Assembly: GCA_012520725.1 (NCBI GenBank)
Contig: JAAYNQ010000035.1
Span: forward strand, 1-46,944
DNA: 46,944 bases
Direction of reading: 5' to 3'
DNA from: Syntrophomonadaceae bacterium
Lineage (GTDB): Bacteria > Bacillota > Syntrophomonadia > Syntrophomonadales > Syntrophomonadaceae
The notes below the pieces were generated by a model, which was not told where the DNA came from, did not search any database, and worked only from the letters and a program-made list of their open reading frames with translations. Position 1 is the stretch's first letter. Every line of letters begins with the position of its first letter. The position numbers and the translations under genes were made by a program. Of this stretch, positions 1 to 46,944 are shown in pieces.

Positions 1-2667
1 GATTGGCGTAATCATGTTAAGCAGATCGCTGATCTAGCCAGGAGCAACCTGATTCTTCCTGATACTTTAAAAGAATGTGCCGCCAAGTCCTGGGAATCAA
101 TTCAGGCCCTTTTTGATCCCCCAACCAAAAATGACCTCAACAAAGAATTGATGGATGCCATTACACTTGCTGTAAACCATCTCGAAAGTATCAATATTAC
201 CACCAAAAAGACCAGGAATGTCCTGGAAGATCTTAAGAACGCTAAAGAGCGATTTGACAAAGGATATTATACCTGGAGTGATTGGGTTCGTCTTAGCAAA
301 TTGGATCCAGGTAAAGGAGAAAGGGATATTGTAGAACCGGTAATAGCTGTAGCTGATAAAATCTTGTGCCATCCCCAGTTTCAAGCAGATGTCCGGCAAA
401 TCATAGAAGGATCATTTCAATGTGCTATTGGAGCTTTGGAAGGGTATGAAACTTTTAAGCGGGAACACGGCTTGATGGACTTCATAGACCAGGAAACCAG
501 AGTATTGGATCTGTGCCGGAATAATGCCGCCTTTAAGACTTCAATGGGTGACCGTATCCAATTAGTTATGGTGGATGAATTCCAGGACACCAGCCCTATT
601 CAGTTGGCTCTTTTTCTGGCCCTGAACGAGCTGGCAGGACATTCAGTATGGGTGGGGGATCCCAAACAAGCAATCTATGGCTTCCGGGGGACAGACCCCC
701 AGCTGATGGAAGAAGTCGTGGCCTTATTAGATGCATCCGGGATTTTAGAGTACTCATGGCGATCCCGGGAGAAGTTGTTAGACTTTACCAACGCATTGTT
801 TTCTCAAGTGTTTTATGCAATGGGAACGGATAAGGTTAAACTTAAAATACCACCTGAAAGGGCTGAGGTGGCCAAAGGGGGAAGCTTGGAAGCCTGGTAT
901 CTGACAGTAAAGAATAACTCAGAGGAAGCAGCTGCCATCGCTAATGGCGTTCGAACACTGATTGAAGAGAATCCTGATATAAATCCCGGCGATATAGCCA
1001 TATTGTGCCGGACCAATGCCAGGTGCCGGGATATAGCAACAGCGTTGGAAAATCTAGGGGTAAGAGCATCGGTGGGAAAGGGTTCCCTTTTGGATGTTAA
1101 AGAGTGTCAGCTGGCTATTGCTGCATTACGATACATGAATAATCCGCTTGATACGGTGGCACTGGCAGAACTCATGCTTATGCAATGTTCAAATGATCCG
1201 GGAAATTGGCTGACCGAGCTTATGAGTGATTCTGCCCAAACTAAACAGCAATGGCATGCCAGCCCGATAGCAAAACGTCTTAATGAGGGACGCAGCCAGG
1301 TTCCTTACTGGACACCTTTGGAAGCTTTGGAACAGGCAATAGACAGAATTGATCTGCTGTTATATATAAAGTCGCGCCCTAATCCAGGACTAGCCATTAC
1401 TAATCTGGATGCGCTAAGGGGTGCTTGCCGGGAATACATCGAGTTGTGCCGTGCACACCGAAATGCAGCGACCATTGAAGGATATATTGCTTATCTCTAT
1501 TCGATGGCACCGGAGCAGGCGGAAGGTACCGGTGAGAAAACTGTAAACATCCTTACCTACCATGGGGCCAAGGGGTTGGAATGGCCATGGGTGGTATTGA
1601 CTGGACTGGAGCAAGAACCGCGGTATGATGTTTTTGGAGTACATATTGAGGCAGCCCGGCAGTTTGACCCGACAAATCCCCTTGCAGACCGCAAAATACG
1701 CTATTGGCCATGGTTTTTTGGCAGCCAGAAAACTTATGCCCGGCTGGATGAAAGAATCGATGGTCTCCCATATAAATCGGAGATTCAGGCGATGAGCGAA
1801 AGAGAGGAACAGCGTTTATTATACGTTGGCATGACCCGGGCGAAGGATGGGTTGGTATTGGCCATACGTAAGCAAGGTAATAAGCTGAAAACTGCCTGGC
1901 TTGATGTTCTCAAGGCAGCGGATGGTAAAAGTATTATCAAATGGGATGCGGATGCGGACAACAAAATGTTGCAGGTTGGGGATACCAGAATAACAATCGA
2001 TGTTAAAGAATACAATGCTGACGATATAGACCTGCCGGGTCTGGCAGCAGATGAGGAGCAGTATGTGCCTTATTGGCACCCTGTATCAACTGATTATCCA
2101 CCGGCCAGAATATCGCCTAGCAGTCTTAGCGGAAACACCGGCAGCGTGGGATTTGATATATTATACGATTATAATACCCGCATCAATATCAAAGGTCATC
2201 CGGACATGAATGCCCTGGGTAGTGCTATTCATGCTTACCTGGCTCTTGATTACAGCCAGATGTCCGAGGTAGAAAGACTGGAAACAGCCCAGGAGATTCT
2301 CAAGAGCTGGAAAATTGAAAATGCGCTGGAGCCAAAAGAATTGTTATTGGCCGGCCAAAACCTACATGATTTTATAAATCAACATTATCCAGGATCTAAG
2401 GTGTTGAAGGAGTGGCCTATTTTCCTGCGCAATGCCCAAAACCAAATCATGCAGGGTTGGGTCGATGTGCTGCTGGAAACTGCTGATGGATATGTGATCA
2501 TTGATCACAAAAGCTATCCCGGTACAGACAACGAAGAACGAGTCAAAGAATACGCTCCCCAGCTCATGGCATATAAAGAAGCGGTGGAAAAAGCTACAGG
2601 CAAGCCAGTCATAGGTCTATTGCTGCACTTGCCAGTAAGGGGATTGATATTGAAGATTCATTGTTAA
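1..2667 (+). CDS. UvrD/AddA-like helicase-nuclease, 5' end missing
   Basis: The frame is open from base 1, so the gene begins left of the window and the Walker A part of this superfamily 1A helicase is not visible. The remaining motifs are clear: motif II VMVDEFQDTSPIQ, motif III WVGDPKQAIYGFRG, motif IV YSWRSREKLLDF, motif V with ILTYHGAKGLEWPWVVLTGL and motif VI EEQRLLYVGMTRAKDGLVLA. The C-terminus carries a PD-(D/E)XK nuclease core, GWVDVLLE followed by VIIDHKS, as in AddA/RecB proteins. The end (APQLMAYKEAVEKATGKPV, then LHLPVRGLILKI) resembles the normal end of that fold, so the 3' end looks intact. It is likely an ATP-dependent DNA helicase/exonuclease of recombination or defence. No AddB-like partner is visible on its 3' side; one may lie upstream. 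Confidence 0.88.
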   Translation, partial: DWRNHVKQIADLARSNLILPDTLKECAAKSWESIQALFDPPTKNDLNKELMDAITLAVNHLESINITTKKTRNVLEDLKNAKERFDKGYYTWSDWVRLSKLDPGKGERDIVEPVIAVADKILCHPQFQADVRQIIEGSFQCAIGALEGYETFKREHGLMDFIDQETRVLDLCRNNAAFKTSMGDRIQLVMVDEFQDTSPIQLALFLALNELAGHSVWVGDPKQAIYGFRGTDPQLMEEVVALLDASGILEYSWRSREKLLDFTNALFSQVFYAMGTDKVKLKIPPERAEVAKGGSLEAWYLTVKNNSEEAAAIANGVRTLIEENPDINPGDIAILCRTNARCRDIATALENLGVRASVGKGSLLDVKECQLAIAALRYMNNPLDTVALAELMLMQCSNDPGNWLTELMSDSAQTKQQWHASPIAKRLNEGRSQVPYWTPLEALEQAIDRIDLLLYIKSRPNPGLAITNLDALRGACREYIELCRAHRNAATIEGYIAYLYSMAPEQAEGTGEKTVNILTYHGAKGLEWPWVVLTGLEQEPRYDVFGVHIEAARQFDPTNPLADRKIRYWPWFFGSQKTYARLDERIDGLPYKSEIQAMSEREEQRLLYVGMTRAKDGLVLAIRKQGNKLKTAWLDVLKAADGKSIIKWDADADNKMLQVGDTRITIDVKEYNADDIDLPGLAADEEQYVPYWHPVSTDYPPARISPSSLSGNTGSVGFDILYDYNTRINIKGHPDMNALGSAIHAYLALDYSQMSEVERLETAQEILKSWKIENALEPKELLLAGQNLHDFINQHYPGSKVLKEWPIFLRNAQNQIMQGWVDVLLETADGYVIIDHKSYPGTDNEERVKEYAPQLMAYKEAVEKATGKPVIGLLLHLPVRGLILKIHC

Positions 2668-3219
2668 AAATCCGGAAGGATGAATATAGTTGCACAAGTG
2701 ATTGTAAACCCTTTCCGCAAAGGGGGAGTATATTAGGCCAGATTGCTCAATAAATCTACCGGCTCAGTATATTCTCCCAGTTCCTATTGAGCAAACCCAA
2801 TCTTTGTTAATTCTTAACTTTCAATCTAGCACAAGTCTAGCAACTCTTTCCGTTATATGAGCTCAAAAAGGAACGGCGGATATCGGGGAATGGTAAATTA
2901 AGACTCTACTATGGATAGAGTCGTAATATATAATATTATGACGATAAAATGAATAATTTGTATGAAATAAGGAATTGACGCTCCTGTGTAAGCGTAATAA
3001 AATAAAAAATGTCGTTTGATGGAAATTGTATACAAAATACAAAGTGCAGCTCTCGTTGATTTATCTACTATAACAATTATCATGTCTATTGGTGATCATT
3101 CATCTTCTCCAATGTGTCGTCGATATAGTCAAATAAAACCGAATAAATAGTGTACAAACAGGCCAATTCGTTTCCAGTGTTTTTCAGCCGACCGTGCGAA
3201 TGAAAGGGAGGTAGACAGA
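2668..3219. other. 552-bp gap, no convincing gene
   Basis: I find no supported gene here. The only ORF (61 codons, minus strand, 2898-3083) has no recognisable product or good ribosome binding site. Two hairpin-forming inverted repeats are visible. One has 10-base arms TTGCTCAATA at 2743-2752 and TATTGAGCAA at 2785-2794. The other has arms GACTCTA at 2902-2908 and TAGAGTC at 2916-2922. Neither has a proper T tract on the plus strand. The promoter of the following four-gene cassette must lie in this gap or just before 3200, but I cannot place it. Confidence 0.5.
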
Positions 3220-3555
3220 ATGCGTGGAAAGTTAGATGTGAAAAGGACCGATCATGCTACTAGCAGATTCAGCCAGAGAGCTATATGGAATAAACCTTAT
3301 TACCTTCTACAACAATACACCCCTCCCAGGATCCAACATGGAAGACTCATTTATCTAGGTCAGGACAAATACATCAATTTCCTCCAGGAGCACAACCTCA
3401 TCAATAGCCAGCAAGCAGATAAACTGAGAGGACTGGCACTGATTTGTACTTTAGGGGGAAAAATCATCACTGCATATTACCCGGATCAAAAGAGATGGAA
3501 GATACTAATGCGCTGTCCGGTATGTCGGGCGCTTAAGCCAGCCTCTAACGAGTAA
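3220..3555 (+). CDS. Small DUF4258-like hypothetical protein
   Basis: This 111-residue protein opens a tight operon and is preceded by a good ribosome binding site (GGGAGG, 3208-3213). An N-terminal HATSRFSQRAI stretch followed by a C-terminal GGKIITAYYPD strand resembles DUF4258. Proteins of that family have an H-A-x-x-R-x-x-x-R pattern followed by a beta strand ending in Y-P, and are related to RelE/BrnT-like folds. The match is by eye and loose. Unlike typical members it ends in a CPVC pair (RCPVCRALKP), which could bind metal or be a disulfide. If the family assignment is right, a toxin-like or RNA-binding role is possible, but nothing in the sequence proves activity. The next gene starts 20 bases downstream. 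Confidence 0.6.
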   Translation: MRGKLDVKRTDHATSRFSQRAIWNKPYYLLQQYTPPRIQHGRLIYLGQDKYINFLQEHNLINSQQADKLRGLALICTLGGKIITAYYPDQKRWKILMRCPVCRALKPASNE

Positions 3556-3575
3556 CAGCAAGGAGGAATGCCAGT

Positions 3576-4079
3576 ATGAATCAAAAGAAAACTATCCAAG
3601 AACTGCGATTTTTGGTTAAGGAAATTAAACAGATGATACGGGAAAACCCTAATGAACCTGCCCCGTTCAACCAACTGGGGGATACCTACCTTGCCCTTTA
3701 TAAGATAACCGCGGATAAGATCTACCTTGGAGCGGCAGAGATTACTTTTGAAGAATCATTCAAAATTGACGGTAACAGTATTGCCCAAGACGGACTCCAG
3801 AAGGTGGAACAAGAAAGATTGCGCTGCGTAAATAAAAGACCGAAGCCAGGTAAAAAGGAGAGCAGTAGTCAGATGAAGACGAGTCGTAAACAAAAGCTAC
3901 ATGATGTACCCCGACTCTCCCCCCGTTATTATGAAGATTGGGATGAGAGCTGCTGGATTAGCGAATGGGATGAGGATATGATGCTTCTGATTGACGAAAT
4001 GTCCTCGGATGAGACATATAACTATTATTTTGGTGACGATGACTGGGCAGACATTCATCCACAGGGTAACTGGTATTAA
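3576..4079 (+). CDS. Acidic TPR-like hypothetical protein
   Basis: This 167-residue protein has a strong AAGGAGG site (3560-3566) before its ATG. Residues about 25-75 have the periodicity of one and a half to two tetratricopeptide repeats: P-x-x-x-x-LGDTYLAL, then IYLGAAEITFEESFKID. They suggest a small helical protein-protein interaction module. A basic linker (KKRPKPGKK-type, about 85-110) is followed by a very acidic, aromatic tail rich in W, D, E and Y (for example YYFGDDDWADIHP). No catalytic motif is seen. It is the second gene of the cassette; its stop codon overlaps the ribosome binding site of the next gene, so translation is probably coupled. I do not recognise a named family. Confidence 0.6.
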   Translation: MNQKKTIQELRFLVKEIKQMIRENPNEPAPFNQLGDTYLALYKITADKIYLGAAEITFEESFKIDGNSIAQDGLQKVEQERLRCVNKRPKPGKKESSSQMKTSRKQKLHDVPRLSPRYYEDWDESCWISEWDEDMMLLIDEMSSDETYNYYFGDDDWADIHPQGNWY

Positions 4080-4098
4080 GGAGGGGACAACGGACGAT

Positions 4099-4770
4099 AT
4101 TTTAAAGAATGTACTAAGCAGAAAAACCCTTGCTCAACGTATAGCAAGGGAGAATACGGAAAAATCCATTCAAACCATTGATCGAATGATTGAAGAAAAC
4201 CGAGAAGGATTATTGAACGTGGATTTATTACGAAGAGCGCAGGAGGAAGCCAGGCGGGCATTAAACAGCACAACGATGGCTGCTAAAATTGGAGTGCTCG
4301 CACCGGTTGGATTCTTTGGCTTAAGTGAAGGATTGCATGCTCCTGACCTTGATATCTCTCTTTTGGGGATCGGTAATCACCGCTATTTCCTTTTTCATAG
4401 TGCGATTTCCCTTGTAATTCTACGCTATTTCTACCGGCGCTGGCAGCAGGAGAGCTGTCAGGGTATGCTGGAACGATTGGGGCAAAAGGTCATAGGGGTA
4501 GCTTTAGGCTCCTTCGCCTTTGGAGTAGGGGTACATCTGGCCCTGGACGTTGTTCAGCCTAAATCGGTAGTTTTCCCTTTTTTCGGTTCCCCGATCAATG
4601 GAACCCTGATTGATGATAGGATCTGGTTCCTGGGGAATTCCCTATGGGCATTTAAAATCGGACGTGATGTATTTGCACTATGTATAGCAGATGAAATAGA
4701 AAGTGCCCGAGTCTGGGTCAAAGAACGTTTTGAGGGGAGAGACCTGGATGTTATTTTTGATAGGGATTGA
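4099..4770 (+). CDS. YdjM-like membrane protein, non-canonical start
   Basis: The frame is open from ATG 3991, but that would overlap the preceding gene by 89 bases and give an N-terminus unlike the rest. A strong AAGGAGGGG site at 4078-4086 lies on the stop codon of the previous gene, yet no ATG, GTG or TTG follows it at normal distance. In frame are ACG at 4090 and ATT at 4099, the first ATG being only at 4186. I give ATT 4099 as the likely start. The N-terminal third is helical and charged (RKTLAQRIARENTEKSIQ). The rest holds several hydrophobic segments and the pattern HRYFLFHS ... GVGVHLALDVVQP, resembling the HR-x-x-x-HS and H-x-x-x-D signatures of the YdjM family of membrane-bound, putatively metal-dependent hydrolases. 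The function is inferred only from this pattern. Confidence 0.55.
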   Translation: MLKNVLSRKTLAQRIARENTEKSIQTIDRMIEENREGLLNVDLLRRAQEEARRALNSTTMAAKIGVLAPVGFFGLSEGLHAPDLDISLLGIGNHRYFLFHSAISLVILRYFYRRWQQESCQGMLERLGQKVIGVALGSFAFGVGVHLALDVVQPKSVVFPFFGSPINGTLIDDRIWFLGNSLWAFKIGRDVFALCIADEIESARVWVKERFEGRDLDVIFDRD

Positions 4771-4774
4771 CAAA

Positions 4775-5692
4775 ATGAATACCGAAGAACAGCGCCAACT
4801 GCTGGCCCAACTGCAGAGCTTTGACAGCCTGCTGGTGATCAAGGAAGGGGCCATGGATAGTGCTCTCAAAGCGAAACACTGGATTGCTGCCAAAAGTGCA
4901 GGTTTGGCCGAAAAAGCAGGAAGAAAAGTCTGGCAGGAACGGCTTCAGGAGCTGGATCGCAAAAGCGACTGGGAGGTTATAGATCTACAAGAAATTGTGG
5001 AAAACAAAATGAAAGAATTGCAGATGCTGAAAGATTACGAAGTCCGTGCCTATCTTAAAGAAGATATAGCCAGACTGGTTGGTCTACCCCGCAATACCTC
5101 TCCCGAAGATATCTCCAGGGCATACTTAGCGCATATGGCTGGCCAATTTAAAATACCCAATTGGGAGAGTATGGACCCAGGTAAGCTAGAACGAAAACTC
5201 TATGAACGTTGTTTGGAAGAACAAATTGATATGATCAAAAATCGCCTGCGCAAGTTAAATTCTGATGAAGAACAGGAAATCAAAGAAATACTCCAGAAGC
5301 AGATAGAGGCGCTCAGTCACAATGAATATGAAACCATGCGCCAGGTCACCGGGCTGGACGATTTGACCGGAACCGCAGTCTTGAACCTATTCAAGACCAG
5401 CTCAGCCCTTGCAATTGCCCAGATTCTCATAAGCAGCAGCGGTTTCGGAGCCTATTTGTTTCTGACCACCATGATCAAAGCCATCTCCCTGCTGCTGGGA
5501 ATTACCTTTTCTTTTGGATTATACACTGGAGCTACTGCTGTTATGGCGTTTGTTCTATCTCCCATGTTTCTTGGAATGTTCCTCATCGGAGGTGGTGGAA
5601 TTCTCTGGTGGCAGACACGAAGCAAATTGAACGATTATCTGATTAAGGCAGTGTTTATGGCCGGGAAAGCGAAGATGGGGATTGATTCGTGA
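4775..5692 (+). CDS. YaaW (UPF0174)-like membrane protein
   Basis: The frame opens at ATG 4703, but ATG 4775 lies 4 bases after the preceding stop with AGGGA at 4762-4766, so I start there (305 residues). The N-terminal two thirds are charged and helical (VENKMKELQMLKDYEVRAYL; IDMIKNRLRKLNSDEEQEIK). Then come about 100 hydrophobic residues forming two or three membrane segments (SALAIAQILISSSGFGAYLF; SLLLGITFSFGLYTGATAVM; PMFLGMFLIGGGGILWW) and a short basic tail. The layout, helical region then a Gly-rich membrane hairpin, is reminiscent of YaaW/UPF0174 proteins, but I am only moderately sure. It closes the four-gene cassette; its partner upstream is also a membrane protein, so the two may act together at the membrane. 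Confidence 0.55.
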   Translation: MNTEEQRQLLAQLQSFDSLLVIKEGAMDSALKAKHWIAAKSAGLAEKAGRKVWQERLQELDRKSDWEVIDLQEIVENKMKELQMLKDYEVRAYLKEDIARLVGLPRNTSPEDISRAYLAHMAGQFKIPNWESMDPGKLERKLYERCLEEQIDMIKNRLRKLNSDEEQEIKEILQKQIEALSHNEYETMRQVTGLDDLTGTAVLNLFKTSSALAIAQILISSSGFGAYLFLTTMIKAISLLLGITFSFGLYTGATAVMAFVLSPMFLGMFLIGGGGILWWQTRSKLNDYLIKAVFMAGKAKMGIDS

Positions 5693-5757
5693 GATAAAAC
5701 ACCTATAATTAGCGGATTTTAGTTTTATAGCTACTAGGGGAAGGAGAGCATATAAAA

Positions 5758-6417
5758 ATGGCGAGGAAAAAAATTATTTGCTTGGCCAATTCCAGAAAGC
5801 TTCAAAAACACTGTGTAGCAGGAAAGGATTCGGACGGAAATTGGATTCGTTTGGTCAATCCAGGTGGATCTGAATTAGCATTGGAGGATATAATCAATGA
5901 ACGGGGAGAACAACCTAAACTATTAGAAACTTGGGAAATTGAAGTAATTAGGAATGAACCGTTATACTATCAACCTGAGAATTGGGTTATAGATTCAAGA
6001 TATTATTGGAAAAAATCAGAAGAACCTATTGGTATTAATTTTAGAAAATTAAGAGATAGACCGTGGACTTTATTTGGTGATGAGGTTGATTATTTAACCA
6101 AAGAAGATCTTTAAAGTAATTCTATTAGACAATCATTATGTTTAATCTATACTGATAATGTAATATTTCGAAAGACTCGGAATATTAACAACAGGGACCA
6201 GGTTAGGGCTATATTTTACTATAATGATAATTATTATAATCTAGTGGTGACTGATTATGAATGGGAAGCGAAGTTTATAGGACCTGATGCAAGATACAGC
6301 AATTACGCTGATTACCGTTATAATGCAGGACTGTACTTAACCATTGGTCTTGGAGCGGAATTTAACGAAAAACACTATAAACTTGTTGTTGGTGTAATAC
6401 CTTCGCAAGATATTTAA
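5758..6417 (+). pseudogene. Dual-OB-type protein interrupted by one in-frame TAA
   Basis: An ATG with a good site (GGAAGGAG, 5739-5746) starts a 118-codon frame ending at TAA 6112-6114. The same frame then stays open for another 100 codons to TAA 6415-6417, and the downstream part reads as real protein: SLCLIYTDNVIFRK, IFYYNDNYYNLVVTDYEWE, GLYLTIGLGAEF, HYKLVVGVIP. The upstream part (IICLANSRKLQKHCVAGKDS, WIRLVNP) is the start of the same family of small two-domain beta-rich proteins, which I recall as dual-OB domain proteins found beside DUF488 genes. A complete product would be about 219 residues. One point mutation (for example CAA, AAA or GAA to TAA) explains the break. Either it is a recent pseudogene, or the two halves are made separately, but the second half has no obvious start. 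Confidence 0.75.
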
Positions 6418-6897
6418 GAATGTTATTATAGGAACTTAATTGACACTAAAAATGCGCCCCTGTTTGGTATAATTCCTATATAGCACGGTGCATAAATGGC
6501 CCTGAGATATAACTATTCTTGGAGAAAGAGTAAAGCTGTAAACTCACCCCCATAAGATGTTGAAATACAATTAACACCAATAGAGACTCAAAAAAACGGA
6601 GGGCGGGGAGAACCAGTAGGGTTGAATCGTCTATAAGGGCAATGAACCTGCTAAGTAGTATGACTGGCATTTTGCCTCTGGGATATGTAAAACGAAGGAA
6701 TTTGGATGAAGACGCAGGAACACATGTGAAGTTACTGCAAGGAGACCTTGAAAATTCCTCCAGCCTTAATAGAAATCGTGGTATCGAATTAAGTCAATCG
6801 TCATCAATCAGAATTACACAAATGTTATAATCAAGAGAATTCTTGTCCCTGAACATAAAATACTGATTAGTTTATTAAGGGAAGGAGGTAAACTAAT
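6418..6897. other. 480-bp gap, no convincing gene
   Basis: This lies between the broken dual-OB gene and the first DUF488 gene. A 62-codon plus-strand ORF (6642-6830) has no ribosome binding site and no recognisable family. TTGACA at 6440-6445 and TATAAT at 6468-6473 match promoter hexamers, but the 22-base spacing is too long for a standard promoter. The stretch may be the remains of an inserted or deleted gene. The ribosome binding site of the next gene, GGAAGGAGG (6880-6888), is strong. Confidence 0.4.
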
Positions 6898-7359
6898 TTG
6901 ACAGAAAAAAAGGGCCGGATCATAACTGCGAGTATATCATCAATTAAAAACTTAAACTGTAACGAAATATGGCAGATAACTAGATCAGGAAAAGAAATAC
7001 CTGGTGCAATTTGGGTGCCACATCTTGCACCAAGTTCTGGTTTGTTTAAACAATACCTTAATGAATGGAAGGGCACTAACCCTGAATTGTGGTGGCCACA
7101 GTATGTTGAACGCTTTACTGAAGAGCTTAACCGCAAAGAAGCTTTGAACACTCTAAGGGCTTTATGGAAAGCTATTCAGTCAGGTAAAAATATTGGCTTG
7201 GTTTGTTTTTGTAAAAGCCCAGATTATTGTCATCGTACGCTTGTTGGCGAGTTTATGAAAAAATATAACATTGAGGTCACTGAATATATAGATGAGAATC
7301 TAATTTCCCCACCGTTGGATGAAAACTATATCCAATATGAACAACCGAATCTTTTCTGA
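6898..7359 (+). CDS. DUF488-family protein (first of two)
   Basis: A TTG start lies 9 bases after a strong GGAAGGAGGT site. The 153-residue product carries the DUF488 signature near its C-terminus, NIGLVCFCKSPDYCHRTLVG, that is a hydrophobic strand, a Cys pair and the C-H-R motif. It also has the mid-protein element HLAPSSGLFKQYL followed by W-x-x-Y. It lacks the N-terminal D-V-R motif of standard members, having RIITASISSIKNLN instead, as in the divergent branch that opens with a strand such as I-x-T-x-S. The biochemical activity of DUF488 is not established to my knowledge; the conserved Cys and His suggest a catalytic or metal site. It sits 28 bases before a second DUF488 gene and downstream of the broken dual-OB gene, so the three probably form one module. 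Confidence 0.75.
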   Translation: MTEKKGRIITASISSIKNLNCNEIWQITRSGKEIPGAIWVPHLAPSSGLFKQYLNEWKGTNPELWWPQYVERFTEELNRKEALNTLRALWKAIQSGKNIGLVCFCKSPDYCHRTLVGEFMKKYNIEVTEYIDENLISPPLDENYIQYEQPNLF

Positions 7360-7387
7360 ATTAGTAGTTTGGAAATGGAGGATGTAG

Positions 7388-7822
7388 ATGAAATTATTTA
7401 CTATTGGAACATCTGGGAAAAACCTTAGGAAATTTATAGAGATACTTCAGTATGCAGGAATAGATAAGCTGGTTGATGTTCGTTTGAATAACACTTCACA
7501 GCTAGCAGGTTATTCAAAAAAAGATGATTTGGAGTATATTATGGAATTGGTGGGAATTAAGTATGTTCACATACCAAAACTTGCACCAACTCAAGAATTG
7601 TTAAAAGGGTACAAGAACAAAGTTATTAGCTGGGATGAGTACGAAAGGCTCTTCGGTGAAATCATGAAACGGCGACAGCCATTACAATACATTGATTTTG
7701 AAGATGATAATATTTCTATATGTCTTCTGTGTTCGGAAGAAAAGCCTCAGTTTTGTCATCGACGGCTATTAGCCGAGTACTTTGCTAATAATATAGGAGA
7801 ACTGGAGGTTGTACACTTATAA
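7388..7822 (+). CDS. DUF488-family protein (second of two)
   Basis: This 144-residue protein is a standard DUF488 member: N-terminal LFTIGTSGKNLRKFIEIL, the D-V-R motif in KLVDVRLNN, the element PKLAPTQELLKGYK and C-terminal ICLLCSEEKPQFCHRRLLAE. The ATG follows GGAGG (7377-7381). It differs clearly from the upstream DUF488 gene, which lacks D-V-R, so the two are not a recent tandem duplication and could be partners rather than copies. DUF488 genes are often found in accessory and defence-like neighbourhoods; the role is unproven. The gene looks complete, and directly after its stop the DNA appears decayed. Confidence 0.8.
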   Translation: MKLFTIGTSGKNLRKFIEILQYAGIDKLVDVRLNNTSQLAGYSKKDDLEYIMELVGIKYVHIPKLAPTQELLKGYKNKVISWDEYERLFGEIMKRRQPLQYIDFEDDNISICLLCSEEKPQFCHRRLLAEYFANNIGELEVVHL

Positions 7823-8319
7823 AGATATCGGCAGAAGGATATATTGCAGAAGAGTATGAAGGAAATTGCTATTTTAGAGTGGAAATATGTAAATAATGGA
7901 ACTATTAAGGTATAACTTGAAGAATTTGAGACTCATGTTAGGTGTTTCCGCCTTATATCAAACACTGATTAATGACAACATAAAAGCACTTTTGAAAACA
8001 CTATAAAAGATGAACCGATTCGGATAATTAGAATTTTGGACATGTAAAGAAGTATCTTACTTTAAGTTTGTAAAAGAATCAGGTTAGTGCTAAAAATAGA
8101 ACGGTTGCTGTCAGAGAAATATCGAAAAGAGTCTAAAATTAGTAATAATTATAGAAACAGGAGACGCAAGCTGTAATCAGGAAATAAACAGAGAAAAACT
8201 GTTACAATTACGTTTGTGAAAAGCAGTACATAGGTTTTGTGGAAATATTATACATATTTCTGATCAGCGCCGCAAGAGCACTTTTCAGCCCATGGATATC
8301 CGGTCATCCAGCAGGCAGA
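7823..8319. other. Decayed stretch between DUF488 genes and CRISPR array
   Basis: No intact gene is present. Short translated pieces look like remains of one small protein in shifting frames: KISAEGYIAEEYEGNCYFRV (from about 7822), EEFETHVRCFRLISNTD (from about 7918) and IKDEPIRIIRILDM ending at a stop near 8046. The region is AT rich with many stops. The part just before 8320 may include the CRISPR leader, since it adjoins a non-degenerate repeat, but I see no leader motif I can name. Confidence 0.45.
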
Positions 8320-8576
8320 GTTAAAAACAAAAGACCCCTTTAAGGGGACGGAAACACTCATCCCTGCTCAATTCTTCCAAACCTAATCCTTGTTATAAAC
8401 AAAAGACCCCTTTAAGGGGACGGAAACTTTTTAACCACTTTTGTTTGTGTAAAATGGCCTTAGGTTAAAAACAAAAGACCCCTTTAAGGGAACGGAAACT
8501 TCAAACCCTTATAGGTTCGATACAAACTATCGTTAACGAAGTTAAAAACAAAAGACCCCTTTAAGGGGACGAATCG
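8320..8576 (+). CRISPR. Orphan CRISPR array, four repeats, three spacers
   Basis: Four copies of a 36-base repeat lie at 8320-8355, 8392-8427, 8464-8499 and 8541-8576. The repeat begins GTTAAAAACAAAAG, has the central palindrome CCCCTTTAAGGGG and ends GACGGAAAC. Copy 2 has GTTATAAAC, copy 3 has one G to A change before CGGAAAC, and copy 4 has lost the last five bases (reads AATCG instead of GAAAC). Spacers are 8356-8391 (36), 8428-8463 (36) and 8500-8540 (41). The degenerate copy marks the old, leader-distal end, so the leader should be on the left. The GGAAAC end resembles repeats of type I-B/III systems in clostridia, but no effector genes remain; only a cas1 fragment follows, so the array is probably inactive unless served in trans. 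Confidence 0.93.
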
Positions 8577-8624
8577 AGTATTTGGAACAATGAGTTCTTT
8601 GTGTGAAGCAGGAGGTGGTAAGAT

Positions 8625-8813
8625 TTGAGCTTTGTTTATATTTATGAAAGAGCAGCCAAAATTGGTGTTCAGAGTAATTGTATAGTAATTGAGAGCCAAA
8701 AGGATAATTTAAAACGCACCTTGCCTATAGAAGGAGTGGAGAGTGTAATCATCTTCGGTGATGCCAGCTTAAGCTCAAGTTGTGTAAGGCATTTCATGGA
8801 ACGAGCGTACTGA
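8625..8813 (+). pseudogene. cas1: cas1, N-terminal fragment
   Basis: A TTG start behind a strong AGGAGGTGG site (8611-8619) opens 62 codons that read as the N-terminal beta domain of Cas1: FVYIYERAAKIGVQSNCIVI, LKRTLPIEGVESVIIFGD, SLSSSCVRHFMER. Cas1 is the integrase of CRISPR adaptation and is normally about 330 residues. Here the frame ends right after H-F-M-E-R, where intact proteins continue with G-I/V-P-V and a G-R-L segment. A second frame downstream contains IPRLTVKHR, which might be a distorted piece of that segment. The helical catalytic domain is absent. The break is followed 85 bases later by a TIR-bounded element (8899-9067). No cas2 or cas4 is seen. Confidence 0.85.
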
Positions 8814-8898
8814 TCTTCAAAAACATACCAATCCCTAGGCTGACGGTAAAACATCGGTGCCAATTACTAGATCTACAACAGAGGTTGACCGCTTACTT

Positions 8899-9067
8899 GG
8901 CCCAGACTGTCCGAAAACTCTTAAAAAGTTTGAGTTCGACCTCCAAAGTGGATGATGATGTACTGTTTCAAGGCCAAAAAGCAAGCTCCAGCCCTAAAAA
9001 CGGCGAATAATCGGCATAAAGTGGGGAGATTACAAACCCGATCCGTAGTTTTCGGACTGTCTTGGCC
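8899..9067. mobile_element. 169-bp TIR-bounded mini-element (MITE-like)
   Basis: The ends form an inverted repeat with 19 of 21 bases matching: left GGCCCAGACTGTCCGAAAAC plus T (8899-8919) and right 9047-9067. There is no transposase gene between them, only a shadow ORF. The core of the left end, CAGACTGT-two bases-GAAAACT, matches 15 of 17 bases of the left end of the element at 39908-40070, so the two probably belong to one family moved by a transposase outside the window. I see no clear target duplication. It sits in the DNA that replaces the rest of cas1. A degraded insertion sequence with only its ends left is the alternative. Confidence 0.55.
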
Positions 9068-9136
9068 TATGAAAAATATCACCACTATTAATAAACTCAC
9101 ATATAATAAGCTAGAACAATTAAGAGTGGTGATATT

Positions 9137-10027
9137 GTGCAAATATCCATGAAGTTTTCAGAATCAAGCCCAAACAATGCTGGCAAAGACCTGACTATTC
9201 CTAGGAATCTCACTGAAAGTGCGGCATTCAAAAAGCTGGAAAGCCTGATTGGATTAGAAGAAGTTAAAAAAACCCTGGCAGAACTGACTGCTTTCTCCCT
9301 GGTGCAAAAAAAACGGGAAGCTCAGAATTTAAAGACCGGCCCCATAGTTATGCATATGGTTTTTAAAGGCAATCCCGGTACGGGCAAAACCACGGTGGCC
9401 CGACTGTTAAGCCAGGTTTTACACGAGCTGGATATACTCAGCAAAGGCCATCTGCTGGAAGTGGAAAGAGCTGACCTGGTAGGGGAGTACATTGGTCATA
9501 CCGCGCAAAAGACCAGGGAGATGATAAAACAATCCCTGGGGGGAATTATGTTTGTGGATGAAGCTTACACCCTTTCCCAGGGGGGAGAAAAGGATTTTGG
9601 CCGGGAAGCCATAGCAACTATCGTTAAAGGGATGGAAGACCAGCGTAATAATCTGTTGGTGATATTGGCCGGCTATTCCTCGGAAATGAACCGCTTTATT
9701 GCTTCCAATCCTGGTCTTAAGTCCAGATTCCCCATTCACATAGAATTCCCCGATTATAATGAAGAAGAATTGTTCAGGATAGCTTTGCAGATGTATGAAG
9801 AGAGGGATTATCAATTAAGTAATCGTTGTCGTTGGAAGCTGAAGCAACAGCTGGCGGAATTCGCCAGGAGCCGGCATCCATATAGCGGCAATGCCCGCTA
9901 CGTTAGGAATCTGGTGGAGAAATCAATTAGATGGCAGGCCTTGCGGATTGTGGATAAAGAGAATTATACCCGCAAAGACCTTATATTGATTGAAGATATG
10001 GATTTGCCAGGGATGGATCAGGTTTAG
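9137..10027 (+). CDS. spoVK: SpoVK/CbbX-like AAA+ ATPase
   Basis: This 296-residue AAA+ protein starts at GTG 9137 (an ATG at 9149 is an alternative). It has LIGLEEVKKTLAEL, Walker A GNPGTGKTT (78-86), Walker B GGIMFVDEAYTL (D141, E142) and RFPIHIEFPDY in the sensor region, with a C-terminal helical lid. These are hallmarks of the CbbX/SpoVK family, ATP-driven remodelling proteins; in Bacillus SpoVK is needed for spore maturation. The following gene order, with a YnbB-like gene and glnA further on, mirrors the spoVK-hflX-ynbB-glnR-glnA neighbourhood of B. subtilis. That supports the SpoVK name over CbbX. It is the first intact core gene after the decayed accessory region. Confidence 0.85.
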   Translation: MQISMKFSESSPNNAGKDLTIPRNLTESAAFKKLESLIGLEEVKKTLAELTAFSLVQKKREAQNLKTGPIVMHMVFKGNPGTGKTTVARLLSQVLHELDILSKGHLLEVERADLVGEYIGHTAQKTREMIKQSLGGIMFVDEAYTLSQGGEKDFGREAIATIVKGMEDQRNNLLVILAGYSSEMNRFIASNPGLKSRFPIHIEFPDYNEEELFRIALQMYEERDYQLSNRCRWKLKQQLAEFARSRHPYSGNARYVRNLVEKSIRWQALRIVDKENYTRKDLILIEDMDLPGMDQV

Positions 10028-10213
10028 GATTTCAAAAGAGGCAGATATTTATTAAAAAGGGGAGAATATTGGATTATTATTACACAATTCTCCAAGGTTC
10101 CCTGTTATGCTCTTCTTTTCAGATTTGATATTTGGGCTCAGGCTGATAGAGTATAAAACTATCTAAAAACCTTTCGTTCTACAAGAATGATCGGTTTTAC
10201 TGTGGCTGAGTCT

Positions 10214-10242
10214 TTCACGGGAGTGAAAACTTAGGCTATAAT
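10214..10242 (+). promoter_or_regulatory. Putative promoter of the htrA-like gene
   Basis: TTCACG (10214-10219) and a perfect TATAAT (10237-10242) are separated by 17 bases, 61 bases before the GTG start. An inverted repeat TTTCAC-GGGA-GTGAAA (10213-10228) overlaps the -35 box and could be an operator. The call is from hexamer matching only. Confidence 0.45.
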
Positions 10243-10302
10243 AAGGGAAAAAAAGGTATTTTGCTTTAATTAATAAAGGTTAAGGAAAAGGGGGTATACA
10301 GG

Positions 10303-11442
10303 GTGAAAAAATGGAGAAATAAGAGTGTATGTTTATTAATGATTTTGATTGTTAGCCTATCAGTCATGAGCGGATGCAATGAACTGCAAAGCCATGAAAG
10401 TGCAGAGAAAATGGTTTTGAATGATGAATTGATGCTAAGAAGTCTGGCTACTGACCAGGAAGGTCAAGAGTTCACCATCTCAGTAGACAACCCCCCGGTT
10501 TCGAATGAGCAGATATCCAGCCCCCAGGTGAGTCTTAGCATTCCTCAGATTGCTTCGCAGACGGTAAACACTGTGGTTGAAATCGCAACCGAAAAGGTGA
10601 CCTCCGGTGACAGGATCAGACAGTATATCTCTGAGGGGGCAGGCAGCGGAGTGATTATTTCCAGTGATGGTTATATTGTGACTAATAATCACGTAATCGA
10701 TAAGGCTAGTAGAATTACAGTCAGGTTAACCAATGGGGAGATCTATACTCCTGTTTTGGTTGGCTGTGATAAACAGACTGATATTGCGGTGCTTAAAATT
10801 AGTGCCGAAGATCTCTCAGCGGCCATAATGGGCGACTCTGATTCCCTGGTAGTGGGTGAGTTGGCGGTAGCGGTAGGCAATCCCCTGGGTCAGTTAGGGG
10901 GGACGGTTACTGAGGGCATAATATCCGCACTCAATAGAACCATTACCCTGGATGGATTAGAAATGAATCTGCTTCAGACTACCGCCGCGATTAATCCCGG
11001 TAATTCCGGGGGAGGACTATTTAATGGACAAGCCCAACTGATTGGAATCGTTAATGCCAAATGCAGTGGATCGGATATTGAGGGGTTGGGCTTCGCTATC
11101 CCTATCAACAGCGTTAAAGAAGTTATCAAACAGATTATTAGCTATGGTTATGTACGGGGAAGAGTTGATCTGGGGGTAACTCTGGTGGATATTTCCGACC
11201 TGTTCACTGCTTTGATGTACGGGGTACGGGAAACTGGAGTCTATGTGGCCTTAACCACGAATTCTTCTTACTTTCAGGTTGGTGATCGAATCGTCAGTAT
11301 AAATGGGGAAAAGGTAAGTAAAGTGGCCCAGGTAAACCGCCTGCTTAAAGGCTATAAAGTAGGAGATAGGGTTAAATTTGTGGTTAAGAGAGACAACCGT
11401 TTGCTTGAACTGAATGTGACCCTGGCTGAAGCAAAGAAGTAG
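10303..11442 (+). CDS. HtrA/DegP-like lipoprotein serine protease with PDZ domain
   Basis: This 379-residue protein of the S1C family starts at GTG. The first 24 residues are a lipoprotein signal (VSLSVMSGC, lipidated Cys25), so it is likely anchored outside the membrane. A low-complexity linker leads to the trypsin-like domain with the complete triad: H130 in GYIVTNNHVI, D160 in KQTDIAVLKI and S235 in AAINPGNSGGGLF. A single PDZ domain follows (about 285-375, with GDRIVSINGEKV). Such proteases degrade or refold misfolded exported proteins. Most clostridial HtrA proteins have a transmembrane anchor, so the lipobox is a small oddity. It stands where hflX is found in B. subtilis, between the spoVK-like and ynbB-like genes. 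Confidence 0.92.
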   Translation: MKKWRNKSVCLLMILIVSLSVMSGCNELQSHESAEKMVLNDELMLRSLATDQEGQEFTISVDNPPVSNEQISSPQVSLSIPQIASQTVNTVVEIATEKVTSGDRIRQYISEGAGSGVIISSDGYIVTNNHVIDKASRITVRLTNGEIYTPVLVGCDKQTDIAVLKISAEDLSAAIMGDSDSLVVGELAVAVGNPLGQLGGTVTEGIISALNRTITLDGLEMNLLQTTAAINPGNSGGGLFNGQAQLIGIVNAKCSGSDIEGLGFAIPINSVKEVIKQIISYGYVRGRVDLGVTLVDISDLFTALMYGVRETGVYVALTTNSSYFQVGDRIVSINGEKVSKVAQVNRLLKGYKVGDRVKFVVKRDNRLLELNVTLAEAKK

Positions 11443-11791
11443 CAGCCAGGTGCTATGGCATTGGCATGGGGGATTTTTATCAAGATGGCCGGTGTTAAAC
11501 AAAATCCGGCTGGGCTATAAAAACTTGTCATTAACAGCCGGTAGTGAGCTTCCATTATACAATAAGGATATACTATACTATAGACGGCAGTATTCTATTA
11601 TATAATCCTGGTACTAGCTATTCTTATCTGTGATTTTACCAGACTATAATTGTTAATATATTACTAATCTCCAAAATCATCACTGCCTGGCCTGGGTCAG
11701 GGGGACAGCCATCAAATTATTTATGAGATGGAATAAGAATAATGAGTCTTTGTTAATTGCAAAAGTATTTTGGTGAAAGAGAGAAATAATT
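11443..11791. other. 349-bp gap before the ynbB-like gene
   Basis: No gene or clear terminator is visible. The stretch is AT rich with several TATA-like tracts (for example around 11565-11585), none paired with a good -35 box. The downstream start is TTG 11792 with a weak purine-rich site (AAAGAGAG, 11777-11784). Confidence 0.4.
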
Positions 11792-13021
11792 TTGGATCCA
11801 ATTAAGACTATACGACTTGCAGAAAAAGTGCTAGCTGAGAACTTCGCCCAATTGGAAGAAACTGCTTATCTCAATCAGGCTAAGGTTTTAAAAGCTTTCC
11901 AGAAAAATCAGGTGAGAGATTACCATTTTCATACCTATTCTTCCGGCTATGGATATAATGACCTGGGAAGGGAAGTGCTGGAAAGTATTTATGCCCAGGT
12001 ATTCTCAGCCCCCAGTGCTATTGTTAGATCCCAGATAGTTTCAGGCACCCATGCCATTTCAGCCTGTTTGTTCGGAATTTTAAGACCGGGAGATGAGTTG
12101 GTATCCCTGACCGGAGCTCCCTATGATACTTTGGCCGGTATTATTAAGGATTTGCCCGGTTGCCTGAGCAATCAGGGGATTAAATACCGGGAAGTCCCTT
12201 TGGACCAGGAAGGCAAGCCCCACTTTGAGGCTATCCAGCAGAATTTGTCAGCCCAGTGCAGGATGGTTATCCTGCAAAGATCCCGGGGTTACAGCCTGCG
12301 ACCGGCCTTGACAGTGCAGGATATTGAAGCCCTGGTGAAATTGGTTAAGAGCATTAATAAGGATATTATTGTTTTTGTTGACAATTGCTACGGCGAATTT
12401 GTGGAGGAACTGGAACCCCTGGATATGGGGGCTGATCTTATAGCCGGGTCTTTAATCAAAAACCCGGGAGGAGGTCTGGCTCCGGCGGGAGGTTATATAT
12501 GCGGGCGCAGCGACTTGGTGGAACAGATTTCCTGGCATCTTACTGCTCCAGGTTTGGGTAAAGAGCTGGGAGCTGGATTAGTGGATAAACGCTGGTTTTA
12601 TCAGGGGCTGTTTATCGCTCCCCACACCGTATTACAGGCCCTGAAAGGATCCATTCTCCTGGCCTATCTATTGGAACAAGAGGGATACCAGGTATCCCCT
12701 CGCTGGAATGAAACCCGAGGTGATATTGTACAAGCTGTTATTTTTGACGATCCCCTGCAGGTACTTAAATTCTGTCAGGTGATACAGAACTCATCCCCGG
12801 TGGATAGTGATGTTAAATTGGAATATGGCCGGTTACCAGGCTATAAAGACGGTATTGTTATGGCTGCCGGTACTTTTGTGCAGGGGTCATCTATCGAACT
12901 TTCCTGTGATGCGCCCAGGCGCAGTCCCTACTGTGCCTACCTGCAAGGAGGTCTTAGCTATGAACATATAAGATATACTGCGGTACAGATCTTAAATATG
13001 ATCAATGAGCAGAGATTATAG
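11792..13021 (+). CDS. ynbB: YnbB-like PLP enzyme (methionine gamma-lyase/aluminium resistance family)
   Basis: This 409-residue protein belongs to the COG4100 group of fold type I PLP enzymes, called cystathionine beta-lyase-like, methionine gamma-lyase family or aluminium resistance protein. Characteristic stretches are TYSSGYGYNDLGREVLE, SQIVSGTHAISACLFGIL, the PLP Asp region IIVFVDNCYGEFVEELEP and the PLP lysine in AGSLIKNPGGGLAPAGGY. The true substrate is unknown; the family name rests on distant homology to Cys/Met lyases. The TTG start is supported by the family N-terminus (about 410 residues is normal). Its place downstream of spoVK and upstream of glnA matches B. subtilis ynbB. The next gene follows 17 bases after the stop. 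Confidence 0.88.
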   Translation: MDPIKTIRLAEKVLAENFAQLEETAYLNQAKVLKAFQKNQVRDYHFHTYSSGYGYNDLGREVLESIYAQVFSAPSAIVRSQIVSGTHAISACLFGILRPGDELVSLTGAPYDTLAGIIKDLPGCLSNQGIKYREVPLDQEGKPHFEAIQQNLSAQCRMVILQRSRGYSLRPALTVQDIEALVKLVKSINKDIIVFVDNCYGEFVEELEPLDMGADLIAGSLIKNPGGGLAPAGGYICGRSDLVEQISWHLTAPGLGKELGAGLVDKRWFYQGLFIAPHTVLQALKGSILLAYLLEQEGYQVSPRWNETRGDIVQAVIFDDPLQVLKFCQVIQNSSPVDSDVKLEYGRLPGYKDGIVMAAGTFVQGSSIELSCDAPRRSPYCAYLQGGLSYEHIRYTAVQILNMINEQRL

Positions 13022-13038
13022 AGCAGGAGGCGGAGATA

Positions 13039-13524
13039 ATGGCATCAAATATTATCATGCTGATAGTGGTATTTGTATTGATTCTGGTAGGCATAGCCGG
13101 TACTTTAATTCCGCTGCTTCCCGGAATACCATTGATATTCATTTCCATTGCTGCCTATGGCTGGTATGAAGGGTTCCAGCAAATTACCCCCAAATATCTG
13201 GTGATACTTGGCGCCATAACCGTACTATCGGTTATTATAGACTACCTGTCTACCGCTTTGGGTGCCAAATATGCGGGATCGAGTAAAAAGGGGGTTTGGG
13301 GAGCCTTTATAGGAACCTTTGTAGGAGCTATATTTTTTCCTCCCTTAGGAATATTGATTGGTCCCTGGTTGGGAGCTTTTATCGGGGAGTATATAGAATT
13401 GCAGGATGTTGGAGCAGCGGTTAAAACCGGCTTCGGTACCGTACTGGGCCTTTTCTCAGGTATGGTGTTCAACCTGATTCTAGCTTTAATTATGCTTATT
13501 TCCTTCATTATCGTAATCATTTAA
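13039..13524 (+). CDS. DUF456 membrane protein
   Basis: This 161-residue protein is mostly hydrophobic with four or five membrane helices. The N-terminal helix reads GIAGTLIPLLPGIPLIF, and the Gly-rich pattern continues in GVWGAFIGTFVGAIFFPPLG and LIGPWLGAFIGEY. The LLPGIP loop and repeated G-x-x-x-G spacing are typical of DUF456. The function of the family is unknown; it may be a small pore or structural membrane protein. The AGGAGGCGG site (13023-13031) is strong and the gap to the ynbB-like gene is 17 bases, so the two are probably cotranscribed. It occupies the position of glnR in the B. subtilis order. Confidence 0.85.
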   Translation: MASNIIMLIVVFVLILVGIAGTLIPLLPGIPLIFISIAAYGWYEGFQQITPKYLVILGAITVLSVIIDYLSTALGAKYAGSSKKGVWGAFIGTFVGAIFFPPLGILIGPWLGAFIGEYIELQDVGAAVKTGFGTVLGLFSGMVFNLILALIMLISFIIVII

Positions 13525-13798
13525 GACGTTTATGGCAATGAGTGGCTATTTGCTTAGATCATCGATTTTTCCCTTATCCCATCGTTATATTTACCCTTGG
13601 ATAATCTGCTGTCAATATAATATTTCACGGCAGTGCAAGCCCTGGCGATACCAGGAACAGATTGGCCTGATCCCATTACCATGCCGGTTTTGGCTTTCAT
13701 AAGCTCCAGAAAACTTTTTGCAGGAGAAGCAAGCTTTTAATTGCTATGAAGGTATTATTATGTTAATCTAGGTTAGCTGAAAAACTGGAGGTATGTAT

Positions 13799-15127
13799 AT
13801 GGATAGAGAAACTATATACCGAATTGTAAAGGAAAAGAACGTCAAATTTATCCGGCTCCAATTTACAGATATTCTTGGAGTGATGAAAAGTGTATCTATT
13901 ACCAGTGAACAGTTAGATAAAGCCTTGGATGGCGATTTAATGTTTGATGGATCTTCCATTGAAGGATTTGTTCGCATTGAGGAATCGGATATGTATTTGA
14001 AGCCGGATTTAAATACATTTCTGGTCCTGCCCTGGAAGAGCCCAACTTCAGATGGCCGGACCGCCCGCTTAATTTGCAATATTTATGATTCCAATGAACA
14101 GCCATTTATCGGTTCCCCCCGCTATGCCCTGCAAAAGGTACTGGGCGAAGCAGCTGAATTAGGCTATTCCATGATGGTGGGACCTGAACCTGAGTTTTTC
14201 ATGTTTCAAGTGGATGAAAATGGTCAACCTACCTTACAAACCAATGATAAGGCCAGCTACTTTGACCTACCCCCGGTAGATAGGGGCGAGGACGCTCGCC
14301 GGGAAATGGTAGAAACCCTTTCCAGCATGGGATATGAGATCGAAGCGTCTCATCATGAGGTAGCTCCAGGCCAACATGAAATAGATTTTAAATACCAGGA
14401 TGCTTTAACCACCGCTGACAATATAGTTACTTTCCGTATTGTGGTTAGAACCGTGGCTCAAAAACACGGACTCCATGCTACCTTTATGCCCAAGCCCATA
14501 TTCGGCATTAATGGCAGTGGCATGCACTTGCACGTTTCTCTGTTCAAAGACGGTGAAAATGCTTTTTATGACCCGTCCCGGGAAGACGGATTAAGTGATG
14601 TATGTCGTTATTTTATAGCCGGGGTTATGAAACACGCCAAGGCCATCTGTGCCATCACCAGTCCAACGGTTAATTCATACAAACGCCTGGTTCCAGGATA
14701 TGAAGCTCCAGTCCATATAGCCTGGTCCTATCGCAACCGGAGTCCATTAATTAGAATTCCGGCCCGGCGTGGTATTGGCACCCGCATAGAGTTAAGAAAT
14801 CCGGATCCTACCTGCAATCCTTACTTAGGTCTGGCAGTTATACTAAAGGCCGGCCTGGAAGGTATAAAAAGTCAAATGCAGCCACCAGATCCGGTGGAAC
14901 AGAATATCTACGAAATGGGATTGGCCGAGAGGAAGCAAAGCCATATAGATTCATTGCCCGAGAACCTATACGAGGCCATCCACGAGCTGGCTAAGGATAA
15001 AACCGTTCAGGAGGCTCTGGGAGAACATATATATACTCTGTTCACCCGGGCTAAAATAAAGGAATGGGAGAACTATAGTGCCCGGGTTTATGACTGGGAG
15101 ATCAGCGAATACCTGGAGAAGTTTTAA
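13799..15127 (+). CDS. glnA: Glutamine synthetase, class I-alpha
   Basis: This gene catalyses ATP-dependent amidation of glutamate. ATG occurs at 13793 and 13799; GGAGGT ends at 13792, so 13799 has the right spacing and gives the standard MDRETIYRIV start (442 residues). Motifs: DGSSIEGFVRIEESDMYL, MVGPEPEFFMF (metal-binding Glu), the segment HEVAPGQHEIDFKYQDALTT, NGSGMHLHVSLF (ammonia/metal site), RIPARRGIGTRIELR (nucleotide and glutamate Arg residues) and a C-terminal LFTRAKIKEWENY. The Arg in GFVRIEES corresponds to the feedback-inhibition Arg62 of Bacillus glutamine synthetase, which indicates regulation by glutamine binding rather than adenylylation. No GlnR gene is adjacent and I see no GlnR box in the 268 bases upstream. 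Confidence 0.97.
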   Translation: MDRETIYRIVKEKNVKFIRLQFTDILGVMKSVSITSEQLDKALDGDLMFDGSSIEGFVRIEESDMYLKPDLNTFLVLPWKSPTSDGRTARLICNIYDSNEQPFIGSPRYALQKVLGEAAELGYSMMVGPEPEFFMFQVDENGQPTLQTNDKASYFDLPPVDRGEDARREMVETLSSMGYEIEASHHEVAPGQHEIDFKYQDALTTADNIVTFRIVVRTVAQKHGLHATFMPKPIFGINGSGMHLHVSLFKDGENAFYDPSREDGLSDVCRYFIAGVMKHAKAICAITSPTVNSYKRLVPGYEAPVHIAWSYRNRSPLIRIPARRGIGTRIELRNPDPTCNPYLGLAVILKAGLEGIKSQMQPPDPVEQNIYEMGLAERKQSHIDSLPENLYEAIHELAKDKTVQEALGEHIYTLFTRAKIKEWENYSARVYDWEISEYLEKF

Positions 15128-15142
15128 TTTTGAACATAATTT

Positions 15143-15167
15143 AACTCAGGGGCCTGGCCCCTGAGTT
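15143..15167. terminator. Bidirectional terminator between glnA and lexA
   Basis: A perfect palindrome with 12-base arms around one base: AACTCAGGGGCC (15143-15154) pairs with GGCCCCTGAGTT (15156-15167). On the plus strand it is followed by an AT-rich run ending in AATTTT. It lies between the convergent glnA and lexA stops and is well placed to end both transcripts. Confidence 0.88.
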
Positions 15168-15169
15168 AA

Positions 15170-15787
15170 TTAAAATTTTCTGATTAGTCCGGCTGCTTTG
15201 CCGGCAATTCTGGCTTCGTTAACAATGATAGGGCTCATAGCCGGGTTTTCAGGTCTCAACTCTATACCCTCATCCCTTTGGTAAAAGCGTTTTACTGTGG
15301 CTTCATCTTCTATTATGGCTACCACAATTTCACCGTTATTAGCTTGATGCTGTTGTTTTACTATTAGATAATCACCATCCAATATACCTGCATCGATCAT
15401 GCTATCGCCCTTTACCCGTAATATGAAGTGGCTGCCGCTACCAATGAATTCAGCCGGCAATGGAAGATATTCTTCGATGTTTTGTTCGGCCAGTATTGGT
15501 GATCCGGCTGCTACATTTCCCACTACCGGAAGGAAGATGCTTTCACTCTTCTGTAATTCACTGTCCCCATCAACCGGGATAATGGCCCGGGGTTTGGTAG
15601 GATCTTTCTTTAAATAACCCTTTTGTTCCAACTGGAGCAGGTGATTATATACGGTAGAACTGGAACGAAGCCCCACTGCCTGCCCAATTTCCCGCACCGA
15701 AGGGGGATAACCAGACTGGCTAATTTTCTCTTTTATATAATCTAAAATCTGTTTTTGCCGGTAAGTAAGCGTGGGTTTTGAGGGCAT
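15170..15787 (-). CDS. lexA: LexA SOS repressor
   Basis: This 205-residue repressor controls the DNA-damage response and is inactivated by RecA-stimulated self-cleavage. The N-terminal winged helix-turn-helix reads TYRQKQILDYIKEK, GYPPSVREIGQAVGLRSSST and VYNHLLQLEQKGYL. The cleavage site is Ala94-Gly95 in NVAAGSP, and the catalytic dyad is Ser129 (KGDSMIDAGILDGD) and Lys166 (DEATVKRFY). All elements are intact. TGGAGG precedes the ATG. I do not find a clear Bacillus-type box (CGAAC-4-GTTCG) at its promoter, only near-palindromes, so autoregulation is expected from the family but not shown. Confidence 0.97.
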   Translation of the reverse strand: MPSKPTLTYRQKQILDYIKEKISQSGYPPSVREIGQAVGLRSSSTVYNHLLQLEQKGYLKKDPTKPRAIIPVDGDSELQKSESIFLPVVGNVAAGSPILAEQNIEEYLPLPAEFIGSGSHFILRVKGDSMIDAGILDGDYLIVKQQHQANNGEIVVAIIEDEATVKRFYQRDEGIELRPENPAMSPIIVNEARIAGKAAGLIRKF

Positions 15788-15817
15788 ATTTTTAAACCTC
15801 CACTATAATTTGGGTAA

Positions 15818-15846
15818 ATTATACCACAAGCGAAAAGATAAAAACA
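15818..15846 (-). promoter_or_regulatory. Putative lexA promoter
   Basis: On the minus strand a perfect TATAAT (15818-15823) lies 17 bases from a weak -35, TGTTTT (15841-15846). An inverted repeat TATAATTT-GGGT-AAATTATA (15804-15823) overlaps the -10, and a near-palindrome GTTCGCGAAAC (15850-15860) lies just upstream of the -35. Either could bind a repressor, but neither fits the usual LexA consensus well. Confidence 0.5.
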
Positions 15847-15862
15847 CTTGTTCGCGAAACAA

Positions 15863-16600
15863 TTAGGACTTGGGTGAGGGGGTCCAAAAACACTCCCGGT
15901 TTACGTTTTCAATAGACCCCAGAATTTTACGCCGGGCTCCAGGAAATTTGGTCTCGATTTCTTCCAGCAAAGAAGCCACTTCAGCCCTTTTAGTATTACC
16001 ATCGGCCGGGCAGGACTTTTCCATTACCGGGATTTTGATTGATTGCCCCAGAAGGATAATATTACGTTCGCTTATATAAATCATGGGTCTGATCACGGTT
16101 AGGTCTATACGATCCAAATAGGTACTGGGTTTGAATACATTATAATGTCCTTCAAACAATAAAGATATAAACAGGGTATTGACTACATCATCGGCATGGT
16201 GCCCCAGGGCCAGCTTGTTACAACCCAAGCTTTTGGCAGTCCTGTTTAAGGCTCCCCGCCGCAAATGGGAACACAAAGCACAGGGGTTTTTCTCCTGGCG
16301 GTAATCGAAGACTACCTGGTTGATGTTGCTTCGCTCAATGTGGAGTTGGGTTCCTAGATTCTGGCAGTAATCCTGGATCGCTGCAGTATCACTATTCCAA
16401 CCCATATCCAAGAAAATAGGATGCAGGCTGAAATCTAATGGGGTATATTTTTTCAACAATTGCAGGAGGTAAAGCATAACCAGACTATCCTTGCCTCCGG
16501 ATATGCCTACCGCAACCCGATCATGGTTTTCTATCAAATTGTAGTTCAAGTTAGCATCTCTGAGCTGTTTAAATACCACCTTGGTCCGGCGATTTTGCAT
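15863..16600 (-). CDS. TtcA-like tRNA thiolation ATPase
   Basis: The reading frame opens at 16618, but ATG 16600 follows GGAG at normal distance and gives MQNRRTKVV (245 residues). The PP-loop SGGKDS in RVAVGISGGKDSLVMLYLL adenylates the target, as in the TtcA/TilS superfamily. CALC in EKNPCALCSHLRRGAL and a later Cys in EKSCPADGNTKR match the Fe-S cysteines of TtcA, which makes 2-thiocytidine at tRNA position 32. GHHADDVVNTLFISLLFEG is the second conserved block. Specificity for position 32 is inferred from family; related clostridial paralogs of unknown target exist. It is followed by lexA on the same strand, which has its own promoter-like sequence. Confidence 0.85.
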   Translation of the reverse strand: MQNRRTKVVFKQLRDANLNYNLIENHDRVAVGISGGKDSLVMLYLLQLLKKYTPLDFSLHPIFLDMGWNSDTAAIQDYCQNLGTQLHIERSNINQVVFDYRQEKNPCALCSHLRRGALNRTAKSLGCNKLALGHHADDVVNTLFISLLFEGHYNVFKPSTYLDRIDLTVIRPMIYISERNIILLGQSIKIPVMEKSCPADGNTKRAEVASLLEEIETKFPGARRKILGSIENVNRECFWTPSPKS

Positions 16601-16618
16601 ACCTGTGATCTCCATCAT

Positions 16619-17011
16619 CTATATACATTTACCAACCATTATATCAAGCTTCAGCCTAAATGCTCAACTTTTAACAGTAAAGCCTGGTGCTCATCTTTCC
16701 AATTCCTAAAAGCTTTTAACCTTTGAAATTTATCATAAATACTGACTACCCTTGGGCAGGAACATCGTAAATCTATGTGACTTCACCTCTTTTGGTCCAG
16801 GAAGATGTTTTTCCAATACACCGCTGGTTAAGATCCCTTTCTTCCTTGGCTCCTTTTTTCTGCAAGAACTTAACCCTACCCAGTAAAGTAGCCAGCAAAA
16901 GCATTGCTGATTTAACATCACTAAGGTAAAATATTTACTTGGGGTCGCCTTTCAAGTTTTCTCAAATAATTAGAAGTTAAACCAGTTTTTTCTGCTATAG
17001 GGGTTGGATAG
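16619..17011. other. 393-bp divergent gap between ttcA-like and dacF-like genes
   Basis: The two flanking genes are transcribed away from each other, so both promoters should be here, but I cannot place either with confidence. A 62-codon minus-strand ORF (16733-16921) lacks a ribosome binding site and a recognisable family. The local sequence has some codon-like order on the minus strand (KKGILTSGVLEKHLPGPKEV), which may be chance or a relic. Confidence 0.35.
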
Positions 17012-18292
17012 ATGTCATTAATAGTAAAAAAGCACCTGAATTATTTACTGCTAATTGTAATCTTCACTTTCTTTTTACTTTTGCCCAGCCATGAGCATGC
17101 CCTGGAAGCTTCCACCCAACCTCAGGTACAGGGGCAATCGGCAATATTAATGGACTATCATTCGGGACGTGTTCTATATGCCAAAAATATCAAACAGACT
17201 ATGCCCCCGGCCAGTGTAACCAAAATCATGACTGCCTTATTGGTAATTGAAAAGGGCAATCTGGACCAGGTGGTGGAAGTCAGCCCTCATGCTGCCAGCA
17301 CCCGGGAGAGTGGGATCTACCTGCAGGCGGGGGAGAAAATGACTCGCCGCCAGTTGCTTTATGCCTGCATGCTTCCTTCTGCCAATGATGCCTCAGTAGC
17401 TCTGGCGGAGAGTATCTCCGGTGAAGAGGAGGATTTTGTTGAGCTTATGAACCAACGGGCGGCTGAATTAGGCTTGCTTGATACCCACTTTTGCAATCCC
17501 CATGGTTTACATGAAGATGATCACTACACCACCGCTTATGATCTGGCCTGCTTGAGCCGGATGGCTATGCAGCATGAAGTCTTTAGAGAAATTGTAAAGA
17601 CCACTAACATAGTTATACCAGGTCCGCCTAAGGAAGAGGATCGCAGCATATGGAATCAGAACCGTTTGCTATACCGGTATGATGGAGCCGTGGGAATAAA
17701 AACCGGATATACCAGACAAGCTGGGAATTGCGTGGTAGGGGCCGCCCAAAAGGATGATATGCTCTTAATTGCCGTCAGTCTTAATTCTCCGACTGTATAT
17801 GAGGATTTAATGGCTATGTTGGACTATGGTTTTGCTAATTACCAGCTGGTAGAGCTGGAGCAGAGCAAAGAAACCCATTTAGTGACTGTTGAGGGAGGAA
17901 TCACCGATCAGGTAGCAGCCCAAGCCGAAAAGCAGCTGTTGATAGCCGCCAGGGAAGATGAAAAATTTCAATTTCAATATTCCTTTACTCCGGTAGCTGG
18001 GGTTAGAGCTCCAGTTAATAAAGGTGATCTGCTGGGTTACTGTACAGTATCTCTAGATGGAAAGGATATTGCTAAAATCGAGCTGCTAGCCGCCCAGGGA
18101 GTTGAAGCCCGGGTACCTCCTATCAAAGCCCTGGCAGTTGGAATAGCAGGCCTGTATAAATGGATCATCCTGGGGCTTATCCTTTATTGGCTGATAAGGC
18201 ATAAAAGCGGGCAAGAAGTGCTCAAAGCCATCTTAAGACCGATTGTACTCCTAATCATAAAAAAGCGCACCCCTCGGAGCAGAGCCCACTGA
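17012..18292 (+). CDS. D-alanyl-D-alanine carboxypeptidase (DacF/PBP5 type)
   Basis: This 426-residue low-molecular-weight penicillin-binding protein removes the terminal D-Ala of peptidoglycan peptides. An N-terminal signal sequence (YLLLIVIFTFFLLLPS) directs export. The three active-site motifs are present: S68-V-T-K71 in PPASVTKIMT, S123-A-N125 in MLPSANDAS and K230-T-G in GIKTGYTRQAGN. A beta-rich second domain follows, and the C-terminus has a hydrophobic segment (WIILGLILYWLIRH) plus a basic tail, giving a membrane anchor rather than the usual amphipathic helix. In spore formers, DacF-type enzymes tune cortex or cell-wall crosslinking. The gene stands alone, divergent from the ttcA-like gene. 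Confidence 0.93.
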   Translation: MSLIVKKHLNYLLLIVIFTFFLLLPSHEHALEASTQPQVQGQSAILMDYHSGRVLYAKNIKQTMPPASVTKIMTALLVIEKGNLDQVVEVSPHAASTRESGIYLQAGEKMTRRQLLYACMLPSANDASVALAESISGEEEDFVELMNQRAAELGLLDTHFCNPHGLHEDDHYTTAYDLACLSRMAMQHEVFREIVKTTNIVIPGPPKEEDRSIWNQNRLLYRYDGAVGIKTGYTRQAGNCVVGAAQKDDMLLIAVSLNSPTVYEDLMAMLDYGFANYQLVELEQSKETHLVTVEGGITDQVAAQAEKQLLIAAREDEKFQFQYSFTPVAGVRAPVNKGDLLGYCTVSLDGKDIAKIELLAAQGVEARVPPIKALAVGIAGLYKWIILGLILYWLIRHKSGQEVLKAILRPIVLLIIKKRTPRSRAH

Positions 18293-18434
18293 GCCCAATC
18301 TACTTGAAACCCAGGGATTACTATTTTAATTGGGTTTTGGCGATGTTCATTGCTATTTGAGGACAGATAACGGAAGTATTTTAGCAATGTCACTCTTTAG
18401 GAAGGATCGAAGAATTTCCGGAGCGATAGTTATG

Positions 18435-18481
18435 CCAGGGGGTTAAGGCTGCATGAGCTTGCTGCAGTCTTAACCCCCTGG
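18435..18481 (+). terminator. Rho-independent terminator, plus strand
   Basis: Perfect 13-base arms CCAGGGGGTTAAG (18435-18447) and CTTAACCCCCTGG (18469-18481) are followed by TTTTACC. The inner part (GCTGCA/TGCAG-like) can extend the stem. The site lies between the convergent dacF-like gene and glcF. The T run is on the plus strand, so it best fits termination of the dacF-like transcript. Confidence 0.85.
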
Positions 18482-18487
18482 TTTTAC

Positions 18488-19771
18488 CTACTTTGTACTT
18501 TGATAATAACGACTGAGCAGTTCAACCGGATGCCTCACTTCTACCTGCCAGTTGTGCCTTTTGCAGCCGTATTTTAACTGCATCATGCAGCTGGGACAGC
18601 AGGTAGCCAGGACATCAGCTGCGGTAGCCATGGCATTATCCATCTTCTTATCCAGGATTTTCATGGACATTTCATAATGGGTGGTACTATAAGTACCTGA
18701 GCCGCCGCAACAGACATTGGCTCCTTTCATTTCTACCAGCTCCACTCCCGGTATTCTTTTCAGCAATTCCCGGGGCTGCTCCTTAATCAACTGGGCATTG
18801 GCCAGGTGACAGGGGTCATGATAAGTAACCCGTAATTTAGGGGCCTGCTTGTCTTCAGGCAGCCTGATATCCAAAACCTCAATCAGGAATACGCTGAGAT
18901 CGATCACTTTATCTGCCAGGGCCATGGCTTCATCCTCTATCTTAAGCCCGGAAAAGAGAAATTCCATATTTTTACGGGATAAGGCAGAGGAACAGGAAGC
19001 ACAATCGGTAACAATATAATCAAAGTTATAGGAATTGAACAGTTTTATATTGTGAACCCCCAATTTTTGAGCGGTCTCCATTTTACCGTTGGCAATATGG
19101 GGCAATCCACAGCATTTCATATCCCGGGGAATTATTACCTCACAAGCGTTGCGAGTCAATACATCAACGGCAGCCTGGGCTACCTGGGGATTGAACAAGT
19201 CAGTACCACAGCCCAGGAAATATCCCACCGTGTATTGTTTTTTTCCCCGGGCCGGGTTTACTTCCGGCAACAGGCTGCGGGCTGGACGGGAGGGGATATT
19301 ATCCAGCATTTGTTCCGCTTCCTTAAGATCCCCGGGCAGAACCTTCATCAATCCGGTTTTCCGGGCCAGACTCTGCAGTCCTACTTTCTGAGCTGCACTC
19401 ATCAGCCGGGCTGAAGAGCGGAGCAGGGCCGGGTTTGTCCACAGGGTCTCAAACAACAATTCTTTGCCGGCATTAGGATTTTGTTCGTATATATAGGAGC
19501 GGGCAGCCGCATTTAATTCATGTACATCTATACCTGATGGGCAATTAACGGAACAGGTCTCACATAAGAGGCACTGGCTTAGCCGATCGTATACTTCCGG
19601 GCTGGCCTGGACCTGGCCATCCCTGAGCATTTGTACCATAAAAACATGACCCCGGGGGGCAGTGGTCTCAATGCCTGACTCAGCAAATACCGGACATACA
19701 CTGCGGCACTTACCACAACGGACACACTTCATTAATTGCTCTTTAACCGGTGGCAGATTTTTGAATTCCAT
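18488..19771 (-). CDS. glcF: Glycolate/lactate oxidase Fe-S subunit (GlcF-like)
   Basis: This 427-residue protein is the iron-sulfur partner of the FAD subunit encoded 17 bases upstream. Two ferredoxin-type 4Fe-4S motifs lie at the N-terminus, CVRCGKCRSVCPV and CLLCETCSVNCP. Two CCG domains follow (GYFLGCGTDLF with MKCCGLPHIANGK; DPCHLANAQ with ANVCCGGSGTYS) and then TCCPSCMMQLKYG. This is the heterodisulfide-reductase-like architecture of GlcF, LutA-type and related subunits. It passes electrons from 2-hydroxyacid oxidation to a membrane or electron-transfer flavoprotein acceptor. With larA divergent next to the operon, lactate is the likeliest substrate, but glycolate or another 2-hydroxyacid cannot be excluded. 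Confidence 0.9.
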   Translation of the reverse strand: MEFKNLPPVKEQLMKCVRCGKCRSVCPVFAESGIETTAPRGHVFMVQMLRDGQVQASPEVYDRLSQCLLCETCSVNCPSGIDVHELNAAARSYIYEQNPNAGKELLFETLWTNPALLRSSARLMSAAQKVGLQSLARKTGLMKVLPGDLKEAEQMLDNIPSRPARSLLPEVNPARGKKQYTVGYFLGCGTDLFNPQVAQAAVDVLTRNACEVIIPRDMKCCGLPHIANGKMETAQKLGVHNIKLFNSYNFDYIVTDCASCSSALSRKNMEFLFSGLKIEDEAMALADKVIDLSVFLIEVLDIRLPEDKQAPKLRVTYHDPCHLANAQLIKEQPRELLKRIPGVELVEMKGANVCCGGSGTYSTTHYEMSMKILDKKMDNAMATAADVLATCCPSCMMQLKYGCKRHNWQVEVRHPVELLSRYYQSTK

Positions 19772-19788
19772 AAGCTTACCTCACTAAT

Positions 19789-21189
19789 CTAAAAGACCTT
19801 GCCGGGATTCATTATACCGGCCGGATCAAAAGCCTCTTTGATTTTACGCATATATTCCACTGCCGGACCATGTTCCAGTTCTGCGTACACCTTTCTGACA
19901 ACTCCCACCCCATGTTCACCGGTGGTGGAACCATTCATCTCAATAGCCAGCAAATGCACGTCATGGACAAAGCCCATTACTTTTTCTACTTCTTCGGGGA
20001 TCTCCGGATTGATTACCGGGGCTGTATGCACATTGCCATCTCCGATATGACCATAGTTGACTATTTGGATGCCGTGTTCTTCTGCCAGTTTCCGCAGAGC
20101 CCGCAAGGTGTCAGCTACCCGGGATATGGGAACACTAATGTCTTCTCCGGCAAATATCCGGCTGCCGTCCGGGCGAACCCGAGCTGCGGCTGCGGCAGTC
20201 ACACTGCGGCCTTCCCATAACTGGACCATGCGCTGGGGGTCGGTAGCCCATTCTACTGATCGGGCCCGCCTTCCAGCCACTTCCTGAATCACCTGGCCTT
20301 CATACTCCACACTGGGGGGATTTCCGTCCACCTCAAATAGTAAAATTGCTTCGGCATCAGGCAGCTTTATTTCCGGCTTAAAATCATTTACTGCCATAAT
20401 AGCCGAACTATCCAATATCTCTATTCCCGAAGGCAAAATTCCCGCCTGATAGACCTCCATAACCGTGGCCGGGGCATCGTCCAATTGATCAAAAACGGCC
20501 ATGGCAATTCCACGGGCTCTAGGTTTGGGAAAACACCTGAGCCTGATCTTGGTCACCACCCCTAGAATGCCTTCCGAACCCACCAGCAATTTGGTCAGGT
20601 TTATTCCTGATACATTTTTAATGCAACGGGCCTTCATACCGCCGGTAACTATAATGTCCCCATTGGGCATAACTACTTCCAGGCCCAGTATATAAGGCTC
20701 AGTAGCCCAATACTTCACAGCTCGCAGACCTGAGGCATTGTTGGCCACCATTCCTCCTACTGTACACATCTTGCTGCTGCCTGGATCAGGGGGGAAGAAT
20801 AAGTTGAATTTAGCTAGTTCATCGTTAAGCTCAGCGTGGACTACGCCCGGACTAACGATAACCTGCATGTTATTAACATCAATTTCTATTATCTCTTTCC
20901 AGGTGGACAGGTCCAGGACTATCCCGCCCTGTATGGCTATACATCCTCCGGTTTCACCGGTTCCGGCCCCCCGGGGAATAATATTTATCCGGTTCTGATA
21001 AGCATAAGAGACCACCTTTTGCACGTCTTCCGTGCTTTTGGGGAATACTACAGCATCAGGCCGGGCTGGTTCAAGTTTAGTAAGGAATGAACTATCATAG
21101 GAATAATATAAAAGGTCCAGGTCCTGGCTTAGAACCTTTTCCTTGCCTAAAAGCTTAATCAAGTCCTGCTTTAACTTTGAATTACTCAT
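19789..21189 (-). CDS. glcD: FAD-linked 2-hydroxyacid dehydrogenase (GlcD/D-lactate dehydrogenase type)
   Basis: This 466-residue flavoprotein oxidises a 2-hydroxyacid, probably D-lactate or glycolate. The FAD-binding type 4 (PCMH) domain shows VVFPKSTEDVQKVVSYA, IIPRGAGTGETGGCI and CTVGGMVANNASGLRAVKYW. The C-terminal FAD-oxidase domain shows NYGHIGDGNVHTAP (substrate/metal His) and GSTTGEHGVGVVRK. Length and motifs are complete. It is the first gene of the glcD-glcF operon, reading away from larA with a 275-base divergent intergenic region. The name glcD is by family; substrate choice between glycolate and D-lactate cannot be told from sequence alone. Confidence 0.92.
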   Translation of the reverse strand: MSNSKLKQDLIKLLGKEKVLSQDLDLLYYSYDSSFLTKLEPARPDAVVFPKSTEDVQKVVSYAYQNRINIIPRGAGTGETGGCIAIQGGIVLDLSTWKEIIEIDVNNMQVIVSPGVVHAELNDELAKFNLFFPPDPGSSKMCTVGGMVANNASGLRAVKYWATEPYILGLEVVMPNGDIIVTGGMKARCIKNVSGINLTKLLVGSEGILGVVTKIRLRCFPKPRARGIAMAVFDQLDDAPATVMEVYQAGILPSGIEILDSSAIMAVNDFKPEIKLPDAEAILLFEVDGNPPSVEYEGQVIQEVAGRRARSVEWATDPQRMVQLWEGRSVTAAAAARVRPDGSRIFAGEDISVPISRVADTLRALRKLAEEHGIQIVNYGHIGDGNVHTAPVINPEIPEEVEKVMGFVHDVHLLAIEMNGSTTGEHGVGVVRKVYAELEHGPAVEYMRKIKEAFDPAGIMNPGKVF

Positions 21190-21464
21190 ATTTTCTCCCC
21201 CTTATATGGGTTTTGTTTGCAAATTAAAACCACTGCTTATTATAACACAAAGCATATTAGTAGTTTGTCAGGAAATTTTAGCTTTGGGGCTGTGTCGGAG
21301 CCAGACTTGATTTTGGACAAGAGGAGCAATAAACTATAATATATTCGTAGATGATAAGTTAAGCAGTTTTTACCGGGAATTTTTATTAATGCAATAGTTC
21401 CGGGGATAGGGTATGCCCCATAAAGCGAAAAAGGATTCTAATCAAATGCAGGAGTTGGATAGCT

Positions 21465-22727
21465 ATGATAATTAATTTGCCCTATGGAAACCGGGAACTG
21501 ACCTTGGAACTGCCGGAAGAGCAGCTACTGCAGATTGTTCAGCCACCACCACCGGCGCCGTCCCAAGGCAGCATAAAAATATTGGAAGAAGCTTTTAAGC
21601 ATCCCATAGCTTCCAATACCCTGAAGCAAATAGTAGAGGAGAAAAAAGCCCGGCGGGTAGTGATAGTGGTTAACGATATTACCCGACCCACTCCTTATCG
21701 ATTGATACTGCCCCCCCTGTTAAAGGAACTGGAAGCCGCAGGCATCAAGCACCAGGACATTACTCTATTGGTGGCTTTAGGAATACACCGGCCTCATACC
21801 CAGGAGGAGAATATATCCATCTTTTCCGAGGAGATTTGCAAAAGATACCGGATCGAAAACCATGATTGTGATAATAACCTGGTATCACTGGGCTATTTGA
21901 GCAATGGCATGGAGCTGATTATCAACCGGACCGCAGCCGAGGCGGACTTGCTGATTACCACCGGCTTGGTTAATCTGCACTATTTTGCCGGCTATTCAGG
22001 TGGCCGAAAATCAATATTACCCGGTATTGCAGGGCGAAAACTTATCCAGGCCAACCATCAGATGATGAGTGATGAAAGGGCTTGTCTGGGTAACTACCGG
22101 GACAACCCGGTCAGCGATATTATGATGGAAGCCGCCCGTAAGGCAGGAGTGGATTATATTATCAACGTAGTGACCGCTGGAAGAGATGAGATACTATATG
22201 CTGCTACCGGTGATATGTATGAGGCCTGGTTGTCCTGTGTAAAATATTGTGAAGAACATAACGTAGTGGGGATTAAACAGCAGGCAGATGTAGTTATTGC
22301 CAGCTGTGGCGGTTTTCCCAAGGATATAAACATGTATCAGGCTCAAAAAGCTCTGGACTCGGCATCCCTGGCCGTAAAACCGGGTGGTACCATTATACTC
22401 TTGGCAGAGTGCCGGGAAGGGATGGGGGAAGAGACCTTTGAGGAGTGGATTATGCAGTCTTCCAGTCCCGGGGATATTATTAATCGTTTTAACAACTGCT
22501 TTGAATTGGGTGGGCATAAGGCTTACGCTATTTGTCGAACCCTAAATCAGGCCAATATAATACTGATCAGCAGCCTTAAACCCGCTCTGGTGGAAAAGAT
22601 GTATATGCACTGGGCCCCCAGTATGGAAGCCGCCTTGGAGCTGGCTTATCAAAAACAAGGGGATCATCCCCTGATTATCGTTATGCCGGAAGCAAGTAAA
22701 AACGGAATCAGGCTGGAGTCGGAATAA
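21465..22727 (+). CDS. larA: Nickel-pincer lactate racemase family (LarA)
   Basis: This 420-residue protein belongs to the LarA (former DUF2088) family, which interconverts L- and D-2-hydroxyacids using a nickel-pincer nucleotide. The key residues of the Lactobacillus enzyme align well: H108 in GIHRPHT, H172 in LHYFAGYSGG, cofactor-linked K182 in RKSILPG and H198 in ANHQM. The N-terminal DITRPTP motif is also present. The cofactor-making larB, larC and larE genes are not in the window and must be elsewhere if the enzyme is active. Divergent arrangement with glcD/glcF suggests L-lactate is racemised to D-lactate and then oxidised. Some family members act on malate or other hydroxyacids, so the substrate is inference. 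Confidence 0.88.
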   Translation: MIINLPYGNRELTLELPEEQLLQIVQPPPPAPSQGSIKILEEAFKHPIASNTLKQIVEEKKARRVVIVVNDITRPTPYRLILPPLLKELEAAGIKHQDITLLVALGIHRPHTQEENISIFSEEICKRYRIENHDCDNNLVSLGYLSNGMELIINRTAAEADLLITTGLVNLHYFAGYSGGRKSILPGIAGRKLIQANHQMMSDERACLGNYRDNPVSDIMMEAARKAGVDYIINVVTAGRDEILYAATGDMYEAWLSCVKYCEEHNVVGIKQQADVVIASCGGFPKDINMYQAQKALDSASLAVKPGGTIILLAECREGMGEETFEEWIMQSSSPGDIINRFNNCFELGGHKAYAICRTLNQANIILISSLKPALVEKMYMHWAPSMEAALELAYQKQGDHPLIIVMPEASKNGIRLESE

Positions 22728-22781
22728 AGGCCCAAAGGGTAAAATAGAATAAAAATAGATTAAATCAATAGGAGAAAATAG

Positions 22782-23681
22782 ATGTTCGCCAAGCTATATG
22801 AATTATTAGCCCCTGAACAGATTGAAATTAATGCTGATATGAAAGAGCATACTACCTTCAATATAGGAGGCCCGGCCGATATATTGGTATTACCGACCTG
22901 TATTACTGAGCTGAATAGAATTCTGGATTTTTGCCGGGAAAAGCGTATGCCCTATGTCTTATTGGGACAAGGAAGCAATGTCCTGGTTAGAGATAAAGGA
23001 ATTCGAGGGATGGTAATTAAACTGGGGAATGCTCTGAAACAGTTTTCCATATCAGGAGAGGAAATATATGCTGAAGCAGGAATCAGTCTGTCCCAACTGG
23101 CCCGGGAGGCAGCAGAACATGGTTTAAGCGGCCTGGAGTTTGCGGAAGGAATACCCGGCAGCCTGGGCGGAGCGGTGGCAATGAATGCTGGAGCCTATCA
23201 GGGAGAGATGAAAGACGTGGTTTACCAGGTAATAGCCCTGGATGAAGCTGGTAATTACAAGCTGTTTAGTAAGGAGCAAAGTCAATTTGGATACCGCAGA
23301 AGCATATATCAAAACGGTGATTATATAATTGTAGCAGTCCGATTGCATCTGAAACCTGGACAGCCGGAAGAAATACTGTCTACCATGCAGGATCTGGCCC
23401 GGCAACGTCAGGAAAAGCAGCCTCTGGAGTACCCCAGCGCCGGAAGTACTTTCAGGCGTCCCCCAGGCTATTATGTAGGACCTATTATTGAAGAACTGGG
23501 ACTCAAAGGGTTTTCTATCGGTGGAGCCCAGGTGTCCAGCAAACATGCGGGATTTATTATTAATAAAGGGCAGGCTACAGCCCAGGACGTAATCGATTTA
23601 ATCCGTTACATACAAGAAATGGTCCGTGAAAAATATGGACTGGTGTTAGAACCGGAAATTAAAATACTGGGAGAGGAGTAA
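22782..23681 (+). CDS. murB: UDP-N-acetylenolpyruvoylglucosamine reductase MurB
   Basis: This 299-residue enzyme makes UDP-N-acetylmuramate, an early step of peptidoglycan synthesis. FAD-binding motifs are THTTFNIGGPADIL-like at the start (EHTTFNIGGPADILVLP), VLLGQGSNVLVRDKGIRG and AEGIPGSLGGAVAMNAGAYQ. Catalytic elements are the YRRS motif (FGYRRSIYQN), SAGSTFRRP (catalytic Ser) and the final Glu in LEPEIKILG. The short linker between domains fits the type II MurB of Firmicutes. AGGAG precedes the ATG. It follows larA by 54 bases on the same strand, which may only reflect read-through. Confidence 0.96.
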   Translation: MFAKLYELLAPEQIEINADMKEHTTFNIGGPADILVLPTCITELNRILDFCREKRMPYVLLGQGSNVLVRDKGIRGMVIKLGNALKQFSISGEEIYAEAGISLSQLAREAAEHGLSGLEFAEGIPGSLGGAVAMNAGAYQGEMKDVVYQVIALDEAGNYKLFSKEQSQFGYRRSIYQNGDYIIVAVRLHLKPGQPEEILSTMQDLARQRQEKQPLEYPSAGSTFRRPPGYYVGPIIEELGLKGFSIGGAQVSSKHAGFIINKGQATAQDVIDLIRYIQEMVREKYGLVLEPEIKILGEE

Positions 23682-23748
23682 AGCCCGCCCTGGACTGGGG
23701 TGAATAAAGAGCATCGTGGTTCCAGGGCTTATATATGGGGCTGAAACA

Positions 23749-25494
23749 ATGAAAGTACTATTAGCAACCCTTAACGCCAGGTATACTCATTCCTCATTAG
23801 CTTTGGCCTATTTACAAGCAGCCTGCCGCGATCCTCGCTGGGAGCTTATAAAGCGGGAGTTCACCATCAACGATAAACTGCCTGGGGTATTGGCAGAAAT
23901 ATATCGTATTCGTCCCCAGGTATTATGTCTCTCTTCTTATATATGGAATATACGCCAGATAGTAGAATTGTGTAATGATTACCGGCAGTTGGATCCCAAT
24001 TGCATAATGGTATTGGGTGGTCCGGAAGTATCTTTCGATAGCCGGCAGTTCCTGGCAGAGCATCCGGCCATAGATATCATAGTCCGGGGAGAAGGGGAAT
24101 TAACCCTAAAAAAGCTGCTGCTTCATATTTATGAAGGCAGGTCTTATGCTGAACTCAAGGGTATTAGCTTTCGTGATCAAGAACAAGTGCGGGTAAATGA
24201 TGCAGCCCCCCTAATTGATGATATCTCTGCCTGGCCCCGGCCTTATAGCGGTGATATGTCTTTTTACCAGAACAAGCTGGTATATTATGAAACTTCCCGG
24301 GGCTGTCCCTTTAATTGCAGTTATTGCATTTCTTCCACTATTAAAGGAGTCAGATTTCTACCCCTGGAACGGGTTCAAGAGGATTTGAGCTTTCTTATCC
24401 GGCACCGGGTAAATAAGATAAAATTTGTTGACCGGACTTTTAATAGCCACGAGAAGCGGGCATTAGCCATTATGCAATATATTTTGGACGAAATAGGGGA
24501 AGAAAGAACTACCTCTTTCCATTTCGAAATATGTGCCGATCTATTATCCGAAGCTGCTTTGGCTTTTTTGGAGCAGGTACCCCCCGGGGTTTTTGATTTT
24601 GAAATTGGAGTTCAATCAACCTGCCCCCTGACTTTAAAGGCCATCAACCGGCTTAATGACTGGGAAAAACTGGCTTGCAATGTCAAAAAAATTAAAAGCT
24701 ATGGCAATATTCACTTGCACCTGGACCTGATTGCCGGGCTTCCCTATGAAGACTACCAGCGTTTTGGACAATCTTTCAACCAGGTATTTGAATTGCAGGC
24801 TGATGTTATTCAACTGGGCTTCCTTAAATTACTCAAGGGTTCACCTATCTATCAAGAAAAAGACCGGTATGGGTACAAATTCCAAAGACTGGCACCCTAC
24901 CAGGTGCTGGCCAATAATTATATGGATTATCAAGATTTATGCCGCTTGCAGGATATAGAGGAATTGGTGGAGCATTATTATAACTCCGGGATTTTTACCA
25001 AGTCCCTGGACTACCTGGTAAACAGGGTTTACCAGGGCAATGCCTTTAAGGCCCTGGAAGATTTTTCTCTTTACTGGCGCCGGCAAGGCTGGTATGAACG
25101 CCCTCAGGCCCGTGATTCTCTTTATATTTCTTTGGCCTGCTTTGTTAAGGAAAAGCATCCCGCTCACTTTGAATGGGCCAATGAGTGGTTCAAATATGAT
25201 TATCTACTCAATAACCGGGTATACAAGGTGCCGGATGCCTTACCCCGCTATAAACCTGAAGAAGCCCGGCAAAAAATGGACTCCTTATTAAGCGATAAGG
25301 CATTTCTTGAGCATTATCTACCCGAGTTCTGCGGCAAGAGTTTAAGAGAGTTGAAAAAATATGTATACCTGGAATATTTGAATTTGAATCAGGATCAGGG
25401 CAACAGGACTTATCATCCCGTACTCTTCCTTTATCACCCGGGAAAGCAAAAATCATATAAAAGCATTATTGTCCATGAATCAGATAATAATTAA
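23749..25494 (+). CDS. B12-binding radical SAM protein (DUF4080 type)
   Basis: The frame opens at GTG 23716, but ATG 23749 gives the family start MKVLLATLNARYTHSSLALA (581 residues). The first 140 residues form a B12-binding-like Rossmann domain (RPQVLCLSSYIWNIRQI, IMVLGGPEVSFDSRQFL, IIVRGEGELTLKKLL). The radical SAM cluster CPFNCSYC lies in YETSRGCPFNCSYCISS, with the usual three Cys. The C-terminal 200 residues match the DUF4080 region seen after this type of core. Such proteins are often methyltransferases or catalyse unactivated C-C changes, but the substrate of this branch is unknown. It does not seem to be in a dedicated pathway here. Confidence 0.88.
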   Translation: MKVLLATLNARYTHSSLALAYLQAACRDPRWELIKREFTINDKLPGVLAEIYRIRPQVLCLSSYIWNIRQIVELCNDYRQLDPNCIMVLGGPEVSFDSRQFLAEHPAIDIIVRGEGELTLKKLLLHIYEGRSYAELKGISFRDQEQVRVNDAAPLIDDISAWPRPYSGDMSFYQNKLVYYETSRGCPFNCSYCISSTIKGVRFLPLERVQEDLSFLIRHRVNKIKFVDRTFNSHEKRALAIMQYILDEIGEERTTSFHFEICADLLSEAALAFLEQVPPGVFDFEIGVQSTCPLTLKAINRLNDWEKLACNVKKIKSYGNIHLHLDLIAGLPYEDYQRFGQSFNQVFELQADVIQLGFLKLLKGSPIYQEKDRYGYKFQRLAPYQVLANNYMDYQDLCRLQDIEELVEHYYNSGIFTKSLDYLVNRVYQGNAFKALEDFSLYWRRQGWYERPQARDSLYISLACFVKEKHPAHFEWANEWFKYDYLLNNRVYKVPDALPRYKPEEARQKMDSLLSDKAFLEHYLPEFCGKSLRELKKYVYLEYLNLNQDQGNRTYHPVLFLYHPGKQKSYKSIIVHESDNN

Positions 25495-25658
25495 GTGCCC
25501 AGTAAGCTGAAAATAGTAATTATAAAGAAAAAATCTTATGATAATAAAAACTAATTGGCTAAAGATGTTATACTATAGGGTATAATGGCTATATATGACG
25601 AATATTGTTTGTCATGAAGCACACTTTGGGAACGATAGTATTCAGGGGATGGTGGCTA

Positions 25659-28600
25659 ATGTATCAAATTCAAACTCATTTTGAGCTGGGTTGTGAGTTA
25701 AATAATCATATCGGCATAGACAATTATATCTGCCATGTTTTTCAATCCGAGGAAGAAGCTTATGAGGTAGCCTATACCATGATAAAAGCGGCCTTTACAG
25801 AGGGGCGGAAGTCGATCTTCTTTTCTCCTATCTTTAAAGGAGGAAGGCAGGATTCCAGCTATTTTAAGGCTATGGCAAGTCAGGGCCAATTAATAATTCA
25901 GGATATTAAACTTTTTAACTTATTGAACGATATCAAGAACTATCTTGCCAACAGTCAGTTATGCCAGGGTGATGAAACTCCATATCTGCTCCTTGACCTG
26001 AGTCAGGTTGATCATAGTGCTTTTTCCCAACTCTCATTATTCGAGCAATTGACTACATTAAATGGGTATTTGCATACCCACTATAAAACTTCCCTGCTAT
26101 TGCAAGTAAATGCTGATTATTTGCCTCCCATTAAACAACAGATGCTCATAACCATGTATCCTACCTATGTTATTAATGGAAAGGTAAGAAACAACCACCT
26201 GTATAAGGCACCAACATTCCCAGAGAATCAAGTAAAGGTGCAAAACAGTCAGGGAGTAATCAATATTCATCGCTTGGATTTACCCGCTTATGAAACCGAC
26301 ACCTCGGGAGAGATTGTCTATTGCAGTCCATCCTTTGCCGAGTTACTTGGTTATAAGGTAGAGGAAATTATCTCCAAGGATGAAATCGATTTGGTAGCCG
26401 GCAGGAAGGATTTGTTTCCGGTTATGAACACTCGCAAGTATAAACTACCCGATTCGTCACTGGATTTATACTATTTTCAAACCGCTTATTTCCGAGCGGA
26501 TGGTTCCAGCATTATTGCTGATGAAATAATCTGTTCCATACAAGTAAAAGAGCAGGATTATACCAATTATCACTTACTTAGGTTTTCGGAGGGCGACCCG
26601 GACAGCTATTATATGCTTATGCATAATAAAAAGTTTCATCGACTGTTTAATACGGGTAATGCTGCCCTTATTATGTTGGAACCGCTTCAATCGGGTGATG
26701 GCTGTATTTATGATGCTCAGATTACGGAATTAAGCCAATCACTGCCTGGATTAATCAATACCTCCGGTAGAAGCCTTTCTGACCATACTATTACTGATTT
26801 AAACTGCCAACAGGTTGATTTATGGTTAAGAGCTATTAATTCGGTGGTGGAAAGTGGTGGTCAGGCCTATTTTGAGACCTATGAAGCAGTTAATGACAAG
26901 TATCTGGATGTCATGGTCTTTAATCCGGTTTCAGGGCCTATGATCGCTCTGGTATCAGATGTAAGCCAGGTTAAGAGAATAGAGGAACGCTTCCAGAAAC
27001 AAATCGTTTTTCTGGAAAACATTCTGGATGGAATACCTACCCCAGTATTTTACCGGGATACCTGTGGCCGCTTCCAATTTGCCAACAAAGCTTTTGCCAT
27101 CGCTATAGGGCTGGACCGCCGTGATATTCTGGGCCAATCCCTTTTCAAAGTCCTACCCGAAGACCTGGCTTCAAAATACCGGGCTATGGACTTGGATCTG
27201 CTTACCAATGCCGGTATTCAGACCTATGAGTGGGAGTTTCAGCATGCCAACGGCAATCGTTATGACGTAATCTTCAACAAGGCTCCCCTTTCCAATTCCG
27301 AGGAAGAGTTTATAGGGGTAGTGGGAACCTTCATTGATATAACTCAACGCAAAGAGGCCCAGGAAGCTTTAAGGTTGAGCGAAGAAAAGTTCCGGGGCAT
27401 CTTCCGCCAGTCACCTATCGGAATTGCGGTTTATAATCCTAAAGGACAATTAATCGATGTAAATATGGCTATGACCAATATTTTAGGTATAGATAGCATA
27501 GAAGATGTAAGGCACTTTAATCTCTTTGCCGACCGGCATTTCAAGCATGGTGATGAACATATATTAAATAAAATGGCCATTTTGAGCTATGAGGAAGAAT
27601 TGGATTTTGACAAAATAAGAAGTGTCAATGCTTATAAGACCAATAAAACCGGTAAATCATTTATCAAGTATTTTATCAGCCCATTAAGGTATCCGGATGG
27701 CAGCATAGAGGGATTTCTGGTTCAGATTCAGGATATCACCGAACAGAAAATAGCTGCTGAGGCTCTACAGGCTAGTGAAGCCAATTTACGACGTCTGACT
27801 GATAATATGATCGATATGATAGGACAGGTAAATATAGCAGGTGATTACGAATACATTACTCCTTCCTGTCACAGTATGTTGGGTTATGAGGTAGAGGAAA
27901 TGTTGGGCCGTTCCTTTTATGAATTTGTCCATGCCCAGGACCTGGATAAGGTCAAAGAGCATTTTACCAGTGCCTTTAGATCCAAAACTTTCTCTAAATT
28001 TGATTATCGCTATCTTTGTAAAGATGGAAGCTATATTTATGTGGAGACAGTAGTTAATATTATATTTGACAAGAAAGGGAGAATATACGGAGCGGTTTTG
28101 GTAAGCCGTGACATATCTGATCGTAAACGTATGGAAAGTGAACTGTCTCGTTTGGATCGTTTAAAAACAGTGGGAGAAATGGCGGCCGGTCTGGGACATG
28201 AGATACGCAATCCCATGACCACGGTGCGGGGATTCCTGCAGATGCTGGGTGATAATCCGGAATTCCAAGATTACCAGGAAGTGTTTTCTTTGATGATAGA
28301 GGAATTGGACGATGCAAATAGCATTATTACCGAATTTTTATCCCTGGCCAAGGATAAGCCACTATACTCTGAGCAGGGGAATTTAAATGATATTCTCATG
28401 GCCATTTATCCTCTAATATCTGCTGATGCCATCAAATCTGATAAAGAAGTAAAAATGGAGTTAAAAAACATTCCGGATTTGATGCTGGATTCCAAAGAAA
28501 TAAGACAGCTTATCTTTAATATGACCCGTAATGGGCTGGAATCCATGCAGCCCGGACAGGTATTGACCATTAAAACCTATCAGAAAGATGACATGGTGGT

Positions 28601-28799
28601 CTTGCAGATTCAGGATCAGGGATGCGGTATACAGGATGAGATACTAGAGAATCTAGGGACTCCCTTCTATACTACCAAAGATATGGGGGTAGGCTTGGGT
28701 CTTCCTATATGTTTCAATATTGCGGCTCGTCACAATGCACGCATAGATGTAAATACCTCTTCCCAGGGCACTACCTTTTGGATTAACTTTCGTTTGTAG
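25659..28799 (+). CDS. MEDS-PAS sensor histidine kinase
   Basis: A TTG at 25605 opens the frame, but ATG 25659 with AGGGGATGG just upstream gives the better start (1046 residues). Residues about 5-190 match the MEDS (DcmR-type sensory) domain: NNHIGIDNYICHVFQSEEEA and GRKSIFFSPIFKGG. At least four PAS domains follow, marked by ETDTSGEIVYCSPSFAELLG, LDGIPTPVFYRDTCGRFQF, FRQSPIGIAVYNPKGQLIDV and ITPSCHSMLGYEVEEMLG. A divergent one lies in between. The kinase core has the phosphoacceptor His in GLGHEIRNPMTTVRGFL, the N box FNMTRNGLESM, and G boxes DQGCGIQDE and GVGLGLPIC. No transmembrane segment is seen, so it is cytosolic. No response regulator is adjacent, making it an orphan kinase. Confidence 0.9.
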   Translation: MYQIQTHFELGCELNNHIGIDNYICHVFQSEEEAYEVAYTMIKAAFTEGRKSIFFSPIFKGGRQDSSYFKAMASQGQLIIQDIKLFNLLNDIKNYLANSQLCQGDETPYLLLDLSQVDHSAFSQLSLFEQLTTLNGYLHTHYKTSLLLQVNADYLPPIKQQMLITMYPTYVINGKVRNNHLYKAPTFPENQVKVQNSQGVINIHRLDLPAYETDTSGEIVYCSPSFAELLGYKVEEIISKDEIDLVAGRKDLFPVMNTRKYKLPDSSLDLYYFQTAYFRADGSSIIADEIICSIQVKEQDYTNYHLLRFSEGDPDSYYMLMHNKKFHRLFNTGNAALIMLEPLQSGDGCIYDAQITELSQSLPGLINTSGRSLSDHTITDLNCQQVDLWLRAINSVVESGGQAYFETYEAVNDKYLDVMVFNPVSGPMIALVSDVSQVKRIEERFQKQIVFLENILDGIPTPVFYRDTCGRFQFANKAFAIAIGLDRRDILGQSLFKVLPEDLASKYRAMDLDLLTNAGIQTYEWEFQHANGNRYDVIFNKAPLSNSEEEFIGVVGTFIDITQRKEAQEALRLSEEKFRGIFRQSPIGIAVYNPKGQLIDVNMAMTNILGIDSIEDVRHFNLFADRHFKHGDEHILNKMAILSYEEELDFDKIRSVNAYKTNKTGKSFIKYFISPLRYPDGSIEGFLVQIQDITEQKIAAEALQASEANLRRLTDNMIDMIGQVNIAGDYEYITPSCHSMLGYEVEEMLGRSFYEFVHAQDLDKVKEHFTSAFRSKTFSKFDYRYLCKDGSYIYVETVVNIIFDKKGRIYGAVLVSRDISDRKRMESELSRLDRLKTVGEMAAGLGHEIRNPMTTVRGFLQMLGDNPEFQDYQEVFSLMIEELDDANSIITEFLSLAKDKPLYSEQGNLNDILMAIYPLISADAIKSDKEVKMELKNIPDLMLDSKEIRQLIFNMTRNGLESMQPGQVLTIKTYQKDDMVVLQIQDQGCGIQDEILENLGTPFYTTKDMGVGLGLPICFNIAARHNARIDVNTSSQGTTFWINFRL

Positions 28800-28990
28800 T
28801 ACTGGTAAAAGAGATGTATTAAAACTTAGGCCAATCAGGTACGTATAGACTATTTGCACTTCCTCCATGGGTGGAACAGCTTCCTGGGTATTGATTTATA
28901 GCCCAATTAGCAAACCCATTTATGGCGTATATCAGGTATAATATATCCAGAATCAACTTTTTAAATATCTGGGAAACAGGGGTATGGGTT

Positions 28991-29803
28991 TTGAATTTTG
29001 ATGATATGGATGATAATGAAGAACTATACGAAGAACTATTCTTGGAATCGGAAGATCTGGAGGAAAGTCAATCTTATAGAAGGAACCCGGCTTATAAAAT
29101 ATTAGCAGGTATACTACTGCTAATATTTCTCTTTATATCTCTACCCCATGTTCACGTTTTGTTCGACGGCAGTATGGATTTTCTGAAAAAGCGGGTTACT
29201 CTGCAGGATAATGAAGAATTAACTACTGCCTCATCCGCAGTAGTGTGGATAGAAGCCTACGGTGAGGATGTTTTGAACTCTCCTGCCCGTACCGGTACTG
29301 GTTTTAATGTATCCCCGGAAGGCCTGATAATAAGCAATAGGCACGTTATAGAAAAGGCTAGAAGTATTAGGATTGAATTCCAGAATGGCCAAGTCTTCTA
29401 TAGCAAGAATAGCAACATAGCTTATGTAGAAGATGCAGATATAGCCTGGATCAGCTTGGAGGCTTCAGAATTGCCCCATATTGTTCTGAAGCCAAACAAC
29501 TCCTTGCCGGCAATAGGGGACAAGGTGTCGGTTATAGGAAACCCGCGGGGATTCAAGCAGGTTATTTTGCAAGGTCCCCTCCTGGGTTATTACCCGTTAC
29601 AGGAACCTCCTGTTATCTTGCTGGACATAGACTGTCAGCCCGGTAACAGTGGAAGTCCGGTGCTTAATGCCGAGGGAGAAGTGCTAGGAGTAGTTTTTGC
29701 GGTTACCCGAAGTGAAGGAGATGAGAGTCAGACCAATAAAGCCCTGGCTTATCCCTTAAATTATTTTATTGATAATTTACCGCTTGAATTTAATTCAAGA
29801 TAA
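28991..29803 (+). CDS. Membrane-anchored S1C trypsin-like protease without PDZ
   Basis: The frame is open from ATG 28922, but that ATG has no ribosome binding site; TTG 28991 follows CAGGGG and gives LNFDDMDD as N-terminus (271 residues). An acidic cytosolic segment of about 30 residues (EELYEELFLESEDLEES) precedes one transmembrane helix (ILAGILLLIFLFISLP), so the protease domain lies outside. The triad is complete: H118 in GLIISNRHVIEKA, D150 in EDADIAWISL and S220 in CQPGNSGSPVLNA (numbering from the TTG). There is no PDZ domain, unlike the lipoprotein protease at 10303. It is likely a quality-control or signalling protease. It is not obviously in an operon with the kinase upstream. Confidence 0.87.
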   Translation: MNFDDMDDNEELYEELFLESEDLEESQSYRRNPAYKILAGILLLIFLFISLPHVHVLFDGSMDFLKKRVTLQDNEELTTASSAVVWIEAYGEDVLNSPARTGTGFNVSPEGLIISNRHVIEKARSIRIEFQNGQVFYSKNSNIAYVEDADIAWISLEASELPHIVLKPNNSLPAIGDKVSVIGNPRGFKQVILQGPLLGYYPLQEPPVILLDIDCQPGNSGSPVLNAEGEVLGVVFAVTRSEGDESQTNKALAYPLNYFIDNLPLEFNSR

Positions 29804-29840
29804 AATACTTTTAATCAGATAAAGATGGGGGAAAGGTTTA

Positions 29841-31019
29841 ATGATTAATGAAGGAATTAATGGCAGAACAGAAAAAATATCTTCTTTTATTGTTATGGAT
29901 GTGTTAGAAGAAGCTAAAAGGATGGAGGCCGAAGGCCGGGATATAATTCACCTGGAAATTGGGGAGCCTGACTTCGATACCCCGCAGCCCATTATAGAAA
30001 GCGCTCTTAAAGCTATGAAAGGGCAGGATACTCATTATACCCATAGTCTGGGTAAAATTGAACTTAGAGAAGAGATTGCTCATTACTATTACAGAAAATA
30101 TGGAGTTGAGATTTCACCCGAACAAATAGTGGTTACTTCAGGCACTTCGCCGGCCTTATTATTGATATTATCAGTGCTCTTAAACCGCTCTGATGAAATA
30201 ATCCTATCCGACCCCTACTATTCCTGTTATCCTAATTTCATCAATTACCTGGAAGGCAAGCCAGTATTGGTTCCGGTTAGGGAAGAGGATAATTTTCAAT
30301 ACCGTCTGGAAGAGGTTGAGAAAGCCATCAGCAGCAGAACCCGAGCTATTATGTGCAATTCTCCCGCCAATCCTACCGGAACCGTCATGTCAGCTGAGGA
30401 ATTAAAGCAATTGGCTGCTTTGGGTCATACCATAGTAGCAGATGAAATCTATCATGGTCTGGTCTATGAGGGAGAAGAACACAGCATTCTGGAGTTTACC
30501 GATAACGCTTTTGTGGTTAACGGCTTTTCCAAGTTGTATGCTATGACCGGATGGAGGCTGGGCTATGTAATCGTTCCTCCCTCCTACCTGAAAACCATGC
30601 AAAAATTACAACAGAATCTCTTTATATGCGCTTCCTCTTTTGCACAAACAGCGGCTATTGCAGCCTTAAAATACTGTGATCCTGAGGTGCAGAAAATGAA
30701 AGAAATATACAACCAAAGAAGAAAATACCTGCTGGGAAGACTGGAAAAAGCAGGTATCAGGTGCCAGGCTGAACCTGCCGGAGCTTTTTATATGCTGGCC
30801 AATGTAAAAAAATATACCCGGGATTCATATAGCTTTGCTTTTAAAATTTTGCAAGAGGCGGGAGTAGCAGTTGCTCCGGGTATCGATTTTGGCCCCAATT
30901 GTGAAGGATATTTGAGAATATCTTATGCCAATTCATTAGCCAAGATCGAAGAAGGCATGGACCGTTTGGATAGATTTTTACTTCAGTGGGAATCGGAAAT
31001 GAGCTCACAGGCTCAGTAA
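29841..31019 (+). CDS. Class I/II aminotransferase (AspC/PatA-like)
   Basis: This 392-residue fold type I PLP enzyme transfers amino groups between an amino acid and a 2-oxoacid. Motifs: LEIGEPDFDTPQPI at the N-terminus, TSGTSPALLLIL around the phosphate site, CNSPANPTGTVMS with the conserved Asn-Pro-Thr-Gly, D201-E-I-Y and the Schiff-base lysine K231 in NGFSKLYAMTGWRLGY, and the substrate Arg in EGYLRISYA. All are intact. The donor (aspartate, alanine or aromatic) cannot be determined. GGGGGAAAG precedes the ATG. It lies 37 bases after the membrane protease on the same strand. Confidence 0.92.
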   Translation: MINEGINGRTEKISSFIVMDVLEEAKRMEAEGRDIIHLEIGEPDFDTPQPIIESALKAMKGQDTHYTHSLGKIELREEIAHYYYRKYGVEISPEQIVVTSGTSPALLLILSVLLNRSDEIILSDPYYSCYPNFINYLEGKPVLVPVREEDNFQYRLEEVEKAISSRTRAIMCNSPANPTGTVMSAEELKQLAALGHTIVADEIYHGLVYEGEEHSILEFTDNAFVVNGFSKLYAMTGWRLGYVIVPPSYLKTMQKLQQNLFICASSFAQTAAIAALKYCDPEVQKMKEIYNQRRKYLLGRLEKAGIRCQAEPAGAFYMLANVKKYTRDSYSFAFKILQEAGVAVAPGIDFGPNCEGYLRISYANSLAKIEEGMDRLDRFLLQWESEMSSQAQ

Positions 31020-31037
31020 AGGCAGTATTTTAACAGG

Positions 31038-31053
31038 CTAAACAATTGTTTAG
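31038..31053. promoter_or_regulatory. 16-bp perfect palindrome, operator-like
   Basis: CTAAACAATTGTTTAG is a perfect 16-base palindrome in the gap between the aminotransferase and tetR stops. A near copy, CTAAACA-TT-TGTTTAG, forms the centre of the long inverted repeat at 31078-31121. Both share the AAACA/TGTTT half-site with the palindrome at 31864-31884, so a common binding protein (the adjacent TetR) is possible. Confidence 0.45.
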
Positions 31054-31077
31054 ATGAATCAGGAAATGCCTGAATAT

Positions 31078-31121
31078 CTTAGCTACGGGGACTAAACATT
31101 TGTTTAGTCCCCGTAGCTAAG
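31078..31121. terminator. Perfect 21-bp inverted repeat after tetR
   Basis: The arms at 31078-31098 and 31101-31121 are perfect reverse complements of 21 bases around a TT centre. The left arm reads CTTAGCTACGGGGACTAAAC plus A. The repeat sits 3 bases beyond the tetR stop codon and 58 after the convergent aminotransferase stop. It should form a very stable hairpin and probably terminates both transcripts, although neither side has a real T run. The centre also reads as a TetR-type operator. Confidence 0.6.
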
Positions 31122-31124
31122 CAT

Positions 31125-31718
31125 TTAACAGGGAGATTTGAGACAGTCGAGTATTATTTCCACATATTGTGCTCTGACCTGGTCATGAGAATAATCAACA
31201 TCCATTAAAGCGATGGAACGATTAGACAGTAGGATAGGAAAGGCCATGCTTCCCAGCATCTGCATAATTCTCATTTCTATTATGTAGTCATTGTCCCCGG
31301 GTCTCATTTGCCTGATGGTGTTCTTAAGTAATGCATAGCCTTCATTCTGAATAAAAGATTCATATTCCCCGCTGATTCCATAATCAGTTATAGATTGCAT
31401 AATGAAGTTTTTTATCACATCGGGGTACTGGGTTATAACACTGGAATAGGCATGGAGAAAGGTTCTCAATCGATCTTCAACCGCTATATTACTTTGTTGA
31501 AGTACATTAAAGGTGTTTATTAGCTGTTGGGTAATATTGTGTAAGGCTTCGTTGATCAATTGTTCTTTACTGCCGAAATGATAATTAACCGCGGCCACAT
31601 TAACCCCGGCCAAAGAAGCAATTTTCCTGATGGTTACTCTGTGAAAACCCTCACTGGCTATGATTTTAAGGGCCGCTTCAATTATTCGTTTTTTGGTACT
31701 GCTATACCCTTCCTGCAT
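31125..31718 (-). CDS. TetR-family regulator
   Basis: The frame opens at 31811, but a promoter (TTGACC-17-TATCAT) overlaps that upstream portion, so the real start is ATG 31718 (197 residues, MQEGYSSTKKRIIEAA). The N-terminal helix-turn-helix is typical: IIASEGFHRVTIRKIASLAG and VNVAAVNYHFGSKEQL. The C-terminal ligand domain is helical and unassigned. It is divergent from the giant activase gene, so it probably represses that gene and itself in response to an unknown metabolite, perhaps an acyl-CoA. Operator-like palindromes lie just downstream of each -10 box (31758-31774 and 31864-31884). Confidence 0.88.
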   Translation of the reverse strand: MQEGYSSTKKRIIEAALKIIASEGFHRVTIRKIASLAGVNVAAVNYHFGSKEQLINEALHNITQQLINTFNVLQQSNIAVEDRLRTFLHAYSSVITQYPDVIKNFIMQSITDYGISGEYESFIQNEGYALLKNTIRQMRPGDNDYIIEMRIMQMLGSMAFPILLSNRSIALMDVDYSHDQVRAQYVEIILDCLKSPC

Positions 31719-31757
31719 AATTATGCACCCGTTTCTGATGAGATAGGTATGGAGTTT

Positions 31758-31811
31758 CAGTGTTTTAAACACTGCTTTAAACATGATAGAATAATTTTGG
31801 TATTTGGTCAA
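31758..31811 (-). promoter_or_regulatory. tetR promoter with palindrome downstream of -10
   Basis: On the minus strand, TTGACC (31806-31811), a 17-base spacer and TATCAT (31783-31788) form a good promoter. A 17-base palindrome, CAGTGTTT-T-AAACACTG (31758-31774), starts 8 bases after the -10 box, at the expected transcription start. This is the classic place for an autorepressor. The promoter lies inside the longer open frame and rules out the upstream start. Confidence 0.65.
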
Positions 31812-31826
31812 TTATTGAACATATAA

Positions 31827-31884
31827 TTGACAAAGTATAAAATATAAAATACTATATAAACATAATTCAAACACTGTTTGAATT
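31827..31884 (+). promoter_or_regulatory. Activase promoter with 21-bp palindrome
   Basis: TTGACA (31827-31832), 17 bases, then TACTAT (31850-31855) form the likely promoter. A perfect palindrome with 10-base arms AATTCAAACA and TGTTTGAATT around one C (31864-31884) follows 8 bases after the -10. It shares AAACACTG with the tetR-side palindrome. Repression of the activase by the divergent TetR is the simple reading. Confidence 0.65.
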
Positions 31885-31922
31885 AGGTATGGAAAATTAA
31901 AGGGGGGAGCAGCTACATAGCT

Positions 31923-34900
31923 GTGAAATATATGGACGATTTGCTGCACCTCGGTTTAGATGTTGGCTCAACTACAGTTAAAATCGTTATCCTGGATCAG
32001 GCCGAATCCATCCTGTACTCTAAATACCAACGACATTATTCAGATATCAAAGTCACAATTGCCAGTATGCTGGAGGAAGTTCAGTATTTATACCCTAATA
32101 GAACGCTAACCTTGATGGTAACTGGTTCTGGTGGCTTATCAGCCTCTAAAATTCTGGAGGCTAATTTTATTCAGGAAGTCATTGCTTGTTCCCAGGCTAT
32201 TGAAAAATACCTGCCTCAATGCGATGTAGCCATAGAATTGGGTGGAGAGGATGCCAAAATAACCTTTTTCGATGCGGGAGGAACCATTGATCAAAGGATG
32301 AACGGTACTTGCGCCGGAGGCACCGGTGCCTTCATTGATCAAATGGCGGCCATATTGAAAACCGATGCCGCAGGTTTAAACCAACTGGCCTGTAGCTACC
32401 GTACTATCTACCCCATTGCTGCTCGTTGCGGGGTATTTGCCAAAACTGATATACAACCCCTGCTAAATGAAGGGGCCTCCAAAGAGGATATTGCCGCCTC
32501 CATATTTCAGTCGGTAGTTAACCAGACGGTTGGTGGTTTGGCTTGTGGTAAATCAATTCATGGATATGTAGCCTTTTTGGGTGGGCCTTTATATTTCCTT
32601 TCAGAACTGAGAAAGAGATTTATGGAGACTCTGCAGCTGGATGCAGAACATGCTTTGTTTCCGGAAAATGCTCAATATTATGTAGCCATAGGAGCTGCCC
32701 TGGCTTCCAAAGGTAAAGAAACCTTCAATATAAACCAACTGGTACATAAAGTGCAAAATTTGAGTCATATAAGCCTGGAGGATGTTCACCGGCTGGAACC
32801 CTTGTTTAGTGATATGGAAGAATGGCAGCGTTTTAAAGCCAGACATGATCAGGAAAAGGCTATAAGGGGCAATTTGGCTGAATTCGAAGGTGATTGTTTT
32901 CTGGGCATAGATGCTGGTTCCACCACTACCAAGGCCGCCTTGATTGATAATGAAGGCCGTATCCTTTATTCCTATTATGCCAATAATGAGGGAAGTCCAT
33001 TAAACAGCACTATAAAACTGCTGCAGGACCTTTATCAACAGCTGCCGGGGGGAGCTAAAATAAAGAATTCCACCGTAACCGGATATGGAGAAGCCTTGAT
33101 TAAGTCGGCTTTTGGCGTTGATTTGGGTGAAGTAGAGACTATAGCTCATTACCGGGCGGCAGAATATTTTCTGCCAGGGGTGGAGTTTATTCTGGATATC
33201 GGTGGGCAGGACATGAAATGCCTGAAAATTAAAAATGGTACTATTGACAGTATTATATTAAATGAAGCTTGCTCTTCTGGCTGCGGTTCCTTTATTGAAA
33301 CCTTTGCCCAGTCATTGAACATGGGGGTAGAGGAATTTGCCCAGACTGCCTTAATGGCTAAAAATCCAGTAGACTTGGGAACCCGCTGTACAGTGTTTAT
33401 GAACTCCATGGTAAAGCAGGCCCAAAAGGAAGGAGCTACTATAGGAGATATATCAGCCGGCCTGTCCTACTCGGTGATCAAAAATGCCTTGTTTAAAGTG
33501 ATTAAACTGAGAAACACCGGGCAAATAGGAAAGAAAGTAGTGGTTCAAGGGGGGACTTTCCTCAATGACGCTATTCTGAAAAGCTTTGAAAATATTGTGG
33601 GACGGGAAGTGGTTCGCCCTGATATAGCAGGAATCATGGGGGCCTATGGAGCGGCTTTGATTGCCCGGGAAAAGCATTCTCCCCATCGTGAAAGCACCTT
33701 GATTAATAATGAAGCTCTAGCCTCATTTACTTTCCAAACCAGTATGGATAGGTGCCAGGGTTGTTTGAACAAATGTTTGCTTACCATCAATAGTTTTAGT
33801 GACGGCAGGTCTTTTATTTCCGGTAATCGCTGTGAAAAGGGAGCCGGGGTGGAACAGAAAAGCAGCAAGCTACCCAATCTTTATGAATACAAATTAAAAC
33901 GTTTAAATAAATATATTCCTTTAAAGACTGAAGTCGCCAGGCGGGGTACTATTGGAATTCCCATGGTCTTGAACATGTATGAGAATTACCCTTTTTGGTT
34001 TACTTTTTTCACCCACTTGGGTTTTAGGGTAGAAAGATCACCTCGTTCCTCCAAGCAGATTTATGAACTGGGTCTGGAAACCATACCCTCAGAATCGGTA
34101 TGTTATCCCGGCAAAATGGTGCATGGCCATATCATGGCCTTGATTAAGCGAGGAATAAAGACTATTTTTCATCCCTCCATTATTTATGAGAAAAAGGAGA
34201 TTGAGGAAGCCGGCAACAGCTTTAACTGTCCCATAGTGATTTCCTACCCGGAAGTTATCAAGAATAATATGGATATATTGAGGGAAAAAGGAATCAGCTA
34301 TATAAATCCCTTTTTACCTTATGAAAATAAAGAACGCCTGATTGAGAGGCTTTACGAAGAACTGGCCGGATTTCGCATCAAAAAAAGGGAAATTGCAGAG
34401 GCAGTTGAAGCGGCCTGGAAAGAAGAAGCCGCTGCCCGTTTGGACATCCGCCTAAAAGGGGAGGAAACCCTGCGTTTGTTGGAAAGAACCCAGCAGAAAG
34501 GTATTGTCCTGGCTGGCCGGCCCTATCATATAGATCCGGAAATCAATCATGGCATACCGGGATTGATTAACTCCATGGGTTTTGCGGTATTGACGGAAGA
34601 CTCGGTATCTCACCTGGGAAAGGTCAATCGCCCTCTACGGGTAGTGGATCAATGGATGTATCATTCCCGCTTATATGCGGCCGCCACTTATGTAGCCGGC
34701 CGGGATAATCTGGAATTGATACAGCTCAACTCTTTCGGCTGTGGCCTGGATGCCGTCACTACTGACCAGGTGGAAGAGATACTACAAGCTGCCGGTAAAA
34801 TATATACCTGTTTAAAGATTGATGAAGGCAGCAATCTGGGTTCGGTAAGAATCAGAATCAGGTCTTTGGTGGCAGCTATGGAAGAGCGAGAAAGGATGGG

Positions 34901-36239
34901 GTTAAAACCCAAGTTTAAGCCGGCAGTTCAAGGCCGGATTCCCTTCACCGAAGAGATGCGCAGCCGGCATACTATTCTCTGTCCTCAGATGTCACCCATA
35001 CATTTTGAACTGGCCCGGGATCTATTTGCTTCAGAGGGATACAATATTGTAGTCTTGCCTTCAGTAGATAAAAATGCTGTTGATGAAGGACTCAAATACG
35101 TTAACAATGATGCCTGTTATCCTTCTATAATTGTAGTAGGGCAACTGATTGCGGCTTTAAAATCCGGCCAATATGATTTGAACAACACTTCGGTAATCAT
35201 ATCCCAAACCGGTGGAGGATGTAGAGCCACCAATTATATCGCTTTCCTGCGCAAAGCCTTGAAAGACGCGGGACTGGAGAATATACCGGTTATATCAGCC
35301 AATATTACCGGTTTGGAATCCAACCCCGGGTTTAAAATTACTGCCTCCTTGTTTAAGAAAGTTACCATGGGTGTAATTTACGGGGATTTGCTCATGCGAG
35401 TACTCTACCGGGTTAGGCCTTACGAAAAAATACCGGGCTCAGCTAACTTGTTGTTTGAAAAGTGGGTGAATCTATGTAAGGAACAGTTGGCCATAGGAGA
35501 TTCCTATACCTTCCGTAAATACATAAAACAAATAGTAAGAGAATTTGACCAGCTGGAAATAAGGGATATACGAAAACCCCGGGTAGGTATTGTAGGGGAA
35601 ATACTGGTTAAATACCACCCTACTGCCAATAATAATGTGGTAAATATCGTGGAAAGTGAAGGTGCTGAGGCAGTAGTCCCTGATTTATTGGATTTCTTCA
35701 CCTTCTGTGCTTATGATATGATATACCGCCATCGCTATTTAGCCGGTTCTTTTAAGAACAAGCTCCTGGGCACCTTGTTTATCAAATATTTTGATAATTG
35801 TCGCCGGGAAATGATTAAAGCCCTGCAACGCAGTCAGAGATTTGATGCACCCTGTTCCATCTATCACCTGGCCCAGAAAGCTTCCCAGGTGGTTTCCCTG
35901 GGTAACCATACCGGGGAGGGTTGGTTGTTAACAGCGGAAATGATAGAACTCATTGAGATGGGGGTTCCCAATATTATTTGTATGCAGCCTTTTGCCTGTT
36001 TGCCCAATCATGTTACCGGTAAAGGGATGATAAAGGAATTAAAGCGCCAATACCCCGCGGCTAATATAGCAGCTATTGACTATGACCCCGGTGCCAGCGA
36101 AGTCAACCAGTTAAACCGGATAAAACTCATGCTGGCAGTGGCCTTCAAAAATCTGCAGTCATCAGAAAATACCTTAATAAAGGACAGTTCAGTACCCCGA
36201 GATGCTGTCCTGCCTGAGCAGGAAAAACAGTTGGGCTAA
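31923..36239 (+). CDS. Giant 2-hydroxyacyl-CoA dehydratase activase (BcrA/BadF/HgdC + DUF2229)
   Basis: This 1438-residue protein starts at GTG 31923 (ATG 31935 is possible). Two ASKHA ATPase modules of the BcrA/BadF type come first. Module 1 has [14 protein letters not shown] and [15 protein letters not shown], and module 2 has [15 protein letters not shown] and [17 protein letters not shown]. The conserved Cys of each (TCAGGTG, CSSGCG) would hold the 4Fe-4S cluster. A Cys-rich linker follows ([21 protein letters not shown]). Next is a DUF2229 region ([36 protein letters not shown]), then a long C-terminal part resembling a dehydratase component ([52 protein letters not shown]). Family members use ATP to send low-potential electrons to radical dehydratases. 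The substrate is unknown and no separate dehydratase subunits are adjacent. Confidence 0.92.
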
Positions 36240-36282
36240 GTAATGGTAAATATGATACTCCCCAAAGGTGTTTCTCCATTTC

Positions 36283-37116
36283 CTACTCAGCATGGTGATC
36301 ATGGCGATAGGGAATGGGGATATATTCAACCGAAGGAACCTGGCGGTTTGGTTGAGGATATAAGTTCATGAGCAAATAAATCTCCTGAGGTATTTCACAA
36401 TTCACATTCAATCCCATCTGGGTAAGAGTAGAACAGACCAGAGCAAAATCATGGGTCCAACGTCCTTCACTCAAAATGCGGGCCAGGTTTTTGGCCTTTT
36501 CCAGTTCTACCCGGGGTGTGAGGATCTCCACTGCTGTTTCATAAACCTGGCGGGTGGCTTTGGCTGCAATATCAGCCAGAATAATGGTTTCATCATCTAT
36601 TTCACTGATTGGCTTATCTTTTAGCACTCTCATTATAGAATTGGCTGGATATTGGCCAATTTGAGGATCCACCGGTCCTAGAATGGCATTTTCGTCCAAC
36701 ATGATCTCGTCAGCAGCCAAAGCAATAAGGGTACCGCCTGACATAGCGTAATGAGGGACTATAGCTGTTACTTTAGCGGGATGATTTTTCAGTGCCCGGG
36801 CTATTTGCTCTGCAGCCAGCACCAGACCACCCGGGGTATGCAAGATAATATCGATAGGCATTTCATCCGGAGTCATTCTTATAGCTCTGAGTACCCTTTC
36901 TGCGTCCTCCACGTCAATAAACCGGCGAAAGGGTATACCCAGGAAACTAAGGGCTTCTTGACGATGCAGCAAGGTAATAACCCGGCTGTTTCTTTTTTGT
37001 TCAATTTTCCGAATCAGGGCTAGCCGGGATGAAACCAAACGACGCTGGTTTAATACAGGCATAAGAGCAAGAAAGAGAAATAGAATCCAAACAATAGAGC
37101 TTAGAGTCATTTCCAT
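36283..37116 (-). CDS. Membrane-anchored SDH/ClpP-fold serine protease
   Basis: The frame opens at 37140, but ATG 37116 follows AGAGGTGA and gives MEMTLSSIVW (277 residues). One N-terminal membrane helix (SSIVWILFLFLALMPVL) anchors the protein. The catalytic domain has the ClpP/SppA fold pattern: IDIILHTPGGLVLAAEQIA, then the nucleophile Ser126 in PHYAMSGGTLIALAADEI and LDENAILGPVDPQIGQYPA. These match the serine dehydrogenase proteinase (SDH) family of membrane-associated peptidases, distinct from SppA. No NfeD-like partner is adjacent. The substrate is unknown. It is convergent with the activase gene; the 43-base gap shows no obvious terminator. Confidence 0.88.
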   Translation of the reverse strand: MEMTLSSIVWILFLFLALMPVLNQRRLVSSRLALIRKIEQKRNSRVITLLHRQEALSFLGIPFRRFIDVEDAERVLRAIRMTPDEMPIDIILHTPGGLVLAAEQIARALKNHPAKVTAIVPHYAMSGGTLIALAADEIMLDENAILGPVDPQIGQYPANSIMRVLKDKPISEIDDETIILADIAAKATRQVYETAVEILTPRVELEKAKNLARILSEGRWTHDFALVCSTLTQMGLNVNCEIPQEIYLLMNLYPQPNRQVPSVEYIPIPYRHDHHAE

Positions 37117-37312
37117 ATAAATCACCTCTTTTATTGGCATTTCATTTATTATAGCAGATTATCCGGAAAGATTATCCAGGGTCATAAAAGGCAACTTCAC
37201 TGGCAGAGGCAGAAAATCTAATAATTTGGGTTATATTCCTGCAGACAGCCAAGTGTTTAATGTTATATACTGTAGTTTGTATGAATGCTAATTCATAAGC
37301 AGGAGCAGTACT

Positions 37313-38224
37313 ATGAAGAACCATTTATCTACCTATGCAGCCTTAACTCTAACCATGCTGGTGTGGGGTTTATCTTTTATAGGCACCAAAATAGCCCTGG
37401 GCAGCTTTACTCCATTTGTCTGCATTTTTCTGCGTTTCAGCCTGGCTTCTCTATTCTTCCTCCTGGTATTTATTGTTCAAGGATTTCCTAAATTGAGCCT
37501 GGAACAACACCGGAAGCTGATCTTGACCGCCCTCTTTCAACCTGGGCTGTATTTTGCTTTTGAAACCATTGGCCTTACCTATACTACTGCTTCCACTGCC
37601 TCGATAATATTGGCCCTGGTGCCTATTGCCGTTTTAATACTGGCCCATTTGATCTTAAAGGAGGCTATCAGCGGGTACAATGTGGCGGGGATCCTCTTGT
37701 CCGTCCTGGGTATCATATTGCTGGTCTGGGGAGGCAGCTTTAATTGGTCCTGGCAAGGATACCTCCTGGGTAATCTATTAATACTGGGAGCGGTTTTTTC
37801 GGCTGCTTTTTATATGGTAATGGCCCGGGATCTGGGTAAAAGCTTATCCTCCCTGCAGATAACTGGTTTTCAAGTGCTTTATGGCACCCTTATCTTTGCC
37901 CCCTTCTTTTTCTATTACCTGCCCCAGGTGCAATGGGCACAGGTAAGTCTGCATTCTTATGGCGCTATAGTATTTCTGTCCCTTTTCTGCACCATAGGAG
38001 GATTTTTGGCCTATAATTATGCCCTTACCAGAATCGAAGCTTCCCGGGCTTCAGTTTTTATTAATGGGGTTCCTGTAGTAACAGCAGTGGGAGCCTGGTT
38101 TATACTGAATGAAAAACTCACTCTGCTGCAGATGGGAGGTGGAGCCTTGGTGCTACTAGCAGTTTTTATCAGCAATATCCCAGCCCAATCCAAGGCTTAT
38201 TCAGCTCAGGAACAGCTTCCGTGA
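37313..38224 (+). CDS. EamA-family (DMT) transporter
   Basis: This 303-residue protein has ten predicted membrane helices in two EamA halves. The first half begins LTLTMLVWGLSFIGTKIAL and contains FCIFLRFSLASLFF-like and AILTALFQPGLYFAFETIGL-like segments. The second begins WQGYLLGNLLILGAVFSAAF and ends GAWFILNEKLTLLQMGGGAL. The P-x-x-A-x-x-x-x-x-x-LxE pattern (GVPVVTAVGAWFILNEKL) is typical. Such transporters export amino acids, nucleotides or other metabolites; the substrate is not predictable. The AGCAGGAG site precedes the ATG. It is divergent from the SDH-family gene. Confidence 0.92.
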   Translation: MKNHLSTYAALTLTMLVWGLSFIGTKIALGSFTPFVCIFLRFSLASLFFLLVFIVQGFPKLSLEQHRKLILTALFQPGLYFAFETIGLTYTTASTASIILALVPIAVLILAHLILKEAISGYNVAGILLSVLGIILLVWGGSFNWSWQGYLLGNLLILGAVFSAAFYMVMARDLGKSLSSLQITGFQVLYGTLIFAPFFFYYLPQVQWAQVSLHSYGAIVFLSLFCTIGGFLAYNYALTRIEASRASVFINGVPVVTAVGAWFILNEKLTLLQMGGGALVLLAVFISNIPAQSKAYSAQEQLP

Positions 38225-38385
38225 TGGCAGCTTCCGGTCTAAAAGGGTTAATAATCCAAGGGACTATCATCGCCTATTTCTTTGGGTGCTAAACAGCAAT
38301 TCTTAAATTGCCCACTTTTATCCCCCTGAGAAGCTATAAAATATTTGGTATCGGTTAAATATAAGTGAAAAAGGAGATCTGTATA

Positions 38386-39807
38386 TTGAACGGTTTTAGT
38401 GCATTACGATTGTCTCAGCCAATAATGCAGGCTATTAACAGTATGGGATTCGAAGAACCCACCCCCATTCAAGCTGCAAGCATTCCCATAGCCCTGATGG
38501 GTAGAGATTTAATAGGCCAGGCGCAAACCGGCACGGGGAAAACTGCTGCTTATGGTATTCCTGCAATTCATCTTAGTGACTCCAAGCAAGATTTTATTCA
38601 AGGACTGGTGATTACTCCTACCCGGGAACTGGCCATACAAGTGGCCGAGGAGTTAAATCGGATTGGACAGTATAAACAGATCAAGTCCCTGCCTATCTAT
38701 GGAGGACAGGAGATAGAGCGGCAAATCAGAGCCCTGCGCAAAAGACCCCAGATAATTGTAGGCACCCCGGGGCGACTACTGGATCACCTGAGAAGGAAAA
38801 CCATACGATTGGAACAAGTAAAACTGGTGGTATTGGATGAAGCCGATGAAATGCTGAATATGGGATTTATTGAAGATATAGAGGCCATCTGGCAACAAAC
38901 ACCGGATGATAGACAGAACCTTTTGTTTTCTGCAACTATTCCTGTTCACATTCAAAGATTGGCGGCCAGATTCATGAGAAATCCGGAAATAATTCAGATT
39001 GCACCCCGGGAAGTTACGGTAGCCAATATAGAACAGGAATATATCGAGACTCCGGAAAAAGAAAAACTAGATGTTTTATGTCGCCTGCTGGACATTCAAA
39101 ACCCTGAAATGTCTATAGTCTTTGGCCGTACCCGACGCCGGGTGGATGAATTGGCAGAGGCTTTAAGTGAAAGGGGTTATTCGGCAGAAGGGATTCACGG
39201 TGATTTAAGTCAGAATCGCCGTGATGCAATAATGAAAAAATTCCGTTCGGGAGAGATTGAAGTATTGGTGGCAAGTGATGTAGCAGCGCGAGGTCTCGAC
39301 ATCAGTGGTATCACCCATATATATAATTTTGACATACCTCAGGATCCGGAGAGCTATGTACACCGCATTGGAAGAACTGGTAGGGCTGGAGAAAGCGGAT
39401 TGGCTGTAACCCTGGTCACCCCTCGCGAAATCCCTCATCTGAAGTCAATTGAACAATTAATCCGGCAGCAGATAAAGAGAAAACCTATTCCAACGGTAAA
39501 AGAAGCCCTGGCCGAACTCCAGCATATAGCGGTGGAAAGTCTGTTAAAGGTAGTGGAACAGGATGATTTCGCCCCCTACCACAACCTGGCCCAGAGTCTT
39601 TTGGAAGAATACGACTCAAGCTCCCTTTTAGCTGCAGCTTTAAAAATCTTAACTAAAGAACCGGAAAAGCGCGATTTTAAGGAACTATCCCAGGCTCCAC
39701 CGATAAAAATCAAGCAGGCCAGGCAGGATTACCATCGTGACTGGGCTAAGCAAAAATCAGGTGGGGGCAAAAAGTATCCCAAAAAACCAAAAAGACCCCA
39801 TGCTTAA
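38386..39807 (+). CDS. DEAD-box RNA helicase (CshA/DeaD-like)
   Basis: The frame opens at GTG 38365, but AAGGAGA lies inside that extension at 38371-38377 and points to TTG 38386 (473 residues, [20 protein letters not shown]). All DEAD-box motifs are present: Q motif [18 protein letters not shown], Ia [63 protein letters not shown]. About 100 residues after the helicase core are helical, and the tail is basic ([12 protein letters not shown]), good for RNA binding. The enzyme probably acts in RNA decay, ribosome assembly or cold growth. The gene seems monocistronic. Confidence 0.94.
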
Positions 39808-39907
39808 GTATAAGAATAATTCACCCCGTATGGCTATGGCAGGACTTTAGGACAGGTGATAATAATAGCTCAGGCCGTGTATCACAACACGAAAGCTGAA
39901 TTGAATG

Positions 39908-40070
39908 CGTCAGACTGTGTGAAAACTCCCAGGGTCCCTTAATCTTAACTAAAAAGTAGGCCTGGCAGGATATGCCCCAGAAAATACCAGCCCTATTTTC
40001 TAAAAGAAGGCGGAACGGGCCTGCCAGTGGAGCGGTTAATACAATAGAATAGTTTTTACACGGCCTGACG
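39908..40070. mobile_element. 163-bp TIR-bounded mini-element (MITE-like)
   Basis: The ends are inverted repeats with 17 of 20 bases matching: left CGTCAGACTGTGTGAAAACT (39908-39927) and right 40051-40070. An inner inverted repeat CTGGCAGG/CCTGCCAG lies near 39960-39970 and 40018-40026. No coding sequence is present. The left end matches that of the 169-bp element at 8899 in 15 of 17 bases, so both probably belong to one non-autonomous family. It fills most of the 311-base gap between the convergent helicase and the small hypothetical gene. Confidence 0.55.
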
Positions 40071-40118
40071 GAACTCTGTTTTGGCTTCAAGACCAAATTC
40101 ACCAGCCAATATACTAGT

Positions 40119-40529
40119 TTACCGGCCTTTTTTCTTCTTTTTGGACCTGGAAAAATTTATTTTTCTGATTTTGGCAAATGGCATGTAATAATCTTTCAAT
40201 TCACTGGAAGCAAAACGCTGGGCTGCTATCAGATTGGCATCTGCATCCAAACCCCAAACTGAAACTAAAGCGGCTTCCTCCCGGTCAACCTGAATTTGCA
40301 CTTCGTATTCTCTTAGCAAATCCACTTCGAAACTCTTGAAATCGGCACTTAATGGCGAAACAGTCAGGGTTTCGCGGGATACCTCGGATTTGCTTCCGTC
40401 TATGCTATAAAGAGTGATTGTAGCTGTTAAATTGTTGGTGGAACTATTATTTAAAACTTTTACCATTACGCTTAACGCCGGGTTGCTGACGCCATTTTCC
40501 ACTGGACCGGTGGTAAATAATTTGGCCAT
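40119..40529 (-). CDS. Small beta-rich hypothetical protein with basic tail
   Basis: This 136-residue protein starts at an ATG with AAGGGG upstream. The alternating pattern (NPALSVMVKVLNNSSTNNLT, ATITLYSIDGSK, ADFKSFEVDLLREYEVQIQV, EAALVSVWGLDADANLI) suggests an Ig-like or CARDB-like beta sandwich, with a strongly basic C-terminus (RSKKKKKGR). There is no signal peptide or membrane segment. I do not recognise a named family. Proteins of this general look occur in Firmicutes as spore or surface-associated proteins of unknown role. It stands alone, flanked by the mini-element and the 120-bp repeats. Confidence 0.65.
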   Translation of the reverse strand: MAKLFTTGPVENGVSNPALSVMVKVLNNSSTNNLTATITLYSIDGSKSEVSRETLTVSPLSADFKSFEVDLLREYEVQIQVDREEAALVSVWGLDADANLIAAQRFASSELKDYYMPFAKIRKINFSRSKKKKKGR

Positions 40530-40605
40530 GTCATTCCCCTTTCGATTTGTATTTATTGTTATTTATTCAATTGAAAAACAATATATTACACTACATTAAA
40601 ACCGG

Positions 40606-40978
40606 TGGCCCGCCTGCCCGTTTAGCGAAATGCCGTAGCATGCCCGTGCGGGCGGTCGAAGACCGCCCCAACAATCGCCTCAAGGAACCCCAAAATGCGG
40701 GGTAAAATCGTAGGGGCTAGCTGCGCTGGCCCGCCGGTCATTCACCGAAATACCGTTGCAAATACGGCGGGCAGTCGAAGACTGCCCCAACAATCGCCCC
40801 AAGGAACCCCAAAATGCGGGGTAAAATCGTAGGGGCTAGCTGCGCTGGCCCGCCTGCCCGTTTAGCGAAATGCCGTAGCATGCCCGTGCGGGCAGTCGAA
40901 GACTGCCCCAACAATCGCCTCAAGGAACCCCAAAATGCGGGGTAAAATCGTAGGGGCTAGCTGCGCTGGCCCGCCGGT
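40606..40978. repeat. Three tandem ~120-bp palindromic repeats
   Basis: Units lie at 40606-40726 (121), 40727-40845 (119) and 40846-40966 (121), with a 12-base start of a fourth (TGGCCCGCCGGT). Units 1 and 3 are nearly identical; unit 2 differs in its first 45 bases. Each unit can fold into three hairpins. The first has an 8-bp stem with a GAA loop (GGGCGGTC-GAA-GACCGCCC at 40650-40668). The second is ACCCC/GGGGT around AAAATGC. The third is GGGCTAGC-TGC-GCTGGCCC. In units 2 and 3 the first stem has A-T in place of G-C (GGGCAGTC/GACTGCCC), a compensatory change. No ORF with a ribosome binding site is present. These resemble dispersed intergenic palindromic repeats of Clostridia; the function is unknown. 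Confidence 0.88.
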
Positions 40979-41029
40979 GACGATATAGCATGACATCCCG
41001 TAAAAAATTCAGTGTAAGCAGCCACTTAT

Positions 41030-41092
41030 ATGTAAAGCGTGCTTGACATCTCCTTTATTAGCGCTATAATAGATATAAAGCATGCTTTACAT
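41030..41092 (+). promoter_or_regulatory. XRE promoter flanked by two operator-like palindromes
   Basis: A strong promoter, TTGACA (41043-41048), 16 bases, TATAAT (41065-41070), lies 40 bases before the XRE start. Two related 20-base near-palindromes flank it: ATGTAAAGCGTGCTTGACAT (41030-41049), covering the -35 box, and ATATAAAGCATGCTTTACAT (41073-41092), at the transcription start. Their starts are 43 bases apart, about four helical turns. The arrangement suggests autorepression by the XRE protein binding both sites. Confidence 0.75.
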
Positions 41093-41109
41093 TACTTAGG
41101 AGGGAGTTT

Positions 41110-41310
41110 ATGCAAAACCGATTGGCAGAACTACGATCAAAAAGCCGGATGACCCAGGAGGAACTGGCTATCAAGGCCGGGGTTTCCAGACAGACCATTA
41201 TATCGTTGGAAAAGGGTAAATATAACCCCTCTTTGCAGTTGGCCTTCAAATTGGCCCGAATATTCCAAATGCCTGTTGAGGAGATATTTATTATGGAGGA
41301 GGTTGATTAA
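41110..41310 (+). CDS. Small XRE-family regulator
   Basis: This 66-residue protein is a single Cro/CI helix-turn-helix: RLAELRSKSRMTQEELAIKA, then GVSRQTIISLEKGKYNPS and LAFKLARIFQMPVEEIF. It matches the YozG-like class of minimal XRE repressors, often paired with a small membrane protein, as here. AGGAGGG (41099-41105) precedes the ATG. The next gene starts 1 base after the stop, with its ribosome binding site inside this gene. Two palindromes at the promoter are the likely binding sites. Confidence 0.93.
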   Translation: MQNRLAELRSKSRMTQEELAIKAGVSRQTIISLEKGKYNPSLQLAFKLARIFQMPVEEIFIMEEVD

Positions 41311-41311
41311 G

Positions 41312-41704
41312 ATGAAGGAGAGTAAAGGAGCTTTTTACATTACTATTTTACTGCTTATAGCCTTGGGCAGTTATATAATCAGCACCGGTGATCTAGGCAT
41401 GGGGGTGGGGCTAATAGCTGGAGCCCTGGGGGTATTTGCCCTGAAGTTTATTCAAAATCGTAAAATAAGCCAAATGGCCCAAAAGGGTTTGGTTGCCCAT
41501 GACGAACGTTCATTGTATCTGAGTTCCAAAGCTGCCCTGGCTGCAGTCCGAGTATACATTCTGATCCTGGCACTATTGGTACTGGCGGGAAGCGTTCTAG
41601 ATCCCCTTTGGCCCCTTACCCCCTGGGATCTGATCGGTATTCTATTGGCCTTAATGGTATTTTTGTGGATAGGCTTTTACTATAACTACAATCGAGTCGA
41701 ATAG
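41312..41704 (+). CDS. DUF2178-like membrane protein
   Basis: The frame opens at ATG 41276, overlapping the XRE gene, but GGAGGAGG (41296-41303) points to ATG 41312 (130 residues). Four membrane helices are predicted as two hairpins (AFYITILLLIALGSYII; MGVGLIAGALGVFALKFI; VYILILALLVLAGSVL; LIGILLALMVFLWIGFYY). A short cytosolic loop holds the D-E-R motif (HDERSLYLSSKAALAA) typical of DUF2178. The function is unknown. Its coupling to an XRE repressor is a common pair in Firmicutes and may be a membrane-sensing or stress module. Confidence 0.82.
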   Translation: MKESKGAFYITILLLIALGSYIISTGDLGMGVGLIAGALGVFALKFIQNRKISQMAQKGLVAHDERSLYLSSKAALAAVRVYILILALLVLAGSVLDPLWPLTPWDLIGILLALMVFLWIGFYYNYNRVE

Positions 41705-41814
41705 TTGACATTTATATGTTAGATTAGTAATAAGGTATATCTGAGGCAATATTTAGCAGCACTTATCTGACAATGTAAATCTCGATACCAATTTCAAAGC
41801 AAGGAGGATGGCTT

Positions 41815-42384
41815 ATGGAATTCTTTGAAGTGCTTTACGGGCGACGGGCGGTACGAAAGTATAAGCCAGATCCGGTTAGTAAAGAGGACATAATGAAGAT
41901 ACTGGATGCCGCTAATTATGCCCCTTCAGGAAGGAATCTTCAGCAGTGGGAATTTATTGTGGTCAGCGGAAAAAAGAAAGAGGAATTGGGAGCCAGCTAT
42001 GAGGTAGTAGCCCAGGCCTACACAGCCGGATGGGCAGAGAAGGCCAGAGCCGAGTTCATTGATTATGCCCGCACTTATGGAGGGGCACCCGTAATTATCG
42101 TGGTATTGACTGATTTCAGTGAAGATCCAGGCATCAGGAGGATGAACCTGGAAAGTGCCAGTGCGGCCATGCAGAATATGCTCCTGGCAGCCCGGGCCTT
42201 GAACCTGGGCAGCTGCTGGATGACCGGACCCTTAAACGATGAGGCTCGGGTAAGGCAAATATTAAACATTCCGGATGAAAAGGAAATAGTGGCCTTAACC
42301 CCCATAGGATATCCGGTTGAATTTCCACCTCCTTTGCCCCGTATTGATCCTGACTTAAGCCAGAAGGTGCGCTGGCTGGAGTAG
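41815..42384 (+). CDS. Nitroreductase-family FMN oxidoreductase
   Basis: This 189-residue flavoprotein starts with FFEVLYGRRAVRKYKPDPVS, the family FMN-binding Arg motif. It continues with ILDAANYAPSGRNLQQWEFI, the Ala/Ser-rich helix ESASAAMQNMLLAARALNLG with SCWMTGP, and ends with ALTPIGYPVE, which binds the FMN. It likely uses NAD(P)H to reduce nitro compounds, quinones or flavins; the physiological substrate is unknown. CAAGGAGG precedes the ATG. It is an independent gene between the XRE pair and topB. Confidence 0.92.
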   Translation: MEFFEVLYGRRAVRKYKPDPVSKEDIMKILDAANYAPSGRNLQQWEFIVVSGKKKEELGASYEVVAQAYTAGWAEKARAEFIDYARTYGGAPVIIVVLTDFSEDPGIRRMNLESASAAMQNMLLAARALNLGSCWMTGPLNDEARVRQILNIPDEKEIVALTPIGYPVEFPPPLPRIDPDLSQKVRWLE

Positions 42385-42488
42385 TGGGGACAGGGCAGTG
42401 GCCTATCTTAAAGGCTGTGGTATAATAGCTTTGAGGGTCAGCCGTTTCATCCATGGAAATCTTAGCCGTCAGTAAGTGAGGTAGGTAG

Positions 42489-44570
42489 ATGAAATCACTG
42501 GTAATAGCAGAAAAACCGAGTGTGGCCCGGGAGATAGCCCGGGTCTTAAACTGTAAGGATAAAAAGCAGGGATATATTGAGGGATCCAAATATGTAGTAA
42601 GCTGGGCTTTGGGTCATCTGGTAACTCTGGCTGAACCAGAGGATTATGACCAGAAACTTAAACAATGGCGGATGGAGGATTTACCCATGCTGCCGGATAA
42701 GATGAAACTTAAGGTAATCCGTCAGACTTCCAAGCAATACCAGCTGGTGAAGAAACTCATGCATCGTTCGGATATCGATGAACTGATCATTGCTACCGAT
42801 GCCGGACGGGAAGGGGAACTGGTAGCCCGCTGGATTATAGCCCAGGCTAAATGCCACAAGCCCTTCAAGCGTTTGTGGATATCTTCTCAAACCGATAGCG
42901 CTATTAAGGAGGGATTTAAGAACCTTAAGCCAGGAAGCAATTATAACAAGCTGTATGATGCTGCTGTATGCAGAGCGGAGGCGGATTGGCTGGTGGGCTT
43001 GAATGTTACCCGGGCTCTTTCCTGCAAACACAATGCTCAGCTCAACGCCGGTCGGGTGCAAACTCCAACCCTGGCTATGGTGGTACAAAGGGAGCAAGAG
43101 ATTCAAGAGTTCAAACCCCAGCCCTATTGGACCGTAAGGGCGGATTTCGGTGATTACTATGGGGATTGGCGGGATGCCAGGGGACAGAGCCGTATCTTTG
43201 AGCAGGAAAAGGCCCGGCAGATTGCGGACCGGGTCCAGGGTAAGACAGCCAAAATCGCGGATATTAAAACCGAGCGCAAAAATGAGGCCCCTCCTTTACT
43301 ATATGATTTAACCGAGCTGCAGCGGGACGCCAACCGGGGGCTGAATTTTTCGGCGCAAAAGACCTTATCGGTATTGCAACGCCTCTATGAAAAGCATAAG
43401 ATTGTCACCTATCCGCGAACTGATTCCCGGTATTTAAGTAGTGATATTGTGCCCACACTGAAGAGCAGACTACAGGGTATAGCCACTGGTCCCTATCAGG
43501 CTATGATCGAACCCATTATAGCAAAGACCTTAAATCCGGGTTCCCGTTTTGTGGACAACAGTAAAGTCAGTGATCATCATGCCATAATTCCTACCGGAGA
43601 GAAGCTAAAGCTTGGTGAGCTATCCCTGGAAGAAAAGAGTTTGTTCGATTTAATTGCCCGGCGCTTTATAGCTATGTTCTATCCCCCATATAGCTATGAA
43701 AAAACTACCATCATCACCCTGGTCAATGGTGAGCGTTTTTATTCCCGAGGCCGGGTAGTGAAGGAAAAAGGCTGGAAAGCAGTAACCCAGTTATGGGAGG
43801 AAAAGGATAAAGCTGCTAAGGAGGTTTTGCCTGAACAAAGCCTTAAGCTGCAAGACCTGGGCAGTATCAAAGAGGTAAAAAGCTGTAATCTCAAGCGGGC
43901 CATGACATCACCCCCGCCACGCTATACCGAAGCTTCACTATTAACCGCTATGGAGAATCCGGGCAAGTTCATAGAGGATAAAAAACTACGGGAATCCATC
44001 AGTGGGAGTGGTTTAGGAACCCCGGCCACCCGAGCGGAAATTATTGAAAAACTCATCAGCAGCTTTTATATGGAGCGTAAAGGAAAACAATTGGTACCTA
44101 CCTCCAAGGCCAGGCAACTGATAGAATTGGCTCCGGAATCTTTGACCTCTCCAGTATTGACTGCCCAATGGGAGGAACAGCTCAACCTAATAGCCCGGGG
44201 CAATGGCAGTCGCAAGGAATTTATGGAGGGCATAAAAAACAGTGCCAGGCAGATGGTTAAGGATATAAGAGAAGATGACAGTGAATATAAACCGGACAAT
44301 GTCAGCCGAAAAAAATGTCCTGCCTGCGGCAAGAATATGCTTCTGGTGCAGGGGAAAAAGGGTAAAATGCTGGTATGCCCGGACAGGACCTGCGGTCATC
44401 GTCAAGCCGAAAAGGAAGAAGAGCTTGATGTTTTTAAAAAGGACCGGGTTAATAAGAAGCTGCTAAAAAAATACAGCGATGATGGAGAATTTGGCAGCAA
44501 TCTGGGAGAATTACTAAAAGCCGCCCTGGAAGAAAAGGCCAGGAAAAGCAAGGATGAAAAGCAACAGTAA
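42489..44570 (+). CDS. topB: DNA topoisomerase III
   Basis: This 693-residue type IA topoisomerase cuts one DNA strand and resolves linked or recombining molecules. The Toprim domain has the catalytic Glu8 (VIAEKPSVAREIARVL) and D104 in IIATDAGREGELVARW. The nucleophile is Tyr308 in IVTYPRTDSRYLSS. GTPATRAEIIEKLI is the other conserved block. The C-terminus has one four-Cys zinc finger (CPACGKN, then CPDRTCGH) and a lysine-rich tail. It is longer than plasmid-type TopB only by the tail and looks chromosomal. AGGTAGGTAG precedes the ATG. It is probably monocistronic or cotranscribed with the next gene 58 bases downstream. Confidence 0.96.
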   Translation: MKSLVIAEKPSVAREIARVLNCKDKKQGYIEGSKYVVSWALGHLVTLAEPEDYDQKLKQWRMEDLPMLPDKMKLKVIRQTSKQYQLVKKLMHRSDIDELIIATDAGREGELVARWIIAQAKCHKPFKRLWISSQTDSAIKEGFKNLKPGSNYNKLYDAAVCRAEADWLVGLNVTRALSCKHNAQLNAGRVQTPTLAMVVQREQEIQEFKPQPYWTVRADFGDYYGDWRDARGQSRIFEQEKARQIADRVQGKTAKIADIKTERKNEAPPLLYDLTELQRDANRGLNFSAQKTLSVLQRLYEKHKIVTYPRTDSRYLSSDIVPTLKSRLQGIATGPYQAMIEPIIAKTLNPGSRFVDNSKVSDHHAIIPTGEKLKLGELSLEEKSLFDLIARRFIAMFYPPYSYEKTTIITLVNGERFYSRGRVVKEKGWKAVTQLWEEKDKAAKEVLPEQSLKLQDLGSIKEVKSCNLKRAMTSPPPRYTEASLLTAMENPGKFIEDKKLRESISGSGLGTPATRAEIIEKLISSFYMERKGKQLVPTSKARQLIELAPESLTSPVLTAQWEEQLNLIARGNGSRKEFMEGIKNSARQMVKDIREDDSEYKPDNVSRKKCPACGKNMLLVQGKKGKMLVCPDRTCGHRQAEKEEELDVFKKDRVNKKLLKKYSDDGEFGSNLGELLKAALEEKARKSKDEKQQ

Positions 44571-44628
44571 ATTGATCAGCGATAAAAAGATACCACGATG
44601 AATTTTAGCATTATGGGAGGCAGAGTTC

Positions 44629-46572
44629 ATGGTTAATTTGGAGTACTTACTACAAGAGATTAAAATTAAATCCATGCTACTTAAAAACCGGGTAGTGATG
44701 CCGCCTATGGGTACCGGACTGGGCAGAAAGGATGGAACCGTCAGTGAAGCTACACTGGCCTACTTTAAGCGAAGAGTGGAAAGCGGTGCCGGACTATATA
44801 TTACGGAAATATCCTCCGTACATCCCCGGGGCAGTGTAAGCCCCAGTGCTCTTAGAATTTATGATGATAGCTATATAGACGGTCTCAGCCAGCTGGCTAA
44901 TATTACCCATCAGGCGGGTTCTAAAATAGCTATTCAGCTTCATCATGCCGGAAGAGAGAGTTTTTATCAACTGAACCGGGGACAAGCCATGGCTCCCTCA
45001 GCCATCCCCAGCTATGTCTTTGGAGGTTCACCCCAGGCTATGAGCCGGGAAGAAATCCAAGAAGTGGTCCAGGCTTTCGGGAGTGCGGCCAGGAGAGCGG
45101 TGGAAGCCGGCTTCGATGCGGTAGAACTTCATGCCGCTCACGGCTATCTCTTGCAGCAGTTTCTATCCATACACTCCAACCAGAGGGAGGATGAGTATGG
45201 AGGCAGCATGGAGAACCGGGCCCGCTTCATCCTGGAGTGTATTCAGGAGGTACGTGCTCAGGTGGGGCCTGATTTTCCCATATCATTGCGTATATCGGCG
45301 GAGGAAGTGATAAAAAACGGTTACAGCATTGAAGAAATGCAGGGAATCGTGCCGGAATTCGTAAAGGCCGGGGTGGATATAATCCATGCATCTTTCGGCA
45401 CCCATGGAAGTCCGGGTGGTATCATCCAGGCCCCCATCGAATATGAGCAGGGATTTAATGTACACCTGGCTCGTAAGATCAAAGAAAAGGTAGATATTCC
45501 TGTAATTGGGGTGGGCAGGTTTAGTGATCCGGTGATAATGAACGAAGCCATAAAAAGAGGGGACGCAGACTTGATCGCAGTAGGCAGGCAGCACCTGGCT
45601 GATCCTGACTTCCTTAAAAATGCTCAGGCCGGTCATCCGGAACGAACTTTTTATTGTCTGGCCTGTAATCAAGGCTGTATTGAAAGGTTAATTTATGAGG
45701 CAAAGCCGGTACGCTGTGCCATTAATCCGGAAACCGGACAGGAACTGTATTATCCCTCCCAGCCGGCAGCTAAGAAACGCCAGGTCTGGATAATTGGGGG
45801 TGGGCCGGCAGGTTTGACTGCTGCAGCCGAAGCGGCTCGCCTGGGGCATCAGGTTACACTTTTGGAAAAAGAAGAGCAGCTGGGGGGACAGGTTCTTATT
45901 GCTGCTAAAGCTCCCTATAAAGATGCCTATGCCGACTGGATCCAGAAGCTTAAGGATAAGGCCCTGAGGTATGGGGCCATTATCAGAACCGGGATGGAAG
46001 TAAACGAAAGAGTGATTCTGGAAGGAAGACCGGAAGTGGTAATACTGGCCACTGGAGCCAGGCAGCTTATACCTGAGCTGGAAGGGATGGGGTTGCCATC
46101 GGTAGTTGATGCCTGGAGTATACTGAGGGGAGAAAGGGCCGTAGGGGAAAACGCAGTAGTGGTTGGGGCCGGGTTAACCGGAATGGAAACCGCTGATTAC
46201 ATGATACAGCAGGGAGTTAAAAGTCTGGTGCTGGTGGATAAACTGCCTAAGTCTCCCATCAATCCTCTTACCGCTCATGGCAATATGTTGAATTATCGTT
46301 TTAAAAAGGCCGGAGGTAAATTCATGTTTAATACCCAGCTCAGTGAGATTAAAGAGAATTCGGTAGTTTTGCTGCAGGATGGGCAAAGTCATTTATTGTC
46401 CCCGGTGGATCAGGTAGTAATAGCTGTCGGAGCCCAGGCCGAAAACACTTTGGAGCCATTTCTGCTTCGATCCGGGATAGAGTACTATGTGGTAGGAGAC
46501 GCGGCTGGGCCCAGAAGGATTATCGAGGCGGTAGAGGAAGGAGCCCGGGCGGCCTGGAATATTTCCAGCTAG
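44629..46572 (+). CDS. Old-yellow-enzyme family 2-enoate/dienoyl-CoA reductase (FadH-like)
   Basis: This 647-residue protein has three parts. The N-terminal FMN barrel (about 1-340) has RVVMPPMGTGLGRKDG, QLHHAGRES, the active-site HAAHGYLLQQFLS and IAVGRQHLADPDF. A 4Fe-4S site follows, CLACNQGCIERL, with a fourth Cys in PVRCAINP. The FAD/NAD(P) region has VWIIGGGPAGLTAAAEAARL and AVVVGAGLTGMETADYM. This is the architecture of 2,4-dienoyl-CoA reductase, trimethylamine dehydrogenase and clostridial 2-enoate reductase. In a syntroph it may handle enoyl or dienoyl substrates, but the exact one is unknown. The GGGAGG site precedes the ATG. Confidence 0.93.
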   Translation: MVNLEYLLQEIKIKSMLLKNRVVMPPMGTGLGRKDGTVSEATLAYFKRRVESGAGLYITEISSVHPRGSVSPSALRIYDDSYIDGLSQLANITHQAGSKIAIQLHHAGRESFYQLNRGQAMAPSAIPSYVFGGSPQAMSREEIQEVVQAFGSAARRAVEAGFDAVELHAAHGYLLQQFLSIHSNQREDEYGGSMENRARFILECIQEVRAQVGPDFPISLRISAEEVIKNGYSIEEMQGIVPEFVKAGVDIIHASFGTHGSPGGIIQAPIEYEQGFNVHLARKIKEKVDIPVIGVGRFSDPVIMNEAIKRGDADLIAVGRQHLADPDFLKNAQAGHPERTFYCLACNQGCIERLIYEAKPVRCAINPETGQELYYPSQPAAKKRQVWIIGGGPAGLTAAAEAARLGHQVTLLEKEEQLGGQVLIAAKAPYKDAYADWIQKLKDKALRYGAIIRTGMEVNERVILEGRPEVVILATGARQLIPELEGMGLPSVVDAWSILRGERAVGENAVVVGAGLTGMETADYMIQQGVKSLVLVDKLPKSPINPLTAHGNMLNYRFKKAGGKFMFNTQLSEIKENSVVLLQDGQSHLLSPVDQVVIAVGAQAENTLEPFLLRSGIEYYVVGDAAGPRRIIEAVEEGARAAWNISS

Positions 46573-46702
46573 AAGAATAGCGGCAGGGAGAAAATTCAAA
46601 TATAGATTTCCAAAGCTGGTAACAAGTGTCATAATAGTACTAGAAGGACCTGACCCTGAGGCTTGGTAAGAATGAAAGTAATTTGAAAGGATACTGGTAT
46701 GT

Positions 46703-46944
46703 ATGCGTACACAAGTTACTAAAATACAGGCGAAGCTTCCGTCAATAGTCATATACCTTCTTGTACTAGCTATTTTAGCCTTTTTGCTGGCTTTAATGGT
46801 TGTGGCCGAGGAACCAGTGAATCAGGATGTGGATTATTCTTTAGAGTTGATGCAAGATATCTCCACTGCGGATGCAGCTATCTACCAGTGGCATGTGGTA
46901 ATACAAGAACCGGTTCGAATCAAGGACTTAAAATACCTGGCAGA
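46703..46944 (+). CDS. Secreted or membrane-anchored protein, 3' end missing (YwmB-like?)
   Basis: An ATG at 46703 opens a frame that runs off the right edge (80 residues seen). It begins with a signal or anchor segment (VIYLLVLAILAFLLALMVV) followed by an exported region (EEPVNQDVDYSLELMQDIST, AIYQWHVVIQEPVRIKDL). The tryptophan strand followed by L-K-Y-L-A is vaguely like YwmB (DUF1779) proteins of Firmicutes, but the fragment is too short to be sure. The ribosome binding site is weak (GAAAGG, 46685-46690). An alternative ATG at 46699 is in another frame and closes quickly. Confidence 0.6.
   Translation, partial: MRTQVTKIQAKLPSIVIYLLVLAILAFLLALMVVAEEPVNQDVDYSLELMQDISTADAAIYQWHVVIQEPVRIKDLKYLA

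What the first reader, a model, noticed from the sequence alone, without database searches (positions are those of the whole stretch)
40606..40978. Tandem 120-bp repeats with compensatory base change
Three units fold into the same hairpins, and unit 1 carries G-C where units 2 and 3 carry A-T at one stem position, on both arms. Covariation in a non-coding tandem repeat argues for selection on structure, in RNA or single-stranded DNA. Tandem arrangement of such long intergenic palindromes is unusual and may be a non-coding RNA array, a recombination hot spot or a protein-binding array.
Basis: seen in the sequence. Interest (0 to 1): 0.65.

Follow-up and report, generated by a model that had tools for sequence, protein, structure and literature searches.

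The report
REP hairpin array between two genes
The three 120-base repeats are a small local array of short "GTAG" palindromes that occur about 240 times in this bacterium's genome, a known kind of transposase-linked repeat (REP/BIME) found here in a syntrophic Bacillota lineage where I found no earlier description of it.

Summary
In detail: three units (119 and 121 bp apart) at 40603-40978, with the same hairpins and a G-C to A-T exchange on both arms of one stem. Each unit is a pair of inverted REP-type hairpins. Type B (+ strand) is GTAG-GGGC[TAGC]TGC[GCTG]GCCC; type A (- strand) is GTTG-GGGC[GGTC]TTC[GACC]GCCC. The host genome has 243 such hairpins (control pattern 0), almost always B forward and A reverse, about 60 bp apart, between genes. 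This is the architecture of GTAG REPs and BIMEs/REPINs.

Stem covariation is strong genome-wide at two other pairs.

The likely driver is a group-4-type RAYT transposase. None was found in the host, but its sister species keeps a truncated copy with a B and an A hairpin inside its reading frame. Other genomes hold 16 RAYT genes with such an internal inverted pair, against 0 of 32 control genes; REPs inside subclass 2.4 RAYT genes were already published (PMC6006769). New member of a known kind; no locus-specific function is shown.

The parts
40603..40614 (+). 3' half of a type B REP that bounds the array (CGGTGGCCCGCC)
   Evidence: sequence; same letters but one as the 3' half of the full B copies
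40650..40672 (-). type A REP, copy 1: GTTG-GGGCGGTC-TTC-GACCGCCC; G40654-C40664 is the pair in question
40687..40703 (.). spacer hairpin ACCCC-aaaatgc-GGGGT, specific to this array as far as seen
   Evidence: none of the other arrays' A-/B+ spacers printed shows it
40710..40732 (+). type B REP, copy 1: GTAG-GGGCTAGC-TGC-GCTGGCCC
40769..40791 (-). type A REP, copy 2, with AGTC/GACT (A40773-T40783)
40806..40822 (.). spacer hairpin, second copy
40829..40851 (+). type B REP, copy 2
40890..40912 (-). type A REP, copy 3, with AGTC/GACT (A40894-T40904)
40927..40943 (.). spacer hairpin, third copy
40950..40972 (+). type B REP, copy 3, last of the array; a single B REP lies in the matching intergenic region of the sister species G003
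40119..40529 (-). flanking gene, 136 aa, no Pfam or NCBIfam match; the array lies upstream of it
41110..41310 (+). flanking gene, 66-aa Cro/C1-type regulator (HTH_3); the array ends about 70 bp before its promoter

Best explanation
The feature is a local tandem array of a GTAG-tagged REP family, i.e. a BIME: type B REPs forward and type A REPs in reverse, alternating about every 60 bp. Shown: the hairpins, their feet, number, alternation, genome-wide spread, covariation, and a lone B REP in the same intergenic region of the sister species. Inferred: single REPs or B-A pairs were spread by a RAYT (TnpA-REP) of the group 4 / subclass 2.4 type that cuts single-stranded DNA at the GTAG foot. That RAYT has since been lost from this genome or is missing from the assembly. 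At this locus a REP pair with a mutated foot (GTTG) was then multiplied by local duplication or unequal recombination. The G-C to A-T pair probably arose once, by paired mutation or a template switch within the hairpin, and is shared by units 2 and 3. The array is most likely parasitic or neutral repeat DNA; any effect on the two divergent flanking genes is unproven.
For: 243 hairpins in the genome with up to one mismatch, control 0. Of 231 classified hairpins in the fetched stretches, 106 of 108 A-B neighbours within 200 bp are inverted to each other while A-A and B-B neighbours are direct; spacing peaks at 58-63 bp. Stem 8 bp, loop 3, GTAG directly at the foot: meets the published REP rule (GTAG/GTGG 0-2 nt from a paired stem of 7-20 nt, loop 2-5; PMC6006769). 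Resolvable arrays lie between genes: 21 co-directional, 11 convergent, 4 divergent, as reported for GTAG REPs (PMC3733652). Spacers are about 90% alike within an array but 59-66% between arrays, so arrays grew locally. All three A copies here share the rare GTTG foot (8 of 263 raw hits). Sister species G003 has a truncated RAYT with a B-like hairpin forward and an A hairpin in reverse inside the ORF (L244). 25 of 32 other genomes with the GTAGGGGC hairpin match the RAYT profile A1 at E <= 1e-4, and 16 of 26 ORFs of that set hold an inverted REP pair.
Against: No RAYT of this clade is found in the host genome; its one Y1_Tnp fragment (contig C80) sits next to a different repeat. The window's A feet read GTTG, not GTAG. 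No transposition has been shown. The array lies upstream of two divergent genes, the minority position for REPs.
Confidence: 0.82

Rival explanations
1. The repeats are kept because the hairpins act in RNA (transcription terminators, mRNA stabilisers or small RNAs) or as protein sites (for example for gyrase), so selection on structure explains the covariation.
For: Stem pairing is kept through double changes genome-wide; intergenic location with few divergent gaps; REPs in E. coli have such roles (own knowledge).
Against: No Rfam match, no terminator-like site called in the array, no consistent orientation to co-directional neighbours (12 same, 9 opposite), this array lies upstream of both neighbours, and three of four sister species have no such REP before the regulator gene.
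Confidence: 0.2
2. The compensatory change is a mutational by-product: during replication one arm of the hairpin is copied from the other, or a block is converted between units, with no selection on structure. This concerns the base change, not the identity of the array, and is compatible with the best explanation.
For: Units 1 and 3 differ over 121 bp only at the two paired positions; units 2 and 3 share the block; template switching is known to make such changes (PMC8794818). At this pair uncompensated changes are common in the genome.
Against: Does not by itself explain why GTAG feet and stems stay intact across about 240 dispersed copies and why diverse stems recur at fixed places in RAYT genes.
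Confidence: 0.55
3. An integron-like attC array or a CRISPR-like array.
For: Tandem imperfect palindromes that fold as single-stranded DNA.
Against: No room for cassettes or varying spacers between hairpins (about 37 bp, near-identical within the array), feet are GTAG and not GTTRRRY in most copies, and the family is dispersed over dozens of loci. Integrase and cas genes were not searched for.
Confidence: 0.02

Closest known systems
GTAG REP families and their dimers (Di Nocera et al. 2013, PMC3733652)
   Same: GTAG at the foot of a short G+C-rich stem-loop, high copy number, units in opposite orientation close together, mostly between co-directional or convergent genes
   Different: that survey names Proteobacteria, Cyanobacteria, Chloroflexi and the PVC group as hosts of GTAG repeats; here the host is Bacillota (genus-mate MAG labelled Syntrophomonadaceae). 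Two stem classes, A and B, in fixed opposite orientation
BIMEs / REPINs of E. coli and Pseudomonas
   Same: inverted REP pairs repeated as tandem mosaics, thought to be mobilised by a RAYT
   Different: sequence and host; no cognate RAYT found in this genome
TnpA-REP / RAYT subclass 2.4 = group 4 (Quentin et al. 2018, PMC6006769)
   Same: RAYT genes with REPs in frame inside the gene, as in L244 and the 16 genes
   Different: [quoted passage not shown] here there are two, inverted, about 125 nt before and 62 nt after the HuH codons, mostly with the same stem. Membership of these RAYTs in 2.4 was not tested with that paper's models

Membership tests
GTAG REP | GTAG or GTGG tetranucleotide 0-2 nt 5' of a stem of 7-20 bp with loop 2-5 nt, G+C-rich base | tested here: met
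   family: GTAGGGGC in 181 of 263 raw hits, stem 8, loop 3. In the window the three B copies have GTAG, the three A copies GTTG
GTAG REP | high copy number, dispersed in the genome | tested here: met
   243 matches, control 0
GTAG REP | mostly intergenic, seldom between divergent genes | tested here: met
   21 co-directional, 11 convergent, 4 divergent, 3 inside ORFs, 36 at ends of contigs or fetched stretches and unresolved; this window's copy is one of the divergent ones
BIME / REPIN | two REPs in inverted orientation as the basic unit, in mosaics | tested here: met
RAYT-linked REP system | cognate RAYT gene in the same genome, flanked by or holding the REPs | tested here: not met
   none in the host; a truncated one with B and A hairpins in sister species G003. 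PMC3733652 notes species where it may have been lost
RAYT-linked REP system | RAYT binds and cuts the REP at the foot | not testable with these tools
   needs protein and DNA in vitro
RAYT subclass 2.4 (for the A1 clade of relatives) | REPs inserted in frame within the transposase gene | tested here: met
   16 of 26 ORFs with both hairpins, 0 of 32 other Y1 ORFs
RAYT subclass 2.4 (for the A1 clade of relatives) | match to the subclass 2.4 sequence model | not tested
   model not at hand; one A1 protein scores 79.8 bits against NCBIfam REP_Tyr_transpos (cut-off 80)
Structured non-coding RNA family of Rfam | match above gathering score | tested here: not met
   no match in the window

The most novel reading that the evidence does not exclude
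In this RAYT clade the gene itself carries its substrate: an inverted REP pair at two fixed places around the catalytic HuH motif, with the same stem within a gene but different stems between genes. The fixed B-forward/A-reverse polarity of the genomic arrays would mirror that internal pair, so that REP pairs and transposase evolve together through the gene's own hairpins.
Probability: 0.25. Interest if true: 0.6.

Novelty: new member of a known kind. Interest (0 to 1): 0.33.

Why it matters
It places an abundant GTAG REP/BIME family in a syntrophic Bacillota genus, where it probably explains many of the assembly breaks, and shows that the covariation noticed by eye is a property of the whole family rather than evidence for an RNA. 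It also points to a RAYT clade that carries inverted REP pairs in its own reading frame, a good system for asking how a transposase and its hairpin substrate stay matched.

Tried and rejected
Rfam search of the window: nothing. Terminator reading: no terminator-like site in the array. Link to the host's only Y1_Tnp: rejected, because that fragment has two copies of another repeat, AAAAGAACCGTCCCCTCGTCACGC, just upstream. Search for a relic of the right RAYT in the host with the sister's protein: only chance-level matches (E 0.24 and worse), mostly over the last, REP-adjacent residues of the query. Test that REPs near each RAYT match its internal hairpin better than those of other genomes: inconclusive, too little DNA held. 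REPs with the same stem outside the RAYT ORFs in the RAYT loci: seen in only a few (L263, L273, L274, L290). RNA folding of whole units: z -0.7 to -2.8, weak, because composition alone gives stable folds. attC and CRISPR readings were set aside on anatomy alone; I did not search for an integrase or cas genes.

Full report
What is there. The stretch 40603-40978 holds three tandem units, 119 and 121 bp apart. Units 1 and 3 are identical over 121 bp except for two positions, G40654/A40894 and C40664/T40904, which face each other in a stem; unit 2 differs in its first part but shares the A-T pair with unit 3. It is one event in the window, not a repeated one, because units 2 and 3 share the block.

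What the units are made of. Each unit contains two hairpins of one design, in opposite orientation. On the + strand lies GTAG-GGGC-TAGC-TGC-GCTG-GCCC (type B). On the - strand lies GTTG-GGGC-GGTC-TTC-GACC-GCCC (type A, with AGTC/GACT in units 2 and 3). A third hairpin, ACCCC/GGGGT, lies in the joining spacer and was not seen in the other arrays' spacers that were printed. The array begins with the 3' half of a B copy and ends with a B copy.

A genome-wide family. The pattern occurs 121 times on one strand and 122 on the other in the host genome with up to one mismatch, and never in the reversed control. I fetched 60 stretches around hits and classified 231 hairpins in them and in four earlier loci: 127 B, 93 A, 11 other. 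A and B neighbours are almost always inverted to each other (106 of 108), A-A and B-B neighbours direct, and spacing peaks near 60 bp. Spacers are about 90% alike within an array and 59-66% between arrays, with 50-52% for shuffled spacers, which fits spread of single units followed by local duplication. The rare GTTG foot shared by all three A copies here fits that too. About half of the clusters lie at the end of a contig or fetched stretch, and many BLAST places are at contig ends, so the arrays probably break the assembly.

Covariation. I selected copies on the outer constant letters only and left the inner 11 nt free. Over 123 unique sequences the four inner pairs are 79% standard, against 60% (sd 1.4, maximum 63%) when 3' letters are dealt out anew, and 26-44% when slid. 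Two pairs carry this: A-T/G-C, and T-A/C-G/G-C. These mostly reflect a few subfamilies, so the number of independent events is small. Because an inverted repeat can correct itself by template switching (PMC8794818), covariation in a DNA palindrome is weaker proof of selection than in an RNA gene.

Surroundings and relatives. The array lies between a 136-aa gene without family match and a divergent Cro/C1-type regulator. In the sister species G003 (whose Y1_Tnp places are identical to those of G450, the genome of Syntrophomonadaceae MAG AS10tlH2TH_281) the same intergenic region has one B-type REP and other sequence; three further species of the genus have no such REP before the regulator. In a sample of 398 genomes of the phylum only the host and G180 have exact copies of the pattern; G003 was not in that sample. 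Elsewhere the same hairpin turns up in Oscillospiraceae, Coriobacteriales, Acidobacteria, Myxococcales and Anaerolineae MAGs, a patchy spread.

The transposase. The host's only Y1_Tnp match is a fragment at a contig end, next to another repeat. Genomes with the GTAGGGGC hairpin often have small RAYT genes of another clade (profile A1; 25 of 32 genomes at E <= 1e-4). In 16 of 26 such ORFs there are two GTAG hairpins, forward about 125 nt before and in reverse about 62 nt after the codons of the HuH motif, with the same stem in 14; none of 32 other Y1 ORFs has them. G003 keeps a truncated RAYT of this clade with a degenerate B hairpin forward and an A hairpin in reverse, the polarity seen in the arrays. 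REPs in frame within subclass 2.4 RAYT genes were reported in 2018 (PMC6006769), so this part is an extension: two places, inverted, matched within a gene. The host itself has no detectable gene of this clade.

Most likely mechanism. Shown: anatomy, number, polarity, spread, covariation, presence or absence between species. Inferred: past mobilisation by a group-4-type RAYT acting on single-stranded DNA at the GTAG foot, then local duplication. Not shown: any present activity, any effect on the flanking genes.

Verdict. An ordinary, well-supported REP/BIME array, new for this host lineage as far as the searched literature goes, with a worthwhile side lead on RAYT genes that carry inverted REP pairs.

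Noticed in passing
window 41030-41092: Inverted repeats ATGTAAAGCGTGCTT / AAGCATGCTTTACAT around a perfect TTGACA-16-TATAAT promoter upstream of the Cro/C1-type regulator; GTAAAGCnnGCTT pairs are kept in four sister species (L293-L296), so probably the regulator's own operator.
   Followed up: partly
L262-L291 (RAYT ORFs), e.g. L264 and L265: RAYT genes with an inverted pair of GTAG hairpins inside the ORF at fixed distances on either side of the HuH motif, stems matched within a gene and different between genes.
   Followed up: yes
L031 / L212 (contig C80, start): Fragment of a different RAYT at a contig end, with two copies of AAAAGAACCGTCCCCTCGTCACGC just upstream; possibly another REP family.
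   Followed up: no
L293, upstream of the regulator gene: In sister species G003 the matching intergenic region holds imperfect tandem repeats of the type CCCACAATGTAGTAACGATTTGG, unrelated to the REP array.
   Followed up: no
L132 4478-4659: Four exact B-type REPs with a strict 52-bp period in a Coriobacteriales MAG.
   Followed up: no
L242 (G015): A RAYT in the same family of bacteria with GTAG hairpins of another stem (GGGACGATG/CATCGTCCC), suggesting a separate REP family there.
   Followed up: no
window 40119-40529: 136-aa protein without Pfam or NCBIfam match; a closely similar sequence lies at the same place in sister species G003.
   Followed up: no
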